This document shows positions 1 to 64,000 of a stretch of DNA of 64,000 nucleotides, piece after piece (the stretch's first letter is position 1; each line of letters starts with the position of its first letter). Origin of the DNA: Bacillus sp. V5-8f (GTDB lineage Bacteria; Bacillota; Bacilli; Bacillales; DSM-1321); contig NZ_PGUW01000007.1 in NCBI RefSeq assembly GCF_002863565.1, positions 186,001 through 250,000 on the forward strand, in the 5' to 3' direction. The translations under genes and the position numbers were made by a program. The notes under the pieces were generated by a model, which searched no databases, had not been told where the DNA came from, and saw nothing but the letters and a program-made list of their open reading frames with translations.

Positions 1-1
1 T

Positions 2-1288
2 GCGGCACTGATCCTTATTGGAGCCTTTTTGCTGACCCTTCCCATTGCAACTCATGATGGAAAAGGGCTTTCTTTTTTAAATGCATTATTTACCGCTACA
101 TCGGCAACATGTGTGACCGGTCTGGTTGTCGTGGATACTGCGGATACATTTACGACATTTGGTGAATTGGTTATCCTGGCACTCATTCAAATCGGCGGAC
201 TGGGATTTATGACCTTTGCCACGTTTTTCTTTTTCCTCCTAGGTAAGCGGATTTCTTTACGGGAAAGATTAATATTACAGGAAGCTATGAATAACGTTTC
301 GTTTGCCGGTATTGTCAAATTAGTCAAAAGAGTTTTGGTATTTACAGCCATAATAGAGTTGGCGGGTGCTGCTATTCTGGCCATCAGATTCTCTTTTGAC
401 ATGCCGATAGGAAAAGCTATCTATTGGGGCATATTCCACGCGATATCAAATTTCAATAACGCCGGCTTTGATTTAAACGGGGAGTTTCGAAGCCTCACTC
501 CGTTTGTAGATGACCCAACGGTTGTTCTTACCGTCTGCGCGCTTATAACGTTAGGCGGAATCGGCTTCATTGTCCTGAATGAACTGTATGAATATCATGA
601 TACTCGCCGCCTTTCCATTCATACCAAAGTAGTTTTGGCAACCACGCTGATCCTCACACTAGGTGCCACCATCCTGATTTTTGGTTTTGAATATGGAAAT
701 CACAAAACGCTCGAACCTTTATCATTTACCGGAAAGGTATTGGGTTCGCTGTTCCAGGCCGTCACACCTAGGACTGCTGGTGCTAACACATTGCCCATCG
801 GGGATTTAACACAATCTACTTTGTTCCTGATTATTTTTCTAATGTATGTTGGTGCCGGGCCGGGTTCCACTGCTGGAGGAATTAAAATAACAACTTTAGC
901 TGTGCTTTCAGCTACAGTATGGTCCCAAATCAGGGGGAGAGAAGATGTCGTCATGTTTCGACGCCGGATTGTGATTGAAACTATTTTAAAGGCACTTACT
1001 GTAGCGACCATAGGAATGTTTGTTGTTATGGCGGTTACTATGCTCCTTACTATTATAGAAGATGAACGGCATCCTTTCATGATGTACCTGTTTGAAGCTA
1101 CCTCTGCGTTTGGTACGGTAGGGCTTTCGATGGGACTGACCCCTGAATTGTCGCCAATCGGCCGGTTAATCATTATTTTTACAATGTTTGCAGGGCGGTT
1201 AGGACCGCTTACTCTTGCGTTTGCTGTATCTGTGAGAAGAAAACCTAATGCTGTTCGTCAACCAAAAGGAAAGATCATGATTGGTTAA
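2..1288 (+). CDS. Ktr/Trk-type potassium channel subunit (KtrB/KtrD family), 5' end outside window
   Basis: Membrane subunit of a Ktr K+ uptake system. The reading frame is open from base 2, so the true start lies upstream and the first ATG at 29 is internal. Four pore-loop segments of the SKT superfamily are visible in order: TATSATCVTGL, HAISNFNNAGFD, QAVTPRTAGANT and EATSAFGTVGLS, each with the filter glycine. The cytosolic loop RGREDVVMFRRRI and the C-terminus GKIMIG are typical of the family. An RCK regulatory subunit follows 28 bases after the stop, so the two probably form one operon and one complex. From memory it reads slightly closer to KtrD than KtrB, but I do not assign the symbol. 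Family assignment is secure. Confidence 0.93.
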   Translation, partial: AALILIGAFLLTLPIATHDGKGLSFLNALFTATSATCVTGLVVVDTADTFTTFGELVILALIQIGGLGFMTFATFFFFLLGKRISLRERLILQEAMNNVSFAGIVKLVKRVLVFTAIIELAGAAILAIRFSFDMPIGKAIYWGIFHAISNFNNAGFDLNGEFRSLTPFVDDPTVVLTVCALITLGGIGFIVLNELYEYHDTRRLSIHTKVVLATTLILTLGATILIFGFEYGNHKTLEPLSFTGKVLGSLFQAVTPRTAGANTLPIGDLTQSTLFLIIFLMYVGAGPGSTAGGIKITTLAVLSATVWSQIRGREDVVMFRRRIVIETILKALTVATIGMFVVMAVTMLLTIIEDERHPFMMYLFEATSAFGTVGLSMGLTPELSPIGRLIIIFTMFAGRLGPLTLAFAVSVRRKPNAVRQPKGKIMIG

Positions 1289-1316
1289 GTTGTAATCTTC
1301 AGGAGGATGCTAATCT

Positions 1317-1973
1317 ATGGGCATACGTCAATATGCTGTTATTGGTTTAGGAAGGTTTGGAATAAGCGTGGCACAGCGGTTACACGAGGCTGGACAAGAG
1401 GTTTTGGGCATTGATATTAATGAGGTGCGGGTGGAAGAGGCTGAATTATCCGTTACCCATGCGGTTGTTGCCGATACTACCGAGGAGGAGGCGCTTAAAT
1501 CAGTTGGCATCCTTAATTTTGATTGTGTAATTGTGGCGATTGGAAATGATATGCAATCAAGCATTTTAACCACTATGCTTCTAAAGGAACTGGGAGTCAA
1601 AAAAGTAATTGCCAAAGCTCTCGGTAAACATCACGGCAAGGTTTTAGAAAAAATAGGAGCTGACTTGATCATTTATCCAGAAAGGGATATGGGTGAACGT
1701 GTTGCTAATCAGCTTTTATCACCCAATATGTTAAATTATATAGAATTATCACATGAGTATAACATAGAGGAAATTTTAATCCCTCGGAGTATGGCGGAAA
1801 AAAGTCTTCGAGAACTCGATATTCGCGCAAAATATAATGTGAGTGCCATTGCCGTCGTTCGAGATGGAAATGTCGTGATCTCTCCTTCCCCTGATGAAGT
1901 TATACATAAAGGAGATATGTTGGTGCTAATTGGAAGTAGAGATGATCTATCGGATTTTTCTAATTTAGAATAG
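1317..1973 (+). CDS. Ktr potassium-uptake regulatory subunit (RCK/TrkA domain)
   Basis: Cytosolic gating ring subunit of a Ktr K+ transporter, 218 aa. The N-terminus has the Rossmann nucleotide-binding signature GLGRFG (residues about 9-14) and an acidic strand end GIDIN, as in RCK_N domains that bind ATP/ADP or NAD. A TrkA_C/RCK_C domain occupies about residues 140-218 (SLRELDIRAKYNVSAIAVVR); in this family it can bind c-di-AMP, which is known of relatives and not shown here. The start has a strong AGGAGG ribosome site 8 bases upstream. It lies directly behind the channel subunit. In B. subtilis ktrAB the regulatory gene comes first; here the order is reversed. Confidence 0.93.
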   Translation: MGIRQYAVIGLGRFGISVAQRLHEAGQEVLGIDINEVRVEEAELSVTHAVVADTTEEEALKSVGILNFDCVIVAIGNDMQSSILTTMLLKELGVKKVIAKALGKHHGKVLEKIGADLIIYPERDMGERVANQLLSPNMLNYIELSHEYNIEEILIPRSMAEKSLRELDIRAKYNVSAIAVVRDGNVVISPSPDEVIHKGDMLVLIGSRDDLSDFSNLE

Positions 1974-2114
1974 CAATCGGTTCTAGAGCTTTAATTAAAC
2001 GAAACTGATATTTTCAAAAGCGATACTGTAGAGTAAAAATTACTTCGGGGAATGATCTTTTTATGAATGAAAAATTGAGATTGAGTGTGGTGATAAGGAC
2101 TAAATACTGAACAT

Positions 2115-2143
2115 TTGACAAATTTGGTCAGGTTGTATACAAT
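2115..2143 (+). promoter_or_regulatory. Sigma-A promoter of the riboswitch transcript
   Basis: A -35 box TTGACA (2115-2120) and a -10 box TACAAT (2138-2143) are separated by exactly 17 bases. The start of transcription should fall near 2150, about ten bases before the aptamer. Confidence 0.75.
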
Positions 2144-2160
2144 AAAATTAACTTAATACT

Positions 2161-2320
2161 AAGTTCCCTAAAGGGGAGTAGCTTTCACAGCAAAGTCGTC
2201 ATTACAGAGTTTAACTCTCGGCTTTGTTGGCAACTAAAGTTGTTAGCAAGACCTTTATCATTGTTGGTAAAGGTCTTTATTTGTGGCTTTTTACCAATTG
2301 GTGAAGGCCACTTTTTTATT
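2161..2320 (+). promoter_or_regulatory. yybP-ykoY manganese riboswitch with expression platform
   Basis: The aptamer shows the hallmark blocks of the yybP-ykoY class: AAAGGGGAGTAGC (2170-2182), CAAAGTCGTC (2191-2200), CTCTCGGCTTTGTTGGCA and TTAGCAAGACCTTT (2243-2256). P1 pairs AAAGG (2170-2174) with CCTTT (2252-2256). The platform can be read directly. AGACCTTTA (2249-2257) can pair with TAAAGGTCT (2268-2276) and destroy P1. TTGGTAAA (2264-2271) can instead pair with TTTACCAA (2290-2297) as antiterminator. The terminator stem is 2283-2295 with 2300-2311, followed by T6. Aptamer formation frees the antiterminator, so this should be an ON switch with Mn2+, as known for the class. Assigned by eye. 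Confidence 0.9.
2283..2320 (+). terminator. Riboswitch-controlled intrinsic terminator
   Basis: GTGGC...ACC pairs with GGT...GCCAC around an AATT loop and is followed by TTTTTTA. Its 5' arm overlaps the antiterminator strand TTTACCAA. Confidence 0.8.
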
Positions 2321-2352
2321 TTTATAGCTTAAATAATAAGGGGTGATAACGG

Positions 2353-2508
2353 ATGAAGAGAATGAGATTTTCTTTAGACGATTTAATACGGAGCAATAAA
2401 GAAGAAATTTTGAAGGATAGGCAGGAAATAGAGAAAATTGACCGTAGGGTTGATGAGAAACTAGTCAAAAAAGTAAGAGAGCATAATACAACCGTACCTG
2501 CGAAATAG
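2353..2508 (+). CDS. Small basic protein of the FbpB family
   Basis: A 51-aa charged protein beginning MKRMRFSLDDLIRSNKEEIL and rich in Lys, Arg and Glu. The pattern of a basic start, a (D/E)L(I/V).(S/E)N(K) segment and a following helix EIEKIDRRVDEK matches Fur-regulated basic protein B of Bacillus as I recall it; in B. subtilis FbpB works with the FsrA RNA in iron sparing. The ribosome site AAGGGG lies just upstream. It is the first gene after the Mn riboswitch and its terminator, so manganese would control it. Function here is inference from the family; no Fur box was sought in detail. A plain small hypothetical protein is the alternative. Confidence 0.7.
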   Translation: MKRMRFSLDDLIRSNKEEILKDRQEIEKIDRRVDEKLVKKVREHNTTVPAK

Positions 2509-2586
2509 GGTTAATCTAAACTACCGTAATATTGTTCTTTTAAATAGATAGAAAATATGAATGTATAATAATAGGAGGCTGCCCTT

Positions 2587-2652
2587 ATATCTCTTTTAGA
2601 GTTAATTAAATATGTTATGATTTTTTTTCAGGGCCAACAAGAGGACGAATAA
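2587..2652 (+). pseudogene. Possible remnant of uppP (undecaprenyl-diphosphatase) N-terminus
   Basis: A perfect AGGAGG (2573-2578) lies 8 bases before ATA, where an ATG would be expected. The frame then reads SLLELIKYVMIFFQGQQEDE and stops. The first 15 residues resemble the start of UppP proteins (LLELIKYxILGxxQG). The rest of the gene is absent before the next gene at 2694. This looks like a decayed 5' end with a start mutated to ATA. It is short, so chance resemblance remains possible. Confidence 0.35.
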
Positions 2653-2693
2653 TTTTAACCACCGTACCCATACAAAGTCACAGGAGGATTTAA

Positions 2694-3488
2694 ATGAAAG
2701 TATATTTTAAATTAACTTTCCTGCTTGCCATAGTAGGGATTATTTCGTTCGGATTAATAGCTTGTAGTCCAGGCAATAACTATAGTCAACAATCAAACGG
2801 ACCAAGCAGCAAACAAGAAGAAACCAATCCGGATGGTGTGAAACTGCTTTCTGCTACCGTCACTAATGTAGTAGATGGTGACACCATTGATGTAAAGATC
2901 AATAATAAAGAAGAGAGAGTTCGTTTATTACTAATAGATACACCAGAAACAAAGCATCCTTCCAAACCTATACAGCCGTACGGACCTGAAGCATTTGATC
3001 ATACAAAACATGAGTTATTAGGGAAGCAAGTGGGGTTGGAAAAAGATGTATCTGAACGTGACCGTTATGGAAGAATGTTGGCTTACATTTGGGTAGACGG
3101 AGAGTTATATAACGAAACACTAATCAAAAAGGGATTAGCACGTGTTGCTACCTTCCCGCCTGATGTAAAGTATGTCAATCGTTTTATCGAAAAGCAAAAG
3201 GAAGCCCAGAAAAAAGGTGTAGGCATTTGGAGCATAGAGAACTATGTGCAGGAAAAAAGATATAATTCTGATATCCAGCAGAAGCGAACTAGCATCACGA
3301 ATAACGAACAAAACCAAGACGTAATACAGAATGAAGAATGCGATGGAAAGATTAAAGGAAATAAAAACTCAAGGATTTATCATCTACCAAGCGGTGCGCA
3401 TTACGATGAAGTCGCAGCAGATAACGTTGTGTGGTTCTGTACAGAAGATGAGGCGAAAGCCGAGGGCTACCGGAAATCAAAAAACTAA
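2694..3488 (+). CDS. Lipoprotein thermonuclease (SNase domain) with C-terminal metal-binding-like domain
   Basis: Probable surface-anchored, calcium-dependent nuclease, 264 aa. A lipoprotein signal peptide ends in the lipobox LIAC (Cys24). The staphylococcal nuclease fold runs from about residue 50 to 185; the catalytic set is visible as R in VRLLLIDTPE, E in the same block, and R in RDRYGRMLAY. After a Gln/Asn-rich linker the last ~50 residues contain IYHLPSGAHYD and VVWFCTEDEA, resembling the small Cys domain found at the end of several Bacillus secreted nucleases and ComEC-associated proteins. Ribosome site AGGAGG lies 8 bases upstream. It stands alone between the uppP remnant and yhaM. 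The family is certain; a role in DNA uptake or nutrient scavenging is inference. Confidence 0.9.
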   Translation: MKVYFKLTFLLAIVGIISFGLIACSPGNNYSQQSNGPSSKQEETNPDGVKLLSATVTNVVDGDTIDVKINNKEERVRLLLIDTPETKHPSKPIQPYGPEAFDHTKHELLGKQVGLEKDVSERDRYGRMLAYIWVDGELYNETLIKKGLARVATFPPDVKYVNRFIEKQKEAQKKGVGIWSIENYVQEKRYNSDIQQKRTSITNNEQNQDVIQNEECDGKIKGNKNSRIYHLPSGAHYDEVAADNVVWFCTEDEAKAEGYRKSKN

Positions 3489-3518
3489 CATCATGTATAA
3501 ATAAAGATACATCGAACA

Positions 3519-3560
3519 ATAGCGGGAAAGGGTAACAGCACTCTATCCCGCTATATTCGT
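3519..3560 (+). terminator. Hairpin after the nuclease gene
   Basis: ATAGCGGGA pairs with TCCCGCTAT (nine pairs), followed by a weak T-rich stretch ATTCGTTTG. Likely the end of the nuclease transcript. Confidence 0.5.
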
Positions 3561-3714
3561 TTGTTGTTTCGATACAGATACAAAATTAGAAATTCTAAAC
3601 TAAAAATAATAGTCCTATGAATCAATCCAAATGAAGCTACAACTCTTTTTTACTTCCTCCAAAGCTGTTGTGTGATATGGTATAATATCTATACAAAATA
3701 ACGGAGGTAGCCGT

Positions 3715-4653
3715 ATGCAAAAAGGGATTATACACTATGGCATTGGTGATTCAATAGATACATATATGTATATAAAAAGCAGTACAAAAGCAGTTGCAAG
3801 TAATGGAAAACCTTTTTTGACCCTGATTCTTTCTGATAAGACCGGGGAAATTGAGGCTAAGCTTTGGGATGTCTCCGAAGATGACGTGAGAAGCTTTTCT
3901 TCTGAAAACGCCGTTAAAATTATGGGTGAAATTCAGAATTACCGCGGCAGAAGCCAGTTGAAGATTAGAAATATCCGATTGACAACGGACCTGGATGCTA
4001 TTAATATATCAGATTTGATTCAGACAGCACCCATTGGACAGGAAGAAATGATGGAGAAAATTACGCAGTATATCTTTGAAATGAGGAATCCGAATATACA
4101 GCGTATTACACGCCATCTTCTTAAAAAATACCAATCTGAATTTATTACATTTCCTGCAGCCACTAAGAACCACCATGAGTTCATGTCAGGGCTTGCCTAT
4201 CATGTAGTTTCTATGCTGGACTTGGCTAAGGCCATTGCTGGTTTATACCCGAAGCTAAATAAAGATTTACTATATGCGGGGGTAATCCTTCATGACCTTG
4301 GAAAGGTAATGGAATTGTCGGGACCTGTTTCGACTGCATATACAGTTGAAGGCAACTTGCTTGGCCATATCACGATTATGGTAAGTGAAATAAGTAAAGC
4401 TGCCGATGAGCTCGGTCTAGATGGGGAAGAAATTATGATACTAAAGCATCTGGTTCTATCCCATCATGGCAAGGCAGAATGGGGCAGCCCAAAGCCACCG
4501 CTTGTCATGGAGGCAGAAGTCCTTCATTATATTGATAATATTGATGCCAAGATCAATATGATGGACCGGGCTCTAGAGAGAGTAAAACCAGGCGAATTCA
4601 CGGAAAGAGTCTTTGCCCTTGAAAACCGTTCATTTTATAAACCTCAAATTTAA
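3715..4653 (+). CDS. yhaM: 3'-5' exoribonuclease YhaM
   Basis: RNA 3'-end trimming exonuclease of Firmicutes, 312 aa, cytosolic. An OB-fold nucleic-acid-binding domain fills about residues 10-95 ([18 protein letters not shown]). The HD phosphohydrolase domain follows, with H and D of ILHDLGKV near residue 193 and the second metal site in [10 protein letters not shown]. Length and both domains fit YhaM throughout. The start has GGAGG 8 bases upstream. yhaL follows after a terminator, as in B. subtilis, and prsA is convergent. Confidence 0.95.
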
Positions 4654-4659
4654 TGAAAT

Positions 4660-4698
4660 ATGCTTCTTCTCAAAGTTTGAGAGGAAGCATATTTTTTT
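4660..4698 (+). terminator. Terminator of yhaM
   Basis: ATGCTTCTTCTC pairs with GAGAGGAAGCAT around a 7-base loop, followed by ATTTTTTT. Confidence 0.9.
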
Positions 4699-4760
4699 AT
4701 GCAAAAGCATATTTTCTACTAAGGAGAAGGGACCAGCTCCCTTGAAAGGAGAAAAACATA

Positions 4761-4943
4761 ATGCCGATTTGGGTTTGGCTTGTATTGGCGGGTATTCTTG
4801 TAAGTGCGGTGATGACAGTAAGGACAGCGAAACAGGAACGGAAAGAGGACGACCTATACATTGAACAAGAAGGACAAAAGTATATCGACAGGATGAATGA
4901 AGAAATAGAAAGGAAGAAAAGCGACGTGCAACATGGGGCATAA
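4761..4943 (+). CDS. yhaL: Sporulation protein YhaL
   Basis: Small single-pass membrane protein, 60 aa. Residues 4-20 form one transmembrane segment (WVWLVLAGILVSAVM); the remainder is a charged cytosolic helix (RTAKQERKEDD). Mutants of the B. subtilis homologue are affected in sporulation; the molecular role is not known. The ribosome site AAAGGAG sits 9 bases before the ATG. Position between yhaM and prsA matches B. subtilis. Confidence 0.88.
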   Translation: MPIWVWLVLAGILVSAVMTVRTAKQERKEDDLYIEQEGQKYIDRMNEEIERKKSDVQHGA

Positions 4944-5010
4944 ACGAAAAAGAAAGCAGCTGGACTGTACGGACACCAGAAAAGCCGAATAATCGCAAGA
5001 GAGATTTTTT

Positions 5011-5039
5011 AGAGCCGAATGCAGTGTGCATTCGGCTCT
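5011..5039 (+). terminator. Perfect 13-bp hairpin after yhaL
   Basis: AGAGCCGAATGCA and its exact complement enclose a GTG loop. There is no T run on the plus strand, so it may act as a 3' stabilising hairpin or partial terminator. Confidence 0.55.
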
Positions 5040-5067
5040 AGGCGTTAGAGCAGTTTCCTGCAAGCTC

Positions 5068-5143
5068 ATAAAAAAGGACTGTCCAATTGAAACTTTACCT
5101 CAACTGTAAAAGTCGGAGGGGAAGTTTTTTGGACAGTCCTTTG
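5068..5143 (-). terminator. Terminator of prsA
   Basis: One long imperfect hairpin: AAGGACTGTCCA with TGGACAGTCCTT outside, and an inner stem of ACTTTACCTC with GAGGGGAAGT. On the minus strand it ends in a T run. Confidence 0.85.
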
Positions 5144-5146
5144 ATG

Positions 5147-6013
5147 TTATTCGGTTTGCGACTGTTGTGGCTTTAAGGCATTTTCTAAGTCTTTATCCTT
5201 AATATCAACATCAGCGTTTTTCAGTTCCTTATCCATTGCTTTTTGAACAGTTGCTTCATCAAGCTTGGAAGTTTTTAAATCTTTTTCAATTTGGCTCTTC
5301 ATTTCAGCATACGATTTTTTTTCTTTCTTATCCAAGAGCTGAATGATATGGTAGCCATGCTCTGATTTTACAGGGGCGCTGATCTCGTTTTTCTTTAATG
5401 CATACGTTGCGTTTTCAAATTCAGGTACCATTTGTCCAGCCCCGAACCAGCCTAGGTCTCCGCCTTTTTCAGCAGATCCTGGATCCTGCGAGTACTTTTT
5501 GGCCAGATCTTCGAATTTTTCACCCTTGTCCAGCTTTTGCTTTACTTCTTTAGCTGTTTTTTCATCATTAACTAGGATATGTCTGGCTTTTACTTCAGGC
5601 TTCAGTGAGTCATAATGCTCTTTCATTTCCTTTTCAGTTACCTTGACATCTTTTATTGCTGCCTTTTCTTGCATCATGCTCACTTTCATGGAGCGTTTTA
5701 ATGCATTTTCATCTTTATAGCCGGCTTGTGCTAGTGCCATTTCAAAATTAGCGCCCATCTGTTCTTTAAGCTCGTCCACTTTTTTGTCTACTTCTTTATC
5801 AGAGACTTTATAATTCTCAGAAAGGACTTGTTCATACACCAGCTCCTGGACAACCTGGTTGCCATATCTGTCTTTCATTGCGTTATAAAGTTCTTCTTTT
5901 GAAATATCACCGGATTTCGTTTTCACAACAGCTTCTGAATCTCCGCCGTTGTTACAAGCAGTAAGGCCAATCAAGCCAGCAGCAACCGCAATTGATAATG
6001 CCCATTTCCTCAT
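5147..6013 (-). CDS. prsA: Foldase lipoprotein PrsA (parvulin peptidyl-prolyl isomerase)
   Basis: Post-translocational folding catalyst on the outer face of the membrane, needed for secreted proteins in Bacillus. I place the start at 6013 (288 aa): MRKWALSIAV begins a lipoprotein signal peptide with lipobox LTAC, and AGGAG lies 10 bases upstream; the frame is open 16 codons further but that part spoils the signal peptide. The SurA-like N-domain spans about residues 25-135, the parvulin domain about 138-232 (KARHILVNDE, GGDLGWFGAGQMVPEFE, HGYHIIQL), then a short charged C-domain. The gene converges with yhaL, with its own terminator. Confidence 0.96.
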   Translation of the reverse strand: MRKWALSIAVAAGLIGLTACNNGGDSEAVVKTKSGDISKEELYNAMKDRYGNQVVQELVYEQVLSENYKVSDKEVDKKVDELKEQMGANFEMALAQAGYKDENALKRSMKVSMMQEKAAIKDVKVTEKEMKEHYDSLKPEVKARHILVNDEKTAKEVKQKLDKGEKFEDLAKKYSQDPGSAEKGGDLGWFGAGQMVPEFENATYALKKNEISAPVKSEHGYHIIQLLDKKEKKSYAEMKSQIEKDLKTSKLDEATVQKAMDKELKNADVDIKDKDLENALKPQQSQTE

Positions 6014-6213
6014 TAAGAAACAACTCCTGTATATATATTCGTGTTCGTTTACTAAATCCACAAATCTTACTATAACATAAAATGGGACTTTTACAAAAAA
6101 TAATATCGAATATTTTCTTTTACTTAAATTATAAAAAACTGGGTTAATGACCTATCCAGATATAGTCCATAGCACATATGATGTATCGAAAATAACACAG
6201 GAGGAGAGAGGAT

Positions 6214-6309
6214 ATGGCAGACGGTGCTGTTGGTTATGGCAGCGGATTTGCATTGTTAGTTGTACTGTTTGTTTTATTAATTATTGTGGGATGTGCTTGC
6301 TGGGGGTAA
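6214..6309 (+). CDS. YjcZ-family small sporulation membrane protein (first copy)
   Basis: A 31-aa protein: a Gly-rich start (MADGAVGYGSG), then one hydrophobic helix ending GCACWG. This layout is that of the YjcZ/SscA family, several members of which are made in the spore. GGAGGAGAG lies 7 bases upstream. A second copy follows at 6422. No sporulation promoter was pinned down. Confidence 0.85.
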   Translation: MADGAVGYGSGFALLVVLFVLLIIVGCACWG

Positions 6310-6421
6310 TGCGAATCATGCCATGCAAGAAAGAAGCCTAAACCTTTTAAGGCTATAAGAATAAGATGAGACAGCTGCATAATTTAGCAGCTGATTGATC
6401 CAAAGGAAAGGAGGAAAATCA

Positions 6422-6520
6422 ATGTCTGGAGGATATGCTGGTGGCTTCGGCGGAGGTTTTGCTTTATTGGTTGTTCTTTTCATCCTTTTGGTAATAATCG
6501 GATGCTCCTGTTGGTTCTAA
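6422..6520 (+). CDS. YjcZ-family small sporulation membrane protein (second copy)
   Basis: A 32-aa protein with Gly-rich head (MSGGYAGGFGGG) and one transmembrane helix ending IIGCSCWF. It is paralogous to the copy at 6214: both share FALLVVLF and the closing Cys-x-Cys-Trp. Ribosome site AAGGAGG lies 7 bases upstream. A strong hairpin follows at 6531. Confidence 0.87.
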   Translation: MSGGYAGGFGGGFALLVVLFILLVIIGCSCWF

Positions 6521-6530
6521 TCTCCCCAAA

Positions 6531-6562
6531 AAAGAGAAGCGCATTGGGGCGCTTCTCTTTAC
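6531..6562. terminator. Bidirectional terminator after YjcZ pair
   Basis: AAAGAGAAGCGC pairs with GCGCTTCTCTTT around ATTGGG. The minus-strand copy ends in T6, the plus in TTTACTG, so it can serve both convergent units. Confidence 0.8.
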
Positions 6563-6570
6563 TGTTGTTC

Positions 6571-6753
6571 CTATGTATACAGTATTTCGATATAAGAAGA
6601 TAAAAGCAGGATCGTAATTAATATGTTGATTGTTCGAAACACCTTAGGCTGACGGTCTTCAGGAATTTCTTTTTGGAGACATAAAGCATTTGTCATGCTG
6701 TTCACGTTGTATAAGATTACGATCGAGAAGAGAATAAAAAATAACGAAATCAC
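6571..6753 (-). CDS. Small two-helix membrane protein, unknown
   Basis: Not recognised. I start it at the GTG at 6753 because AAGGAGGG lies 9 bases upstream, inside a slightly longer frame. The 60-aa product has a hydrophobic N-terminal helix (VISLFFILFSIVILYNV), a polar loop with QKEIPEDRQPKVFR, and a second hydrophobic helix (INILITILLLSSYIEILY). It converges with the YjcZ pair and shares their terminator. In B. subtilis this interval holds yhaK/yhaJ; I cannot say whether it is related. Confidence 0.6.
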   Translation of the reverse strand: MISLFFILFSIVILYNVNSMTNALCLQKEIPEDRQPKVFRTINILITILLLSSYIEILYT

Positions 6754-7037
6754 TTCCTGAATCCCTCCTTCATGCATTCATGTATATCTACGATACCAAA
6801 AATTATCCAAAAAAGATAGACTAAAAGTTTGGGATTGTATTGGCAAGAAGCTTTGCTCAAGCCGGGACAGGAGAGAAATTTCCAGGCATTCAAACATTTT
6901 TGTGAAGAAGTGAGCAAATAGGCCGAAATAAGAAGCGGAGGTTTTCTAACCATAGTCCGCTTAAATGGAGATTGGCAGTTTCCGAGAGAGCTAGCAGGTT
7001 TAATCGATTGCCCAAAATTGGAAAATAATCATGCTGT
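6754..7037. other. Intergenic stretch without a confident gene
   Basis: AT-rich. A plus-strand frame ending at about 6930 reads LYWQEALLKPGQERNFQAFK before a stop and could be the tail of a lost gene, but it has no start or ribosome site. Nothing else supportable. Confidence 0.3.
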
Positions 7038-7616
7038 TCAGACAGGCTCAGCTTCTTTTTGTATCTTTTTTTTTGTGATTTTTCCGTCTTCGACTACAAA
7101 TTGCTTATCGATATTGGCAAATGACCGTTCAAATATTTCCATGAAGTCTTCCCCATAAATGTTTCTGATTACCGCCATCATTTCAATCATCTCAGGGAAC
7201 TTGCCATACAGATCACGCAGAGGAAGAGCGCCAGAGAATACAGCATTGTTATCCGGATTATAAGTTTCCATCAGGCTTAGTAAGATGTTTTCACCTTTGT
7301 CTGTGATCTGGATATAGGTGTTTCTTTTGTCATTTTCTTTTTTCGAAAACTGTAGAAGACCCCGTTCCTCAAGCTTTTTTGAAAAGTTGAAGGCGGTTGA
7401 CACGTGCATTACACCGAATTTGGCAACATCTGATATGGATGCCCCATTTAAATGATAGGCAATCCATAGTATGTGATGCTCATTAATGTTGAGGTCAAAC
7501 GGCTTGATCCATTGCTGCCAATCTTTTTCAATCGATTTCCATAGTGCCTTGCTCAGTTGGGCAACCCGCTGGCTGAAAAGCAAAGCTTCTTTCATAGAAT
7601 AATTTTTATCCTGCAT
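7038..7616 (-). CDS. hpr: Transition-state regulator Hpr (ScoC), MarR family
   Basis: DNA-binding repressor of extracellular protease, oligopeptide-transport and sporulation genes in Bacillus, 192 aa. The winged-helix core is very close to B. subtilis Hpr ([59 protein letters not shown]); the C-terminal region [13 protein letters not shown] is also conserved, the tail is divergent. I prefer the ATG at 7616: AGGTGA lies 8 bases upstream, while the GTG four codons earlier overlaps that site. The long AT-rich region upstream is its promoter. Confidence 0.95.
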
Positions 7617-7750
7617 GTACTGGCTCACCTACTTTTATAATTCTCTATATTTATTATGACAATAAAATAAAAATTAATAAAGATAAAAATTAACAAAATT
7701 TTTAGAAACTTTTAGAACCACCAAAACCCGTTGCCTATTGTTTTTAGCAT

Positions 7751-7778
7751 TTGAACATAGCTACATAATAAATATAGA
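7751..7778 (+). promoter_or_regulatory. Candidate sigma-A promoter of a small RNA
   Basis: TTGAAC (7751-7756), 16-base spacer, TATAGA (7773-7778). Points to the terminator at 7870-7920 with no gene in between. Confidence 0.4.
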
Positions 7779-7784
7779 GAAGAT

Positions 7785-7919
7785 TGAAGTTAATGTGAGG
7801 GATTTTCCTCCTTATATTTTAAGTCGGCTGCATGGGTAAGCAGTGTGGCCATTATCGGAAAGCGCAGGTAAATCCGGGCACTGGGGGCCGTACTGACTTC
7901 CGAATGCGCCGGATTTTTT
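7785..7919 (+). ncRNA. Candidate small RNA between hpr and the YtxH gene
   Basis: About 135 bases bounded by the promoter above and a strong intrinsic terminator; no reading frame with a ribosome site is present. The segment is more GC-rich (GGCTGCATGGGTAAGCAGTG, GGGCACTGGGGGCCGTAC) than the surrounding intergenic DNA, as structured RNAs often are. I do not recognise a named family. The ends are estimates. Confidence 0.4.
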
Positions 7920-7920
7920 C
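7870..7920 (+). terminator. Intrinsic terminator of the candidate small RNA
   Basis: AAATCCGG-GCA pairs with TGCGCCGGATTT (one bulge), followed by T6 on the plus strand. On the minus strand the T run is poor (TTTACC), so the plus direction is favoured. Confidence 0.65.
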
Positions 7921-8301
7921 TTAGTTAGCCTGTTTGTTTAAGATTGGTGAAGCCGCTGCCGTATTCTCCAATTCACTGATGGAAGACTCTAGTTCCTGGA
8001 TATGGCTTGTCAGCTCTTGCTTGTTAGGCTCAATGTCCTGCTTCCAGTTTTCAATCAATACTTTAACATCTCCAATAAATGTGTTTATTGATTCTTTGCT
8101 GACCTTCGAGGCGTTTGCTGTTTCCTCTTTTATATCGATCAGCCGCTCCTTCACTTCCGTAAGCGTTGCCAAAATTTCATCCTTATTGTCCTTTATTTTC
8201 GTCCTTAATTGCTTGCCAGAGGATGGGGCTGTAAGCATAGTTGCAGCTCCAGCAATGACGGTCCCTGTCAGGAAACCGATAAAAAATGTTTTTCCATTCA
8301 C
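7921..8301 (-). CDS. yhaH: YtxH-domain protein (YhaH-like)
   Basis: Small protein with one N-terminal hydrophobic segment carrying the YtxH signature (FFIGFLTGTVIAGAATMLTAPSSGKQLR), then a long charged coiled-coil helix to the end. YtxH proteins are often in the general stress regulon; role unknown. I choose the GTG at 8301 (126 aa): AGAGGTGA lies 6 bases before it and overlaps the earlier GTG at 8310. Position next to hpr and trpP fits B. subtilis yhaH. Confidence 0.85.
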   Translation of the reverse strand: MNGKTFFIGFLTGTVIAGAATMLTAPSSGKQLRTKIKDNKDEILATLTEVKERLIDIKEETANASKVSKESINTFIGDVKVLIENWKQDIEPNKQELTSHIQELESSISELENTAAASPILNKQAN

Positions 8302-8628
8302 AGCGATCACCTCTTTTTAAAATATTTTTTAATAAGTTAATTCAGGAAGCAGCAGATTAGTAAAATTGCCTAGCATGAGTATAGGCAGAGGTTGTCCTTT
8401 TTTCTTAAAGTACCATAATCTTCATATTTTTAAAAGCGGAACATTCTTTATATCTTTATATCACAAAAACTTTTATTTAAACGTAAATACGAAAATATTT
8501 AGTATTTAAAAATAGTGTGATTTCGGATGGTTCAATAAGCCAAGTCGGAGTGTTAGGGAATAATCCGTAGACAAGCGACATATAGATGTAAGTAGGAGCC
8601 ATTGTTTTTGGGGAGGAGGGGACCATTC
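8302..8628. other. AT-rich intergenic region between divergent small genes
   Basis: Holds the promoters of the YtxH gene (minus) and the small membrane protein (plus). I could not name a specific promoter with confidence and see no further gene. Confidence 0.4.
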
Positions 8629-8820
8629 TTGGAGAAAGTGATATATGTAATTTTTACGTTAGGCACCCTTTGCCTTGCGGGAATGCTGTTCTTTCTCGGC
8701 CAATCCAGGCAGCCAGGGGTTTATCCTCCTAAACAGCAATTGAAAAAGCGTGGAATCATGCTTGGAGCCACAGGGGCAGTCTTATTCTTTGTTGGTTTTG
8801 TTATTCGATCCTTTATATAA
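8629..8820 (+). CDS. Small two-helix membrane protein, unknown
   Basis: Not recognised by name. The start is TTG at 8629, 7 bases after AGGAGGGG; the frame is open nine codons further but those include the ribosome site. The 63-aa product has two transmembrane helices (VIYVIFTLGTLCLAGMLFFL and LGATGAVLFFVGFVIRSFI) joined by a polar loop containing QSRQPGVYPPKQQLKKR. It ends just before a shared terminator with trpP. Confidence 0.72.
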   Translation: MEKVIYVIFTLGTLCLAGMLFFLGQSRQPGVYPPKQQLKKRGIMLGATGAVLFFVGFVIRSFI

Positions 8821-8840
8821 GGGGCATAGAATATAGAAAA

Positions 8841-8868
8841 AACACCGGAAAGGATTCCGGTGTTTTTC
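8841..8868. terminator. Bidirectional terminator between small membrane gene and trpP
   Basis: AACACCGGAA pairs with TTCCGGTGTT, with TTTTT on the plus side and T6 on the minus side. Confidence 0.9.
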
Positions 8869-8872
8869 GCAT

Positions 8873-9391
8873 TTAAATCTGTGCAGTAATATTTGACTTC
8901 TTTAGGATCCCGCTGATAATTGGGTAAAGGATTGCCACTGCAATAGTGTTTAAGGCAGTTGCCGGCAAAACGGCAGCCGTGAACATGCCTACGAACGCCC
9001 CAGGCAGACCAACAATAAAGTAAGCCGATGTCAAAAAGACAATTCCGGATATCAATGTACCAATCGCGGTCAAGACAGCGACAGTAACGGTTGAGCCAGC
9101 ATACTTTTTCAGTACTGTCAGCATGAAATAAAAAACAAAAGAAGTGATGAATTTATCTATAATATTTGGGATGAATCCGCCGGGAAATGAAGAAGTAAGG
9201 CCGGATATAATCCCACTCGCAATTGCTACGAGGAATACACTTTTTTTATCTGGAAAAAGGACAATGGCCAAAAATGTCATGATCAGCATCATGTCCGGTT
9301 TCATTCCAAGGACAAAGCCAGGGATTAATATGTGCAGTGCTGCTCCAATCCCCACCATAAGGGATAAAGCCGCTAACATTTTCGTATTCAT
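8873..9391 (-). CDS. trpP: Tryptophan transporter TrpP
   Basis: Integral membrane importer for tryptophan, 172 aa, five or six hydrophobic helices (MLAALSLMVGIGAALHILIP, LIMTFLAIVLFP, VFLVAIASGIISGLTS, and so on). Sequence, length and location beside the YtxH gene and serC match YhaG/TrpP. Its ribosome site lies inside a run of (G/U)AG triplets, described separately, so TRAP should block translation when tryptophan is plentiful, as is known for trpP in B. subtilis. Confidence 0.92.
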   Translation of the reverse strand: MNTKMLAALSLMVGIGAALHILIPGFVLGMKPDMMLIMTFLAIVLFPDKKSVFLVAIASGIISGLTSSFPGGFIPNIIDKFITSFVFYFMLTVLKKYAGSTVTVAVLTAIGTLISGIVFLTSAYFIVGLPGAFVGMFTAAVLPATALNTIAVAILYPIISGILKKSNITAQI

Positions 9392-9393
9392 TT

Positions 9394-9421
9394 CTCATCT
9401 CTCCTATTCTCTTCTCATCTG
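9394..9421 (-). promoter_or_regulatory. TRAP-binding site over the trpP ribosome site
   Basis: Reading the minus strand toward the ATG: CAG-at-GAG-aa-GAG-aa-UAG-ga-GAG-au-GAG-aa-AUG. Five (G/U)AG triplets (plus a CAG) are spaced by exactly two bases, the arrangement bound by the 11-subunit TRAP (MtrB) ring. The ribosome site AGGAGAG is part of the run. Confidence 0.85.
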
Positions 9422-9532
9422 ATTTTTGGGCTTCCCCAGCAGTGCACTTATTGCCTGATGCGGGAAGTTTCCATCAGTCAGTATACCATGCATACTCTAT
9501 TTTTTGAAGGGTTTTTTTCTTAAATCCAATTT

Positions 9533-10636
9533 TTACTCTTTAACAGCTGTGGCAGAATAAGATTCTTTGAACTTTTTCATGAATCCAGCCAGTTCCTCAC
9601 AGTGAGATAAAGGTACAGCATTGTAGATGGAAGCACGGCATCCGCCTACGGAACGATGGCCGTTTAAGCCGACAAAACCGGCTTGCTTTGCCTCTTCCAG
9701 AAATTGTTTTGTCGAAGCTTCATCAGGAAGAGTGAATGTCACATTCATATGGGAGCGGCTCGCAGGCTCCGCATGTCCCTTGTAAAAACCTTCACTGTTA
9801 TCTATTGCATCGTAAATGACCTTCGCCTTGGCGCTATTGATTTCCTGAAGAGCCTCTACGCCTCCCTGTTCTTTTACCCATTCTAAAACAAGGGAGAGCA
9901 AATAAATAGCCAAGGTTGGCGGTGTATTATAAAGCGAATTGTTTTTCACATGTGTTTCATAGTTCAGCATCGTTGGCAGGTTTGTAAGCGAGCTGTTAAC
10001 TAGATCTTTACGGATTATGACCAACGTTACCCCAGATGGGCCGAGGTTTTTTTGGGCGCCTGCATAAATCAGTCCAAATTTGCTGACATCAATTTTCTTG
10101 CTCAAAATATCGCTCGACATATCAGCAACAAGAGGTACATCTTTTAATTCTGGATAACTGCTCCACTGCGTGCCGAAAATTGTATTGTTTGTCGTAATAT
10201 GGACATAGGAGGCATCCTCCTCAAAAGCAATTTCTTCTGCAGAAGGAATGTAAGTATAATTAGAGTCCTTTGCAGAAGCGGACACTACAGTATCACCCAG
10301 TTTTTCAGCTTCCTTCAATGCTTTCTCAGACCAAGATCCTGTTAGCACATAATATGCCTTTTTGCCTTGCTTGAGCAAATTCATCGGTACCATGGAAAAT
10401 TGGAGGCTGGCACCGCCCTGTAAAAACAGGATTTCATAATTATCCGGAATTTCCATTACTTCCTTCAGCAAGGAAATCGCCTTGTTATGGATGTTCTCAA
10501 ACGTTTGGCTTCTGTGGCTTAATTCCATAACCGACATGCCTGTATCCTCAATGTTTAACCATTCTTTCTGGGCCTTTTCTAAAACAGCTGCTGGTAATGC
10601 GGCAGGTCCAGCGTTAAAGTTTAGTGCACGTTTCAA
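9533..10636 (-). CDS. serC: Phosphoserine aminotransferase SerC
   Basis: PLP enzyme of serine synthesis (3-phosphohydroxypyruvate to 3-phosphoserine), possibly also in pyridoxal synthesis; 367 aa, cytosolic. Family landmarks: NFNAGPAALP at the start, FLQGGASLQFSMVPMNLL, the Schiff-base lysine in YAGAQKNLGPSG (about residue 195), and GLNGHRSVGGCRASIYNA near the end. The start is TTG with GAGGAGG 7 bases upstream. Transcribed toward trpP, 140 bases before it. Confidence 0.96.
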   Translation of the reverse strand: MKRALNFNAGPAALPAAVLEKAQKEWLNIEDTGMSVMELSHRSQTFENIHNKAISLLKEVMEIPDNYEILFLQGGASLQFSMVPMNLLKQGKKAYYVLTGSWSEKALKEAEKLGDTVVSASAKDSNYTYIPSAEEIAFEEDASYVHITTNNTIFGTQWSSYPELKDVPLVADMSSDILSKKIDVSKFGLIYAGAQKNLGPSGVTLVIIRKDLVNSSLTNLPTMLNYETHVKNNSLYNTPPTLAIYLLSLVLEWVKEQGGVEALQEINSAKAKVIYDAIDNSEGFYKGHAEPASRSHMNVTFTLPDEASTKQFLEEAKQAGFVGLNGHRSVGGCRASIYNAVPLSHCEELAGFMKKFKESYSATAVKE

Positions 10637-10767
10637 TGGACTTCCTCCTCACAGTGATGCGCTAAAGTAAAAAATTTATTTCTATCGTACCAGAAATGTT
10701 CGACAAAATGGAACATAATTTTGAATTTTCTCTTAAAGGATGACTCATTTCTCTGCTTGTACAGAGA

Positions 10768-10797
10768 ATAAAAAACCAGGGAATAATTGTCCCTGGC
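10768..10797 (-). terminator. Terminator of hit
   Basis: CCAGGGA pairs with TCCCTGG; the minus strand ends in TTTTTTATT. Confidence 0.9.
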
Positions 10798-10816
10798 TCT
10801 AATGGTAAATCTGTTC

Positions 10817-11239
10817 TTATTTAATGTGCTTAGATATCGAACCGGCGATATTTTGGAGATCTTCGGAAGAATATTCACTGGTATGCGTCTTCCAAACGGC
10901 ACCGAATCCATCATCCTCGCCGTGGCGCGGGATCAGGTGCATATGGTAATGAAAAACGGATTGTCCAGCTGCTTCCCCATTGTTGTTAAGAATGTTCAAG
11001 CCGATTGGATTAAACTCGGCTTTGATGGCTTTAGCTATTTCCGGAACCGCTTCAAATAAATTTTTCGCGATTTCAGGTGTCAATTCATAGATGTTTTCTT
11101 TATGTACTTTTGGGATGACCAAAGTATGCCCTTTTGTTACCTGGCTGATATCAAGAAAGGCAAGGACATGTTCATTTTCAAATACTTTAGCACCGGGGAT
11201 GTCCCCGTTTATGATGCTACAGAATATGCAATCACTCAT
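10817..11239 (-). CDS. hit: HIT-family nucleotide hydrolase
   Basis: Histidine-triad protein, 140 aa, cytosolic; family members hydrolyse nucleotide phosphoramidates or adenylates. The triad is seen as HYHMHLIPR (about residues 97-105). N-terminal CIFCSIINGDIP holds the two Cys of the zinc-binding form. Beside ecsA, divergently transcribed, as in B. subtilis. Confidence 0.94.
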   Translation of the reverse strand: MSDCIFCSIINGDIPGAKVFENEHVLAFLDISQVTKGHTLVIPKVHKENIYELTPEIAKNLFEAVPEIAKAIKAEFNPIGLNILNNNGEAAGQSVFHYHMHLIPRHGEDDGFGAVWKTHTSEYSSEDLQNIAGSISKHIK

Positions 11240-11848
11240 GAAAAACCATCCTTTACATTTGAAATTTTCGATTAACCTGGATGTGTTTTCTATCGTATCA
11301 TAGCTTGCTCGAAAAGGGGAAACAGAAACAAGTATTTTTAGCCCAAAATAAAACAGGATGCAACCGTAAGTTGCACCCTGCCTAGAAAAAGGGGTTCAGC
11401 TTCTTATTGTACGTTCATTACTGTAGAATTCTCTTTGATCAACACCTCATTTACAAATTGTAATTGGGTTATGATTTTAGAGGTTTATCATTCATTCGAA
11501 CCATCTCCTATATCTTCAAAGTTTCATCAACTTGAAAAGCATATTCGACAGATTCTGAATGATTGTTCTTCCAGTACGTGCAAAGTGATCATCCCCTTGC
11601 AATGAAACGTGTTCTGAAGCCTTATTGGTTCTCAGCTAATATGTCTTTAACTGACACCCCATTTACAGTATGATGTTATTTCAATCATTTGTAAGGAAGA
11701 ACCCCTTCTTCTCTAATTATCATCTCTATAACGGATGTAATTTATTAATGGTTAATAATGGAATTCATGAATGCCTTTTAATGCATCGATCCTTAGTTAT
11801 TTGATAAAATGAAAAGGTAATGACATAGATATAGAAGGGATTGTTAAC
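11240..11848. other. Hit-ecsA intergenic region with possible decayed gene
   Basis: No intact gene. On the minus strand two short frames share a motif: TVNGVSVKDILAENQ (ending about 11620) and FVNEVLIKENSTVMNVQ (ending about 11407), each beginning in DNA that reads TGTAAATG(A/G)GGTGT. A good minus-strand terminator lies just beyond the second. This looks like a duplicated small gene that has decayed, or a small RNA. The promoter of ecsA must lie in the last 100 bases. Confidence 0.35.
11345..11380 (-). terminator. Orphan minus-strand terminator
   Basis: CAGGGTGCAAC pairs with GTTGCATCCTG and is followed by TTTTATTTT on the minus strand. No intact gene precedes it. Confidence 0.75.
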
Positions 11849-12589
11849 ATGTCCTTATTAGAAATAAATCAACTTGTCGGGGGATATACCAAGACACCCG
11901 TATTAAAAGGGATAAGTTTTTCGGTTAACTCGAAAGAACTTGTTGGCCTCATCGGTTTAAATGGTGCCGGGAAAAGCACTACGATTAAACATATTATCGG
12001 ACTGATGGAACCCAAAACCGGTAATATCTCAATTAACGGAAAGTCGTTTCAAGAGGCTCCGGAAGAATATCGAAAACAGTTTACTTTTGTACCGGAAACA
12101 CCAATTCTTTATGACGAATTGACGCTGGAAGAGCATCTGCGGTTAACTGCCATGGCATACGGACTGGATGAACAAACCTATAAGGACAGAAAGGATGTTC
12201 TTCTTAAAGAATTCCGGATGGAAAAAAGGCTGTCCTGGTTTCCAGCCCATTTTTCCAAGGGAATGAAACAAAAGGTCATGATCATGTGCGCTTTTTTGGT
12301 ACAGCCTTCCCTTTATATTGTAGATGAGCCTTTCGTGGGCCTGGATCCACTCGGCATCCAATCACTGCTGGATCTCATGAAGAAAATGAAAGAAGATGGT
12401 GCCGGCATCCTGATGTCCACCCATATTCTTGCTACGGCGGAAAGGTATTGCGATTCTTTCATTATTTTACATAACGGAGAAATTAAGGCTAAAGGAAATC
12501 TGAAAGAGCTGCAAGAGCAGTTCTCAATGCCTGGCGCTACCCTTGATGACTTATATATACAATTGACAAAGGAAGATCTCCATGAATAG
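11849..12589 (+). CDS. ecsA: ABC transporter ATP-binding subunit EcsA
   Basis: ATPase of the Ecs ABC transporter, 246 aa. Walker A GLNGAGKST near residues 36-45, signature FSKGMKQKVM, Walker B LYIVDEPFVGLDPLG, and the H-loop STHILATAERYC are all present. In B. subtilis Ecs is needed for RasP intramembrane protease activity and affects secretion and competence. It overlaps ecsB by 8 bases, so the two are co-translated. Confidence 0.95.
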   Translation: MSLLEINQLVGGYTKTPVLKGISFSVNSKELVGLIGLNGAGKSTTIKHIIGLMEPKTGNISINGKSFQEAPEEYRKQFTFVPETPILYDELTLEEHLRLTAMAYGLDEQTYKDRKDVLLKEFRMEKRLSWFPAHFSKGMKQKVMIMCAFLVQPSLYIVDEPFVGLDPLGIQSLLDLMKKMKEDGAGILMSTHILATAERYCDSFIILHNGEIKAKGNLKELQEQFSMPGATLDDLYIQLTKEDLHE

Positions 12590-13790
12590 TGAAGGGCTAT
12601 GGGGGACGCGATTTAGAAGCTTTAGCAAGGAAATTCAAAAGTATTTAAAATACATTTTCAACGGACACCTTTTGTTTGTTCTTATTTTTGCGGCCGGTGG
12701 GCTTTCGTTTTATTACAGTGAATGGGTAAAAACCTTGGACAGTGATTTCCCTGCCGAAATCATCATGGCTTTAGTACTCGGGATGGTGGTAGCAAAAAGT
12801 CCAATCTATACATTTTTAAAGGACGCGGATATTGTTTTTTTCCTTCCGATGGAAACGAGACTTGGCAGCTATTTTTCTAAGTCCATTTTGTTAACGCTAG
12901 TGATCCAGGGTTACATACTATTAATGGTCTTTGCTGCTTTTATGCCAATGTACGCTAAAGTTACAGGGGCAGCCCTAGCGGAATTTGCTTGGATGTTTGC
13001 CGTCATGCTGGCTCTTAAATATATCAACCTACAGGTCCATTGGTACGCATTAAAATTCCAGGAAAATTCAGCCCACGTCATAGATGGAGTTGTTCGTCTC
13101 GTTATAGATATTCTTTTCTTGTATTTTCTTTTTTCTAGTTCTAATCCTGCGTTTCCGATTATAACAGGGCTATTGTTACTACTGCTGTGGATGTATTACC
13201 GAAAAATAGCTAGGACAAAGGGGGTAAAATGGGAGAGGTTAATTGAACTTGAGGGGAAGCGGTTAATGTCCTTTTACCGGATTGCTAACCTTTTCACCGA
13301 TGTTCCAAAATTAAGGGACAAAGTATCAAGAAGGAAATGGCTCGATCCGTTGCTTCATTTCATACCATACAGCCAAAACTCCTCATACCAATTTTTATAT
13401 GCCCGTACGATGCTTAGGTCTAATGATTATGTTGGCCTGTTATTTCGATTGAGTGTGATTGGATCCTTTGTGCTCGCTGCATTGCCGGGGCTATGGGCGA
13501 AGCTGCTTGTCGTCCTGCTTTTCCTGTACATCACGGGCTTACAGCTACTGCCTGCATGGAAACACCATGAGCTAAAGATTTGGGTGTCGCTTTACCCAAT
13601 TAAACAGGATTTGCGCAAAAAGGCAGTAATCCAAATCATCACAATCTTTTTGATGATCGAAAATATTATATTTTTTACAGCAGCACTTTTTAGCGGGGGG
13701 CTGTTCACAGGTGTACTTGCGTTTGCTGCAGGATTGCTTTTCATTTTGCTATTCCACGCCTATGCTAAAAACAAAATAGAAAAATTTTAG
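12582..13790 (+). CDS. ecsB: ABC transporter membrane subunit EcsB
   Basis: Integral membrane partner of EcsA, 402 aa, with several hydrophobic spans (LLFVLIFAAGGLSFYYSEW, IVFFLPMETRLGSY following, FVLAALPGLWAKLLVVLLFL, LFTGVLAFAAGLLFILLF). Start ATG overlaps the end of ecsA. Ends in a good terminator, so ecsC is probably transcribed separately or by read-through. Confidence 0.94.
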   Translation: MNSEGLWGTRFRSFSKEIQKYLKYIFNGHLLFVLIFAAGGLSFYYSEWVKTLDSDFPAEIIMALVLGMVVAKSPIYTFLKDADIVFFLPMETRLGSYFSKSILLTLVIQGYILLMVFAAFMPMYAKVTGAALAEFAWMFAVMLALKYINLQVHWYALKFQENSAHVIDGVVRLVIDILFLYFLFSSSNPAFPIITGLLLLLLWMYYRKIARTKGVKWERLIELEGKRLMSFYRIANLFTDVPKLRDKVSRRKWLDPLLHFIPYSQNSSYQFLYARTMLRSNDYVGLLFRLSVIGSFVLAALPGLWAKLLVVLLFLYITGLQLLPAWKHHELKIWVSLYPIKQDLRKKAVIQIITIFLMIENIIFFTAALFSGGLFTGVLAFAAGLLFILLFHAYAKNKIEKF

Positions 13791-13792
13791 GG

Positions 13793-13822
13793 AATCCCTG
13801 TTTGGCTACAGGGATTTTTTAT
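13793..13822 (+). terminator. Terminator of ecsAB
   Basis: AATCCCTGT pairs with ACAGGGATT, loop TTGGCT, followed by TTTTATAT. Confidence 0.88.
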
Positions 13823-13894
13823 ATAAACCGGTGAACATAAGATGAACGAATGTAAGAATCGCCCATAAAATAAACAAAGGGTAGGGGGGATAGA

Positions 13895-14620
13895 ATGGAA
13901 ATCTATGAAAAGGCTGCGTTGGCTGAATTAGAGGCGTGGAAAAAGAAGCTTTTAAAAAGGCCTGGACGCTTTAACAGGTTGTCAAGAAAAGCCCAACAAA
14001 AAATGAGTGAAGTTATTCCTGAAAAAGCCCATGAACTCATAACAGAAAGCATGAAAGGCCTTGTAAAAGGTGTTCTGGCAGGTTCTGAATATTTAACAAA
14101 AGAAAAGGATGTTTCTTTGCTCACGCTTGAACAGAAAGAAAGATGGGTCAGGGACAAAATTGAGACTTATAAAAAGACAGCGACCATAGAAGGAGCAGGA
14201 ACCGGTGCGGCAGGTATTTTCCTTAGCTTGGCGGATTTCCCTCTTTTACTCACCATCAAGATGAAATTCCTGTTTGAAGCAGTAAGTCTTTATGGTTTTG
14301 ACGTGAACGATTATACAGAACGGCTTTTTATTTTGCATGTATTCCAGCTTGCTTTTTCAAGTGAGGCAAAAAGGTTGGAAACACTGAACATCCTCGAAAA
14401 TTGGGATGAGCGGAAAGGTACGATCTCTGAATTGAATTGGAAGACCTTCCAGCAGGAGTATAGGGATTATATTGATATCATGAAAATGTGTCAGTTCATA
14501 CCGGGGATTGGTGCAGTTGTTGGTGCCTATGCCAATTACCATCTATTACAGCATCTCGGTGAAACGGTGATGAATTGCTGCAGGATACGCCTCTTGACTG
14601 AAAAAGTTGTGAAGGAATAG
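13895..14620 (+). CDS. ecsC: EcsC family protein
   Basis: 241-aa protein of the EcsC family, role unknown; in B. subtilis it is the third ecs gene but not required for Ecs function. The family core is seen as IEGAGTGAAGIFLSLADFPLLL (read as a glycine-rich amphipathic segment, residues about 94-115) and FIPGIGAVVGAYANYHLL near the end. GGGGGGAT precedes the ATG. Follows ecsB after a terminator. Confidence 0.9.
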   Translation: MEIYEKAALAELEAWKKKLLKRPGRFNRLSRKAQQKMSEVIPEKAHELITESMKGLVKGVLAGSEYLTKEKDVSLLTLEQKERWVRDKIETYKKTATIEGAGTGAAGIFLSLADFPLLLTIKMKFLFEAVSLYGFDVNDYTERLFILHVFQLAFSSEAKRLETLNILENWDERKGTISELNWKTFQQEYRDYIDIMKMCQFIPGIGAVVGAYANYHLLQHLGETVMNCCRIRLLTEKVVKE

Positions 14621-14646
14621 CTTATATTGCTATTCCCTCTATGTTT

Positions 14647-15852
14647 TTATTTATTTACTGGGACCTTGGAATCGGTCTGTTTCGTTTGATACGTAATAGC
14701 TGCTGTTCCTAGTGTTTTGGCTGCAATTAACATGGCTTTTTCATCAAAGTCAAACTTTGGATGATGGTGGGGGTATATCACTTCGACACCTTGCGCTTTT
14801 GCACCGGTAAAAAAGAAAGTGCCCTTGACATTTTGAAGATAATAAGCAAAATCCTCGCCCCCCATATCAGGGTCCATTTCTTCAATGGACGTAACCTCAG
14901 ATACGGTGCTGGCACACTCTATAACATGCTTCGTTTCTTCATCATGGGGGACTACCGCAGGATAACCCCTGGTGTACGTATATTCATAGGAACAATCAGA
15001 GGATAGGCAGATTCCCTTTATGACTTTTTCAATTTCTGATTCAATGAAATCGCGAACGTCCTCTTTGAATGTCCGGACGGTTCCAATGAGTTTGGCTTTA
15101 TCAGCAATGATGTTAAATGCGTTTTCAGCAACAAATGAGGCAACTGTCACAACTGCTGGGTCAACGGGGCTTACCCTTCTTGAGACGACTTGCTGAAGCT
15201 CGAGGACCAGCTGGGAAGCTGCTACAATCGCGTCTTTCGTTTTATGGGGCTGTGCTCCATGGCCGCCGCGTCCCTGGATTAGTATTTGAAACCGGTCAGC
15301 AGCAGCCATAATTGGGCCAAAGCGGTACATAATTTGACCGGTCGGCACCGTAGCCCATAAATGAGTGCCAAAAATGGCATCGACACCATCCAGACAACCA
15401 TCCTCAATCATGGGTTTTGCTCCGCCGGGGGCATATTCCTCAGCATGCTGGTGAATGAACACATAATCCCCTTCCAATTCCTCTCTTAAACCATGCATGG
15501 TCTTTGCCAGTATCAGAAGGGCAGAGGTGTGGCCGTCATGTCCGCAGGCGTGCATAACACCAGGTACCGTCGATTTATACGGAACGTCCTTTTCGTCCTG
15601 GATTGGCAATGCGTCAAAATCAGCCCGAAGCGCGACCGTAAGGCCGGGCTTTGCTCCCGAAATTCGCGCGACTACCCCATTGCCGCCAACACCAGTTCGC
15701 ACTTCAATTCCTAGCTGTCGATAGAATTCAGCGATGTAAGCGGCTGTTTTTGTTTCTTTAAATGATACCTCCGGATGCATGTGAAGGTATCTTCGAATTG
15801 CAACCATCTCCTGAAAAGACTCTTCCAACAGTGAATGTAATTTTTGAATCAA
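14647..15852 (-). CDS. yhaA: M20-family amidohydrolase (YhaA)
   Basis: Metal-dependent amino-acylase-type hydrolase, about 401 aa, cytosolic. Family landmarks: RRYLHMHPE, ALRADFDALPI, HACGHDGHTS, HQHAEEYAPGGAKPMI, the dimerisation-domain loop GRGGHGAQPH and the closing GGEDFAYYL. I prefer TTG at 15852, with a G7 tract about 7 bases upstream, over the in-frame TTG five codons earlier, which lies before that tract. Substrate unknown; N-acyl amino acids are typical. Convergent with ecsC. Confidence 0.9.
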   Translation of the reverse strand: MIQKLHSLLEESFQEMVAIRRYLHMHPEVSFKETKTAAYIAEFYRQLGIEVRTGVGGNGVVARISGAKPGLTVALRADFDALPIQDEKDVPYKSTVPGVMHACGHDGHTSALLILAKTMHGLREELEGDYVFIHQHAEEYAPGGAKPMIEDGCLDGVDAIFGTHLWATVPTGQIMYRFGPIMAAADRFQILIQGRGGHGAQPHKTKDAIVAASQLVLELQQVVSRRVSPVDPAVVTVASFVAENAFNIIADKAKLIGTVRTFKEDVRDFIESEIEKVIKGICLSSDCSYEYTYTRGYPAVVPHDEETKHVIECASTVSEVTSIEEMDPDMGGEDFAYYLQNVKGTFFFTGAKAQGVEVIYPHHHPKFDFDEKAMLIAAKTLGTAAITYQTKQTDSKVPVNK

Positions 15853-15975
15853 GACCGTCCCCCCCAACCTAGAATTGTAAAAATATTAATTTAATTATAA
15901 CACAATGGGGAGAGGCGGACCTGAGGTATCCATTTTGCTTTTCTGTAAAGAAAGCAGTCGTAAGCGAAAACGCGC

Positions 15976-16013
15976 AAAAAGCTTACCCAGTACTTTGACA
16001 GAAGTAAGCTTTT
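15976..16013 (-). terminator. Terminator of hmoB
   Basis: AAAAGCTTAC pairs with GTAAGCTTTT; the minus strand continues TTGCG after the T run. Confidence 0.8.
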
Positions 16014-16020
16014 CAAACCT

Positions 16021-16530
16021 TTAATCGTTCTTTGAAGATAAGGTATATTGGGTCACATAAGAAGAACCGGAGAAGATTTTTTTGGTTGTGTCCACCTTTT
16101 CATTTCCCTTTTGACTGTGCGCCTGTTGAAATGATTGAGAGGCCTGCCAATTTTTGAAGGCTGCCTGGTTTTCCCATTGTGTGAAAATGACATAAGTATC
16201 TGAATTCAATGGGCGCAGTACCCGTATAGCAATGAATCCAGGCTCTTTTTCTATAAGTCCTGCCCTGTTCTTGAAGCGGTACTCAAAAATAGGGCGCCCT
16301 TCCTCAGTTACGGGAATGTTGTTCATGACAACGAATCCATCCTCCTGTATTTCCCCTATCGAATCGATTATTTCAAATTTACGAGGAGAATGAAAGACCG
16401 TTTTTCCGTTCGTCTCGTGTAATAAAAGGGCGTTGTCGGCATTTTGCATCAAAAACATTTTTTCTTCCTGAAGTTCCTCTTTTCTGGATTGTAAAAATTC
16501 ATATGTTCCTGTTGTCATATAAATATTCAT
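16021..16530 (-). CDS. hmoB: Heme-degrading monooxygenase HmoB (YhgC)
   Basis: Antibiotic-biosynthesis-monooxygenase-fold protein, 169 aa. The C-terminal ABM domain (about 65-160) contains NRAGLIEKEPGFIAIRVLRP and YVIFTQWENQAAFKNWQ, as in B. subtilis HmoB, which degrades haem and releases iron. GGAGGAG lies 8 bases before the ATG. It is divergent from hemE, so haem making and breaking genes sit back to back. Confidence 0.9.
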   Translation of the reverse strand: MNIYMTTGTYEFLQSRKEELQEEKMFLMQNADNALLLHETNGKTVFHSPRKFEIIDSIGEIQEDGFVVMNNIPVTEEGRPIFEYRFKNRAGLIEKEPGFIAIRVLRPLNSDTYVIFTQWENQAAFKNWQASQSFQQAHSQKGNEKVDTTKKIFSGSSYVTQYTLSSKND

Positions 16531-16866
16531 GGCTATCTCCTCCCGATTGAAATCTATAACAATATATTACCCTAAATTACCTTCGGTTTTCCCATTCTTG
16601 CCTCCATATTTTCTGAAAATAGTGAGATTACAAAGAAAAGAGGCGATTTTTTGACAAATGAAATGGTTACCTATACATACATAGTAGAAAAGGCTATAGT
16701 GAGAACAGATTACGTTTGAAAAAAATTAACCTCATGCTATGCTATGTAAGGATATAATAATAACTTTGATTGCAGACCCTGTGAATAAAAGCGTCAACGA
16801 GGGTCAGGCCCCCGGCACGGTGAAGCGTTAAACAACAAGGGGGTCAGCTGTGAAAGGTGGATATGG
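16531..16866. other. hmoB-hemE divergent intergenic region
   Basis: Contains a candidate sigma-A promoter for hemE: TTGACA 16651-16656, 17-base spacer, TACATA 16674-16679. Just before hemE lies a GC-rich repeat element described separately. The segment GCTATGCTATG near 16737 is a short direct repeat. Confidence 0.4.
16801..16847 (+). repeat. GGGTCAG-type dispersed repeat in the hemE leader
   Basis: GGGTCAGGCCCCC (16801-16813), GGCAC, GCGTTAAA (16825-16832) and GGGGGTCAG (16839-16847). The same words, GGGGTCAGACCCC and TTTAACGC (the complement of GCGTTAAA), recur in front of asnO near 52.84-52.93 kb. Probably a dispersed intergenic repeat family; nature unknown. Confidence 0.5.
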
Positions 16867-17907
16867 ATGACCAGGGAATTCAATGATACATTTTTGAAGG
16901 CTGCGAGAGGGGAACGGACAGACTATGTGCCGGTTTGGTATATGCGGCAGGCGGGTAGGTCCCAGCCGGAATACCGGGAGTTAAAAGAAAAATATTCATT
17001 ATTCGAAATCACGCACCAGCCAGAGCTTTGCGCTTACGTAACCCGTTTGCCGGTTGAACAGTATGATGTGGATGCGGCTATCTTGTATAAAGACATTATG
17101 ACACCGCTTCCGGCAATTGGCGTGGATGTAGAAATAAAAACAGGGATCGGCCCTGTCATTTCCAATCCCATCCGTTCAATAAACGATGTGGAAAAATTGG
17201 GCGAATTGTGTCCGGAAGATGATATTCCATATGTGCTTGAGACAATTAAATTGTTAACAACGGAACAATTATCGGTTCCATTAATCGGTTTTTCGGGCGC
17301 CCCATTTACCATTGCATCTTACATGATTGAGGGCGGTCCATCCAAAAACTATAATAAAACAAAGGCATTTATGTATACAGAACCTACAGCTTGGTTTGCG
17401 TTAATGGACAAGCTTGCTGATATGATTATTGTTTATGTAAAATCGCAGATCAAAGCAGGTGCAAAAGCGATTCAAATTTTTGATTCCTGGGTGGGCGCAT
17501 TGAATGTGGAAGACTATCGATTATTCATTAAGCCGGTCATGTCGCGGATTTTTTCCTCATTAAAAGAGGAAAATGTGCCGTTGATTATGTTTGGAGTAGG
17601 GGCAAGCCATCTCGTGCTCGAATGGAATGACCTTCCGCTCGATGTTGTAGGCCTGGATTGGAGACTGCCAATTTCGGAGGCACGTACAATGGGAATTAAT
17701 AAAACAGTCCAAGGTAACCTGGATCCTGCTATCCTTCTGTCTTCTTGGGATGTGATTCAAGAACGTGCGGCAAAGATTATTGATATGGGAATGGAACAAC
17801 CGGGGTATATCTTTAACCTCGGACATGGGGTTTTCCCGCAGGTTAATCCAGAAACATTGAAGCGGCTGACAGCGTTTATACATGAATATTCTGCCAGCAA
17901 ACGCTAA
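16867..17907 (+). CDS. hemE: Uroporphyrinogen decarboxylase HemE
   Basis: Converts uroporphyrinogen III to coproporphyrinogen III in haem synthesis; 346 aa, cytosolic. The substrate-binding block [15 protein letters not shown] (residues about 24-38) and [24 protein letters not shown] and [10 protein letters not shown] are typical. AAAGGTGG lies 6 bases before the ATG. First gene of hemE-hemH-hemY, in the usual Bacillus order, about 95 and 75 bases apart. Confidence 0.97.
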
Positions 17908-18002
17908 GACATCGGGCAATTTAGCCCCGAGCGAACTGTTTGCAAAAATACTTCCTTTTTAGGCAAAATATAAGGATATTCTATAAATGAGGTGCAGATT
18001 TA

Positions 18003-18935
18003 ATGTCGAGAAAGAAAATGGGCCTACTGGTAATGGCTTACGGTACACCATACAAAGAAGAAGATATTGAACGGTATTATACACATATCCGCCATGGAAG
18101 AAGGCCGACTGATGAACAGCTTCTTGATCTGAAAAATAGATATGAGGCCATCGGCGGCATTTCCCCACTGGCGAAAATTACGCAGGCTCAGGCAGATAAG
18201 CTGGAAGAACACCTAAATAAAATCCAGGATGAGATCGAATTCAAGGCATACTTAGGATTAAAGCATATTGAGCCATTCGTGGAAGATGCTGTGAAGCGAA
18301 TGCATGAAGATGGCATAACCGAAGCGGTAAGTATTGTGCTGGCCCCCCATTTTTCCACATTCAGCGTAAAGTCATACAATGGACGTGCCAAGGAAGAAGC
18401 TGAAAAGCTTGGCGGACTCACCATCACAGCTGTTGAGAGCTGGTATCAAGAACCTAAATTCATCCAATATTGGGCAGACCAATTAGAAAAAACCTATGAA
18501 ACAATGACGAAAGAAGAAAAAGATAACTCTGTCTTAATCGTTTCCGCCCATAGCCTGCCAGAAAAGATCCTGCAAATGGGAGACCCTTACCCGAACCAGC
18601 TTAAAGAAACAGCTGAACTCATTGCACAAGCAGCAGGGGTAATAAATTACGAGATTGGCTGGCAAAGTGCGGGACAAACGCCTGAGCCATGGCTCGGTCC
18701 GGATGTCCAGGATTTAACCAGGGATTTATTTAATGAAAAAGGATACAAAGCATTTATTTATATTCCGGCAGGCTTTGTTGCGGAGCATTTAGAGGTGCTT
18801 TACGACAACGATTATGAATGCAAGGTCGTTACAGATGAGATTGGCGCTTCCTATTACCGTCCGGAAATGCCGAATGACCATCCGGCTTTTATTGATGCAC
18901 TAGCTACAATTGTATTAAAAAAATTAAATCAATAA
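18003..18935 (+). CDS. hemH: Coproporphyrin ferrochelatase (HemH/CpfC)
   Basis: Inserts iron into coproporphyrin III in the coproporphyrin-dependent haem pathway of Firmicutes; 310 aa, the same length as the B. subtilis enzyme. The metal-binding His183 (SAHSLPEKI) falls at the same number as in B. subtilis, and the acidic partner is in [21 protein letters not shown] marks the N-terminus. AGGTG lies a few bases upstream. Confidence 0.97.
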
Positions 18936-19010
18936 TTAGAACTATTTTATAAGGGTCCCTAAGTAGGACCATTCTTTAAATTCAGCAAATAAAAAAGAAG
19001 GCGATATACC

Positions 19011-20456
19011 GTGAGTCAGTCAAAAAGAAAAGTAGCCGTTATCGGAGGAGGCATCACCGGATTAGCTGCTGCTTTTTACCTTCAAAAAAAAGCAAAGGAA
19101 GAAAATCTCCCTTATCAAGTAGTGTTAATCGAAGCTTCCCCACGCTTGGGAGGGAAAGTGCAGACAGCTGTCCGTGACGGCTTTGTGATTGAAAAGGGCC
19201 CTGATTCTTTTGTTGCACGTAAATTAAGTGCATCGAGACTGGCACGGGAAGTTGGCATGGAAGACAAACTAATTTACAATTCGGCAGGGAAATCGTATGT
19301 CCTTGTTAAAGACCGCCTTCACCCTATGCCAGGCGGGTCAATTATGGGCATTCCGACTGAAATTGGGCCATTTATCAAGACAGGCCTTTTCAGTCCGTTC
19401 GGAAAATTGCGGGCTGCCGCCGATTTTGTCCTGCCCCGATCCGGGAAAAAGGGAGATCAATCTCTTGGTGAGTTCTTCCGCCGCCGTCTTGGAGATGAAG
19501 TGCTCGAGAATTTAATTGAACCTTTATTATCCGGAATCTATGCAGGGGATATTGATAAATTAAGTCTCATGGCCACATTCCCGCAGTTTTATGAGGTGGA
19601 AGTGCAACACCGAAGCCTGATTCTCGGAATGAAAAAATCGACACCTGCCTCTCCGTCAAAGCCTGCAAAAAGCGGCCCAAAAAAAGGCGGATTCCTGACC
19701 TTTACTACCGGTCTGCAATCTTTTATTGATGCTATCGAAGCCCATCTTGAAAGCGGGTCAGTGCTAAAAGGCGTCCGGGTGGAGGAAATTGCGAAAGAAA
19801 ACAATAACACGTATCGCCTTCGCTTAAATAATCAGGAAGTGATGTACGCGGATGCGGTAATTGTGTCTACGCCCCATCACGCTATTCCTGGTATGTTTCC
19901 GATGCAACCATTTTTTCAACCGCTTAAGGAAATGCAAGCGACCAGTGTAGCAACTGTCGCCATGGCCTTTGATAAATCAGCTATCACCCAGGATATCGAC
20001 GGGACTGGTTTTGTTGTATCACGGAACAGTGATTATACGATTACTGCCTGTACCTGGACGCATAAAAAATGGCCTCACTCTACACCTGAGGGTAAGGTGT
20101 TGATCCGTTGTTATGTCGGCAGGGCCGGTGATGAAGCGGTTGTGAATTTATCCGACGAGGACATTACCAAGATTGTTCTGGAAGATCTGAATAAGACAAT
20201 GTCCATTACAGAGAAGCCTGATTTTTCGATCATCACACGCTGGAAGGATTCAATGCCACAGTATACCGTTGGCCATAAGCAGCGAATCGAGGGTGTCAAA
20301 AATAGTGTAAAAAAAGAATTGCCCGGTGTATTTCTTGCTGGAAGTTCTTTTGAAGGACTCGGCCTACCTGATTGTATCGACCAGGGGGAACGAGCTGTTG
20401 AGGACGTGGTGAAATTCCTGAAGGAAAAGGAAGAATCCATCCAAGAAAACACTTAG
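19011..20456 (+). CDS. hemY: Coproporphyrinogen III oxidase (HemY/CgoX)
   Basis: FAD enzyme oxidising coproporphyrinogen III to coproporphyrin III; 481 aa. The dinucleotide-binding motif VIGGGITGLAAAFYL is at residues about 10-24; RLGGKVQT and EKGPDSF follow; the C-terminal FAD motif is VFLAGSSFEGLGLPDCI. GAAGGCG precedes the GTG start. The gene ends the hem operon; the ppase-type protoporphyrin branch is not seen. Confidence 0.96.
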   Translation: MSQSKRKVAVIGGGITGLAAAFYLQKKAKEENLPYQVVLIEASPRLGGKVQTAVRDGFVIEKGPDSFVARKLSASRLAREVGMEDKLIYNSAGKSYVLVKDRLHPMPGGSIMGIPTEIGPFIKTGLFSPFGKLRAAADFVLPRSGKKGDQSLGEFFRRRLGDEVLENLIEPLLSGIYAGDIDKLSLMATFPQFYEVEVQHRSLILGMKKSTPASPSKPAKSGPKKGGFLTFTTGLQSFIDAIEAHLESGSVLKGVRVEEIAKENNNTYRLRLNNQEVMYADAVIVSTPHHAIPGMFPMQPFFQPLKEMQATSVATVAMAFDKSAITQDIDGTGFVVSRNSDYTITACTWTHKKWPHSTPEGKVLIRCYVGRAGDEAVVNLSDEDITKIVLEDLNKTMSITEKPDFSIITRWKDSMPQYTVGHKQRIEGVKNSVKKELPGVFLAGSSFEGLGLPDCIDQGERAVEDVVKFLKEKEESIQENT

Positions 20457-20761
20457 CGTTTAGGCTGTTTTTAGCTGCAAGTTTCAAATTTTATACTTGG
20501 CCAGAAAAAACTTTACTTTCTCTTCGTTCTTTTTAGAATTTCATATGGTCGGGTGTATCATATTTTTGAAGGTATTCCTGTTGTAGAGGACGGCGTTTAG
20601 ACACATTATGTGGTTAACGCCGTCCTTCTTTTTACCCAGAGTGCTTTGTGCTTGTGTTTTTCCCTTCATTGTTCTCGGGAAGAAGGAATAATACGTTCCC
20701 ATGGAGAATGTAAAATGATCCACATCAAAGCGCCATCAATTTAGTATGGGGAGGGACCCGC
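20457..20761 (+). other. Intergenic region after hemY
   Basis: Contains a strong terminator: AGGACGGCGTT (20587-20597) with AACGCCGTCCT (20616-20626), then TCTTTTT. The remainder shows no gene. yhgD and yhgE, which follow hemY in B. subtilis, are absent. Confidence 0.8.
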
Positions 20762-21154
20762 ATGTTTATTACGAAGATTCAGCCGCGCGTTTCGGAAACG
20801 GACGGGGCCGGTCATATCAATAATACGACCGTGCCCATTTGGTTTGAGGCTGGCCGTGAAGAAATTTTTAAAATGTTTACCCCAAGCGGGAGCTTCAAGG
20901 ATTGGAAGCTCGTTTTGGTGAATATGAACGTTGATTTTACACACGAAATTTTCTACGGCAGGGAGGCTGTGGTTAAGACATGGATTGACCGCCTTGGTAA
21001 TTCCAGCTTCACGATCAAAGAGGAAATTTACCAGGAGGATGTTTTGTGTGCGAAGGGATCATCGGCATATGTAAATTACAATTTTGACAAGAAGCAGCCG
21101 GAGAGGATTCCAGATGACCTGCGTGAACAGTTAATAAAGCATATGGCTGAATAA
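20762..21154 (+). CDS. Acyl-CoA thioesterase-like hotdog protein
   Basis: 4-hydroxybenzoyl-CoA thioesterase (YbgC-like) family, 130 aa, cytosolic. The hotdog active-site region VSETDGAGHINNTTVPIWFE (residues about 10-29) has the Asp that polarises water in relatives. WKLVLVNMNVDFTHEIFYG is the second conserved strand. GGGGAGGG lies about 7 bases upstream. Stands alone; substrate unknown. Confidence 0.85.
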   Translation: MFITKIQPRVSETDGAGHINNTTVPIWFEAGREEIFKMFTPSGSFKDWKLVLVNMNVDFTHEIFYGREAVVKTWIDRLGNSSFTIKEEIYQEDVLCAKGSSAYVNYNFDKKQPERIPDDLREQLIKHMAE

Positions 21155-21500
21155 TTCCAAGTGTAGCAGGGGAGGTAGACATAAACGTCTACACCCCGTG
21201 CACGATTTTCAAAAAGTGGAATGAAGATTTTTTAAACTATGGTCTTTCGCAACAAAACCGCCAAGTATCGCAACTAAGTCCTGTTGCCAAATTAAATTTG
21301 AAATGGTGAACTAACATCATAACTTTTTTAAGTAATATCCGATTCGTAAAAACTATTTTAAAAACAAAAAAAGAACCAGTCGCAATATGTGCGGCTGGTT
21401 TTTGCATACAGCAAACAAATAGGGAAATGCGCCTGTGAGATAAGTGACGCATGTTATGGAAGCAATCTGCTTTGGTGAGAAGCAGATGGTGAAACACAGA
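21155..21500. other. Intergenic region
   Basis: A hairpin GTAGAC/GTCTAC (21175-21192) inside a GGGG/CCCC clamp may end the thioesterase transcript, although no T run follows. The yhfH terminator lies at 21366-21404. No gene seen. Confidence 0.45.
21366..21404. terminator. Terminator of yhfH
   Basis: AACCAGTCGC pairs with GCGGCTGGTT. The minus strand ends in T7 (CTGGTTCTTTTTTTG), the plus in TTTTTGC. Confidence 0.8.
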
Positions 21501-21635
21501 TTAACTTAAAGATACATTAATGCAATGGTTACATGTGCTGCCGTAGCATTCGTGCTGCTCTTCGATTTTCTCGCCACATTTTGCACATTGCTTGGCTGGT
21601 AGGTTTCTAAAAAATTCAACGCTGCTCTGAATCAT
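21501..21635 (-). CDS. yhfH: Small zinc-ribbon-like protein YhfH
   Basis: 44 aa. MIQSSVEFFRNLPAKQCAKC opens the protein and leads into a ribbon with two Cys-x2-Cys knuckles (CAKC and CNHC) separated by 15 residues, plus a lone Cys between them; probable metal-binding. The sequence is close to B. subtilis YhfH as I recall it. GGAGG lies 9 bases before the ATG. A near-consensus promoter (21689-21717) and a terminator make it a single-gene unit. Role unknown. Confidence 0.88.
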   Translation of the reverse strand: MIQSSVEFFRNLPAKQCAKCGEKIEEQHECYGSTCNHCINVSLS

Positions 21636-21688
21636 CGTTTTCAACCTCCAATGTTATATTGTTTTCTGAATATTTTTAACTTATCTTG

Positions 21689-21717
21689 ATTGTATTATAA
21701 CAGTTATGTTCTGTCAA
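21689..21717 (-). promoter_or_regulatory. Sigma-A promoter of yhfH
   Basis: On the minus strand: TTGACA (21717-21712), 17 bases, TACAAT (21694-21689). Confidence 0.75.
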
Positions 21718-21819
21718 CTATGTTTTATAACAAAATTCAAAAAGATGAAAAAAAGGGTAGAATGAATTATAGTATGGAAAGAAAACTAAAGGGAAACGGA
21801 CAAGGAGAGTGGATGCCAT

Positions 21820-22554
21820 ATGAAGATCACTGTAATAGGTTGCTGGGGAGGTTATCCCGCAAAAAATGAGGCCAGCTCCGGGTATTTGCTTGAATATGAG
21901 GATTACCGAATCCTGCTTGATTGTGGAAGCGGAGTGCTTTCACAGCTCCAAAATCATATGAAACCTGAAGATTTAGACGCAGTTGTCCTCACACACTACC
22001 ATCCAGACCATGTGGCAGATATCGGTGTGCTCCAGCATGCTGTTTTAATACAGCAGATGCTCGGTGGAGAAAAGAAAACATTGCCCATTTACGGTCATAA
22101 CCTTGATGAAGCAGAATTTAATAAGCTAACATACAAGGATATTACGAAAGGCATTGCTTATTCAGATAAAGAGCCGCTACAGATTGGGCCGCTTACCTTT
22201 ACGTTTTTAAGAACAAAACACCCTGTCCCTTGTTTTGCAATGCGAATTGAAGCTGAAGGGCAAACGCTCGTGTATACGGGTGATAGCGCCTATATGGATC
22301 AACTCGCCGAATTTGCACGGGATGCGAATGTTCTACTTTGTGAAAGTAATTTTTATGGAGATATGGATGGCTCGGGTGCAGGCCATATGACGGGCAGGGA
22401 AGCGGGTAGATTAGCAGATAAAGCAAATATACAGCTGTTGCTCTTAACCCATCTTCCGCATTTTGGCGACCATTCACAATTAAAAAAGGAAGCAGGAGAA
22501 ACCTTTACACGTGGGATTGCCGTTGCTAGAAGCTCAATGGAATTCCAGCTATAG
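21820..22554 (+). CDS. yhfI: Metallo-beta-lactamase-fold hydrolase YhfI
   Basis: 244-aa cytosolic MBL-fold protein of the RNase Z-like branch. Metal ligands in THYHPDHVADI (about 65-76), the Asp in VYTGDSAYMD and the His in LLTHLPHFGD. Unlike RNase Z it lacks an obvious exosite arm. AAGGAGAG lies upstream. Precedes lplJ by about 60 bases, as in B. subtilis. Substrate unknown. Confidence 0.9.
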   Translation: MKITVIGCWGGYPAKNEASSGYLLEYEDYRILLDCGSGVLSQLQNHMKPEDLDAVVLTHYHPDHVADIGVLQHAVLIQQMLGGEKKTLPIYGHNLDEAEFNKLTYKDITKGIAYSDKEPLQIGPLTFTFLRTKHPVPCFAMRIEAEGQTLVYTGDSAYMDQLAEFARDANVLLCESNFYGDMDGSGAGHMTGREAGRLADKANIQLLLLTHLPHFGDHSQLKKEAGETFTRGIAVARSSMEFQL

Positions 22555-22612
22555 AAGTGTGCTAGTACTAGTGGTTGAGAACTGTGCGAGAATTTAGGAG
22601 GACTCTAGCAAG

Positions 22613-23602
22613 ATGTTGTTCATAGATAATAAAGGAATTACCGATCCGGCTATTAATTTGGCAATAGAGGAGTATGCCTTAAAGAACCTGGATATCAATG
22701 AAACCTACTTGTTGTTTTATATAAACAGACCATCAATCATTATCGGGAAGAACCAGAATACCATAGAAGAAATCAACACAGAATATGTTGAAAACAATGG
22801 CATTAAGGTGGTTCGTCGGTTGTCAGGGGGCGGGGCGGTTTACCATGACCTGGGTAACTTGAATTTCAGCTTTATAACCAAGGACGACGGAGAGAGCTTC
22901 CACAATTTTCGGAAGTTTACCGAACCCGTCATAGAGGCTCTCCAAAAGCTGGGGGTAAATGCGGAATTAAGCGGCCGTAACGATATTGTAGTCGATGGAC
23001 GGAAAATATCCGGCAATGCGCAATTTTCGACAAGAGGCCGAATGTTTAGCCATGGCACGCTAATGTTACATTCAGAAATAGAGAATGTTGTTTCTGCTTT
23101 AAGGGTTAAGAAGGACAAAATCGAATCAAAAGGAATTAAATCAATCCGAAGCCGGGTAGCAAATATTTCTGAATTCCTTAAAGAACCTTTGACAATCGAG
23201 CAATTTCGAACCTTGTTGCTGCAGCATATTTTTGAAGGTAATAAAAAAATTCCAGAATATGTGCTTACTGAACCGGATTGGGGAAACATTCATAAGCTTT
23301 CGAAAGAGAGATACCAAAATTGGGATTGGAACTATGGAAAATCGCCGAAGTTTAATCTTAAGCATTCCCATAGATTCCCTGTAGGATCCGTTGACATCCG
23401 CCTGGAAGTGAACAAGGGAGTTATCGAGAATTGTAAAATTTACGGTGACTTTTTCGGTGTTGGGGATGTGAGTGAGATAGAGGAGAGGCTAAAGGGCCTG
23501 CGTTATGAAAAGGAAGCGATTGAAGCAGCTTTAGCGGATGTGAATGTAGGCCACTACTTTGGCGATGTAACAAAAGAAGAAATAATAGGGTTGATTTACT
23601 AA
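22613..23602 (+). CDS. lplJ: Lipoate-protein ligase LplJ
   Basis: Attaches free lipoate to E2/GcvH domains using ATP; 329 aa. The lipoyl-AMP loop RRLSGGGAVYHDLGN (residues about 67-82) and the lysine block GRNDIVVDGRKISGNAQ are visible, plus a C-terminal accessory domain from about 240. AGGAGG lies 12 bases upstream. Follows yhfI; a strong terminator ends the unit. Confidence 0.95.
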   Translation: MLFIDNKGITDPAINLAIEEYALKNLDINETYLLFYINRPSIIIGKNQNTIEEINTEYVENNGIKVVRRLSGGGAVYHDLGNLNFSFITKDDGESFHNFRKFTEPVIEALQKLGVNAELSGRNDIVVDGRKISGNAQFSTRGRMFSHGTLMLHSEIENVVSALRVKKDKIESKGIKSIRSRVANISEFLKEPLTIEQFRTLLLQHIFEGNKKIPEYVLTEPDWGNIHKLSKERYQNWDWNYGKSPKFNLKHSHRFPVGSVDIRLEVNKGVIENCKIYGDFFGVGDVSEIEERLKGLRYEKEAIEAALADVNVGHYFGDVTKEEIIGLIY

Positions 23603-23608
23603 TGGAAT

Positions 23609-23642
23609 AATACCTCCTGTGCCTCGCCAGGAGGTATTTTTT
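23609..23642 (+). terminator. Terminator of yhfI-lplJ
   Basis: AATACCTCCTG pairs with CAGGAGGTATT, then TTTTTCG. Confidence 0.93.
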
Positions 23643-23740
23643 CGCCGAAATATGAGTTTTTTTTACATAATCTGCATAAACAGTTGCTAGTCCTATTTTC
23701 ATTTAATATAATATATTTTGAATATTGTAACACATAAAAA

Positions 23741-23758
23741 TGAATGACTACTCATTCA
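23741..23758 (+). promoter_or_regulatory. FadR operator upstream of lcfB
   Basis: TGAATGACTACTCATTCA is a perfect inverted repeat fitting the Bacillus FadR (YsiA) box. It lies 28 bases before the start codon, where it would block transcription. In B. subtilis lcfB belongs to the FadR regulon, relieved by long-chain acyl-CoA. Confidence 0.88.
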
Positions 23759-23785
23759 TTGACGACAAGGGGGAGGTAGAATTTT

Positions 23786-25336
23786 ATGAATTTAACTCAA
23801 CAGCTTCATGAAACAGCCGCCAAGCTGGCTGGCAAACCTGCTTATTACTTCATGGATCAGGAAACGACTTACGGAGAATTGGACGGAGCAGTTACAAAGT
23901 TCGCGGATGGGTTACATAAGCTAGGCATTTCAAAAGGGGACCATGTGGCCCTGCTATTGGGAAATTCACCGCACTTTATCATTGGAATGTATGGTGCTTT
24001 AAGGGCGGGTGCAACAGTAATACCGGTTAACCCTATATATACTCCTGATGAAATTGGTTTTATTTTGAACAATGGGGACGTAAAAGCAGTCATCGCACTA
24101 GACTTGTTGGTTCCATTATTGGAAAAAATGAATCCAGTTTTAACAAGTGTAGAGAATTTCATCATTTGTCAAACACAGCAGGATGATAGTGAAATGGATA
24201 TCAGCAAGCTCTCTATCTTTCCAAAAATGAAATCGTTTACAGATGTAGTGGCTACTGGCGACCTATCTTTTACAGGTCCCATTGTGGACGATGATGATAC
24301 GGCATTAATTCTATATACATCCGGTACGACCGGGAAACCAAAGGGTGCAATGCTGACCCATAAAAATCTGTACTCCAACGCCAAAGATGTAAGCGATTAC
24401 CTTAGAATCACAGGTGATGACCGTGTGATCACAGCCCTTCCTATGTTCCATGTGTTCTGTCTAACCGTTGCATTAAATGCACCGCTCATCAATGGAGGAA
24501 CCCTTCTCATTGTGCCGAAGTTCAGCCCAGCAGAAGTGTTCCGACTTGCAAAGAAATATGAAGCGACCGTATTTGCAGGCGTTCCGACCATGTATAATTT
24601 CCTCTATCAATATCCGGAAGGAAACCCTGAGGATCTTAAATCCCTGCGGTTAAGTATTTCAGGAGGGGCGGCTTTGCCTGTTGCGTTATTAAACGATTTT
24701 GAGAAGAAATTCAATGTACGAGTATCAGAGGGGTACGGTTTATCCGAAGCCTCCCCTGTAACCTGCTTTAACCCTCTTGATCGTCTTCGCAAACCGGGAT
24801 CAATTGGGACAAGCATCCAGAATGTCGAAAATAAAGTCGTTAATGAATTAGGCGAGGAGGCCCCTGTTGGCCAGGTAGGCGAATTGATTGTCCGCGGCCC
24901 CAATGTTATGAAGGGCTACTACAAGCTTCCAGAGGAAACCGCGGCTGTACTAAAGGATGGCTGGCTTTATACCGGGGATTTAGCGAGAGTGGATGATGAA
25001 GGCTATTTTTACATTGTAGACCGCAAAAAGGAAATGATCATTGTAGGCGGTTACAATGTATATCCGCGTGAAGTGGAAGAAGTTTTATTTGCCCATCCGG
25101 ATATAGTAGAAGCCGCTGTTATTGGGGTTCCTGATCCAAACCAGGGAGAAGTGGTACAATGCTTTGTCGTGAAGAAGAACGAGTCCCTTACAGAAGAAGA
25201 GCTGATTGCTTATTGTGCTGAGCATCTCGCGAAGTATAAAGTTCCTAAATCTGTTGAATTTTTGGAAGAACTGCCAAAGAATACAACAGGTAAAATCTTA
25301 AGGCGTTCATTGAAGGCCCAGGTATTGCAAAAGTAA
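23786..25336 (+). CDS. lcfB: Long-chain acyl-CoA synthetase LcfB
   Basis: Activates long-chain fatty acids to acyl-CoA via acyl-AMP; 516 aa. AMP-binding motif [15 protein letters not shown] (about 174-188), [32 protein letters not shown] and the catalytic lysine of TTGKILRR near the C-terminus. GGGGGAGG lies 9 bases before the ATG. A FadR box overlaps its promoter region. Position after lplJ matches yhfL/lcfB of B. subtilis. Confidence 0.95.
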
Positions 25337-25342
25337 AAAAAA

Positions 25343-25378
25343 GAAAGGCGGGAATATCATTCTCTCGCCTTTCCTTCT
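25343..25378. terminator. Terminator between lcfB and the convergent CDF gene
   Basis: GAAAGGCG pairs with CGCCTTTC, A-rich on one side and T-rich on the other; overlaps the last codons of the CDF gene. Confidence 0.65.
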
Positions 25379-26352
25379 CTTACTATATCAATATCTTTAT
25401 GGCTGCTCCAGGTCTTTACCCCGTCATCCTCATCAAATTCAATGGTTACTTCGGTAACGCCTCTCTCATCCCTTATCCTCTTTTCGAGCCTGTCTTTTAT
25501 ATCATCCGCTTGTGCCACCGTAATGCGAGGGTCAATTTCAACCTCGAGTTCAACATGAAGGTCTTCCCCTTCTTTAATCACTGTGACCTCCTGTATATCT
25601 TTCACCCCGGGGTCTGCCATAGCAATGTCCCCGATTTTCTGTTCCATGTACTCATCCGCTTCCCCTAATACACCGGCTGCGTTATCAAGAAATACTTTAC
25701 CTACTACGAAAAACATCATGATCCCGATGAGAATGGACGCAATTCCTTCTGCTTCGTGAAAAGAAGTATATCTGGATATGATTACAGCTACTAAAGCTAA
25801 AAGCCCGCCTAATGTGGCTACTGAATCCTCCAAGAATACAAGTCTTGTAGCAGGTTTCCCCTTTTTGAAATTGGCAAGGCTTTTAGGGATGACAGCGAAT
25901 CCTTTCGCCTCTAGATCTGCCTCATGAACGATTTCCTTCATCGCTTTATATAAGACAAACGCTTCCAGGATAACAGCTGCCAATAAAACAAGAACGACAA
26001 GAAGAAAACCTTCTGATTTTGCTGGATCAACAATATGATGATAGCCTTCAATGATTGTTTCATACGACATGATACCGACAATCAGCACGGCACCAAGAAG
26101 AACTAAGTGTACCAACCGTCCAAATCCTGCGGGAAACCGATCAGTTGGCGATTTTTTGCTTAAAGCCGAGCCAAGGAACACGAAGAACTGGTTGGCGGCA
26201 TCACCCAGGCTATGCATGGTCTCTGCAAACATGGCTACATTTCCTGTAAATAAATATGCTGCACCCTTTATAATGGCAATCACCGTGTTTACGATTGCGG
26301 CCAAAAGTGCAGACTTATTTCCTTTTTTTAATAAGACTAATGTTTGGCTCAA
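25357..26352 (-). CDS. Cation diffusion facilitator (CDF) transporter
   Basis: Metal/proton antiporter, 331 aa. About six transmembrane helices; the metal site is seen as HSLGD in the second helix and LEDSVATLGG in the fifth, the pattern of the SLC30A9-like branch. A cytosolic C-terminal domain follows (about 225-315, with VTVIKEGEDLHVELEVEID), as usual in CDF dimers. Metal specificity (Zn, Mn, Fe) cannot be read. Single gene, convergent with lcfB. Confidence 0.92.
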   Translation of the reverse strand: MSQTLVLLKKGNKSALLAAIVNTVIAIIKGAAYLFTGNVAMFAETMHSLGDAANQFFVFLGSALSKKSPTDRFPAGFGRLVHLVLLGAVLIVGIMSYETIIEGYHHIVDPAKSEGFLLVVLVLLAAVILEAFVLYKAMKEIVHEADLEAKGFAVIPKSLANFKKGKPATRLVFLEDSVATLGGLLALVAVIISRYTSFHEAEGIASILIGIMMFFVVGKVFLDNAAGVLGEADEYMEQKIGDIAMADPGVKDIQEVTVIKEGEDLHVELEVEIDPRITVAQADDIKDRLEKRIRDERGVTEVTIEFDEDDGVKTWSSHKDIDIVREGKARE

Positions 26353-26765
26353 GTAGCATCCCTCGCTTATCCTTTGGATTTTGCTGTATTATTCCCTGGA
26401 ATCAGCGAAAGGAAACCCTTGTCCATGTGGAATGTTTTCATGTCTACATACGGTTAGTAGCGTTTTCTGAGAAACAAAAATAGCGAAGCTAAAAGTTTTT
26501 TTAGTAATCCACTAGTGTGGATGTGCAAGGTAGGCAGAGGAAATAATGAGTGAAAAGTAACAACGTCAGAGGGAAATTTACTTTGAACTAAGTCGGAAAA
26601 ATTTCTATGGCAACTATAATTCCTTGTTATATGATACGAAAAATTTTGGGATAGCTTCTCCTCTCTTGGCTAGGAACAATATTTAATTTTTTGCTTACTT
26701 TTTACTGAAACTGGGAAAAGGAACAAATAAATAGACAACATGAAAAACGGAAGGAAGTGTTAACA
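26353..26765. other. Intergenic region upstream of enoyl-CoA hydratase
   Basis: About 410 bases, AT-rich. Holds the promoters of the CDF gene and the hydratase, neither obvious. A small hairpin TAGC-GAA-GCTA with a T run lies near 26480. No gene or FadR-type box seen. Confidence 0.4.
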
Positions 26766-27542
26766 ATGCCCTCGGTCCTGTATGAAGTATGCAGGGAAAT
26801 TGCGCACGTCACTCTCAATCGCGAGGAGGCGCTAAACTTACTGAATACGACCGTCATTCAAAGGCTGCATAATGTTGTAAAAGATATTTCCGATAATCCT
26901 CAGGTTCGTGTGGTCATCTTAAGCGGGGCGGGGAATAAGGCGTTCTGTCCAGGAGCAGATGTAAAGGACACGGTTTATCAATCACCGGAAGAAATTTTAC
27001 GGTTTAAAAATCAGCTTGGAGACCTATGTAATGCCATTGAAGCACTCCCGCAGCCAACCATAGCTGCAATTAATGGTTTTGCTTTTGGCGCCGGGCTTGA
27101 ATTGGCATTGGCATGTGACATTCGGATCGCTGTAGACCAGACGCTGCTAGGCCTTCCTGAAACAAAGCTGGGATTGATCCCGGGCGCTGGAGGCACACAA
27201 AGGCTGCCCCGCTTGATCGGAGAATCGAGGGCCTTAGAGTTGATTCTGACAGCAAAAAGAATCACCTCATTAGAGGCCTACCAATACGGCCTCGTTACGA
27301 AGGTTGTATCACATAATAAGTTGGAGGATGAAGCAGTTCATATAGCAGAAGAGATACTCGGAAATGGCCCCACGGCGGTCCGCTTAGCAAAGTTTGCAGT
27401 GAAGCAAGGTCTAAAAACGGATATGGAGTCAGCGCTGAAGCTTGAAAAAACAGCACTTTTGAAGGCCTTAAATACCGAGGACCGGGACATCGGCATAAAG
27501 GCATTTCTTGAAAAAAGGCGGCCCGGTTTTACAGGTAAATAA
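26766..27542 (+). CDS. Enoyl-CoA hydratase/isomerase family protein
   Basis: Crotonase-fold enzyme, 258 aa. The oxyanion-hole segments are AFCPGADVKD and NGFAFGAGLELALACD; the catalytic-glutamate region is LPETKLGLIPGAGGTQRLPR. ATG at 26766 is preferred, 9 bases behind AAGGAA; a GTG three codons earlier is in frame but too close to that site. Probably beta-oxidation or branched-chain acid breakdown; the exact acyl-CoA is unknown. Confidence 0.9.
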   Translation: MPSVLYEVCREIAHVTLNREEALNLLNTTVIQRLHNVVKDISDNPQVRVVILSGAGNKAFCPGADVKDTVYQSPEEILRFKNQLGDLCNAIEALPQPTIAAINGFAFGAGLELALACDIRIAVDQTLLGLPETKLGLIPGAGGTQRLPRLIGESRALELILTAKRITSLEAYQYGLVTKVVSHNKLEDEAVHIAEEILGNGPTAVRLAKFAVKQGLKTDMESALKLEKTALLKALNTEDRDIGIKAFLEKRRPGFTGK

Positions 27543-27590
27543 GCCGCTGTTGTCCAGGATACAAAGTGTATATATATGAATATATTTATT

Positions 27591-27619
27591 AAAAAGACTC
27601 CCATAACGGAGTCTTTTTG
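27591..27619 (+). terminator. Terminator of the enoyl-CoA hydratase gene
   Basis: AAAAAGACTCC pairs with GGAGTCTTTTT around CATAAC. Confidence 0.93.
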
Positions 27620-27687
27620 TTGATTTGTAGATACAGAAAAGTTATTATAGTTTTTAAAAAATTTTTTCGCTAGAAAGGAGAAATATT

Positions 27688-28215
27688 ATGAGGGACGTTA
27701 GCCTTTTGGATATTTTCAATCATCACATCGCTCAGAAATATTTAAACCGTTCAGGTATGGCCCACGCTATGGCAGTTTCGTATCATGCTTTCAACCTTGC
27801 AAAGGAGAGGGGAGAGAATGTTGACGTGGCTGCGAAAGCCGGCCTGCTTCATGATATGGGCCATTTCACCTGGTACCGGAACGGCAAATGGGATTACGAT
27901 CTCTATAAACAGAATGATATTCATGCAATCAAAGGTGCCGAGAGGGCCCATAAGCTATTGATCCGCCTTGGTGAAAATCCAATCAAGGCAAAAACCATCG
28001 CCCTAGCAATTTTATTCCACACTGATTCTTTCCTTCCTACGAATGATATTGTCCGTACTCCGCTTCAGGAAATTGTTAAACTTGCCGATGAAAAGGACGA
28101 GGAAGCAGGCGGGATGCACCACTACCGAAAAATCGATGTTGAGAGGGCGAGGGACAGCATCATCCGCCTTGACAAGTTGATTGATGAATTTTATGAAAAT
28201 AAACTGGCAAAATAG
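27688..28215 (+). CDS. HD-domain phosphohydrolase-like protein
   Basis: 175-aa cytosolic protein with an HD domain: first His in SGMAHAMAVSYHAF, the HD pair in AGLLHDMGHFTW (about 53-64), a later His in ALAILFHTDSF and Asp in IVKLADEKDEE. AAAGGAGA lies 8 bases before the ATG. Function unknown; relatives include nucleotide phosphohydrolases. Confidence 0.85.
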   Translation: MRDVSLLDIFNHHIAQKYLNRSGMAHAMAVSYHAFNLAKERGENVDVAAKAGLLHDMGHFTWYRNGKWDYDLYKQNDIHAIKGAERAHKLLIRLGENPIKAKTIALAILFHTDSFLPTNDIVRTPLQEIVKLADEKDEEAGGMHHYRKIDVERARDSIIRLDKLIDEFYENKLAK

Positions 28216-28325
28216 GCAGGGTTACTATAGTTAAAATCTTTCGGAACCCGAAGAAAGAGCTTGAAAAAGTGTCATTATTTTAAGAAAATATAAGGTGTGA
28301 TCTTTGGAGTAAAGGGGGAAAAGCT

Positions 28326-29054
28326 GTGGCGGTTACAGCAGTTGAAGGGGAGGCACCCCATTTTAAACAGGGGCTTCAGGCTGGGGTTAGCATTGCCATA
28401 GGATATGCGCCTATCGCTTTGACTTATGGGCTCCTGGCAAAAACCACAGGCCTGACAATGGCAGAAACCGTGATGATGAGCCTTGTGGTTTTTGCTGGAG
28501 CGTCCCAGTACATAGCTTTAAATTTATTGGCTCTTGGAACAAGCGCATTTGAAATCATTCTTACAACATTCATCGTGAATATCCGTCATTTTCTAATGTC
28601 CACCGCATTGAATGAAAAGAGCGATGAGGCTGACGGCCTTCTAAAAAAGTCGGCCTACGCATTTGGGCTAACAGATGAGACGTTTTCTGTAGCTGCAACA
28701 AAGCCAGGGAGTGTGGCTGCCGGCTATATGATGGGCCTAAATTTGATGGCCTACTCAAGCTGGGTGGTCTGTTCCGGCCTTGGGCACATGTTTGGGGCAA
28801 GCTTGCCTGAGACCTTGCAGGAAAGCATGTCTGTGGCCCTGTACGCCATGTTTATCGGACTTCTAGTTCCTTCCATGAAGGGAGCAAAAAAAGTGATCTA
28901 CCTTGCGGTGGTCGCTGCAAGCTTTAATAGTGTTTTTACTGTGACGGACGCACTGAGCAGCGGCTGGTCAATCGTATTATCTACTTTGATTTCATCATTT
29001 TTAATCGAAATTATCGAATATACTAGGCTAGGAAAAGGAAGGCGGCAGGAGTGA
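28326..29054 (+). CDS. azlC: Branched-chain amino-acid exporter subunit AzlC
   Basis: Large subunit of the AzlCD exporter, 242 aa, about seven membrane helices. The signature GVSIAIGYAPIALTYGLLA opens the first span, followed by MMSLVVFAGASQYIALNLL and NIRHFLMSTAL. Start is GTG, with AAAGGGGG about 6 bases upstream. Overlaps azlD at its stop. Confidence 0.93.
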   Translation: MAVTAVEGEAPHFKQGLQAGVSIAIGYAPIALTYGLLAKTTGLTMAETVMMSLVVFAGASQYIALNLLALGTSAFEIILTTFIVNIRHFLMSTALNEKSDEADGLLKKSAYAFGLTDETFSVAATKPGSVAAGYMMGLNLMAYSSWVVCSGLGHMFGASLPETLQESMSVALYAMFIGLLVPSMKGAKKVIYLAVVAASFNSVFTVTDALSSGWSIVLSTLISSFLIEIIEYTRLGKGRRQE

Positions 29055-29359
29055 TGAATAGTGAAATATTCTGGATGATTATCGGAATGGGGATCGCAAC
29101 CTATATTCCACGGCTCCTGCCGTTTGTTTTGTTTAAAGGAAAGGAAATGCCTCCTTTTCTTCAAGGGGTTTTAAAGAACATCCCATTTGCGACTTTGGGT
29201 GCTTTGATCTTCCCGGGAATATTGTTTATTCAGGATGATCTATCTTTTGGGTTGTTGGGAGCGGCCGCTGCTTTCCTGATAGCCTACCTCGGGGCGAATG
29301 TCATCGTGGTTGTTCTTGGAGCAATCGCTGTGTTAAGCGTTTATTCCGTTTTTGTTTAG
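29051..29359 (+). CDS. azlD: Branched-chain amino-acid exporter subunit AzlD
   Basis: Small partner of AzlC, 102 aa with about four membrane helices (FWMMIIGMGIATYIPRLLPF region first). Signature IPRLLPFVLF and FLQGVLKNIPFATLGAL fit AzlD. The start GTG at 29051 overlaps the azlC stop; ATG one codon later is equally possible. Translational coupling is expected. Confidence 0.92.
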   Translation: MMNSEIFWMIIGMGIATYIPRLLPFVLFKGKEMPPFLQGVLKNIPFATLGALIFPGILFIQDDLSFGLLGAAAAFLIAYLGANVIVVVLGAIAVLSVYSVFV

Positions 29360-29369
29360 TTTCTAAAGG

Positions 29370-29403
29370 AAAAAAAGCGTCGATGATTATCATGGGCGCT
29401 TCT
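29370..29403 (-). terminator. Terminator shared by azlCD and the Sco gene
   Basis: AAGCG pairs with CGCTT and inner GATGAT with ATCAT; the minus strand ends in T7, so it mainly serves the Sco gene. Confidence 0.75.
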
Positions 29404-29417
29404 TCCATTGTTATATC

Positions 29418-30005
29418 TTAATCTACTTCACTCATAATCTTATTATATATTTTATCCTGGTCAAAGTTTTCCTTACCCATTCCCATCACTTCAATCACCC
29501 GATTCTCCGCATCCACGAGGTAGGTAGCATTTGTATGGACGAATTGTCCGGTCCCAGGGTCTCGGTACTGGAAATTAAATTGGTCGGCAAGCTTTTTTGT
29601 ATCTTCATTGCTACCGCGAAGTAAATGCCATCCGTCCGTTTTGTCCATTTCAAAAGTCTTTGCGTAATGGTCGAGCACTTTTTCCGTATCATTTTCCGGG
29701 TCGAACGTCACTGTCAAAAACTCGACTTTACTGCCAAATACATTTTCCTTCTCCAGTTGATCACGCAGTTTTTGCAGTTTAAACGTTGTGCTCGGGCAAA
29801 CATCGGGACATTTGGTATACATAAACTCCAGTAACCTGATTTTTGGCTCCATATTGTTAAAGCTATAGGTTTCACCACTTTGGTTTACCATCGATACATC
29901 CTTTGGGAAATTCATTTTTGATTCCCGGTATTCTGTAAAATACCAAATGCCCGTACTGATGCCCGCGACCAGCAGAAGAGAAAAAATAACATAGATTTTT
30001 TTCAT
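29418..30005 (-). CDS. SCO1/SenC family copper chaperone
   Basis: Membrane-anchored thioredoxin-fold protein for assembly of the CuA site of cytochrome oxidase, 195 aa. One N-terminal membrane segment (IYVIFSLLLVAGISTGIWYF), then copper ligands in KCPDVCP and a distal His in QFVHTNATYLVD. I use ATG at 30005: AGGTGG lies 8 bases upstream, and the GTG four codons earlier overlaps it. Stands alone, away from oxidase genes. Could serve as a thiol reductase instead. Confidence 0.9.
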   Translation of the reverse strand: MKKIYVIFSLLLVAGISTGIWYFTEYRESKMNFPKDVSMVNQSGETYSFNNMEPKIRLLEFMYTKCPDVCPSTTFKLQKLRDQLEKENVFGSKVEFLTVTFDPENDTEKVLDHYAKTFEMDKTDGWHLLRGSNEDTKKLADQFNFQYRDPGTGQFVHTNATYLVDAENRVIEVMGMGKENFDQDKIYNKIMSEVD

Positions 30006-30090
30006 GGAGAATGCCACCTCGAGATTGTATTAAGAAGCAAAGCCTATGTATTGATATGATAAAGGGACTTAATTCGTTACATAGATGTGT

Positions 30091-30108
30091 AGTTAATTTA
30101 TTTTAACT
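30091..30108. promoter_or_regulatory. Inverted repeat in the sco-yhfN divergent region
   Basis: AGTTAA, six bases, TTAACT: a perfect 6-6-6 dyad directly before a TATACTG-type -10 box on the plus strand. Possible operator; unknown regulator. Confidence 0.3.
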
Positions 30109-30274
30109 ATACTGTATGCATCGGAATGAAAGTAAAGTTAAATAGGAACAATCGTTGAAAATTATATGAACATTTTTTTACAATTGCCAAAATTGTTTTT
30201 CCTAGGCATTTCTGTTCTAACTTGTCTTATTTTTACTACAATAATAAGGGAAGGTTTGTCAAAGGGGGGTAGCA

Positions 30275-31546
30275 ATGGCAAGAAAATGGGCAAGTACTGC
30301 GATTCTTTTGTATTTATTGCTCGTGGTTTTCATGTATTTGTATATATTCAGCGTGAACGATCCCGCGGTTCCCGCTGCGTTAAAGGGGACAGCCGCTGAT
30401 CCGGCCACTTTTTTAAACGCTAAGGAATTGTTGTTAAGCGAGAAATACTCAAGTATAAGAAATTTCCTATTTTTTGTTTCCACTCCTTATGAATGGCTGT
30501 TTTATTTTTTGATTTTACTATTCGGCTTATCGAGAATGTTTGAAAAATGGGCGGTTTCGGTGTCAAAGTGGAGAGTCCTTCAAGCCGCCATTTATCTGTT
30601 TTGGTTGTCCGTGCTTTCCTATATTGTTGTCTTTCCGTTCAATTATTTCAGTTACACCCTTGGAAAAAAATATAATATCAACACGCAGGATTTTGCTTCA
30701 TGGATGAAAGATGAAATCATCGATTTTTGGGTCAGTTTTGGGACAATGGTGATTATTGTTTCCGTGTTATACTGGCTTATCAGGAAAAGTGCAAAAAGAT
30801 GGTGGCTATATGCCTGGCTCCTGTCTGTACCGTTTTCACTATTCATGATGTTCGTTCAACCTGTATTGATTGATCCGCTATACAATGATTTTTATCCGCT
30901 TAAAAACAAGGAGCTTGAGCATAAAATACTTGAACTTGCCTCAAAGGCAGATATACCTGCGGACCATGTATATGAGGTGAACATGGCGGAAAAGACGAAT
31001 TCATTAAATGCATATGTTACCGGGATTGGTTCCAATTCCCGGATTGTGCTTTGGGATACTACTCTCAACAAACTGAAAGATAATGAAATCCTGTTCATCA
31101 TGGCCCATGAAATGGCTCATTATGTGGAGAAGCATATTTATATAGGAATCGCCATCTACTTGTTGCTATCGCTTGTCGGTTTGCGGATTACAGCATGGAT
31201 GATGGGCTATATCATACAACGATGGGGAAAAGTCCTAAAAATTCCTTCCGTGGAGAGCATCAGCTCGCTTCCGCTTTTCCTGCTCATAACTGCAGTGCTG
31301 CTTTTTGCATCTGAGCCGCTGTCGAACTATGTTTCACGCTATCAGGAAACACGCGCCGACCGTTACGCCATAGAGATGACAAAAGACAGTGAGGCCGCTG
31401 TAAGTACCTTCCAGGAATTGACGCGGGCTGGCTTGAGCGAAGTCAATCCCCCTGCATTAGTCAAATGGTTCCGATACTCGCATCCAACTATGCTAGAGCG
31501 GATCTCAAGGCTTGAGAACTATAAACAAGAATCAGGAACTGATTAA
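30275..31546 (+). CDS. yhfN: Ste24-type M48 membrane metalloprotease (YhfN)
   Basis: 423-aa integral membrane zinc protease of the CAAX-protease-1 family. Zinc site HEMAH in IMAHEMAHYVEKH (about residue 281) and the third ligand in YQETRADRYA; about seven membrane helices surround them. The ribosome site AAAGGGGG lies 7 bases before the ATG. Family members cleave membrane or prenylated proteins; the bacterial substrate is unknown. Confidence 0.93.
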   Translation: MARKWASTAILLYLLLVVFMYLYIFSVNDPAVPAALKGTAADPATFLNAKELLLSEKYSSIRNFLFFVSTPYEWLFYFLILLFGLSRMFEKWAVSVSKWRVLQAAIYLFWLSVLSYIVVFPFNYFSYTLGKKYNINTQDFASWMKDEIIDFWVSFGTMVIIVSVLYWLIRKSAKRWWLYAWLLSVPFSLFMMFVQPVLIDPLYNDFYPLKNKELEHKILELASKADIPADHVYEVNMAEKTNSLNAYVTGIGSNSRIVLWDTTLNKLKDNEILFIMAHEMAHYVEKHIYIGIAIYLLLSLVGLRITAWMMGYIIQRWGKVLKIPSVESISSLPLFLLITAVLLFASEPLSNYVSRYQETRADRYAIEMTKDSEAAVSTFQELTRAGLSEVNPPALVKWFRYSHPTMLERISRLENYKQESGTD

Positions 31547-31577
31547 CTTCGGAGATCTAATTATATGATAAAATGTC

Positions 31578-31611
31578 AACGCTTGGAGGTGAAGTCATCC
31601 AAGCGTTTTTG
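31578..31611 (+). terminator. Terminator of yhfN
   Basis: AACGCTTGGA pairs with TCCAAGCGTT, then TTTGCC. Confidence 0.88.
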
Positions 31612-31715
31612 CCATTTTAACGAGTTATTATCTGAATAAACTTTTAAATTTTCTGTTCCTTGATTCTTTACTATAATAAATTCAACCTAGTTAGTTCCGG
31701 CAAGGAGTTGGACAA

Positions 31716-32525
31716 ATGAACAGACTGATAACGATCATCATCGGTTCCGTCATCGTGGGTGCGGCATACAATTTATTTTTGATTCCACATCAGATCTTAA
31801 GCAGTGGTCTCAGCGGGATCGCTATCATGCTGGGGCTCGTCACACCGTTCAACACGGGCTTGTTGAATTTTTTGTTGAATCTCCCACTTTTGATCCTTGG
31901 AGTATACAAGCTGGGGAAAAGGTTCATCAGCTACACGATTTTGTCTGTGCTAGTACTATCGGCCAGTTTATATATAATACCAGTACATGCTATTAGTTCT
32001 GAGCCCATATTGTCTTCCTTATTCGGCGGCGTCATCACAGGCATCGGAATTGGCTTCATTTTCCGGGCATCAGGCTCATCAGGCGGGTTTGATATCATTG
32101 CCATGCTGCTGACGAAGAAAAAAGACTTTCCTTTAGGTGCCCTTATTTCGGCGATGAATGCGATCGTCGTAGTATTATCAGGCTTTGTGTTTAATTGGGA
32201 TGCGGCATTAAATACGCTTGTAGCGATCTATGCAACCGGAAAAGTAATAGATACCATCCATACGAACCATATTAAGCTAACTCTGATGATTGTGACGAAA
32301 AATGGGGACGAAATGAAGGCGAAGCTGCTTGCTAATCTGTACAGAGGGATAACGATCATGGATGGAGAAGGAGCGTTTTCAGGTGAGGGTCGTAAGATAC
32401 TAATGACGGTAATCACCCGTTACCAGCTTACCGATGTCAAAACGGTAATCAATGAAGTCGACCCGAATGCATTTGTGAACATTACGGAAACAACTGAAGT
32501 GATGGGATCATTTCATAGGTCATAA
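31716..32525 (+). CDS. YitT family membrane protein (first of two)
   Basis: 269 aa, DUF161 membrane domain with five helices (about 1-165; NLFLIPHQILSSGLSGIAIM, SSGGFDIIAMLL) followed by a cytosolic DUF2179 domain (KLTLMIVTKNGDEMK, RGITIMDGEGAFSGEGRKIL, FVNITETTEVMG). AAGGAG lies 8 bases upstream. A second family member lies at 59828. Function unknown. Confidence 0.92.
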   Translation: MNRLITIIIGSVIVGAAYNLFLIPHQILSSGLSGIAIMLGLVTPFNTGLLNFLLNLPLLILGVYKLGKRFISYTILSVLVLSASLYIIPVHAISSEPILSSLFGGVITGIGIGFIFRASGSSGGFDIIAMLLTKKKDFPLGALISAMNAIVVVLSGFVFNWDAALNTLVAIYATGKVIDTIHTNHIKLTLMIVTKNGDEMKAKLLANLYRGITIMDGEGAFSGEGRKILMTVITRYQLTDVKTVINEVDPNAFVNITETTEVMGSFHRS

Positions 32526-32561
32526 CAAGTTTTGGTTGGTCTTAACATATTATTGAAGAAA

Positions 32562-32596
32562 AACCCTCCTAACGATAGATTAGGAGGGTTTTTTAC
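32562..32596 (+). terminator. Terminator of the first YitT gene
   Basis: AACCCTCCTAA pairs with TTAGGAGGGTT, then TTTTACG. Confidence 0.95.
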
Positions 32597-32671
32597 GAAC
32601 TAATGGAAAGCGATTTTCTTTATTTTTGTTTAGAAAATTCAGGGACACAAAGTGAAAAAACCTGAAGGGGA

Positions 32672-32908
32672 TTACGTGCCGAACATTTTGGTGATTTCGT
32701 TCCATTCAGTGGATAAAAGGGTGAAAAGCTTTCTGTCTTTTGTGTCTAATGCCTCGTTGATCTGTTCTGCAAGCTTCATTTTTTTGTAAGTTAGAATAGA
32801 TTCATGGATGATCATATCAATCATTAGTTCCTTCATGTGGGCATCTTTCTTTTTCTTATTCATCGCGTAAGACTTGGCCATCTCCGAATACGATTTTCCA
32901 TTGTTCAC
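32672..32908 (-). CDS. yhzC: IDEAL-domain protein (YhzC-like)
   Basis: 78-aa cytosolic protein. The C-terminal half carries the IDEAL domain, LAEQINEALDTKDRKLFTLL, named after a related motif. Divergent from comK, where B. subtilis has yhzC, also an IDEAL protein. GGGGTGG lies 8-10 bases upstream. IDEAL proteins may bind partner proteins; no function is established. Confidence 0.85.
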   Translation of the reverse strand: MNNGKSYSEMAKSYAMNKKKKDAHMKELMIDMIIHESILTYKKMKLAEQINEALDTKDRKLFTLLSTEWNEITKMFGT

Positions 32909-32976
32909 GAAGAACCACCCCTGACACCTTTTTAATATTATATGGAATTTATCTCAATAAAATCAACAGAAAATTT

Positions 32977-32989
32977 AAAATATTCTTTT
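32977..32989 (+). promoter_or_regulatory. Candidate ComK box upstream of comK
   Basis: AAAA-TATTC-TTTT fits the half-site AAAA-N5-TTTT. It stands in a very AT-rich segment, so chance matches are likely; comK autoactivation is known in B. subtilis and makes it plausible. The second half-site is not clear. Confidence 0.4.
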
Positions 32990-33154
32990 TTTTATTTTCG
33001 ACTACAATTTATTACAAAATGAATCAAAAAAGACAATAAATAATTTTAAATTTTTAATATTCTGTGAATTTTATATATACTTATAAAAAAATATGATACC
33101 ATGATGAAGAAATTTCTCGCATGTAAATTTGGATATTGGAGAGGAGCCCTGCTT

Positions 33155-33742
33155 ATGAAGGATGTGAAACCAGGATTAATAGAAGAATATGAGATTACCC
33201 CTTATACAATAATGGTCAAGCCCATTACGTATGGCAGCAAGATCTATTCGCATATTATCGAACTTGATGATGAATTTATTTCCCCCTTCAGGCCAATCGA
33301 CATAATCAAAAAGAGCTGCCACTACTTTGGAACAAGTTACGAAGGCAGGAAAGAAGGAACGAGGCAGCTTATCGGAATTACACATAAAGCGCCGATAGCC
33401 ATCAACCCAACAAGCTCCATGTTTTTCTTTCCAACTACTTCTCCTTTGCGCCCTCAATGCATATGGGTGTCACTTGAGCACATTGAATCTTTTAAACGAA
33501 TAGACCTATCCCATACTTTTGTCACTTTCAAAAATAACCAACAAGCAGAATTGCCTATCTCAACAAGCTCATTTGAAAACCAATATATGAGAACGGTTTT
33601 CCTCAAAGATAAGCTCATCCAAAGAATTGAAGAAACAGACCGCAAGTACGTCTATCTCCATTCCGGTCCACATCAGCTGAAAGCGTCCGAGATGGGGGCG
33701 AAGTATTCAAAATATAAAAAAATCCATTGGGAGGAGCATTGA
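33155..33742 (+). CDS. comK: Competence transcription factor ComK
   Basis: Master activator of DNA-uptake genes, 195 aa (192 in B. subtilis). Recognised by IIKKSCHYFGTSYEGRKEGT, LIGITHKAPIAINPTS, FFFPTTSPLRPQCIWVS and LPISTSSFENQYMRT. I start it at ATG 33155, 8 bases after GGAGAGGAG; the frame is open 18 codons earlier but that stretch contains the ribosome site. The end is shorter and more basic than in B. subtilis (KYSKYKKIHWEE). Divergent from the IDEAL gene. Confidence 0.93.
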   Translation: MKDVKPGLIEEYEITPYTIMVKPITYGSKIYSHIIELDDEFISPFRPIDIIKKSCHYFGTSYEGRKEGTRQLIGITHKAPIAINPTSSMFFFPTTSPLRPQCIWVSLEHIESFKRIDLSHTFVTFKNNQQAELPISTSSFENQYMRTVFLKDKLIQRIEETDRKYVYLHSGPHQLKASEMGAKYSKYKKIHWEEH

Positions 33743-33812
33743 TTCTTCCTCAGGTAAACTAGCAAGAAACTAGGTAACGCCCCGCCCAGAAGGAGTGTGG
33801 GCTTATTTCTGT

Positions 33813-34190
33813 TCAAACCCGGGTTTCATCCGCAATGAACCGTTTAAATAAAAAATAGGCCAACAGCTCCTCCACCTTGTTCCTTAGCCTGGGATTGAAA
33901 TAATTGTGATGCTCTTCATACCCCCTGTAAATGAAGCTGTACATAGTGAATGCTTCATCGCGCTGCAATTCACTCACTTTAATATTTTCCTTCCTGAGAT
34001 ATCTTCTCACAGCAGCCAGTTCGATTTGGACTGCCTTAAGGGCCTCTTCGACCAAGTCGAGATAAGGCTTGGGCAATTTGAAAGGACTGGCCTCAATAAT
34101 CATCCTGTCCCGGTTTAATACAGTAATGACCATAGGGAGATAAATGGATTGTTCGATCATGTTTCGGTCATGCTCGGGAATGCGGGTCAT
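33813..34190 (-). CDS. yhjD: Conserved hypothetical protein YhjD
   Basis: 125-aa mostly helical cytosolic protein with conserved segments IEQSIYLPMVITVL, RDEAFTMYSFIYRGYEEHHNYFNP and RNKVEELLAYFL. These match B. subtilis YhjD from memory, and the yhjE neighbour agrees. No function known. Convergent with comK. Confidence 0.82.
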   Translation of the reverse strand: MTRIPEHDRNMIEQSIYLPMVITVLNRDRMIIEASPFKLPKPYLDLVEEALKAVQIELAAVRRYLRKENIKVSELQRDEAFTMYSFIYRGYEEHHNYFNPRLRNKVEELLAYFLFKRFIADETRV

Positions 34191-34571
34191 GCTTACTTGC
34201 TCCCTTCAAAAATTCAGGCGGAGGTACAGCTATGGCCTGAAACTGATTTTCCTTACACAGGCAACGCCCTCATTTGGTTTTGTTCTATATATTATGTATG
34301 TTTGGGGAGTAAAAATAAGAACATTTGTTCCGTTTTATATCGTAATCAAAAAAAAATCTTAATGCAAGCCTGAATTCCTTAAAAAAGAGTTTTTACACAA
34401 AATAGGTTATGAATCCATTTATCAGGGAAAGTTTTTACTATAATTCTTTTTTCTAAAAGAATAATACTTGCAATTTCAAGATAACGTGTTATATCTAAAT
34501 TAGTAGTTCAGCTAGGACTGGAACATTTAAAGCCGTCATTGAGTAAGGCGGTGCGCCCAAGGAGATTTAAT
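34191..34571. other. Intergenic region yhjD-yhjE
   Basis: AT-rich, about 380 bases. A candidate promoter for yhjE is TTGCAA, 16 bases, TATATC near 34468-34495. No gene seen. Confidence 0.4.
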
Positions 34572-35186
34572 ATGGATTTTGATGTTTTGCGAGAATGGTT
34601 CACACTTGAGAAAATATTAGACGTTATCCAGCAATATCGCTCTCTTGGACCAATACCCGGGATTTTGCTGCCCTTACTAGAAGCGTTTTTGCCTTTTTTG
34701 CCGCTCGTCGTCTTTGTATTAGCGAATGCCAGCGCGTTCGGTCTCTGGCTGGGATTTTTATTTTCCTGGGTAGGTTCGGTTACTGGCGCAATGCTCGTAT
34801 TCTTTATATTCCGCAAGTATGGGCAAAAACGGATGCTCAGATTTTTACAAAAGCATAAACAGGTGCAAAGATTAATGGACTGGGTTGACCACCATGGTTT
34901 TGGCCCATTGTTTTTATTGCTTTGCTTTCCGTTCACCCCATCAGCACTCGTCAATGTTGTGGCCGGCCTTTCAAAAATAAGCCCGTTCCAGTATGCCTTA
35001 GCAGTTTTGGCAGGAAAAATGGTAATGATCTTCACAATAAGCTTTGTAGGCTACGATATTGTTTCGCTTATACATAAGCCAGCGAGGACGATTATCGTCC
35101 TTCTAATTATCGTGATTCTGTGGTATGCGGGTAAACAAATTGAGATAAGATTAAATAAGGGCATCAAGAGTGAGAATGGAGGTTAA
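34572..35186 (+). CDS. yhjE: TVP38/TMEM64 (SNARE-associated/DedA-like) membrane protein YhjE
   Basis: 204-aa inner-membrane protein of the VTT family. Conserved SNARE-associated block from GILLPLLEAFLPFLPLVV through LFLLLCFPFTPSALVNVVAG with the family glycine and Pro residues. Start is ATG 34572, 7 bases after AAGGAG; a longer TTG frame contains that site. sipV follows about 40 bases downstream, as in B. subtilis. Lipid or flippase roles of relatives are known; specific role unclear. Confidence 0.9.
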   Translation: MDFDVLREWFTLEKILDVIQQYRSLGPIPGILLPLLEAFLPFLPLVVFVLANASAFGLWLGFLFSWVGSVTGAMLVFFIFRKYGQKRMLRFLQKHKQVQRLMDWVDHHGFGPLFLLLCFPFTPSALVNVVAGLSKISPFQYALAVLAGKMVMIFTISFVGYDIVSLIHKPARTIIVLLIIVILWYAGKQIEIRLNKGIKSENGG

Positions 35187-35225
35187 ATTCCAAACATCAG
35201 GCTTTTACTACTGGGGGCCATAGAT

Positions 35226-35780
35226 ATGTCAACAAAGAGCAAACCGTATTTTCGCGACTGGATTACAGCCGGTATCATTGCTTTTGTCATATTCATTTTG
35301 ATCAGGACCTTTCTCTTTGCCAGCTATGAAGTGGAAGGGGAATCAATGCAGCCCACCTTGCAGGATGGAAATAGACTCGTCGTAAGCAAGATTGTTTATC
35401 AAATCGAGGACATCCATCGCTTTGATGTTATTGTTTTTCATGCCACTGATAAAGAAGACTATGTGAAAAGAGTCATCGGTCTTCCTGGAGACGCAATAGC
35501 ATATAAGGATGACAGCTTATATGTGAACGGAATTAAATATAGCGAACCTTATCTTAAGCACTTCTCCCCGCCGCTCCCCGGCCGGAATCTTACTGGTGAT
35601 TTTACCCTGGGAGAATTGACAGGTTTCCGGAAGGTTCCGAGCGGAAAGCTGTTCGTCCTGGGGGATAACCGGCTCGGCAGCATGGACAGCAGGCATTTTG
35701 GCTATGTGTCCATAGACCAAGTGGTCGGAAAGGTCGATGTGCGGTATTGGCCTTTAGACAAATTCAATGTGGAATTTTAA
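35226..35780 (+). CDS. sipV: Type I signal peptidase (SipV-like)
   Basis: Serine/lysine signal peptidase, 184 aa, with one N-terminal membrane anchor. Catalytic Ser40 in VEGESMQPTL and Lys81 in DYVKRVIGLPGD; the family boxes GLPGD and LGDNRLGSMDSRHFG are also present. The ribosome site is weak (GGGGGCC). Follows yhjE. Confidence 0.94.
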   Translation: MSTKSKPYFRDWITAGIIAFVIFILIRTFLFASYEVEGESMQPTLQDGNRLVVSKIVYQIEDIHRFDVIVFHATDKEDYVKRVIGLPGDAIAYKDDSLYVNGIKYSEPYLKHFSPPLPGRNLTGDFTLGELTGFRKVPSGKLFVLGDNRLGSMDSRHFGYVSIDQVVGKVDVRYWPLDKFNVEF

Positions 35781-35810
35781 GGGGCTAAAATTCAAGGTTT
35801 GACCGTTAGG

Positions 35811-35852
35811 AAGCTGACTTTGCTGCAAAGGGGTCAGCTTTATTTGTTTTTA
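35811..35852 (+). terminator. Terminator of yhjE-sipV
   Basis: AAGCTGAC pairs with GTCAGCTT, then TATTTGTTTTT. Confidence 0.8.
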
Positions 35853-36169
35853 TATAAAAGGGAACATATGATTGTACTTTTTGTCCAAGAATCGGTAAAA
35901 TGGAGAAAGAAGGTAACTGATAAAAATTAGCTAAAGTAGAGACAAGTTTTCCAGAAGGCATTGGTGAATTCCGATGTCTTTTGCCGTATTGTCGGCTATC
36001 GTTCTTACTACTGTTGTGGTGCCATTAATTTACACAAACCTGAACGGAAAATTGACAGGTATTTTTGATATGATTGTACTAAAGAGATTGGTCCGCTGAT
36101 CTGGTCAAATCGCTTTCGTTGCTCGATGGCGGTTTTGGGCGGTGAAAAGGGGATAGAGGAGGAAATAGG
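35853..36169 (+). other. addB leader region
   Basis: About 320 bases without a gene. Must contain the addBA promoter; no clear one was found. A strong ribosome site GAGGAGG is at the end. Confidence 0.4.
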
Positions 36170-39100
36170 ATGTCTCTCCGTTTTTTGCTTGGAAGAACCG
36201 GGACTGGGAAAACAACGAAAATTCTTGATGAAATCCGTGGGAAAATGCATAGTAATCCGTCAGGAAGTCCGATTATTTATCTTGTTCCAGATCAAATGAC
36301 GTTTTTATCAGAATATAAATTAATAACCACCCCGGGCCTTTCGGGGATGATACGTACCCAGGTGTATAGTTTTTCCCGCCTTGCCTGGCGCGTTCTCCAG
36401 GAAACCGGCGGAATGACAAGGCTCCACTTGGACAGTGTTGGAGCCAATATGCTTATCCGCAAGATTATTGAAGATAAGAAAGATGATTTAAAAATGTTTC
36501 GCCGCTCTGCAGACAAACAGGGATTTATTGCCCAGATTGAAGAAATGCTTACAGAATTTAAGCAATACTGCATCAACCCTGAGGACATTAAGGAATTTGT
36601 AGAGCAAAAGGAAAAAGGCGGGGGGCTGGATGCGAAGCTTCATGACCTTGAAATGATATACCGCGCATTTGAGGACGAACTGGTTGGCAAGTATTTGGCT
36701 TCGGAGGATTATTTTACATTGCTGGTAGAAAAGGTGGCAATGTCGTCATATATCTCATCAGCCGAGATTTATATTGATGGTTTTTATAGCATGACACCAC
36801 AGGAACTTCTAATAGTAAAGGAACTTATGAGACTAAGCAAAGGTGTCACCGTAGCCCTCACACTGGACCGGCCGTACAAGCAAACCCCACCGGAAAACCT
36901 GGAATTATTCAGGCAGACAGGATCGCTTTACCATAGCATTTATAACGAGGCTCTAAACCTCGGGATGATGCCGGAATCGGATATTGTTTTGTCACGGGCT
37001 GAACGGTTTAGTTCAAGTCCAGCTCTTGCTCATCTCGAAGCAAATTTTAATGTCCGCCCAGCCCGAATTTTTCCGGACGGTACAGATATTGCTTTGGTAC
37101 CTTCGGTTAACCGGCGAGCAGAGGTGGAGGGAGCTGCGCGTACAATCTTAAAGCTTGTCCGTGAAGAAAATTACCGTTGGAGAGATATTGCGATTTTAGT
37201 GCGTAATGGAGATTCCTATCATGACTTGATCCAAACGGTTTTCCGGGATTATCAAATTCCGGTTTTCGTTGATTCGAAACGCTCCATGCTAAACCATCCT
37301 ATGATCGAACTAATTCGGTCCACCCTTGAAATCCTGCTTTCAAATTGGAGATACGAACCGGTTTTCCGCTCCATTAAAACAGAACTGCTGTACCCGCTTG
37401 CCGGGAATCACGATCGCATCAGGGAACGGGTGGACAGGCTTGAAAATTTTGTTCTTTCCCGTGGAATCAAGGGAGAAAAATGGACGTCGAAGGAACGTTG
37501 GAAATACGTGCGGTTCCGTGGACTTGAACTAGAAGAGCGCACTCAGACAGAAAGTGAAAAGCGGATAGAGGATGATTTCAATGAGCTGAAACAAATGTTT
37601 ACTGAACCGATCCTTCGTTTGTCCCGCCGCTTAAAACGCGCAAAAAATGGACGCGAATTTTGTGAAGCCCTTTATTTGTATCTTGAGGAATTGCATGTCC
37701 CTGAAAAACTGGATAAATGGAAATTTGAAGCGGAAGATGAAGGGGATTTGCTTGCTGCGCGGGAGCATGAACAAGTGTGGGACGCTGTAATGGATTTATT
37801 GGACCAATTTGTAGAAATGCTCGGAAATGAAATGAGTAGCTTGAAACAGTTTTCTGCCGTTATCGAGACGGGTTTAGAAACATTGAAGTTCTCCCTTGTT
37901 CCCCCCGCCATTGATCAGATCCTTATTGCTAATTTAGATTTATCACGTTTAGATGATGTTAAGGCCGCATTTGTCATTGGTCTTACAGAAGGTGTGCTGC
38001 CGGCAAAAGCGGGTGAAGAAGGGATATTTTCCGACGGTGACCGGGACGCTTTATCCACTGAAGGGCTCCCAATTGCCCCAAGCTCAAAAATTCGGCTGAT
38101 GGATGAGGAATTTACCGCCTATAAAGCGTTCATGACGCCTTCACAGAAGCTTTATCTCTCCTATCCTTTAGCTGATGAAGAAGGAAAAACACTATTACCG
38201 TCTTCCTATATTAAGAGAGTAAGAGATGTGCTTCCTAACCTCGCGGAATCGTTTTATATGAATGATCCGTCAGACCTTCCTGCATCTCGGCAAGTGGAAT
38301 ATGCAGCGAATTTTGATGTGGCTTTATCATACTTAACTGCACAGCTGCAGCTGAAAAAAAGAAATTATCCAATCGATCCGCTCTGGTGGGATGTTTATAA
38401 CGCCTATATTGATAACAAAGTCATGAAACAGGAAGCGGTACGCGTCCTTTCCAGCCTTTTTTATGAGAACAAGGCAAAGCAATTATCAGCTTCTACGAGC
38501 AAAAAATTATATGGAGATACAATTACGGCGAGTGTATCACGGATGGAAATGTTCAACAGCTGTCCGTTTTCCCATTATGCAGCTCACGGATTGAAACTAA
38601 ATGAACGTAAGATTTACCGGCTTGATGCCCCGGATATAGGAGAGATGTTCCATGGTGCACTCAAGCTGATTTCGGATTATTTGCGTGACCACCATATTTC
38701 CTGGGCATCCCTTACAAAGGAACAATGTCTAAGGCTGGCAAAAGAAGCAGTGGACCGGCTGGCTCCAAGGCTTCAAAATGAAATACTGCTTAGCACAAAC
38801 CGCCATCATTATTTAAAGAAGAAGCTAGAAAATGTCATTGGCCGTGCCTCGATGATTTTAAGCGAGCATGCAAAGGTCAGCGGCTTTGCGCCGATCGGAC
38901 TTGAACTTGGATTCGGAAAGAACGGAGAACTGCCACCCCTTTCCTTTACCTTGAAGGATGGAACAAAAATGGAGCTCGTTGGTAGAATAGACCGGGTGGA
39001 TAAAGCGGTAGAAAACGAGGGCGTTTATTTACGGGTAATGGATTATAAGTCTAGCGAAAAGGATGTCAATATCAGTGAGGTCTACTATGGGCTTGCTTTA

Positions 39101-39664
39101 CAAATGCTTACTTACCTGGATGTAGTCATTACCCACTCCGTGCCTCTGATCGGGACAGATGCTTTTCCAGCTGGTGTACTTTACTTTCATGTCCATAATC
39201 CGGTGGTAAACACAAGCGGCATGGTTGGAATGGATGAAATAGAGAAGGGGATTTATAAGAGCTTCAAAATGAAGGGCCTTCTGCTTGGGGAACATAGTAT
39301 TCTCCAATTGATGGACCGCTCGCTTGAACAAGAGGGATCACAGTCTTCAGATGTGATTCCTGCTGGTTTTAATAAAGATGGCTCTATTAAATCACACTCC
39401 AAAATTGCAAGCCGCGAAGAATTCTCGCTGTTGAAAAGACACGTACGGGAAGTGTATCAGGATGCAGGCGATTCTATCGTTGAGGGAAAGGTTGATATTA
39501 CTCCATACAAACTGAAAGACCGGACTCCGTGTACGTTTTGTTCATTTAAGTCAGTTTGCCAATTCGATCAGTCGCTGGCGGAAAACGAATTTAGAATTTT
39601 AACACCAAGAAAGCAGTCCGATATCTTGGAAATGCTGAGGAAGGAGACACAGGATAATGGGTAA
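36170..39664 (+). CDS. addB: ATP-dependent deoxyribonuclease subunit AddB
   Basis: Subunit of the AddAB helicase-nuclease for double-strand-break repair and Chi recognition; 1164 aa. Walker A-like GRTGTGKTTK at residues 8-17. The iron-sulfur cluster cysteines are intact: one near residue 798 (FNSCPFSHYA) and CTFCSFKSVC at 1121/1124/1130, the same spacing as in B. subtilis. The nuclease motif is VMDYKSSEKD with a preceding LVGRIDRVD. Overlaps addA by 8 bases. Confidence 0.97.
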   Translation: MSLRFLLGRTGTGKTTKILDEIRGKMHSNPSGSPIIYLVPDQMTFLSEYKLITTPGLSGMIRTQVYSFSRLAWRVLQETGGMTRLHLDSVGANMLIRKIIEDKKDDLKMFRRSADKQGFIAQIEEMLTEFKQYCINPEDIKEFVEQKEKGGGLDAKLHDLEMIYRAFEDELVGKYLASEDYFTLLVEKVAMSSYISSAEIYIDGFYSMTPQELLIVKELMRLSKGVTVALTLDRPYKQTPPENLELFRQTGSLYHSIYNEALNLGMMPESDIVLSRAERFSSSPALAHLEANFNVRPARIFPDGTDIALVPSVNRRAEVEGAARTILKLVREENYRWRDIAILVRNGDSYHDLIQTVFRDYQIPVFVDSKRSMLNHPMIELIRSTLEILLSNWRYEPVFRSIKTELLYPLAGNHDRIRERVDRLENFVLSRGIKGEKWTSKERWKYVRFRGLELEERTQTESEKRIEDDFNELKQMFTEPILRLSRRLKRAKNGREFCEALYLYLEELHVPEKLDKWKFEAEDEGDLLAAREHEQVWDAVMDLLDQFVEMLGNEMSSLKQFSAVIETGLETLKFSLVPPAIDQILIANLDLSRLDDVKAAFVIGLTEGVLPAKAGEEGIFSDGDRDALSTEGLPIAPSSKIRLMDEEFTAYKAFMTPSQKLYLSYPLADEEGKTLLPSSYIKRVRDVLPNLAESFYMNDPSDLPASRQVEYAANFDVALSYLTAQLQLKKRNYPIDPLWWDVYNAYIDNKVMKQEAVRVLSSLFYENKAKQLSASTSKKLYGDTITASVSRMEMFNSCPFSHYAAHGLKLNERKIYRLDAPDIGEMFHGALKLISDYLRDHHISWASLTKEQCLRLAKEAVDRLAPRLQNEILLSTNRHHYLKKKLENVIGRASMILSEHAKVSGFAPIGLELGFGKNGELPPLSFTLKDGTKMELVGRIDRVDKAVENEGVYLRVMDYKSSEKDVNISEVYYGLALQMLTYLDVVITHSVPLIGTDAFPAGVLYFHVHNPVVNTSGMVGMDEIEKGIYKSFKMKGLLLGEHSILQLMDRSLEQEGSQSSDVIPAGFNKDGSIKSHSKIASREEFSLLKRHVREVYQDAGDSIVEGKVDITPYKLKDRTPCTFCSFKSVCQFDQSLAENEFRILTPRKQSDILEMLRKETQDNG

Positions 39665-42600
39665 AAAGCAGATTCCGGTTAAGCCGGCTGACGTTACCTG
39701 GACAGACGACCAGTGGAAAGCGATCTGGGCAAAGGGGCAGGATATCCTTGTAGCGGCAGCCGCCGGATCAGGGAAAACAGCCGTTTTGGTAAATCGTATT
39801 ATCCAAAAAATTCTCTCAGATGAGAATCCGATAGATGTGGATGAACTGCTTGTTGTGACCTTTACCAATGCATCAGCGGCAGAAATGCGACATCGGATTG
39901 GAGAAGCGCTTGAGAAGGCGATTGATGAAAACCCCGATTCACAGCATTTGCGAAAGCAGTTGGGCCTGATCAATCGGGCTTCGATTTCTACTCTCCATTC
40001 CTTTTGCCTGGAAGTAATAAGGAAGTATTATTACTTGACTGAAATTGATCCAGGCTTCCGGATTGCAGATTCCACCGAATCTGAACTGCTCCGGGATGAA
40101 GTGATGGAAGACATGTTCGAGGAACAGTACGGCCAAAGCGATAATGAGCGCTTTTTTAACCTGGTTGATGCATTTACGAGCGACCGAAATGACTCAGGCT
40201 TGCAAAACATGGTCCGCTCCTTGCATGATTTTTCAAGGTCACATCCAGAGCCGGACCTTTGGCTGGATAATCTGGTCAAAATGTATGAAGTCGATGAAAA
40301 TAGCTTGATCGACGACCTCTCGTTTATTGATGCCTTAAAATTTGATATTGATATACAGCTCCAAACAGCGCACGATCTTCTAAATCAAGCAATGGACCTG
40401 GCAAATCTTCCGGGGGGGCCAGCCCCACGTATTGAAAATTTCGTTGATGATCTTAGGATTGTCGAGCAATTATCCAATGCCCGTGAGCAGTCGTGGAACC
40501 ATCTTTACGAGTCGATGCAGACCTGGAAATTTTCGACGGCTAAGCGTTGTACCGGTGACCAATATATTAAAGAACTGGTTGATTTAGCTACAAGTCACCG
40601 CAACAAAGCGAAAAAAATACTAGAGAAGTTGAAAAGTGAATTATTCTCCCGAAAGCCGGGCAGCTATATTCGTGATATTCGTGAACTAAAAGGATATGCA
40701 GAAACACTTGTCATGCTGGTCAAAGAGTTTGATTCGCGATTTTTTGCAGCAAAGGCGGAAAAGAATCTGGTGGATTTTGCAGACCTGGAGCATTATTGCC
40801 TGGAGATCCTTACAGAATCGAATGATGATTCGATGAGGTTGCCTTCACAAGCAGCGCTGGAATACCGAAGCAGATTCAAAGAGGTACTGGTTGACGAGTA
40901 TCAGGATACGAATCTTGTTCAGGAGTCGATTATAAAGCTTGTGACCGCTGATGGAGAGGAAAATGGAAATCTATTTATGGTTGGTGACGTAAAGCAAAGC
41001 ATTTACCGTTTCCGGCTTGCGGAGCCGAACCTATTTCTAGGGAAATACACACGCTTTACACATGAAGGCACCGATACGGGCTTGCGGATTGACTTAAACC
41101 AAAACTTCCGCAGCCGAAGGGAAGTGCTGGATGGTACAAACTATTTGTTTAAGCAGCTAATGGGCATTGCAGTAGGAGAGATCGAGTACGATCAGGACGC
41201 CGAGCTAAAAAAAGGGGCTGCTTATCCGGAAGACAAATATCCGATTGAATTGTACTTAATTGATGGGACAAACACTGAGGGAGAGGTTAGTTTGTCTCAG
41301 CACGAACCGGAGACCGATTCACCGGAAGCGGCTTTCGATACGGAGGAATTAGAAAACGCCCAGCTGGAAGCAAGGATGATGGCGAAGCTGATTCGAAAAG
41401 CGATTGCGGAAAAACAGCAAATTTTTGATGCCAAAACACAGAACTACCGTTCTATTACCTATCGGGACATTGTCATCCTCTTGCGATCCATGCCATGGGC
41501 TCCGCAAATTATGGAGGAATTTAAGAATCAAGGGATACCGGTGTATGCGAATTTGTCGACCGGCTATTTTGAGGCTACTGAAGTGGCAATTATGATTTCC
41601 TTGTTGAAGGTGATCGATAATCCTCAGCAGGATATCCCGTTAGTTTCTGTACTCCGTTCGCCGATTGTCGGCATGGATGAAGAAGAATTGGCTCAGATCC
41701 GACTATTTCATTCGGGAACCTATTATGAGGCCATGTCCGATTTTTTTAGGAAAGCTGATGCTGAAGAATATGGCTCTCTTTATGAAAGGGCGGCCTGGTT
41801 TATTGGAAAACTTGTGAAGTGGAGAAGGTTAGCGGCCAAGGAGCCCCTTTCCGATTTGATTTGGCTATTGTACCGCGAGACGAGGTTTTATGATTTTGCC
41901 GGCGGAATGCCAGGTGGAAAACAACGGCAGGCCAACCTCCGAGCGTTATATGACCGTGCACGGCAGTATGAGTCCAGCTCCTTTCGCGGGTTATTCCGTT
42001 TTTTGCGCTTCATCGAAAGAATGCAGCAACGTGGGGATGATTTGGGTGCTGCAAGGGCTTTGGGGGAACAGGAGGATGTTGTCCGGCTGATGACCATCCA
42101 TTCCTCTAAAGGGTTAGAGTTTCCCGTTGTGTTCATTGCGGGGCTTTCCAAGCAATTCAACATGATGGATATCCGGAAGTCTTATTTACTTGATAAAGAT
42201 TACGGTTTTGCTTCAAAATATGTAAATCCGGAGCTGCGTATAACATATCCATCCCTGCCGCAAATCGCATTCAAAAAGAAAAAACAGCTAGAAATGATTG
42301 CAGAGGAAATGCGTGTTCTCTATGTTGCTTTAACAAGGGCTAAGGAAAAGCTCTACCTGATCGGCACTGTTAAGGATGCGGAAAAAAAGTTACAGGAATG
42401 GGCAACCGCCCGCACAAATAACGATTGGCTGCTAAAGGATTATGTCAGGGCAGGCGCTAAAAGCTATATGGATTGGATTGGTCCTGCGATTGTGCGACAC
42501 AACCACAGCGATCTCTTATTTGGAACGGAATACGGTGAAGCCGCCAATGAAGACGTCTACCGCCATCCATCAAGTTGGCAAATTGAAATCGTACCAGGCG

Positions 42601-43433
42601 GGGACTTGCAACTGGCGGATGATGAGGAAGCGATGGAGCAGGAAAAACTTCTGGACGCTGTGAAAAATTTCGAGAAAGCTAATGCACAGTCAGAATATAA
42701 GGATAAAATTGTTCACCAATTGAATTGGGAATATCCTTATGCTGATGCAGCTGTTCATCGTTCTAAACAATCGGTGTCAGAGTTAAAGAGGCAGGCTGAG
42801 GTTCGTGATGACCAAAGTTCTACGGAATTGCTGCGGAAGTTTAAGCGCCCCATTTTAACCCGCCCGGTCTTTATGCAGGAAAAATCGCTGACCCCCGCTG
42901 AAAAAGGGACGGTTATGCATTTGATTATGCAGCATATTGATATGGCCCTTCCAGTTACAGAACAAACTATAAATCAGTTGGCTGAGGATTTAATCAAGCG
43001 CGAGCTTATGACAGAAGAGCAAAAAGCGGCAATAGATCCTGCCGTTATAGTAGGTTTCTTTGAAAGTGAGATCGGTGAGCGTTTAAAACGAGCTGACGCG
43101 ATTCGTCGTGAAGTGCCGTTTACCATGGCAGTGCCTGCGCATGAGGCCTATAATGACTGGGAAAACGGCGATGAACATATTCTTATCCAGGGGGTCATCG
43201 ATTGTATTTTCGAGGATGAGCAAGGAACGGTTCTCCTCGATTATAAAACGGACACGATTACTGGGCGGTTTGCCAGTGGATTTGAGGGGGCCAGGGAAAT
43301 CTTGGCTGACAGGTACCGCGTCCAGTTGAAATTATATACCCGGGCAATTGAAACCATACTAAAGAAGTCGGTAACTGAGAGCTACCTGTTCTTCTTTGAT
43401 GGCGCACATTTATTGAACATGAATAACAGCTGA
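39657..43433 (+). CDS. addA: ATP-dependent helicase/nuclease subunit AddA
   Basis: UvrD-type helicase with C-terminal RecB-like nuclease, 1258 aa, slightly longer than usual. Walker A AAAGSGKTAVLV near residue 34; VDEYQDTN (motif II), MVGDVKQSIYRFR (motif III), RLMTIHSSKGLEFPVV (motif V), YVALTRAKEKLYL (motif VI) and nuclease DYKTD. Start overlaps addB. The gene is followed by a terminator and by gerPF in the opposite direction, not by sbcD. Confidence 0.97.
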   Translation: MGKKQIPVKPADVTWTDDQWKAIWAKGQDILVAAAAGSGKTAVLVNRIIQKILSDENPIDVDELLVVTFTNASAAEMRHRIGEALEKAIDENPDSQHLRKQLGLINRASISTLHSFCLEVIRKYYYLTEIDPGFRIADSTESELLRDEVMEDMFEEQYGQSDNERFFNLVDAFTSDRNDSGLQNMVRSLHDFSRSHPEPDLWLDNLVKMYEVDENSLIDDLSFIDALKFDIDIQLQTAHDLLNQAMDLANLPGGPAPRIENFVDDLRIVEQLSNAREQSWNHLYESMQTWKFSTAKRCTGDQYIKELVDLATSHRNKAKKILEKLKSELFSRKPGSYIRDIRELKGYAETLVMLVKEFDSRFFAAKAEKNLVDFADLEHYCLEILTESNDDSMRLPSQAALEYRSRFKEVLVDEYQDTNLVQESIIKLVTADGEENGNLFMVGDVKQSIYRFRLAEPNLFLGKYTRFTHEGTDTGLRIDLNQNFRSRREVLDGTNYLFKQLMGIAVGEIEYDQDAELKKGAAYPEDKYPIELYLIDGTNTEGEVSLSQHEPETDSPEAAFDTEELENAQLEARMMAKLIRKAIAEKQQIFDAKTQNYRSITYRDIVILLRSMPWAPQIMEEFKNQGIPVYANLSTGYFEATEVAIMISLLKVIDNPQQDIPLVSVLRSPIVGMDEEELAQIRLFHSGTYYEAMSDFFRKADAEEYGSLYERAAWFIGKLVKWRRLAAKEPLSDLIWLLYRETRFYDFAGGMPGGKQRQANLRALYDRARQYESSSFRGLFRFLRFIERMQQRGDDLGAARALGEQEDVVRLMTIHSSKGLEFPVVFIAGLSKQFNMMDIRKSYLLDKDYGFASKYVNPELRITYPSLPQIAFKKKKQLEMIAEEMRVLYVALTRAKEKLYLIGTVKDAEKKLQEWATARTNNDWLLKDYVRAGAKSYMDWIGPAIVRHNHSDLLFGTEYGEAANEDVYRHPSSWQIEIVPGGDLQLADDEEAMEQEKLLDAVKNFEKANAQSEYKDKIVHQLNWEYPYADAAVHRSKQSVSELKRQAEVRDDQSSTELLRKFKRPILTRPVFMQEKSLTPAEKGTVMHLIMQHIDMALPVTEQTINQLAEDLIKRELMTEEQKAAIDPAVIVGFFESEIGERLKRADAIRREVPFTMAVPAHEAYNDWENGDEHILIQGVIDCIFEDEQGTVLLDYKTDTITGRFASGFEGAREILADRYRVQLKLYTRAIETILKKSVTESYLFFFDGAHLLNMNNS

Positions 43434-43457
43434 AACGAAATGATTAGTTTATACCAT

Positions 43458-43497
43458 AAAGAAACGGCAGCGTTGCGCAAGCCGTTTCTTTTTTTAC
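43458..43497. terminator. Terminator of addBA, shared with gerP operon
   Basis: AAAGAAACGGC pairs with GCCGTTTCTTT, followed by TTTTA on the plus strand and a short T run on the minus strand. Confidence 0.88.
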
Positions 43498-43715
43498 TAA
43501 AAATTGCCTGTAACAGGCTGGTCAACACCATTTGCGTTTATGACATTGGTCCCGCTTATTCCGCTTCCTGATAATACAAATGCCCCAAGGTTGTACCCTC
43601 CGCTGCCCAGGTATGTTTTTGAGGAACTTTTTGGAGAAGTAGACAGGGTGTCCCCGAATTGAAGTGCTCCCCCGCTTATATTAATTACTTGGACCGGTCC
43701 AATAATAGCTGGCAT
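43497..43715 (-). CDS. gerPF: Spore germination protein GerPF
   Basis: 72-aa spore coat protein; last gene of the operon. GerPA/GerPF family: starts MPAIIGPVQVINISGGALQFG, then GSGGYNLG and VDQPVTG. The gerP operon makes the coat permeable to germinants. AGGAGGGG lies upstream of the ATG. Confidence 0.95.
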   Translation of the reverse strand: MPAIIGPVQVINISGGALQFGDTLSTSPKSSSKTYLGSGGYNLGAFVLSGSGISGTNVINANGVDQPVTGNF

Positions 43716-43759
43716 TTTTCTTCCCCTCCTTTGCTAAACTAGTATTGGTGTTTATTCAT

Positions 43760-44194
43760 TTAATCGAAAGGTTGGCTCCCAGTTGTTTGAATGCTTGTTG
43801 AAGGAGTTTCATAAGGTATTGGGCGGCTGCCATTTAAAAGCTGGCGGATATGCTTAATCCTGGCATGCATGAGAGTATCACCCGTATTCCCTAACATAAC
43901 GACTGAAGAGGCAGCTATACCCTTAATATCTATCTCCCCGACATTAATAAATGGCTGTTTGTTTACATAGGTAGTTGTGACTTGTTCTGTTATTGGCAAA
44001 AAAAAGTCGGGATAAGAATAAATTTCATAAGGAAGGACATCTGCTTCGTTTCCCAAATAAGTTGGTATTTGTCTTTGAACGGCAAATACATTTGCAATGC
44101 TATGAATGTATGAGCAGTCGCCGATTTGAATAGTAGAACTCAAATCTAAGGACTTGATTGATACACTGTCTACTTTTGAAATTCTTGAAAACAT
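43760..44194 (-). CDS. gerPE: Spore germination protein GerPE
   Basis: 144-aa coat protein, fifth in the operon. Starts MFSRISKVDSVSIKSLDLSS and contains IQIGDC, IDIKGIAASSVVMLGNTG, the short beta-strand motifs shared by Ger P proteins. Start lies two bases after the gerPD stop. Confidence 0.92.
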   Translation of the reverse strand: MFSRISKVDSVSIKSLDLSSTIQIGDCSYIHSIANVFAVQRQIPTYLGNEADVLPYEIYSYPDFFLPITEQVTTTYVNKQPFINVGEIDIKGIAASSVVMLGNTGDTLMHARIKHIRQLLNGSRPIPYETPSTSIQTTGSQPFD

Positions 44195-44196
44195 TT

Positions 44197-44379
44197 TTAT
44201 CTCTGTACAAAAGGCGTCAAAGGACCAATAATCAAGGATTCCGGAGGAGTATCAAAGGCTGATGAAAGCTGGATGGTATGTGCATCCCCGATTAGGAACA
44301 AGGAAGCACTGGATATACCAATCATATTGATAGAGCCTACATGCAGACCGCAATTTGTCACATTATACTGCATTGTCAT
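44197..44379 (-). CDS. gerPD: Spore germination protein GerPD
   Basis: 60-aa coat protein. The core VGSINMIGISSASLFLIGD and DTPPESLIIGPL is as in other GerPD. Start ATG 44379 is 5 bases after GGGAGG; the frame is longer but earlier codons lie inside gerPC. It overlaps gerPC by about 17 bases. Confidence 0.92.
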   Translation of the reverse strand: MTMQYNVTNCGLHVGSINMIGISSASLFLIGDAHTIQLSSAFDTPPESLIIGPLTPFVQR

Positions 44380-44986
44380 TATAACCTCCCGTTTGTTTAT
44401 GCGAAAAAGTGAGAAAATTACCAATCGCACTCAAGATGTCGTTCTTTATTTGTTCGGTTACCTTATCCCTGACTTGATCAACCTGGCTGTTAACTCGCTC
44501 AGTGGGCGCTGTTCTATCTAGATATAGCTCGATTCTTTGTTGAAGCTGCCTGGCTACGTCGCTCTTAATGAATTCCCTGTATGAAGAGTCGATGGGACGT
44601 CCAGCCCTGCGTTCAGATTCGGTAATGATGTCATCCATCTGTCCCTGAATGGATTGTGTAATTTGCCCAATAACGGCTTCCCGCTCCGGAAATAAGTAAG
44701 GTACCTGTGGAGAAGTTCCATTTATGGAGAATTCATCTATCTGGTTAAGATCATTTGGATTTAATCCGATATTTAATGTGCCTTCCAAAGTTTCAACCTT
44801 CAACTGATCAAATTTATATTCGATTCTTCCAACATGCACTGGCGGTTTATTCCTTAGTTCCGTAAGCTCCTCTCTTAATAACTGTAATGACTTTTCCAAT
44901 TGGGCAATGCGGTTTTCCTGGGTCGCTAAATATCGTTGCATCTGAAGCGTGTAGGAATGAAATTCATTTTGCACAGGTCCAATCAC
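44363..44986 (-). CDS. gerPC: Spore germination protein GerPC
   Basis: 207-aa protein, the largest of the operon. N-terminal coiled coil (about 10-50, IAQLEKSLQLLREELTEL), then YKFDQLKVETLEGTLNIGL, the family hallmark. Start GTG 44986, 5 bases after AGGAG. Overlaps gerPD. Confidence 0.92.
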   Translation of the reverse strand: MIGPVQNEFHSYTLQMQRYLATQENRIAQLEKSLQLLREELTELRNKPPVHVGRIEYKFDQLKVETLEGTLNIGLNPNDLNQIDEFSINGTSPQVPYLFPEREAVIGQITQSIQGQMDDIITESERRAGRPIDSSYREFIKSDVARQLQQRIELYLDRTAPTERVNSQVDQVRDKVTEQIKNDILSAIGNFLTFSHKQTGGYNDNAV

Positions 44987-45063
44987 CTCAACTCCTGCGC
45001 TATCTCAGTTCTTGCCATATTATATGCAAAAATCTTGCTTAGGTGAGTGCCTAAGCAAATAGT

Positions 45064-45270
45064 TTAGTTCCCGGAAGAATCCCGGAATTGCACAAAGCTG
45101 GCAGTTTCGGGAGCTAATTCGGGTGCAGGGCCTATAAATCCTCCAGTATTAGCAAGGCTGGAAAAGGGCTTGATCACTCCAGCGCTTCCAATTTGAAAAA
45201 CAGATGAGTTTGAGATGCTATTGATCTTTATCATGTTTATATGAATCGACTGTTGAATATGGAAAATCAT
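45064..45270 (-). CDS. gerPB: Spore germination protein GerPB
   Basis: 68-aa coat protein. Hallmark SISNSSVFQIGSAGVIKPFS and IGPAPELAPE. Start ATG 45270 has AAGGAGG upstream; the longer frame runs into gerPA and contains that site. Confidence 0.93.
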   Translation of the reverse strand: MIFHIQQSIHINMIKINSISNSSVFQIGSAGVIKPFSSLANTGGFIGPAPELAPETASFVQFRDSSGN

Positions 45271-45298
45271 CGCGCCAACCTCCTTATTTCCAAAAATG

Positions 45299-45520
45299 TT
45301 ACAGAGTGAGTCCGATGGGCTGGTCAACTAAATTGGCGTCATAAGTACTAGTTGTACTTTGGTTATTATATAGTGATAGGTTTTCTCCAGTATTAAAGGA
45401 ACCAGCACCGGCAAAGGTTTTTGTATTCGAACGTGGGGAAATCTTAAATACATCGCCAATATGGAAGACACCGCCGCTCCCTATGTTTATTACTTGCACT
45501 GCTCCAACAATAGCCGGCAT
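45299..45520 (-). CDS. gerPA: Spore germination protein GerPA
   Basis: 73-aa coat protein, first gene of the operon. Starts MPAIVGAVQVINIGSGGVFH and shares with GerPF the plan of short strands and a VDQPIG end. GGAGGG lies 7 bases before ATG. Confidence 0.95.
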   Translation of the reverse strand: MPAIVGAVQVINIGSGGVFHIGDVFKISPRSNTKTFAGAGSFNTGENLSLYNNQSTTSTYDANLVDQPIGLTL

Positions 45521-45553
45521 AATATCCCTCCATTTTTATGGATTGAATTCATA

Positions 45554-45580
45554 TATCCTATGTCACGATTCCGCTAATGT
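45554..45580 (-). promoter_or_regulatory. Candidate sigma-K promoter of gerP
   Basis: On the minus strand: AC, 16 bases, CATAGGATA. This fits the sigma-K pattern (AC, 16-17, CATAnnnTA). gerP is mother-cell expressed under sigma-K in B. subtilis. Confidence 0.6.
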
Positions 45581-45592
45581 GATATCGGCAGT

Positions 45593-45614
45593 TACGTGCT
45601 ATTGGCAGCACGTA
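45593..45614. repeat. Inverted repeat upstream of gerP
   Basis: TACGTGCT, six bases ATTGGC, AGCACGTA. A perfect 8-bp dyad just beyond the gerP promoter. No T run; possible operator or RNA hairpin. Confidence 0.5.
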
Positions 45615-45803
45615 CACAATCAACGAGAGAAAGAAAGTCATACAAAGCCTTACACAACAAAGAAACACAGATCATTAAACAATTATTTTAAGAATAGAAG
45701 AAAAAATGTTATATAACAGAAATAAAAGTTACTGGTTTATTTGCAATGGGGTGTGTTAGTATGAAGATGATTTAGAAAATTCAAACTTTTAGAGGTGTTG
45801 GAG

Positions 45804-47396
45804 ATGAATGTACCTTTAGTTTTGCCGCAATTTTTGGACCGCGCCGTTTCCTTATACGGAGAAAAAGCGGCGGTTTATTGTGATGAAAGAGTTTTTACAT
45901 ACAAAGAATTAAATGCAAGGGTTAATCAGCTTTCTCATGGATTAAGAGATCTAGGAATAGCTAAAGGGGACCGTGTTGCTTATTTGGCGCCCAATACCCT
46001 TGAAATGCTAGAAGGGTTCTACGGTGTTTTCCAGCTTGGTGCCATTATGGTGCCGCTTAACATAAGGCTGACTCCAGCGGATTATGTGTTTATTCTAAAC
46101 CACAGTGAATCTAGGGTTCTTTTTGTGGACCAGGACTTATATCACCTCATACAGCCTGTTAAGACGCAGCTGGAAACGGTTGAGCATATCATCGTCCACT
46201 ATAAGGATCAGGAAACAAATGAAACCGATTACAATAGATGGGTAGACAGTTATACCCCTGAACGTTTTGAGCGTGCTGATCTCCATGAAGATGATGTTTG
46301 CAGCCTGCTTTATACAAGTGGGACAACGGGAAATCCCAAAGGAGTTATGCTGACTCACCGCAACAATTATCTTCATGCCTTAAGTTCTATGCATCATTTA
46401 CGGGTGAGCGACCGTGATGTTTACCTCCATGTCCTGCCGATGTTCCATGTGAATGGATGGGGCTCCCCTTTTTATTATACCGCAAACGGTGCGACCCATA
46501 TTTGCTTGAAGAAAGCTACTCCTGAGGCAATTTTTCAAGCAATGAAGGACCATAAAGTGTCTATCCTTCATATGGCGCCTACGGTTTTGAATTCGCTTCT
46601 GCAGTATAATGAAGAAAATGCACCAGCATTAGAGCAAGAGGTTCGTGTGGTAATCGCAGGTTCGGCACCACCGCCGGCTTTCGTGAGAAGAGTGGAAGAA
46701 GAGCTTGGCTGGGAATTCATCCAGGTCTACGGAATGACTGAGTCTACACCGCTAAGCTTAGTTTCCACCATTAGGCCACATATCTCCCATCTTCCTCAAA
46801 ATGAACAGTACAGAATCAAGGCCAAAGCAGGCTATCCAATGATTGGCTGCGATGTCCGGGTAGTCAAAGAGAATGGGAAAGAAGTGGCACATGACGGGAA
46901 AGAAATTGGAGAAGTGGTGACAAGAAGCCATGGAGTCATGAAGGGCTATTGGAAAAATGAACAAGCAACGATGGAAACAATCCGGAATGGCTGGCTGCAT
47001 ACCGGTGATATGGGGACGGTCGATGAATATGGGCATATCGATATTGTAGACCGCAAGAAGGATATCATTATCAGCGGCGGAGAGAATATTTCTTCCATTG
47101 AAGTTGAAGGGGTATTATATGAACACCCAAGCATCCGTGAGGCCGCGGTCATTGCCGTGCCCCATGAAAAGTGGGGAGAGACCCCGCATGCCTATGTAGT
47201 TTTAAGAGAAAACCAGAATGTAAGTGAACAAGATATCATCAACTTTTCCAGGGAAAAACTTGCCCATTTTAAAGCTGTTACAGGGGTGACATTTGTACAG
47301 GAGCTTCCGAAAACTGCATCAGGGAAGATCCAAAAAGTCCATCTCCGCAATGAATATTGGAGTTCGCATGGGAAAACGGGACGCTTTGTAAACTAA
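45804..47396 (+). CDS. Long-chain fatty-acid-CoA ligase/acyl-CoA synthetase
   Basis: AMP-forming acyl-CoA synthetase, 530 aa. AMP-binding motif [15 protein letters not shown] (about 172-186), VYGMTEST, HTGDMGTVDEYGHIDIVDRK and TASGKIQK with the catalytic lysine. Start ATG 45804 lies 6 bases after GAGGTG; a GTG three codons earlier is in frame but part of that site. No FadR box seen upstream. Paralogue of lcfB; substrate unknown. Confidence 0.9.
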   Translation: MNVPLVLPQFLDRAVSLYGEKAAVYCDERVFTYKELNARVNQLSHGLRDLGIAKGDRVAYLAPNTLEMLEGFYGVFQLGAIMVPLNIRLTPADYVFILNHSESRVLFVDQDLYHLIQPVKTQLETVEHIIVHYKDQETNETDYNRWVDSYTPERFERADLHEDDVCSLLYTSGTTGNPKGVMLTHRNNYLHALSSMHHLRVSDRDVYLHVLPMFHVNGWGSPFYYTANGATHICLKKATPEAIFQAMKDHKVSILHMAPTVLNSLLQYNEENAPALEQEVRVVIAGSAPPPAFVRRVEEELGWEFIQVYGMTESTPLSLVSTIRPHISHLPQNEQYRIKAKAGYPMIGCDVRVVKENGKEVAHDGKEIGEVVTRSHGVMKGYWKNEQATMETIRNGWLHTGDMGTVDEYGHIDIVDRKKDIIISGGENISSIEVEGVLYEHPSIREAAVIAVPHEKWGETPHAYVVLRENQNVSEQDIINFSREKLAHFKAVTGVTFVQELPKTASGKIQKVHLRNEYWSSHGKTGRFVN

Positions 47397-47743
47397 TCCG
47401 TATGAACAAAACCGCCCTTTTACATAGGGCGGTCTTTTAAACTACAATAATGAATGAAGATACGAGGGGGCCTAGCCATCATTTTGTAGGTATTTATAAT
47501 CCTTTGAAGAGCTTCATAACTCAGGCATATTATTTGTGTTTTATTCTGTTTTCTTTATAATCGACCAAGTAATAATTAGATCACAGCTAGACAATAATAA
47601 TCCTTGAAAAGTTAGTGTGGAGAGGGTTGCAAAGAATATGCCTCTTAATAAGCCAAGACGCATTTAAGTGTTATCGTAAGCTATGAAACCGGTTCACATC
47701 CTTTCATCTTAGAATCGAAATTTAGACAAAAAGGAGCAATACA
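47397..47743 (+). other. Intergenic region
   Basis: Starts with a terminator (ACCGCCCT 47411-47418 with AGGGCGGT 47426-47433, then CTTTT). A candidate promoter is TTGTGT, 16 bases, TATAAT near 47534-47561. No gene seen. Confidence 0.55.
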
Positions 47744-48424
47744 ATGATGGACAGCCGTGAAGAAAAAAAGCAGGAAATACTTGAAGCCTTTCAATTTAGG
47801 CATGCAACAAAAGAATTTGACCCAAATAAAAAAATCTCTGAAGATGACTTTACCTTTATTTTGGAAGCAGCAAGATTATCGCCTAGCTCAGTCGGTTATG
47901 AACCATGGAAATTTCTAATTGTTCAAAACAAAGAATTGCGGGAAAAGCTGCGGGAAGTTTCTTGGGGAGCACGTGGGCAGCTACCGACTGCAAGCCACTT
48001 CGTCGTTATTCTTGCAAGAACGATTAAAGACACCAAATATGATAGCGAATATGTAAAAAACCAAATGCTAAACGTAAAACAGATTCCTGAAGACGTTTTT
48101 GCTCAGATGAAAATCAGATACAAGGAGTTTCAGGAAGATGATTTGAATATTCTTGAAAATGAACGAACAGCATTCGACTGGGCCAGTAAACAGACGTATC
48201 TTGCCTTAGCTAATATGATGACGGCTGCTGCTCAAATTGGAATAGACTCTTGTCCAATTGAAGGATTTAATTTTGACAAGGTGCAAAAGGTTTTAGCAGA
48301 GGAAGGTTTGCTTGAAGATGGCCATTTAGCTGTCTCCGTAATGGCGGCATTCGGTTACAGAAGTAATGAGCCCCGTCCCAAAACTAGAAAGAACATGAAT
48401 GATATTGTTCAATGGATTAAATAG
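47744..48424 (+). CDS. Nitroreductase family NAD(P)H oxidoreductase
   Basis: FMN-dependent nitroreductase fold, 226 aa. The FMN-binding region QFRHATKEFDPNKKIS and ARLSPSSVGYEPWKFLIV near the N-terminus and IGIDSCPIEGF and MAAFGYRSNEPRPKTR near the end are typical of the YfkO/YdgI-like branch. AAGGAG lies about 8 bases before the ATG. Probable substrates are quinones or nitro compounds; not determined. Confidence 0.88.
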   Translation: MMDSREEKKQEILEAFQFRHATKEFDPNKKISEDDFTFILEAARLSPSSVGYEPWKFLIVQNKELREKLREVSWGARGQLPTASHFVVILARTIKDTKYDSEYVKNQMLNVKQIPEDVFAQMKIRYKEFQEDDLNILENERTAFDWASKQTYLALANMMTAAAQIGIDSCPIEGFNFDKVQKVLAEEGLLEDGHLAVSVMAAFGYRSNEPRPKTRKNMNDIVQWIK

Positions 48425-48586
48425 GAACCAGAGGTGAGGATTTCAATTCTCGCCTTTTTTTGTTCATAAAAGCCCTTCGGCAGTACTTACCCAAAATATC
48501 TTATTCAGATTTTTGATGACATTCTGTATGTTTTGCTTGATATTTGCTACATAAAATCTTTCATTCATTTCACTAAAGAAATGATA

Positions 48587-48615
48587 AAAGCTGACCAGCA
48601 TTCTGCGTCAGCTTT
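48587..48615. terminator. Terminator of the 34-aa gene
   Basis: AAAGCTGAC pairs with GTCAGCTTT and overlaps the stop codon of the small gene; minus strand ends in TTTTATC. Confidence 0.75.
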
Positions 48616-48712
48616 CTTCTTGATTATTTGTTTTTGCTTGTTCGAATAGATTGGATATGTAACCCTTTAGCTCAAATCCTTCTTCATCTATAAATTCGAT
48701 AATCTGTTTCAT
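48608..48712 (-). CDS. Small acidic protein (34 aa), unknown
   Basis: Not recognised. The product starts MKQIIEFIDEEGFELKGYIS and ends with a charged tail. AAGGAGG lies 9 bases before the ATG, and the stop codon falls inside a good terminator stem, so the frame has both ends of a real gene. It is a single helix-like acidic peptide without a membrane span. Upstream is AT-rich. Confidence 0.6.
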   Translation of the reverse strand: MKQIIEFIDEEGFELKGYISNLFEQAKTNNQEES

Positions 48713-48940
48713 TTATTTTTTCCTCCTTTGTTGTTATTAGTATATGTATTCCCGCTCTATCAATCTTTTAATCAACCAATTTATTAAAAAAAACTATTTC
48801 GTGGCGAAAATAGAAATTGGCAGAAGATGTTAATGCGAAAATAAGAAAATTTTTAACAAATTTGTAGTAAGAATTAAAATGTGATAAAGATAATGATATA
48901 CCTAGCCTGGATTTCGATTAGAATGGATGTGATCCTTCAG

Positions 48941-50116
48941 ATGCAACAGCCTAATAGAATGATAAGTATAGATATCCTGAGGGGATTCTCAATCCTTGGT
49001 ATCCTCCTGGTAAACATGCCATCGTTTCATTCGCCGGTGCTCTATATGAATCCGCTGGCCTGGTGGGAGGATAATCCCGACCACTTTTTGTATATCATCA
49101 CTGATATTTTCGCCCAGGCAAGCTTCTACCCTTTGTTTGCATTTTTGTTTGGGTTTGGCGCCATTTTATTTGCACGAAAGACCAACCGTAATGGAGAATC
49201 GTTTGCAAACTTATTTTCAAGAAGGTTATTGGCATTGCTTTTATTTGGCTGCCTGCATGCGTTCTTCATCTGGCATGGAGATATATTAATCAATTATGCC
49301 TTGTTCGGTTTCGCTTTTCTCTTATTTTATAAAATGAGCGGGAAATCATTGTTGATCATAGGCTCATCTATTTATTTGGTTCCTTTTCTATTCGTTGCGG
49401 TTCTTATGTGGAAAGCCGGATTGTCGGAAATGAGTGTTCCTTCTCACCAGGAAGGAATTCGGCAATCTCTGGAAGCTTATGCAACTGGTTCATTTAAGGA
49501 AATTATGCAGCAGAGGTTCCAAGACTGGTATTTGGTGAATAACGCGGCTTCATCCATTTACTTATTTTTGTCCATTTTTCCATTGTTTTTGATTGGTGCA
49601 GGCTTTGCGAAAACGGACCTTCTTCAAAGGCCGATCCATTATAAAAAAACATGGGCCATCCTACTTGTTGTAAGTTTTATTGTAGGGTTTTCAATAAAGT
49701 TGTTCCCTTACTACAGTTTTGCAAGCCCTCTGGCTTTATTTATTCAGGACCAGTTTGGGGGACCCATTCTGTCGTTTTTTTATGTATCATCCATCACTCT
49801 GTTGGTAGAGAAGAGCTTTTTTTATAATCTTTTAAAGCCATTTTCCTATGTAGGAAAGCTTTCGATGAGCAATTATCTTTTCCAATCTATCGTCGGAACT
49901 TCCCTATTTTACTCGTATGGTTTGGGCTATTACGGAAATATCTCCTTTACTGCAGGCATGCTGCTCGCAGTTGGTATTTTTATCATTCAAATGGCAGCGA
50001 GCAGAGTTTGGCTCCAGTACTTCAGCAACGGGCCTGTCGAGCATATGTGGAGGCGTTTCATATATTGGGAAAAGCCTGGTTCAAGGAGAAATCAGAGTAA
50101 GAGGGGGCATTCGTGA
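48941..50116 (+). CDS. DUF418 membrane protein (YeiB family)
   Basis: About 391 aa, some ten membrane helices. The N-terminal heparan-alpha-glucosaminide-like region RMISIDILRGFSILGILLVN and the C-terminal DUF418 domain (LSMSNYLFQSIVGTSLFY, GPVEHMWRRFIYW) identify the family. The start is uncertain: ATG 48941 fits the usual length; an ATG at 48881 is in frame but gives an unlikely extension. No good ribosome site. Function unknown; possibly membrane transport. Confidence 0.85.
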   Translation: MQQPNRMISIDILRGFSILGILLVNMPSFHSPVLYMNPLAWWEDNPDHFLYIITDIFAQASFYPLFAFLFGFGAILFARKTNRNGESFANLFSRRLLALLLFGCLHAFFIWHGDILINYALFGFAFLLFYKMSGKSLLIIGSSIYLVPFLFVAVLMWKAGLSEMSVPSHQEGIRQSLEAYATGSFKEIMQQRFQDWYLVNNAASSIYLFLSIFPLFLIGAGFAKTDLLQRPIHYKKTWAILLVVSFIVGFSIKLFPYYSFASPLALFIQDQFGGPILSFFYVSSITLLVEKSFFYNLLKPFSYVGKLSMSNYLFQSIVGTSLFYSYGLGYYGNISFTAGMLLAVGIFIIQMAASRVWLQYFSNGPVEHMWRRFIYWEKPGSRRNQSKRGHS

Positions 50117-50418
50117 AAGAGCTTTTCATTTTAGAATGATAGGACAAGCAGGCTTTCTAGGGTAGCTACAATGTTCCTATCTGGATTTCCTAAAGTGTCT
50201 GCCTTTATACGATTATAAAAAAGGAGAGTATAGTACCAAGACTGCGGTTAAACGGAAAGGTAGATTGAGAGTTTGTTAAGTTTAGCAAAGTAACCATACC
50301 TACATAAAAGTTTCCTTGAAGCACTTTCAATCTAGAAACAAGTTTTTTATACTGAGAAATAATCGTGGTATAGTAAAATTTGTGAAAGCAATTGGGATGA
50401 GAAGGAGCGAAATATTTA
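50117..50418 (+). other. Intergenic region before yisK
   Basis: AT-rich, with AAGGAGAG at about 50220 but no start codon behind it. Nothing else supportable. Confidence 0.35.
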
Positions 50419-51324
50419 ATGAGATTCTCAACAGCCAAAATCAAAGGGGAAAGCAAAATCCTGATGTCTAAAGAAAACGACAAGAAGTATTTAATGCTCA
50501 GGGAGGCTGCCGTAAAAATGAATGACAGCTCTGTTGCTCTTCCGGCTACACTGCTAGAATGCATTCAGGAAGTGGCCGATTTTGCGGAAAAGGCAGAAAG
50601 GATATATCTATGGAGCGTTAGCACGGACGATGACTCTCTTTTTGTAGCCCATGAAGAGTTGGAATGGGAGGCACCAATACCGCGACCGGCCAAAAATATT
50701 TTCTGTGTAGGAAAAAATTATGCTGAGCATGCAATCGAACTTGGCAGTGAAGCAGATATTCCTGAGCATATCATGCTTTTTTCGAAAACTCCTACCACAG
50801 TAGTCGGGCAAAATTCAGTTGTTCCTAGTCATAGTGACGTTACACAGCAATTGGATTATGAAGGAGAGCTTGCGATTATCATAGGAAAAAAAGGGCGCAC
50901 GATCATGCGTGAAGAAGCTTTGGATTATGTGTTTGGATATACCGTTATCAACGATATCACAGCCCGGGACCTGCAGGCTAGGCACAAACAATTCCTGCTT
51001 GGAAAAAGTCTTGACGGTACATGCCCAATGGGCCCTTATATCGTTCATAAATCAATGGTCCCTAACCCTAATAAGCTTCGCATCCAAACGAAAGTGAATG
51101 GGGAAATACGCCAGGATGCTAATACGGAACAGTTCATTTTTCCCACAGAGGAAATCATTTCGGTAATTTCGAGAGGAATGACCCTGGAGCCTGGCGACAT
51201 CATCGCTACCGGCACACCAGCAGGAGTAGGGAAAGGCTTTAAGCCGCCAAAATTCCTTAAATCTGGAGATACAGTGGAAATCACTGTCGAAAAAATTGGA
51301 ACTCTCGTAAATAAAATCCAATAG
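50419..51324 (+). CDS. yisK: Fumarylacetoacetate hydrolase family protein YisK
   Basis: 301 aa, the same length as B. subtilis YisK. The FAH fold carries metal ligands in QLDYEGELAIIIGK and DITARDLQ, with KNYAEHAIELGSEADIPEH and GTPAGVGKG as further hallmarks. AAGGAG lies 11 bases before the ATG. In B. subtilis YisK has oxaloacetate decarboxylase activity and interacts with Mbl; inferred here by homology. yisL follows. Confidence 0.94.
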   Translation: MRFSTAKIKGESKILMSKENDKKYLMLREAAVKMNDSSVALPATLLECIQEVADFAEKAERIYLWSVSTDDDSLFVAHEELEWEAPIPRPAKNIFCVGKNYAEHAIELGSEADIPEHIMLFSKTPTTVVGQNSVVPSHSDVTQQLDYEGELAIIIGKKGRTIMREEALDYVFGYTVINDITARDLQARHKQFLLGKSLDGTCPMGPYIVHKSMVPNPNKLRIQTKVNGEIRQDANTEQFIFPTEEIISVISRGMTLEPGDIIATGTPAGVGKGFKPPKFLKSGDTVEITVEKIGTLVNKIQ

Positions 51325-51401
51325 TATTATGCAAAATTTTGTGATAACGCGTTTGTCTATGATATGATTGATGTGATTATTTCTGAGGAGGATTTTTTTA
51401 G

Positions 51402-51752
51402 ATGACGCACATGCATATTACAACCTGGGTAGTCGCTCTCATACTCTTTTTTGTAGCAGTGTCTATGAATAAGGGTGACAACGCGAAAGGCTTTAAAATT
51501 GTACATATGATCCTGCGCCTTTTTTACGTGCTAATTATCCTTACCGGATTTGGCTTGATAGGCAGTGCTTTTGACGTTTACGCGCTCAAGGCTATCCTCG
51601 GCATTATTGTCATTGGTATGATGGAAATGATTCTTGTCAGAGCTAAAAAAGGGAAAAGCACTGGACCGCTTTGGGCCGTATTTATCGTTGCCTTTCTGGC
51701 AGTGGTTTATATGGGATTGGCCTTACCACAGGGCTTCCAGCCATTTGCTTAA
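51402..51752 (+). CDS. yisL: DUF1516 membrane protein YisL
   Basis: 116 aa with four membrane helices (HITTWVVALILFFVAVSM, LFYVLIILTGFGLI, KAILGIIVIGMMEMILV, LWAVFIVAFLAVVYMGLAL). GAGGAGG lies about 9 bases before the ATG. Small membrane family of unknown function, at its usual place next to yisK. Confidence 0.92.
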   Translation: MTHMHITTWVVALILFFVAVSMNKGDNAKGFKIVHMILRLFYVLIILTGFGLIGSAFDVYALKAILGIIVIGMMEMILVRAKKGKSTGPLWAVFIVAFLAVVYMGLALPQGFQPFA

Positions 51753-52071
51753 ATCCTGAACACCGCCGTTTACTTTTGGCGGTGTTTTTAATTTGTATTT
51801 GTATCAGGCCAAAAGTAAGTAAATCAATTGTAAGTTAAAAGCCTGGCGGGTTTCCTTAACCAGGCTAATTTAGTATATGAAAGCTGAAACTTTCTTGCAC
51901 TCATAAAAACATAACACAGACTAAGTACGCCATTTCCTTTGCTACCTGTGTAACCATCTATCGTTATGGGCCTATTTTTGCTTCTGTCTTCACCTTTACA
52001 AAGTTATCCGTCGTTGAGCTTTATAACTTGACGATGGGAAGCTGAAAGGGATGCTGGCAATAATTTGCTGC
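51753..52071. other. Intergenic region yisL-yisN
   Basis: The yisL terminator is AACACCGCC (51759-51767) with GGCGGTGTT (51778-51786) and T5. A weaker hairpin AGCCTGG/CCAGGCT (51840-51866), T-rich on the minus strand, may end yisN. No gene seen. Confidence 0.7.
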
Positions 52072-52644
52072 TCACCGTTGGTCGGAATTGATTTTTTCTA
52101 TAATAATCCGCTTTCCTGTATTGAGGGTAAATTCAAATCGATCATGTTCCTTTGCAGAGTAAAAAAAATGATGCTGGACAGAGCAAATCAGAGTACCATT
52201 ATCAAAAATGAAAAAATTGACTCCGGACTGTGTTGCTGCCGTCCTAAGGAAGGTGAGCTGGTTATAGCCGTATATGCAATCATATATAGAAAAATCAAGT
52301 GAATTTAAGGTGGTAACAAACTGAAAGAAGGAATCATCATTCAATTCATCCAGCAGCCTTTCAAATGAGTAGATAAGCTGCTTTCGGATTCGGATTGGTT
52401 CATCATGCCCTAAATCAAATACTTGGCCTTTATGTGTAACAGTACCATTTTCCCCAATGCTCCCTTTGCACCAGCGGCCGTTGCGGAAAATCTCAATATC
52501 ATGGTGCAAGTACTCATCGAGCGAAGAGGCCTCATCCGTTTCTCCATCAAAGAATATCCATTGATGATTGATGTATTCAACCGTACCTTCAGTAAATGCG
52601 CGAGATTGGCGGTTGAAAAGCTTAGATCTCTGCTGTTGGCTCAT
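52072..52644 (-). CDS. yisN: DUF2777 protein (YisN-like)
   Basis: 190 aa from the ATG 52644, which has GGAGGGG upstream; the frame is longer but earlier codons precede the ribosome site. The core has a small beta domain (VEYINHQWIFFDGETDEASS) then a helical part (SFERLLDELNDDSFFQFVTT). Resembles YisN by position and pattern; function unknown. A divergent repeat-rich leader separates it from asnO. Confidence 0.75.
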   Translation of the reverse strand: MSQQQRSKLFNRQSRAFTEGTVEYINHQWIFFDGETDEASSLDEYLHHDIEIFRNGRWCKGSIGENGTVTHKGQVFDLGHDEPIRIRKQLIYSFERLLDELNDDSFFQFVTTLNSLDFSIYDCIYGYNQLTFLRTAATQSGVNFFIFDNGTLICSVQHHFFYSAKEHDRFEFTLNTGKRIIIEKINSDQR

Positions 52645-52994
52645 ACAATACCCCTCCAAAAAATGGAACCTCACCTACTTTTTTGACAAATTCCACAAAA
52701 AATATAACTTCTTTTTTTACTACCGGGACAAATAACCATCCCAAATAAGTTTGCATAGTGTATTTAAAACAAAATGACGCCGGTCTTGCTCAACTTTTCA
52801 TTTGGGGGTTACCCCATTGCTCAACAACGTACCGCACTAGGGTCAGACCCATCGTTTTAACGCGGCACTGATTGGGGCGGCAAACCTCCATCGTATTAAC
52901 GCGGCACTGCACTGGGGGTCAGACCCCGGTTAATTGCTTTAGCGCAATGCCGCAAAGAGGGTTAGACCTATGATAAGAGGAAGGGTGAAAATAC
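52645..52994 (+). other. yisN-asnO intergenic region with repeats
   Basis: Contains the repeats described below and the promoters of both genes. The asnO ribosome site AAGAGGAAGGG precedes ATG 52995. Confidence 0.5.
52840..52927 (+). repeat. GGGTCAGACCC / TTAACGCGGCACTG repeat cluster
   Basis: GGGTCAGACCC (52840-52850) and GGGGTCAGACCCC (52915-52927) are perfect palindromes. Between them a 21-base unit ending TTAACGCGGCACTG occurs twice (52850-52870 and 52889-52909) with a single difference. The same words occur near hemE at 16801-16847. Likely a dispersed intergenic repeat family. Confidence 0.7.
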
Positions 52995-54848
52995 ATGTGT
53001 GGGATTACTGGATGGATTGATTACCGGAAAAATGTTGGGAATGAGACTGATATTGTGGGCAAAATGACTGAAACGCTGTCTAAACGCGGCCCTGACCAAA
53101 CAAATGTATGGACGGATACACATGCAGCGTTTGGCCATAAGCGCCTCACCGTTGTAGATCCGGAAGGCGGTTGCCAGCCAATGCTAAAAGAGCATCGGGA
53201 AAGAACATATATACTGTGCTACAATGGCGAGCTGTACAACACGGATGATATTCGAAAACAATTGTTATTAAAAGGATATTCCTTTAAAGGTCATAGTGAT
53301 ACAGAAGTTTTACTAACTTCTTATATTGAATGGAAAGAAAATTGCATGGATTTGTTTAATGGGATTTTCGCCTTTGCGATCTGGGATATGGAGGAGCAAA
53401 AATTGTTTATGGCCAGAGACCGGTTGGGCGTTAAACCTCTGTTTTATGCAGAGAAAGGCGGAGGATTCCTGTTTGGTTCGGAGATAAAGGCAATCTTGGC
53501 CCATCCAGACATGTCGGCCCAAATTGACAGAGAAGGGCTTGCGGAGGTTTTTGGTCTTGGTCCGTCACGCACACCAGGGTCAGGGGTGTTCCGCGGCATT
53601 AAGGAATTGCGCCCGGGACACGCATTAACATTATCGGCAGGAAAGGGATTAAGAGTCTGGCGCTACTGGAATGTGAAAAGTGAAGAGCACACCGATTCGT
53701 TGCAGGAAACCACGGAAAAAGTACGCTTCCTAGTGAATGATGCGGTTACAAGGCAGCTTGTCTCGGATGTCCCACTTTGTACATTTTTATCCGGAGGGGT
53801 CGATTCAAGCGCCATTACGGCTATAGCAGCGAGAGCGTACGAGCAAGAAGGCAAAGGCAGGCTTCATACTTATTCCATCGATTACCAAGATAATGACTTG
53901 TTCTTTAAAGAGAATGCATTCCAGCCGAATTCGGATGGACCGTGGATTAAATTAATGTCCGAGGCATTTAATACAGTGCATCATAGCTCCGTGATTTCAC
54001 AGGAATCCCTTGCTGATTACTTAACAGAGGCTGTCCATGTAAGGGATTTGCCGGGAATGGCGGATATTGATTCATCACTTCTTTGGTTTTGCAAGGAAAT
54101 TAAAAACAATTTTACTGTCGGGCTTTCTGGGGAATGTGCGGATGAAATTTTTGGCGGCTATCCATGGTTCCACAGGGAAGATGATTTAAGCCGCACTGGT
54201 TTTCCATGGATGCGTTCAACCAGTGCAAGGGTGTCATTATTAACAGAAAACTGGCAGACGAAATTAAAGCTTAAAGAATATGTACAGGAAAAGTACTTAC
54301 AAACGGTTGCAGAAGTCCCGCGACTGGATGGAGAAACAGGGGAAGCTGCCAAAAGGAGAGAATTATTTTATTTAAATATCCTATGGTTCATGGCGACGCT
54401 GCTAGACCGAAAAGACAGGATGAGCATGGGTGCAAGCCTTGAGGTCAGGGTTCCATTTGCAGACCATCGCCTCGTTGAATATGTTTGGAACATCCCATGG
54501 GAAATGAAGATGACCGGAAATAGGGAAAAAGGCATTCTTCGGAAAGCATTGGAAGGGCTATTACCGGAAGAAGTGCTGTACCGAAAGAAAAGTCCATACC
54601 CGAAAACGCATAACCCTGCCTACACAAATAGAATCCAATCGTGGTTGAAAGAAATTTTGGCTGACCGGAATTCGAGTCTGCATGAGTTCTTTGATAGAGG
54701 AAAATTAAATGAAATTGTGGAGTCAAAAGGTGCGTCCTTCGAGATTCCATGGTTCGGGCAGCTTATGACTGGGCCGCAGCTTTTAGCGCATCTTGCCCAA
54801 ATACATGTCTGGTTTAAGGACTATGATATTAAACTGATTGAATCATAA
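52995..54848 (+). CDS. asnO: Asparagine synthetase (glutamine-hydrolysing) AsnO
   Basis: Class II asparagine synthetase, 617 aa. Nucleophile Cys2 (MCGITGWID) of the N-terminal glutaminase, with CYNGELYN; synthetase PP-loop LSGGVDSSAI near residue 264; RKDRMSMGASLEVRVPFAD follows. In B. subtilis AsnO (YisO) matters for sporulation. Single gene with a strong terminator. Confidence 0.95.
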   Translation: MCGITGWIDYRKNVGNETDIVGKMTETLSKRGPDQTNVWTDTHAAFGHKRLTVVDPEGGCQPMLKEHRERTYILCYNGELYNTDDIRKQLLLKGYSFKGHSDTEVLLTSYIEWKENCMDLFNGIFAFAIWDMEEQKLFMARDRLGVKPLFYAEKGGGFLFGSEIKAILAHPDMSAQIDREGLAEVFGLGPSRTPGSGVFRGIKELRPGHALTLSAGKGLRVWRYWNVKSEEHTDSLQETTEKVRFLVNDAVTRQLVSDVPLCTFLSGGVDSSAITAIAARAYEQEGKGRLHTYSIDYQDNDLFFKENAFQPNSDGPWIKLMSEAFNTVHHSSVISQESLADYLTEAVHVRDLPGMADIDSSLLWFCKEIKNNFTVGLSGECADEIFGGYPWFHREDDLSRTGFPWMRSTSARVSLLTENWQTKLKLKEYVQEKYLQTVAEVPRLDGETGEAAKRRELFYLNILWFMATLLDRKDRMSMGASLEVRVPFADHRLVEYVWNIPWEMKMTGNREKGILRKALEGLLPEEVLYRKKSPYPKTHNPAYTNRIQSWLKEILADRNSSLHEFFDRGKLNEIVESKGASFEIPWFGQLMTGPQLLAHLAQIHVWFKDYDIKLIES

Positions 54849-55199
54849 GGTTCTCCCGGGCAAAAATCAGTACTTCACAGGTACTAGTACGAGCGAACAA
54901 CTGCATTCGGAAACAAGCCGTAAAGGAAATAATAGATAGGAAAAGGCGCAACAATTCACTTAATGAACGGTTGCGCCTTTTCCTTTATTTATGCTTGTTT
55001 GGCTGTAATGAAATTATAGGTTTGCATTATTATTATCATAACCTTTAATTTTAATAAATCTACGAAAACAGCAGGTGGCAACTGAACGAAAATTTGGTTT
55101 ACCAGTCGTTCCGCCCTCTCCGTTCAGATTCATGTTTGACGGTTGAGTGACAAAAAGCTAATCTTATAGTCGTAGAGAAGTATAGTAGGGGGAGCGGAT
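54849..55199 (+). other. asnO-GH13 intergenic region
   Basis: The asnO terminator is AGGAAAAGGCGCAAC (54938-54952) with GTTGCGCCTTTTCCT (54970-54984), T-rich after. A candidate promoter follows: TTGAGT (55143-55148), 16 bases, TATAGT (55165-55170). No gene. Confidence 0.75.
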
Positions 55200-56723
55200 A
55201 TGGTAAATAGAGTGCTGGCACTCGTTTTGATTCCGTTTCTTCTTTTTAACGGCCTTAAAGTAAGCGCTGTCGAAAAAGAAGAGCGATCTTGGCAAGACGA
55301 AGTGATTTATTCCTTGATGGTTGACCGATTTAACGATGGTAATACAAAGAACGCAAACGATGTGAACGTCACTGACCCCACCGCCTACAATGGCGGGGAT
55401 TTTAAAGGGATTGAAGAACAGCTTGATTACATAAAAGACATGGGTTTTACAGCAATTTCACTGACGCCTGTATTTGACAATGAAGACCGGGGCTACCATG
55501 GTTATTGGATTCGGGATTTTTATAAGACAGAAGAACATTTCGGCACAATAGAAGGCTTTAAAAAGCTTGTAAAGGAAGCTCATAAACGGGATATGAAAAT
55601 AATAGTAGAATTTCCAGTGAACCATGTCGGACCAAACCATCCCTGGCTTAATGATCCAGATAAAAAGGATTGGTTCCTGGAAAAAAGCGCAAGTGAAGGC
55701 AGAAATGCTCAAGGCGGAGAGCACGCTGTGTGGGCAGAGGATTTGCCTGAATTGAACCTAGATAATCAGGAGACAAGGACCTATTTTCTTGATGCAGCCA
55801 AATGGTGGGTACATGAGACTGACATTGACGGCTACAGCCTTGGAAGACTTGAGCATGCACCGAAGGATTTTTGGACCGATTTTTCAAAGGCTGTTAAGGT
55901 GGAGAAACAAGATTTCTTTTTGGCGGGACAGATAACAGAAGATGAACCCCAGACAATTGAACAGCTTAAAAAAATTGGTATAGATGGAATCATGGACATG
56001 ACAAAAGCCGAACAATTACGGGAAGCTTTCAGCAGGACGGATCGGCCCCTGAGCGAAGTTGTTACTGGGTTTGGTGGTGGGGAATCCTCCAGGAACATGA
56101 TGAGCTTTATCGATAATTATGAAATGTCCCGTTTTACCAATGAAGCTATGGCGAAGAAACAACATCCTGGAACGCGGTGGAAAATGGCGTTATCCTATCT
56201 ATACACCGTCCCAGGAATGCCGGCTGTATATTATGGTACTGAAATTGCCATGAATGGGGGCAAAGTGCCTGACAATCATCAGATAATGGCATTTAAAGCG
56301 GAACAGGAGCTAATTGTTTATATCACTAAGCTTGCCGAACTGCGAAAACAGCTGCCTTCGCTGACGAAAGGCGATGTCCGGCTTCTTTATGAAAAGGATG
56401 GAATGTTGATATTTAAGCGGACATACAGAGATGAAACGGCAATCATTGCGATCAACAACACATCAAAGTCCCAAACAGTCACGTTGGATAAGGATATAAT
56501 AGAAGAAGACAAAGAGCTAAGGGGATTGCTTGCAGGAGACTTAGTACGGAGCAAGGGTGAAAAATATACAATCGTTCTTGACCGTGAAGTTGCCGAAGTA
56601 TATGTGCTCACTGATAAATCTGGTTTAAATGTCCCGTATTTGGCCATTATGGGTGCGGTCTACGCCGCGTTTGCGGTTTTCATTATCGTAATATGGAAAA
56701 GGGCACGTCGGGATAGGGGATAA
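55200..56723 (+). CDS. GH13 (alpha-amylase-fold) membrane-anchored protein lacking catalytic residues
   Basis: 507 aa. An N-terminal signal peptide (VLALVLIPFLLFNGL) and a C-terminal membrane anchor (LAIMGAVYAAFAVFIIVIW then KRARRDRG) place it on the outer face of the membrane. The (beta/alpha)8 barrel is clear: DEVIYSLMVDRFNDG, NGGDFKGI, YHGYWIRDFY and PGMPAVYYGTEIAMNGG. The active-site residues are changed: Asp of region I is Glu137; Arg and nucleophile Asp of DGFRxD are Ser213 and Gly215; acid-base Glu is Gln244; the NHD of region IV is Asn-Tyr-Glu (306-308). It should be inactive as a glycosidase and may bind glucan or act as a scaffold. Single-gene unit with its own promoter and terminator. 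Confidence 0.88.
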   Translation: MVNRVLALVLIPFLLFNGLKVSAVEKEERSWQDEVIYSLMVDRFNDGNTKNANDVNVTDPTAYNGGDFKGIEEQLDYIKDMGFTAISLTPVFDNEDRGYHGYWIRDFYKTEEHFGTIEGFKKLVKEAHKRDMKIIVEFPVNHVGPNHPWLNDPDKKDWFLEKSASEGRNAQGGEHAVWAEDLPELNLDNQETRTYFLDAAKWWVHETDIDGYSLGRLEHAPKDFWTDFSKAVKVEKQDFFLAGQITEDEPQTIEQLKKIGIDGIMDMTKAEQLREAFSRTDRPLSEVVTGFGGGESSRNMMSFIDNYEMSRFTNEAMAKKQHPGTRWKMALSYLYTVPGMPAVYYGTEIAMNGGKVPDNHQIMAFKAEQELIVYITKLAELRKQLPSLTKGDVRLLYEKDGMLIFKRTYRDETAIIAINNTSKSQTVTLDKDIIEEDKELRGLLAGDLVRSKGEKYTIVLDREVAEVYVLTDKSGLNVPYLAIMGAVYAAFAVFIIVIWKRARRDRG

Positions 56724-56756
56724 AATCGTGATCGCCCGGCTTAGGCAATAAAAAAC

Positions 56757-56791
56757 AGATGAAGCAGGGGATATGCTTCATCTATTTTTTT
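56757..56791. terminator. Terminator between GH13 gene and SDR gene
   Basis: AGATGAAGCA pairs with TGCTTCATCT, then ATTTTTTTC; T-rich on both strands. Confidence 0.9.
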
Positions 56792-56808
56792 CATGATTAT
56801 CAAAATAT

Positions 56809-57678
56809 CTATCCATTAACGACCTTGCCGCCATTTACATGAATCATTTGGCCACTGATATAGGATGAATCATCACTAGCCAAGAAGACATAAGCAGGTG
56901 CGAGCTCTTCAGGCTGACCTGCCCGGCCCATTGGCGTGTCACTTCCGAACTTGGCTACCTGGTCTTCGGTAAAAGTGGAAGGAATAAGTGGAGTCCAAAT
57001 TGGCCCGGGCGCTACACCATTGACCCTTATTCCGTCCTTGGAAACAGAATTGGACAGCGCTCTTGTGAATGAGACAATGGCTCCCTTCGTGGAAGAGTAA
57101 TCAATAAGCTCGGGATGACCCTGGTAGGCTGTTATAGAAGCCGTATTGATTATGCTGCTGCCCTTTTTCAAATGTGGGAGAACCGCTTTTGTAAGATGGA
57201 ACATTGCAAAGATATTCGTTTTAAAGGTTTTTTCAAGCTGTTCTGTCGAAATATCAAGCAGGCTCTTTTGTGGATGCTGTTCACCGGCATTATTAACCAG
57301 GATATCAACGGAACCAAATTCACCCAGCGTTTTCTGAACAACCTCTTTGCAAAACGCCTCATCACCGATATCTCCAGAGAGAAGCAGGCATCTTTGCCCA
57401 GTTTGTTCGACCAGTTCCTTAGTGGCGCTCGCATCTTCATGCTCCTCCAAGTACACAATCGCAACATTAGCCCCTTCCTTTGCATAATAGATGGCAACGG
57501 ATTTCCCGATTCCACTGTCGCCTCCAGTTATGATGGCCGTTTTTCCCTTTAATTTACCGCTTCCTTTATATTCAGATTTGACTGACTCCGGATTAGGAGT
57601 CATTTCGGTCTCGACTCCGGGCTGTTGTTCCTGGTGCTGCGGCGGAAATGTTTGTTTACTTTTCTCTTGACTGCCCAA
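56809..57678 (-). CDS. Short-chain dehydrogenase/reductase (SDR)
   Basis: 289-aa NAD(P)-dependent oxidoreductase of the classical SDR family with the extended N-terminal tail of the YhdF/YhxC/YhxD/GSP39 group. Cofactor motif ITGGDSGIGKSVA (about 49-61), NNAGE, catalytic Ser-Tyr-Lys in SITAYQG and YSSTKGA, then VAPGPIWTPL. Ribosome site GGAGGG lies upstream. Substrate unknown; related genes are sigma-B controlled. Confidence 0.93.
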   Translation of the reverse strand: MGSQEKSKQTFPPQHQEQQPGVETEMTPNPESVKSEYKGSGKLKGKTAIITGGDSGIGKSVAIYYAKEGANVAIVYLEEHEDASATKELVEQTGQRCLLLSGDIGDEAFCKEVVQKTLGEFGSVDILVNNAGEQHPQKSLLDISTEQLEKTFKTNIFAMFHLTKAVLPHLKKGSSIINTASITAYQGHPELIDYSSTKGAIVSFTRALSNSVSKDGIRVNGVAPGPIWTPLIPSTFTEDQVAKFGSDTPMGRAGQPEELAPAYVFLASDDSSYISGQMIHVNGGKVVNG

Positions 57679-57739
57679 TATATATCCCTCCAGTGTTTAT
57701 TCTCCTTTTACTTATTCCATTGATATGGAGGGGGAAAAC

Positions 57740-57790
57740 ATGGAAAAAAATAACAAACTGGATAGTTGGCCCGTTAATCTTAATACATAG
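57740..57790 (+). CDS. Candidate micro-ORF (16 aa)
   Basis: MEKNNKLDSWPVNLNT followed by TAG. GGAGGGGG lies 5 bases before the ATG, and a strong hairpin follows eleven bases after the stop. No similarity known. It may be a small peptide gene, a leader, or chance. Confidence 0.3.
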   Translation: MEKNNKLDSWPVNLNT

Positions 57791-57800
57791 TAAGGAATAA

Positions 57801-57832
57801 AAAAAAGCTGCATATACTTCTGCAGCTTTTTT
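57801..57832. terminator. Bidirectional terminator
   Basis: AAAAAAGCTGCA pairs perfectly with TGCAGCTTTTTT around TATACTTC. Confidence 0.88.
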
Positions 57833-57979
57833 AAAACGATAACATATCAATGTACCACGACATATATTCACTAACGATGCCATTCGAGGTGGCCTTCCCA
57901 ATACGAAGGCTTCAATGATAAAAGATATTTCTTCTGTTAGTATAGACGTTTTCCTGACTGGGTGGTTCTTAAATTCTCA

Positions 57980-58471
57980 TTATCTGTAGTTAATAAACTG
58001 AACATCGATGGATAAGTCAGCACCACGAATCGCGGCAATGATGCCTTGCAATTCATCGCGGCTTTTGCCTGTGACCCTGATTTGGTCATCCTGGACCTGG
58101 CTTTTTACCTTCAAGCCAGAATTCTTAATAATCGTGTTGATTTTCTTTGCCTGCTCTTTATCGATGCCCTGAATTAGCTTGGCGCGCTGGCGGACTGTCC
58201 CGCCTGAAGCCCCTTCAATTTTCCCATAGTCAAGGTTTTTGATGGGAACACTGCGTTTTACAAGCTTACTAAGGAGCACATCTTTTAACTGGTCCAGCTT
58301 AAATTCATCATCGGACACCAAAACTAGCTCCTCTTTATCCAGGGTGATGTCACTTTTGCTGCCCTTAAAATCGTAACGGGTTTTAATCTCTTTAAGTGCC
58401 ATCGTCACGGCATTCGTGACCTCCGAAAAATCAACCTTTGAGACGATATCGAATGAACTTTCCTTTGCCAT
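57980..58471 (-). CDS. yitK: YajQ family nucleotide-binding protein (YitK)
   Basis: 163 aa, UPF0234. Starts [20 protein letters not shown] and has [30 protein letters not shown] and [20 protein letters not shown], all family hallmarks. YajQ proteins have two RRM-like domains and bind c-di-GMP or RNA in some species; role here unknown. GGAGG lies upstream. Confidence 0.94.
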
Positions 58472-58564
58472 ACCCTACCTCCAAGTACGCTTTTTTCCTT
58501 TCTTTATTATAGATAAACAACACGGGAATGACAACAGAAGTACGGCCGCCCGTTGCACATGAAA

Positions 58565-58590
58565 ATAGCAGGGGAGATCCCCCTGCTATT
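58565..58590 (-). terminator. Terminator of the DUF3941 gene
   Basis: ATAGCAGGGG pairs with CCCCTGCTAT, overlapping the stop codon; TTTT follows on the minus strand. Confidence 0.75.
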
Positions 58591-58717
58591 TGTGGTCGGT
58601 TTTTTTTGAATAAGAAAATTTACCTGCCTGCCTGTTTTTCTCATGCAGAATGTTTTTTTGTTCATTCAGCGCCTGATTATCCTTAGGCAATTTATCGTCA
58701 TCTTTTGTATGTGGCAT
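58586..58717 (-). CDS. Small DUF3941-type protein
   Basis: 43 aa, very charged and without a hydrophobic segment: MPHTKDDDKLPKDNQALNEQ, then HEKNRQAGKFSYSKKTDH. The pattern fits DUF3941, a small protein found across Bacillaceae. GAAGGAGG lies 9 bases before the ATG. It has its own terminator. Function unknown. Confidence 0.82.
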   Translation of the reverse strand: MPHTKDDDKLPKDNQALNEQKNILHEKNRQAGKFSYSKKTDHK

Positions 58718-58782
58718 AATGCGTGCCTCCTTCATATAAAATGCCTTTATATTGTTCGTTTTAAGGAAGGGGAGTATGTATG

Positions 58783-59649
58783 TTATTTGCGTGGCGGAAG
58801 CTCGTTTAAGAAATATACGGCCATGGTTCCCGGGCCAACGTGTGCACCAATGGCAGAGCCGATTGTGTTGATCACAAAGTTTGATGTGCCAAACTCCTCC
58901 TGGATCGCTTTCTTCCACTCATTCGCTGTCTCCTCGTCATCACCATGGCTGATACCCACGGTCTGTGTTTTTATATCAACACCGCGTTCATGCATGAGTT
59001 CAAGTACCCGTTTCAATAGCTTTTTCTTGCCCCGTATTTTTTCCAGTGGGATCAATTTCCCTTCTTCAACATGCAGCAGAGGCTTTATGTTAAGCAGCCC
59101 TCCAAAAAAGGCTGCTGCTTTTGATACCCGGCCGCCCCTTGCAAGATATTCAAGGTTATCCACCGTGAAAAGGTGTTCCATATGCTTGGCTCGAAACGTA
59201 ACATTCTCAATAATTGATTCCTTTGAAGATCCGGCATGTGCCATTTTGGCTGCTTTATATACTAAAAGGCCATAACCCACTGACGCGCATTTGGAGTCAA
59301 TTACTTCAATGTCGGCATGAGGGTAATCTTCCTTTACCTGGTTGAGCACCATGACCGCTGTTTGGTATGTGCCCGACAGCTCGGAAGAAAATGCGATATA
59401 CACTGCCTGTTTCTTTTCCTTGGCGAGACCGGTGAATAACGTCAAGAATCTTTCCGGTGAAACCTGAGAAGTTGTCGGGGTTTTCCCTTCCCTCATCGCG
59501 TCATACACTTCCTTTGGCGCGATTGTTTCCAAATCTTCATAAGTGTTCCCATCTAAAAGCACCTGCAAAGGGGCCAGGGTAACATTATTCTCTTTATAAA
59601 ATGACAACGGCAGGTCGCATGCACTATCAGCAATGATCTGTACAGTCAT
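58783..59649 (-). CDS. yitS: DegV family fatty-acid-binding protein (YitS-like)
   Basis: 288 aa. N-terminal IADSACDLP with the fatty-acid head-group Ser, KTPTTSQVSPE (second conserved block), then SSELSGTYQ and LEYLARGGRVSKAAAF. DegV/FakB proteins carry fatty acids to the FakA kinase; here inferred. Upstream of yitT, divergent, as yitS is in B. subtilis. Confidence 0.9.
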   Translation of the reverse strand: MTVQIIADSACDLPLSFYKENNVTLAPLQVLLDGNTYEDLETIAPKEVYDAMREGKTPTTSQVSPERFLTLFTGLAKEKKQAVYIAFSSELSGTYQTAVMVLNQVKEDYPHADIEVIDSKCASVGYGLLVYKAAKMAHAGSSKESIIENVTFRAKHMEHLFTVDNLEYLARGGRVSKAAAFFGGLLNIKPLLHVEEGKLIPLEKIRGKKKLLKRVLELMHERGVDIKTQTVGISHGDDEETANEWKKAIQEEFGTSNFVINTIGSAIGAHVGPGTMAVYFLNELPPRK

Positions 59650-59827
59650 TCATTCACCAGCTTTCTTCGGCAAAATTATTCTTGGGTTAGTATATAAACA
59701 GTGTAGCATTTCATTGGAAAAATACAATCTATACAGTTGAAGAAACAGGATATAGATTGTGTGAATAGAATAACAAAGCGAGGGTAATAGGATACTATAC
59801 ATATGTGTTTTTTTAGGAGGGACAGCG

Positions 59828-60670
59828 ATGTATATGGCAGAGGCGAAAAAAATTATCGCGGTTATCATTGGAGCATTTTTAAATGGCATTGCGATGAATT
59901 TATTTTTAATTCCAGCAGGAGTTTATGCAAGCGGGTTCACGGGAGCAGCGCAATTACTTTCACGAATGATAAGCACTTATACTCCAATAAATATATCAAC
60001 AGGGATTTTACTATTTTTATTAAATGTGCCAGTGACTATTCTTGCCTGGAAAAAAGTAGGAAAAGCTTTTACTTTTTATAGTTTTTTAAGTGTGGTGCTT
60101 ATGTCGCTTTTCCTTGAGATCATCCCAATCATTCACGTTTCACCAGATATTCTTTTGAATGCCGTCTTTGGTGGAGTAATCGCGGCTATAGGTGTCGGGA
60201 TAACGCTTAAATATGGGGCATCTACGGGTGGGATGGATATTATCGCCATGCTGCTCTCCAGGATGAAGGACAGACCGGTCGGTACATATTTTTTTATATT
60301 AAATGCTATTATCATCGTAACAGCAGGGAGCTTATATGGGTGGGAGAAAGCATTATATACTCTTGTAACACTATATGCGTCAACACGAGTAATAGATGCC
60401 ATTCATACCCGCCATGAAAAATTGACAGCCATGATTGTTACCAAGAAAAGCAAGGAATTGAAGGAAGCAATTCATGGCAAACTGGTCCGCGGAATCACTA
60501 TGTTTCCAGCAAAAGGTGCGTTTACGAACGAGGATAAAGATATATTGATGATTGTTATTACAAGATATGAACTTTATGATTTGGAGCGCACAATCCGCGA
60601 GGTGGATCCTAAGGCTTTTACGAACATCATTGAAACATCGGCAATTTTTGGCTTTTTCCGGAAAGAATAA
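59828..60670 (+). CDS. yitT: YitT family membrane protein (second of two)
   Basis: 280 aa, same plan as the gene at 31716: five membrane helices with NLFLIPAGVYASGFTGAAQL and TGGMDIIAMLLSRMKDR, then a cytosolic DUF2179 domain (KLTAMIVTKKSKELKE, RGITMFPAKGAFTNEDKDIL, FTNIIETSAIFGFF). AGGAGGG lies 7 bases before the ATG. By position it is yitT. Function unknown. Confidence 0.93.
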   Translation: MYMAEAKKIIAVIIGAFLNGIAMNLFLIPAGVYASGFTGAAQLLSRMISTYTPINISTGILLFLLNVPVTILAWKKVGKAFTFYSFLSVVLMSLFLEIIPIIHVSPDILLNAVFGGVIAAIGVGITLKYGASTGGMDIIAMLLSRMKDRPVGTYFFILNAIIIVTAGSLYGWEKALYTLVTLYASTRVIDAIHTRHEKLTAMIVTKKSKELKEAIHGKLVRGITMFPAKGAFTNEDKDILMIVITRYELYDLERTIREVDPKAFTNIIETSAIFGFFRKE

Positions 60671-60726
60671 TATTAGCATTTGTTAATTACAGAATTGTTA
60701 CAATTTTATGAAATGTATAAATAACT

Positions 60727-60752
60727 GTTTAACCACTCCCTAAAACGGCTAT
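60727..60752 (+). promoter_or_regulatory. Sigma-B promoter of gsiB
   Basis: GTTTAA (60727-60732), 14 bases, GGCTAT (60747-60752), a close match to the sigma-B consensus GTTTAA-N13/15-GGGTAT. Expression would rise under stress. Confidence 0.82.
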
Positions 60753-60801
60753 TTCTCTACTGTACAAGCTAATACTAAAATCTTTAGAGGAGTGATTGAT
60801 A

Positions 60802-61131
60802 GTGGCTAGAAATAACGACGACAATAAAATGAGCAGAGAAGAAGCAGGACGTATGGGCGGCGAGGCGACTTCAAGAAATCACGATAAAGATTTTTACCAG
60901 GAAATTGGCCGAAAAGGCGGCGAAGCTACCGCTGAGAACCATGATAAGGAATTCTATCAGGAGATTGGGCGAAAAGGCGGCGAGACAACCGCTGAAAACC
61001 ATGATAAGGAATTCTATCAGGAAATCGGCCGAAAAGGCGGCGAAGCTACTTCAGAAAACCATGACCGGGAATTCTACGAAGAGATCGGTGAAAAGGGCGG
61101 TAAGTCTCGTTCTAATAACAACAATGACTGA
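60802..61131 (+). CDS. gsiB: KGG-repeat general stress protein (GsiB-like)
   Basis: 109-aa hydrophilic, LEA-like protein. Five tandem 20-residue units of the type GGEATxENHDKEFYQEIGRK; the underlying DNA is a 60-base tandem repeat. GsiB of B. subtilis starts and repeats the same way and is a classic sigma-B target. Start is GTG 60802, nine bases after GAGGAG; a TTG two codons earlier is in frame. A sigma-B promoter stands upstream. Confidence 0.92.
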   Translation: MARNNDDNKMSREEAGRMGGEATSRNHDKDFYQEIGRKGGEATAENHDKEFYQEIGRKGGETTAENHDKEFYQEIGRKGGEATSENHDREFYEEIGEKGGKSRSNNNND

Positions 61132-61141
61132 TACCATAGGA

Positions 61142-61185
61142 AAAGCCTCCATCTCGAAAACAGAGATCGGAGGCCTTTCTTTTAA
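61142..61185 (+). terminator. Terminator of gsiB
   Basis: AAAGCCTCC-ATCTC pairs with GAGAT-CGGAGGCCTTT; T-rich after. Confidence 0.75.
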
Positions 61186-61376
61186 CGCGATTGATCAGCT
61201 TCTAACTGCTGCTGGAATTCATGGAGCTGTTCTTGCTCAGCAGGAGTGGAATTTGCATAGGCTGAGGAAAGAGCGTTTTTCGCTATTTCCAGTTTATCCT
61301 GCTTTTCGCTCTTTTCAGTAGCATGTAAAACATTGTTCACTGCTGTCCTTGCTTGTTGAAAGAGTTGATTACCCAT
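61182..61376 (-). CDS. DUF3813 small protein (YizC-like)
   Basis: 64-aa helical protein: MGNQLFQQARTAVNNVLHAT, then KLEIAKNALSSAYANSTPAEQEQLHEFQ. DUF3813 is common next to yitU in Bacillus. Start ATG overlaps the stop of the upstream gene (TAATG), with GGTGG ahead, so translation is coupled. Function unknown. Confidence 0.8.
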   Translation of the reverse strand: MGNQLFQQARTAVNNVLHATEKSEKQDKLEIAKNALSSAYANSTPAEQEQLHEFQQQLEADQSR

Positions 61377-61528
61377 TAGAATCCACCATAGCTTTGTTCT
61401 GACATGGTTTGAAGCCGCTTGGCTTCCGCTTCAGCGTACGTGGTACGATATGGGATACGTTCGGAATGCCTTGATACAGAATCTCTTCCGTGTTGTACAA
61501 ACCGTCGCGATTTACTGTTTTTACCCAT
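61376..61528 (-). CDS. Small basic protein (50 aa), unknown
   Basis: Not recognised. Starts MGKNSKSRRFVQHGRDSVSR, then contains ERIPYRTTYAEAEAKRLQ. GGAGGGG lies 7 bases before the ATG. The stop codon overlaps the start of the DUF3813 gene by one base, so the two form an operon between yitU and gsiB. Confidence 0.72.
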   Translation of the reverse strand: MGKNSKSRRFVQHGRDSVSRHSERIPYRTTYAEAEAKRLQTMSEQSYGGF

Positions 61529-61638
61529 GGTTATCCCCTCCGCTTAGAAGCTTTTGACACAAGATATTGCGTCATTATTATCATGCCTCTTGCGAACGGG
61601 ATTTAAAATGCCAATTCGAAGGAACTGGCATCCAGCCG

Positions 61639-62457
61639 TTAAGCTGTCTTGATATTGAACTTTTCTTCAAGGAATACAGCAATTCCATCTTCCTGGTTAG
61701 TTAATGTAATAGCATTTGCTACATTTTTCAGCTGCGCGATTGCATTCCCCATTGCTACTCCGGTTCCGGCGTAATCAAGCATCTCTAAATCGTTATCCTC
61801 ATCGCCGAACGCGATAATACGCTCTCTTGGAATCCCGAGTGTTGCAGCAACCTTCTGGATACCAACCGCTTTGTTTAATCCAGATTTCACAATTTCTATA
61901 ACATGGAATGGATCTGCCCAGCGGCGATGGTCGATAACCTCAGCATGCACATCTGAAAGATGCTGGCGGATTTGCGTTACATATTGTTCATCTGTATGGA
62001 TAAGCATACTAGTAGGAGAATCCTCAAGGAAATTCCGCAAATCACCAGTTGTTACCCTAGGGTTACCCATTTTAAAGATATCAATCAGTTTTTCATCGTG
62101 GTAGTGGAAGTAAATATCATCCCGTACCTCTGCAATAATATTGTGATAACGGAAATGATCGCAGGCCTCGACAATTTCTTTTGCTACTGAGATATCCATT
62201 GGTGTGTGGAATACTCCCCAGCTAGTATTACGAGGGTGATGTACGAATGCACCATTAAAGTTTACGATGGGTGTCCTTAAATCCAGTTCTCTATAATACA
62301 ATTCACTGGAACGGTAAGGCCTGCCGGTGGCGATCATGACTTCATGGCCTTCGTTTTTCAACCGTGACAAAATGGCCTTTGAACGAGGGGAGATTTGTTT
62401 TTCGTCTGTTAGCAATGTACCATCCAGGTCAAGACAGATTAAATGCTTTTCTCTCAT
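61639..62457 (-). CDS. yitU: Cof-type HAD hydrolase YitU
   Basis: 272 aa. HAD motifs: DLDGTLLTD (nucleophile Asp, residues about 10-18), MIATGRPYRSS, the Lys of GLNKAVGIQKV, and AFGDEDNDLEMLDYAG. The cap inserts between motifs II and III, as in the Cof/type IIB class. YitU of B. subtilis hydrolyses FMN precursors (5-amino-6-ribitylamino-uracil phosphate); here inferred by position. Confidence 0.93.
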   Translation of the reverse strand: MREKHLICLDLDGTLLTDEKQISPRSKAILSRLKNEGHEVMIATGRPYRSSELYYRELDLRTPIVNFNGAFVHHPRNTSWGVFHTPMDISVAKEIVEACDHFRYHNIIAEVRDDIYFHYHDEKLIDIFKMGNPRVTTGDLRNFLEDSPTSMLIHTDEQYVTQIRQHLSDVHAEVIDHRRWADPFHVIEIVKSGLNKAVGIQKVAATLGIPRERIIAFGDEDNDLEMLDYAGTGVAMGNAIAQLKNVANAITLTNQEDGIAVFLEEKFNIKTA

Positions 62458-62641
62458 ATAGTCACCTTCATTTAGTTATTTAAATCATTATGCCCTATTT
62501 TCAGAATTCGCTCTTCTATTATTATATTCCTTTCATGTTACCCTGTTTTTAAGGGAAAGTTAAATCTTTTTCATTTATTCCCTTACATTGTATAGTAAAA
62601 CTATGAGAATTTTTAAAACAAACCAATCAGGAGGCAGGGCT

Positions 62642-63430
62642 TTGGTAATCATAGAAAACGAGCGTATAGAAGAGATACCCGTGCTTCATTTGGTGAAACG
62701 GGAATTATGGGAGGAAAAACTTCCCCTGATTATATTCATTCACGGTTTCACGAGCGCAAAGGAGCATAATTTACATTATGCCTATCTAATGGCAGAAAAG
62801 GGCTTTCGGGTAGTTCTTCCTGATGCGCCATACCATGGTGAAAGGGCAAAAGGCGATAACGAACAAAAATTAATGGGGGAATTCTGGGAAATTGTAATCA
62901 GGAGCATCACTGAAATCGATGTAATCAGAAAGAATCTTATAGATCGTAATATAATTATTCCGGAGAAGATTGGTTTGGCAGGTACTTCGATGGGCGGGAT
63001 TGTAACACTTGGTGCGCTCGCATCCTATGAATGGATCCATACCGGGGTTAGTTTAATGGGAAATCCTGCTTATGTCTCATACGCAAAATTACAAATCGAA
63101 ACGCTAAAAAAACAAGATGTAAGCCTCAATCTCTCAGACCAAGAAATTGATCAAACGCTGAGCCGGCTTGCCGAATACGATTTAAGCCTTCAACAGGAGA
63201 AATTGGCGGGACGTCCACTGATGTTCTGGCACGGAGCTAAAGACAGGGTTGTCCCTTACCGGAATGCCTGGGAGCTGTATCAAGCGTTACTGCCCGGGTA
63301 TCAATTTGAAAATGATAGGCTATCCTTCATTTTGGATGAAACAGCTGAGCATAAGGTGAGCAGGGAAGGCGTTTTAAAAACAGTGGAATGGTTTGAAACA
63401 CATATGAGTCCGGCTGGGCAAAATGTTTAA
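62642..63430 (+). CDS. yitV: Alpha/beta hydrolase/esterase YitV
   Basis: 262 aa. The longer frame from 62588 has its first codons inside the promoter (TATAGT at about 62591), so I use TTG 62642, 7 bases after AGGAGG. Nucleophile elbow GTSMGGI, oxyanion HGFTSAKEHN, PDAPYHGER and catalytic His in AEHKVS. YitV is an esterase-like protein of unknown substrate. Confidence 0.88.
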   Translation: MVIIENERIEEIPVLHLVKRELWEEKLPLIIFIHGFTSAKEHNLHYAYLMAEKGFRVVLPDAPYHGERAKGDNEQKLMGEFWEIVIRSITEIDVIRKNLIDRNIIIPEKIGLAGTSMGGIVTLGALASYEWIHTGVSLMGNPAYVSYAKLQIETLKKQDVSLNLSDQEIDQTLSRLAEYDLSLQQEKLAGRPLMFWHGAKDRVVPYRNAWELYQALLPGYQFENDRLSFILDETAEHKVSREGVLKTVEWFETHMSPAGQNV

Positions 63431-63521
63431 TGGGAATTTTCCTTTCTGTTATGATGTAAGAAATAGTTGAACACTACACCGCTGAGAATTTGAAGTGGTA
63501 GTTAGGCTACGAGGAATATAG

Positions 63522-63572
63522 AAAACACAGGCGTTGCCTCAGCCATAGCGTAAGTAGTCTGTGTTTTTTAGC
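63522..63572 (+). terminator. Terminator of yitV
   Basis: AAAACACAG pairs with CTGTGTTTT across a 28-base loop; T-rich after. Confidence 0.7.
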
Positions 63573-63624
63573 AGATAAGAAAGTTTTATTCATTATCTTA
63601 TACCAATTAAAAGGAGTGTTAAGG

Positions 63625-63933
63625 ATGGACCAGGATTTAAAGGATAATATTATGGGGGCTCTTGAACAGGTAATTGACCCGGAGCTCGGTATCGATATCG
63701 TTAATCTCGGCCTTGTATATGATGTGGACATGAATGAGGAGGGCCTTACAACTGTAACAATGACTTTGACAGCAATGGGCTGCCCGTTGGCAGGAACGAT
63801 TGTTGACCAGGTGAAAACTGCACTTGAGGATATCCCTGAAGTAAAGGAGACGGAGGTAAATATCGTCTGGAATCCGCCGTGGTCGAAGGATCGTATGTCC
63901 CGATACGCAAAAATTGCTCTTGGAATCAAATAA
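63625..63933 (+). CDS. yitW: MIP18/DUF59 iron-sulfur assembly protein YitW (SufT-like)
   Basis: 102 aa. VIDPELGIDIVNLGLVYDVD, TMTLTAMGCPLAGTIVDQV and VNIVWNPPWSKDRMS are the MIP18 hallmarks, including the conserved Cys. Members help Fe-S cluster assembly. Start ATG 63625, 8 bases after AAGGAG; GTG at 63616 overlaps that site. Confidence 0.94.
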   Translation: MDQDLKDNIMGALEQVIDPELGIDIVNLGLVYDVDMNEEGLTTVTMTLTAMGCPLAGTIVDQVKTALEDIPEVKETEVNIVWNPPWSKDRMSRYAKIALGIK

Positions 63934-63944
63934 TCGGCAAAAAA

Positions 63945-63975
63945 GAAAGCTCGCCAAGTGGCGAGTTTTCTATTT
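63945..63975 (+). terminator. Terminator of yitW
   Basis: GAAAGCTCGCC pairs with GGCGAGTTTTC, then TATTT. Confidence 0.88.
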
Positions 63976-64000
63976 AATCATGGAGATATACGGTTAGGCA

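Follow-up and report, generated by a model that had tools for sequence, protein, structure and literature searches.

Among the closest described relatives of the gene studied here are the active GH13_45 alpha-amylases BaqA, whose host now bears the name Rossellomorea aquimaris, ASKA and GTA. The subfamily now also takes in proteins with an aberrant catalytic triad (PMC11239784). According to Sarian 2017, 27 BmaN1-like proteins carry Lys, Glu and His at the triad positions, and in seven intermediates (sequences 28–34), whose domain B is more like that of BaqA, all three triad residues are replaced "without an obvious regularity" (PMC5347038). Nowhere in that paper do the terms operon, transporter, gene cluster or maltodextrin occur. 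BmaN1 itself, from Bacillus megaterium, keeps the acid/base Glu231 and Asp203 next to the nucleophile position, and an activity of 8.4 U/mg was reported for the partially purified enzyme (PMC5347038). Produced in E. coli, it gave 1.54 U/mg as refolded full-length protein and 1.69 U/mg in truncated form (PMC11448133).

We analysed a 64,000-nt stretch of Bacillus sp. V5-8f (contig NZ_PGUW01000007.1, positions 186,001 to 250,000), which in its whole length is called the window. The gene at 55200..56723 on its plus strand is an open reading frame of 507 codons with no internal stops and encodes a GH13_45-type membrane-anchored pseudo-alpha-amylase of 507 aa, identified from the frame, Pfam and solved relatives. 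An earlier sequence-only reading of this DNA had described an alpha-amylase fold with a signal peptide and a C-terminal anchor, and Pfam domains and hydropathy agreed with it. The Pfam Alpha-amylase domain covered residues 40–360 (1.3e-45), and a C domain (Alpha-amylase_C_2) was found at residues 391–468 (56370..56603, plus strand). The signal-peptide-like N-terminus (residues 1–23, with a putative cleavage site; 55200..55268, plus strand) is accompanied by a hydrophobic 15-mer within residues 1–30 (mean Kyte-Doolittle 2.5); the signal peptide of ASKA has 23 residues (PMC4791539). At the other end, residues 481–499 are strongly hydrophobic (mean Kyte-Doolittle 2.54) and basic residues come next, so that hydropathy predicts a membrane anchor with a basic tail to residue 507 (56640..56720, plus strand). 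All 59 degenerate representatives share this pattern, as do 80 of the 81 triad-intact ones. The sole exception, L189 (G144), has Asp/Glu/Asp and an adjoining mdxF; stops were counted inside its match, and its open frame has no C-terminal anchor. Residues 475–505 aligned, as a hydrophobic segment, with the GH13_45 C-terminal stretch and its five aromatics. One published reading takes the aromatics of this stretch as starch-binding; we set it against the transmembrane helix that the TASKA and BmaN1 authors predicted there in ASKA (PMC4791539) and BmaN1 (PMC11448133), with which hydropathy agrees. Together, these predicted features place the window protein at the cell surface.

The best solved relatives were the GH13_45 amylases 5a2b/5a2a from Anoxybacillus and 4e2o, the Geobacillus GTA, with a phmmer value of 1.2e-169 to 5a2b. 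In alignment with these structures, the motif GYRLDTVKH of the active enzymes became GYSLGRLEH in the window protein, GEV became GQI, and FLDNHDT became FIDNYEM. Codons 213–215 (55836..55844) change the catalytic-site Arg to Ser213 and the nucleophile Asp to Gly215, codon 244 (55929..55931) changes the acid/base Glu to Gln244, and codons 307–308 (56118..56123) change His to Tyr307 and the transition-state Asp to Glu308, all on the plus strand. The coordinates, the intact frame and the Gly215/Gln244/Glu308 set of the sequence-only reading proved exact against the reading frame and the alignments with active GH13_45 enzymes. Its further statement that the Arg and His of the site were gone was right as regards Ser213 and Tyr307, but His100, His142 and His219 remain. 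That reading had also left room for catalytic residues at alternative positions; the active-site regions of the sequence alignments showed no such Asp/Glu/Asp set. The Trp202-Trp203 pair is present (KWWV), and the CSR-V signature LPDlx reads LPELN, with Asp changed to Glu.

With Gly215-Arg216, Gln244 and Glu308, the window protein shows neither the Asp-Glu-Asp triad of the classical (BaqA) subgroup nor the pattern of the BmaN1 subgroup (Lys then Asp, Glu, His). It matches the published description of the "intermediate" group of Sarian 2017 and may belong there. The claim that no such protein was known in Bacillus is not supported, given the 27 BmaN1-like and seven triad-substituted proteins published in 2017 (PMC5347038). 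A new active site specific to the degenerate members was considered and rejected because no strong substitution is common to them: the highest shares were 0.66 for Val instead of Thr at position 143, where triad-intact members are mixed, and 0.61 for Ser in place of a well-conserved Thr at position 89. Nor did the degenerate members hold a conserved residue set of their own that would mark such a site.

The gene is flanked upstream by an AsnO-like asparagine synthase (52995..54848, plus strand) and downstream by a short-chain dehydrogenase (56809..57678, minus strand), which Pfam and synteny identify as the two borders of the ancestral operon site. The order AsnO-[mdx genes]-GH13-SDR-YitK-DegV-YitT is common, whole or in part, to Cytobacillus, Mesobacillus, Rossellomorea and others; the flank names yisK, asnO, yitK and yitT and the mdx/mal names follow B. 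subtilis. No recognised transporter gene lies between AsnO and YitT in the window. What is left is a deletion scar of about 28 bp (55134..55161, plus strand), the mdxG 3' end including its stop codon, as aligned with the intact mdxG of P. loiseleuriae and others; it matches the last codons and stop of P. loiseleuriae mdxG, whose protein ends in SGLTAGGTKG. The window scored 24 for this remnant against 10 for the best shuffle, and a remnant, defined by a score of at least 16 and above all 100 shuffles, preceded 25 of 55 degenerate genes without mdxF. The 60–70 bp before the start codon are conserved among the window, P. glennii, P. cavernae and strain V59.32b, and sequence further upstream aligns poorly. 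We considered these conserved 60 bp as a new regulatory element and dropped the idea, since the mdxG remnant and the old intergenic spacer explain them; they may also hold the promoter. A sigma-A-like promoter candidate, TTGAGT-16-TATAGT (55143..55170, plus strand), overlaps the scar as a consensus match, of which the region has 6 against 4.6 expected. An intrinsic-terminator-like hairpin, likewise a consensus match, lies downstream (56757..56783, plus strand).

Because of its sequence homology and syntenic position, the window gene is best read as an orthologue of the active GH13_45 alpha-amylases (BaqA, ASKA, GTA), not as a separate family. The window's genome (4.43 Mb) appears to belong to Peribacillus, and its nearest named relatives are P. 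glennii (77%) and P. cavernae (66%). All 36 genomes of the genus and all 43 of the family carry an orthologue, with near full-length matches free of stops except in G008, where the match is partial and the frame broken. At E 1e-70, 226 of 397 sampled genomes of the order carry the gene. MdxF was present without the GH13 gene in 102 order genomes, and among the 125 without MdxF at E 1e-90, 56 had the GH13 gene and 69 had neither. The gene is retained throughout the genus, but not throughout the order. Four records titled Chryseobacterium sp. ISL-80, Pseudomonas sp. ISL-84 and two Paenibacillus sp. (L084, L086, L090, L091) show Bacillaceae-type loci, and their names look wrong.

Within the genus, 5 of the 36 genomes keep Asp/Glu/Asp (G010, G011, G023, G026, G032), 30 have lost at least one residue, and G008 is unreadable. 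In the clade of the window, L010–L012 keep the nucleophile and acid/base and have lost the Arg and the third Asp; all three acids are lost in the window and P. glennii. Across the wider sample, 232 proteins from loci L008–L240 (without L188) were reduced by identity of their last 450 residues to 198, of which 123 carry Asp/Glu/Asp, one (L181) lacks data at the catalytic positions, and the remainder fall into 44 further combinations. For the tree, built by a "quick" method with the catalytic regions left out, L181 (broken frame) and L159 (partial) were omitted, and the remaining 196 were clustered at more than 90% identity with equal triad state into 140 representatives, which include L164 and L166 with cut frames. 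On this tree the triad state changed at least 17 times, and at least 14 of the changes are forced by well-supported (starred) branches.

In the triad-intact relatives read in detail, the gene stands directly behind mdxE-mdxF-mdxG. A cyclomaltodextrinase gene on the opposite strand was seen in L094 and L074, malL accompanies the gene in some of these relatives, and a LacI-type regulator comes behind. Of the 80 named loci, 71 have more than 6 kb on both sides (the 9 lacking flank were left out), and in these MdxF adjoined 51 of 56 triad-intact genes vs 1 of 15 degenerate ones (Fisher p 7e-10). The corresponding counts were 51/56 vs 3/15 for MdxG, 51/56 vs 4/15 for MdxE and 52/56 vs 5/15 for MalR; those for CMDase and MalL were unusable, since the queries also match the GH13 gene itself. 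Among 134 representatives, mdxF adjoined 65 of 75 genes with Asp/Glu/Asp vs 4 of 59 without it. These are the 140 minus six without an operon call, the calls being assigned by hand with L232 (mdxF at about 4 kb on the other side) scored as present and L201 and L216 as absent. Fourteen independent pairs on starred branches gave means over random pairings of 9.9 in which the two characters changed together, 0.5 opposed and 3.6 with no difference (sign test, median p 0.004, range 0.001–0.15). When the Arg and His were also counted, 15 pairs gave 11.4 together and 0.3 against (median p 0.001, range 0.0005–0.02). Genome-wide, no MdxF homologue was found at E 1e-50 in 35 of 50 degenerate vs 3 of 52 triad-intact genomes, and the window's genome has no match to MdxF (E 1e-50), MdxE (1e-40) or cyclomaltodextrinase (1e-100). 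At the sequence level, the coupling of an importer gene absent beside the GH13 gene, a lost triad and a retained protein recurs across the tree.

Two loci, L079 and L129, match only 130 and 173 of the 280 MdxG residues and have each lost one catalytic acid; they look like early stages of loss. The exceptions are four degenerate genes that adjoin mdxF (L078, L186, L196, and L164 with its cut frame) and 10 triad-intact genes without an adjoining mdxF. Complete mdx operons stand beside the triad-less genes L186/L245 (G033) and L196/L249 (G141), which implies that loss of catalysis does not require loss of the importer; L249 and L245 could make visible a non-catalytic role inside the importer system. 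In two Peribacillus genomes, MdxE, MdxF and cyclomaltodextrinase occur together on another contig (G035:C1:393242-398160 and G027:C2:36361-41280), and the GH13_45 copy left at the asnO site is degenerate. Orphan MdxE-like binding proteins lie upstream of the pseudo-amylase without mdxF/mdxG at L072, L135, L140, L241, L242, L244 and L246. Trp280, which we assume to be sugar-binding as in maltose-binding proteins, is missing in 7 of 7 orphan copies, and of the 56 MdxE copies in operons at least 95% have it; L078, L245, L249 and L250, where a degenerate GH13 gene goes with a whole or nearly whole operon, were placed in neither group. Because the orphan copies are without Trp280, the comparison suggests that sugar handling faded in both surface proteins, orphan MdxE and pseudo-amylase. 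Among titles and abstract starts in the open-licence literature, we found no link between importer loss and triad loss; this link is our addition, the kind of protein itself being already published.

We compared the window gene with that of P. glennii, both triad-less. Over residues 28–507, dN was 0.126, dS 0.77 and dN/dS 0.165; over the whole frame dN/dS was 0.182, compared with 0.02–0.21 for nine neighbouring genes, of which only DUF418 (0.21) was higher. A neutral simulation at half that dS produced a mean of 15.2 stops per lineage and a minimum of 4 in 1000 runs vs none in the window gene. The proposal of a membrane-anchored pseudo-enzyme maintained by the cell is supported by this purifying selection (dN/dS 0.165–0.18). 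Median dN/dS was 0.10 for degenerate pairs (n = 198) vs 0.046 for triad-intact pairs (n = 130), the pairs not being independent and many degenerate ones coming from one clade (L019–L036, L183–L185). Constraint is relaxed, as the degenerate value is about twice the triad-intact one, but it is real. The sequence-only reading had held that orthologues retaining the residues would mean recent decay. On this point the outcome is mixed: some orthologues do keep the triad, yet the loss is common to the window and P. glennii (dS about 0.7–0.8) and the frame has been constrained since. With its low dN/dS, its stop-free frame and a counterpart in every genus genome (one of them broken), the window gene is not a decaying pseudogene.

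At 23 sites that triad-intact members conserve, many degenerate members have lost the residue. Twelve of these are catalytic, cleft or Ca1-site positions (Tyr102, Asn141, His142, Asp184, Arg213, Asp215, Glu244, Asn306, His307, Asp308, Asp356, Arg360). Asn141 and Asp184 are the counterparts of the TASKA Ca1 ligands Asn139 and Asp182, the numbering being shifted by two (PMC4791539). The other 11 are Glu112, Val139, Ile204, Val217, Val220, Pro250, Ile261, Gly301, Phe303, Ile342 and Tyr344. The nine C-domain sites (residues 385–469) that triad-intact members conserve have a mean retention of 0.95 in degenerate members; for the conserved sites of the five regions from residue 25 to 384 it is 0.62–0.81.

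In the window, an absent importer, an mdxG remnant, substituted catalytic residues and an anchored protein kept under purifying selection are found together, as read from the DNA itself. We consider it probable that this gene encodes a formerly importer-linked GH13_45 amylase that lost catalysis after the importer was lost and was kept for a second role. The ancestral enzyme would have cut maltodextrins at the membrane and fed MdxEFG; with the importer lost, hydrolysis would have brought no gain and selection on catalysis would have stopped. A second, catalysis-independent role on the outward side of the membrane would hold the protein thereafter, carried perhaps by the barrel scaffold, C domain and anchor rather than the old substrate cleft; our leading guess is that it binds a partner protein or some component of the cell envelope. 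We also offer, tentatively and as a real possibility, the wider proposition that GH13_45 surface amylases have two functions, with a hidden membrane role that persisted after catalysis had gone in at least a dozen separate lineages, chiefly those that lost the linked importer genes, and with the window protein as its pure form.

A surface protein that binds glucan in the manner of a lectin, capturing starch or glycogen without cutting it, appears unlikely. His100, Tyr102, Trp103, His142 and His219 remain in the cleft region of the window protein, and several Peribacillus keep MdxE beside the pseudo-amylase without mdxF/mdxG; against this, the window has lost Arg213, His307, Asp356 and Arg360, its Thr246 aligns with the subsite +2 Trp244 of TASKA, degenerate members often lose Tyr102, Asn141 and His142 along with these four, and Trp280 is missing from the seven orphan MdxE copies. 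Among the residues that degenerate members have lost, those of the cleft stand out; this makes it unlikely that the old cleft binds glycans and weakens the glucan-binding purpose first suggested for the protein. An accessory subunit of a transporter, non-catalytic like rBAT/4F2hc, would suit the ancestral position behind importer genes and the similar architecture of those proteins, one membrane segment and a GH13-fold ectodomain without a known glucosidase role (PMC8537225); we hold it improbable given the lack of MdxF and MdxE matches in the window's genome, at the thresholds above, and of a recognised transporter gene from AsnO to YitT. It is more doubtful still that the protein continues to catalyse by way of an aberrant active site, the claim made for BmaN1. 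Although BmaN1, whose locus L174 is orthologous, was reported active, it keeps a Glu and a neighbouring Asp, whereas the window protein has neither nucleophile nor acid/base (Gly215-Arg216, Gln244, Glu308); substitutions in the family are irregular, as the 44 combinations among the 198 proteins (the one row without data uncounted) attest, and no strong degenerate-specific site emerged. Least credible, and very improbable, is a functionless pseudogene in decay. The dN/dS above that of triad-intact pairs, the broken frame of G008 and the stops counted inside the matches of G144, G087, G063 and G074 would agree with it, but 35 of the 36 genus genomes show an open frame across the match, selection is purifying, and about 15 stops per lineage would be expected under neutrality.

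The pseudo-enzyme is real and well supported, and its kind is already in print; the evolutionary pattern to which it belongs is recurrent, and we found no account of it among titles and abstract starts in the open-licence literature. If catalysis but not the protein has been lost repeatedly, the catalytic annotation of the family misses part of its function. Peribacillus presents a series that begins with the intact operon, passes through partial losses and ends in an orphan gene with a deletion scar; it provides natural experiments on the proposed second role and warns that the label "alpha-amylase" in these genomes can be wrong. There is a bearing, too, on the reported activity of BmaN1, which has the same site, an aberrant triad and no adjoining mdxEFG. 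BmaN1 matches L174/L253 (G203), with the same C-terminal stretch, Lys/Glu/His and an asnO-linked site without mdxEFG, and it looks like another product of importer loss.

Compared with known systems, the window protein resembles the GH13_45 amylases (BaqA, ASKA/TASKA 5a2a-c, GTA 4e2o) in its fold by homology, chromosomal position, Trp pair, LPxL region and C-terminal hydrophobic segment, and differs from them in its substituted catalytic residues, LPEL for LPDL and the lack of an adjacent mdxEFG. The comparison with rBAT/4F2hc made in the sequence-only reading stands as an analogy in architecture, not as membership, and falters on the neighbouring transporter genes, which are absent here. Those SLC3 proteins likewise carry a membrane-anchored ectodomain of the alpha-amylase family on one transmembrane segment, but they are vertebrate, are anchored by the other chain end and are covalent partners of SLC7 transporters (PMC8537225). 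With the BmaN1 group the window protein shares the subfamily, the asnO-linked locus and a substituted triad; in contrast to BmaN1, reported active with Glu231 and Asp203 in place, it keeps neither residue.
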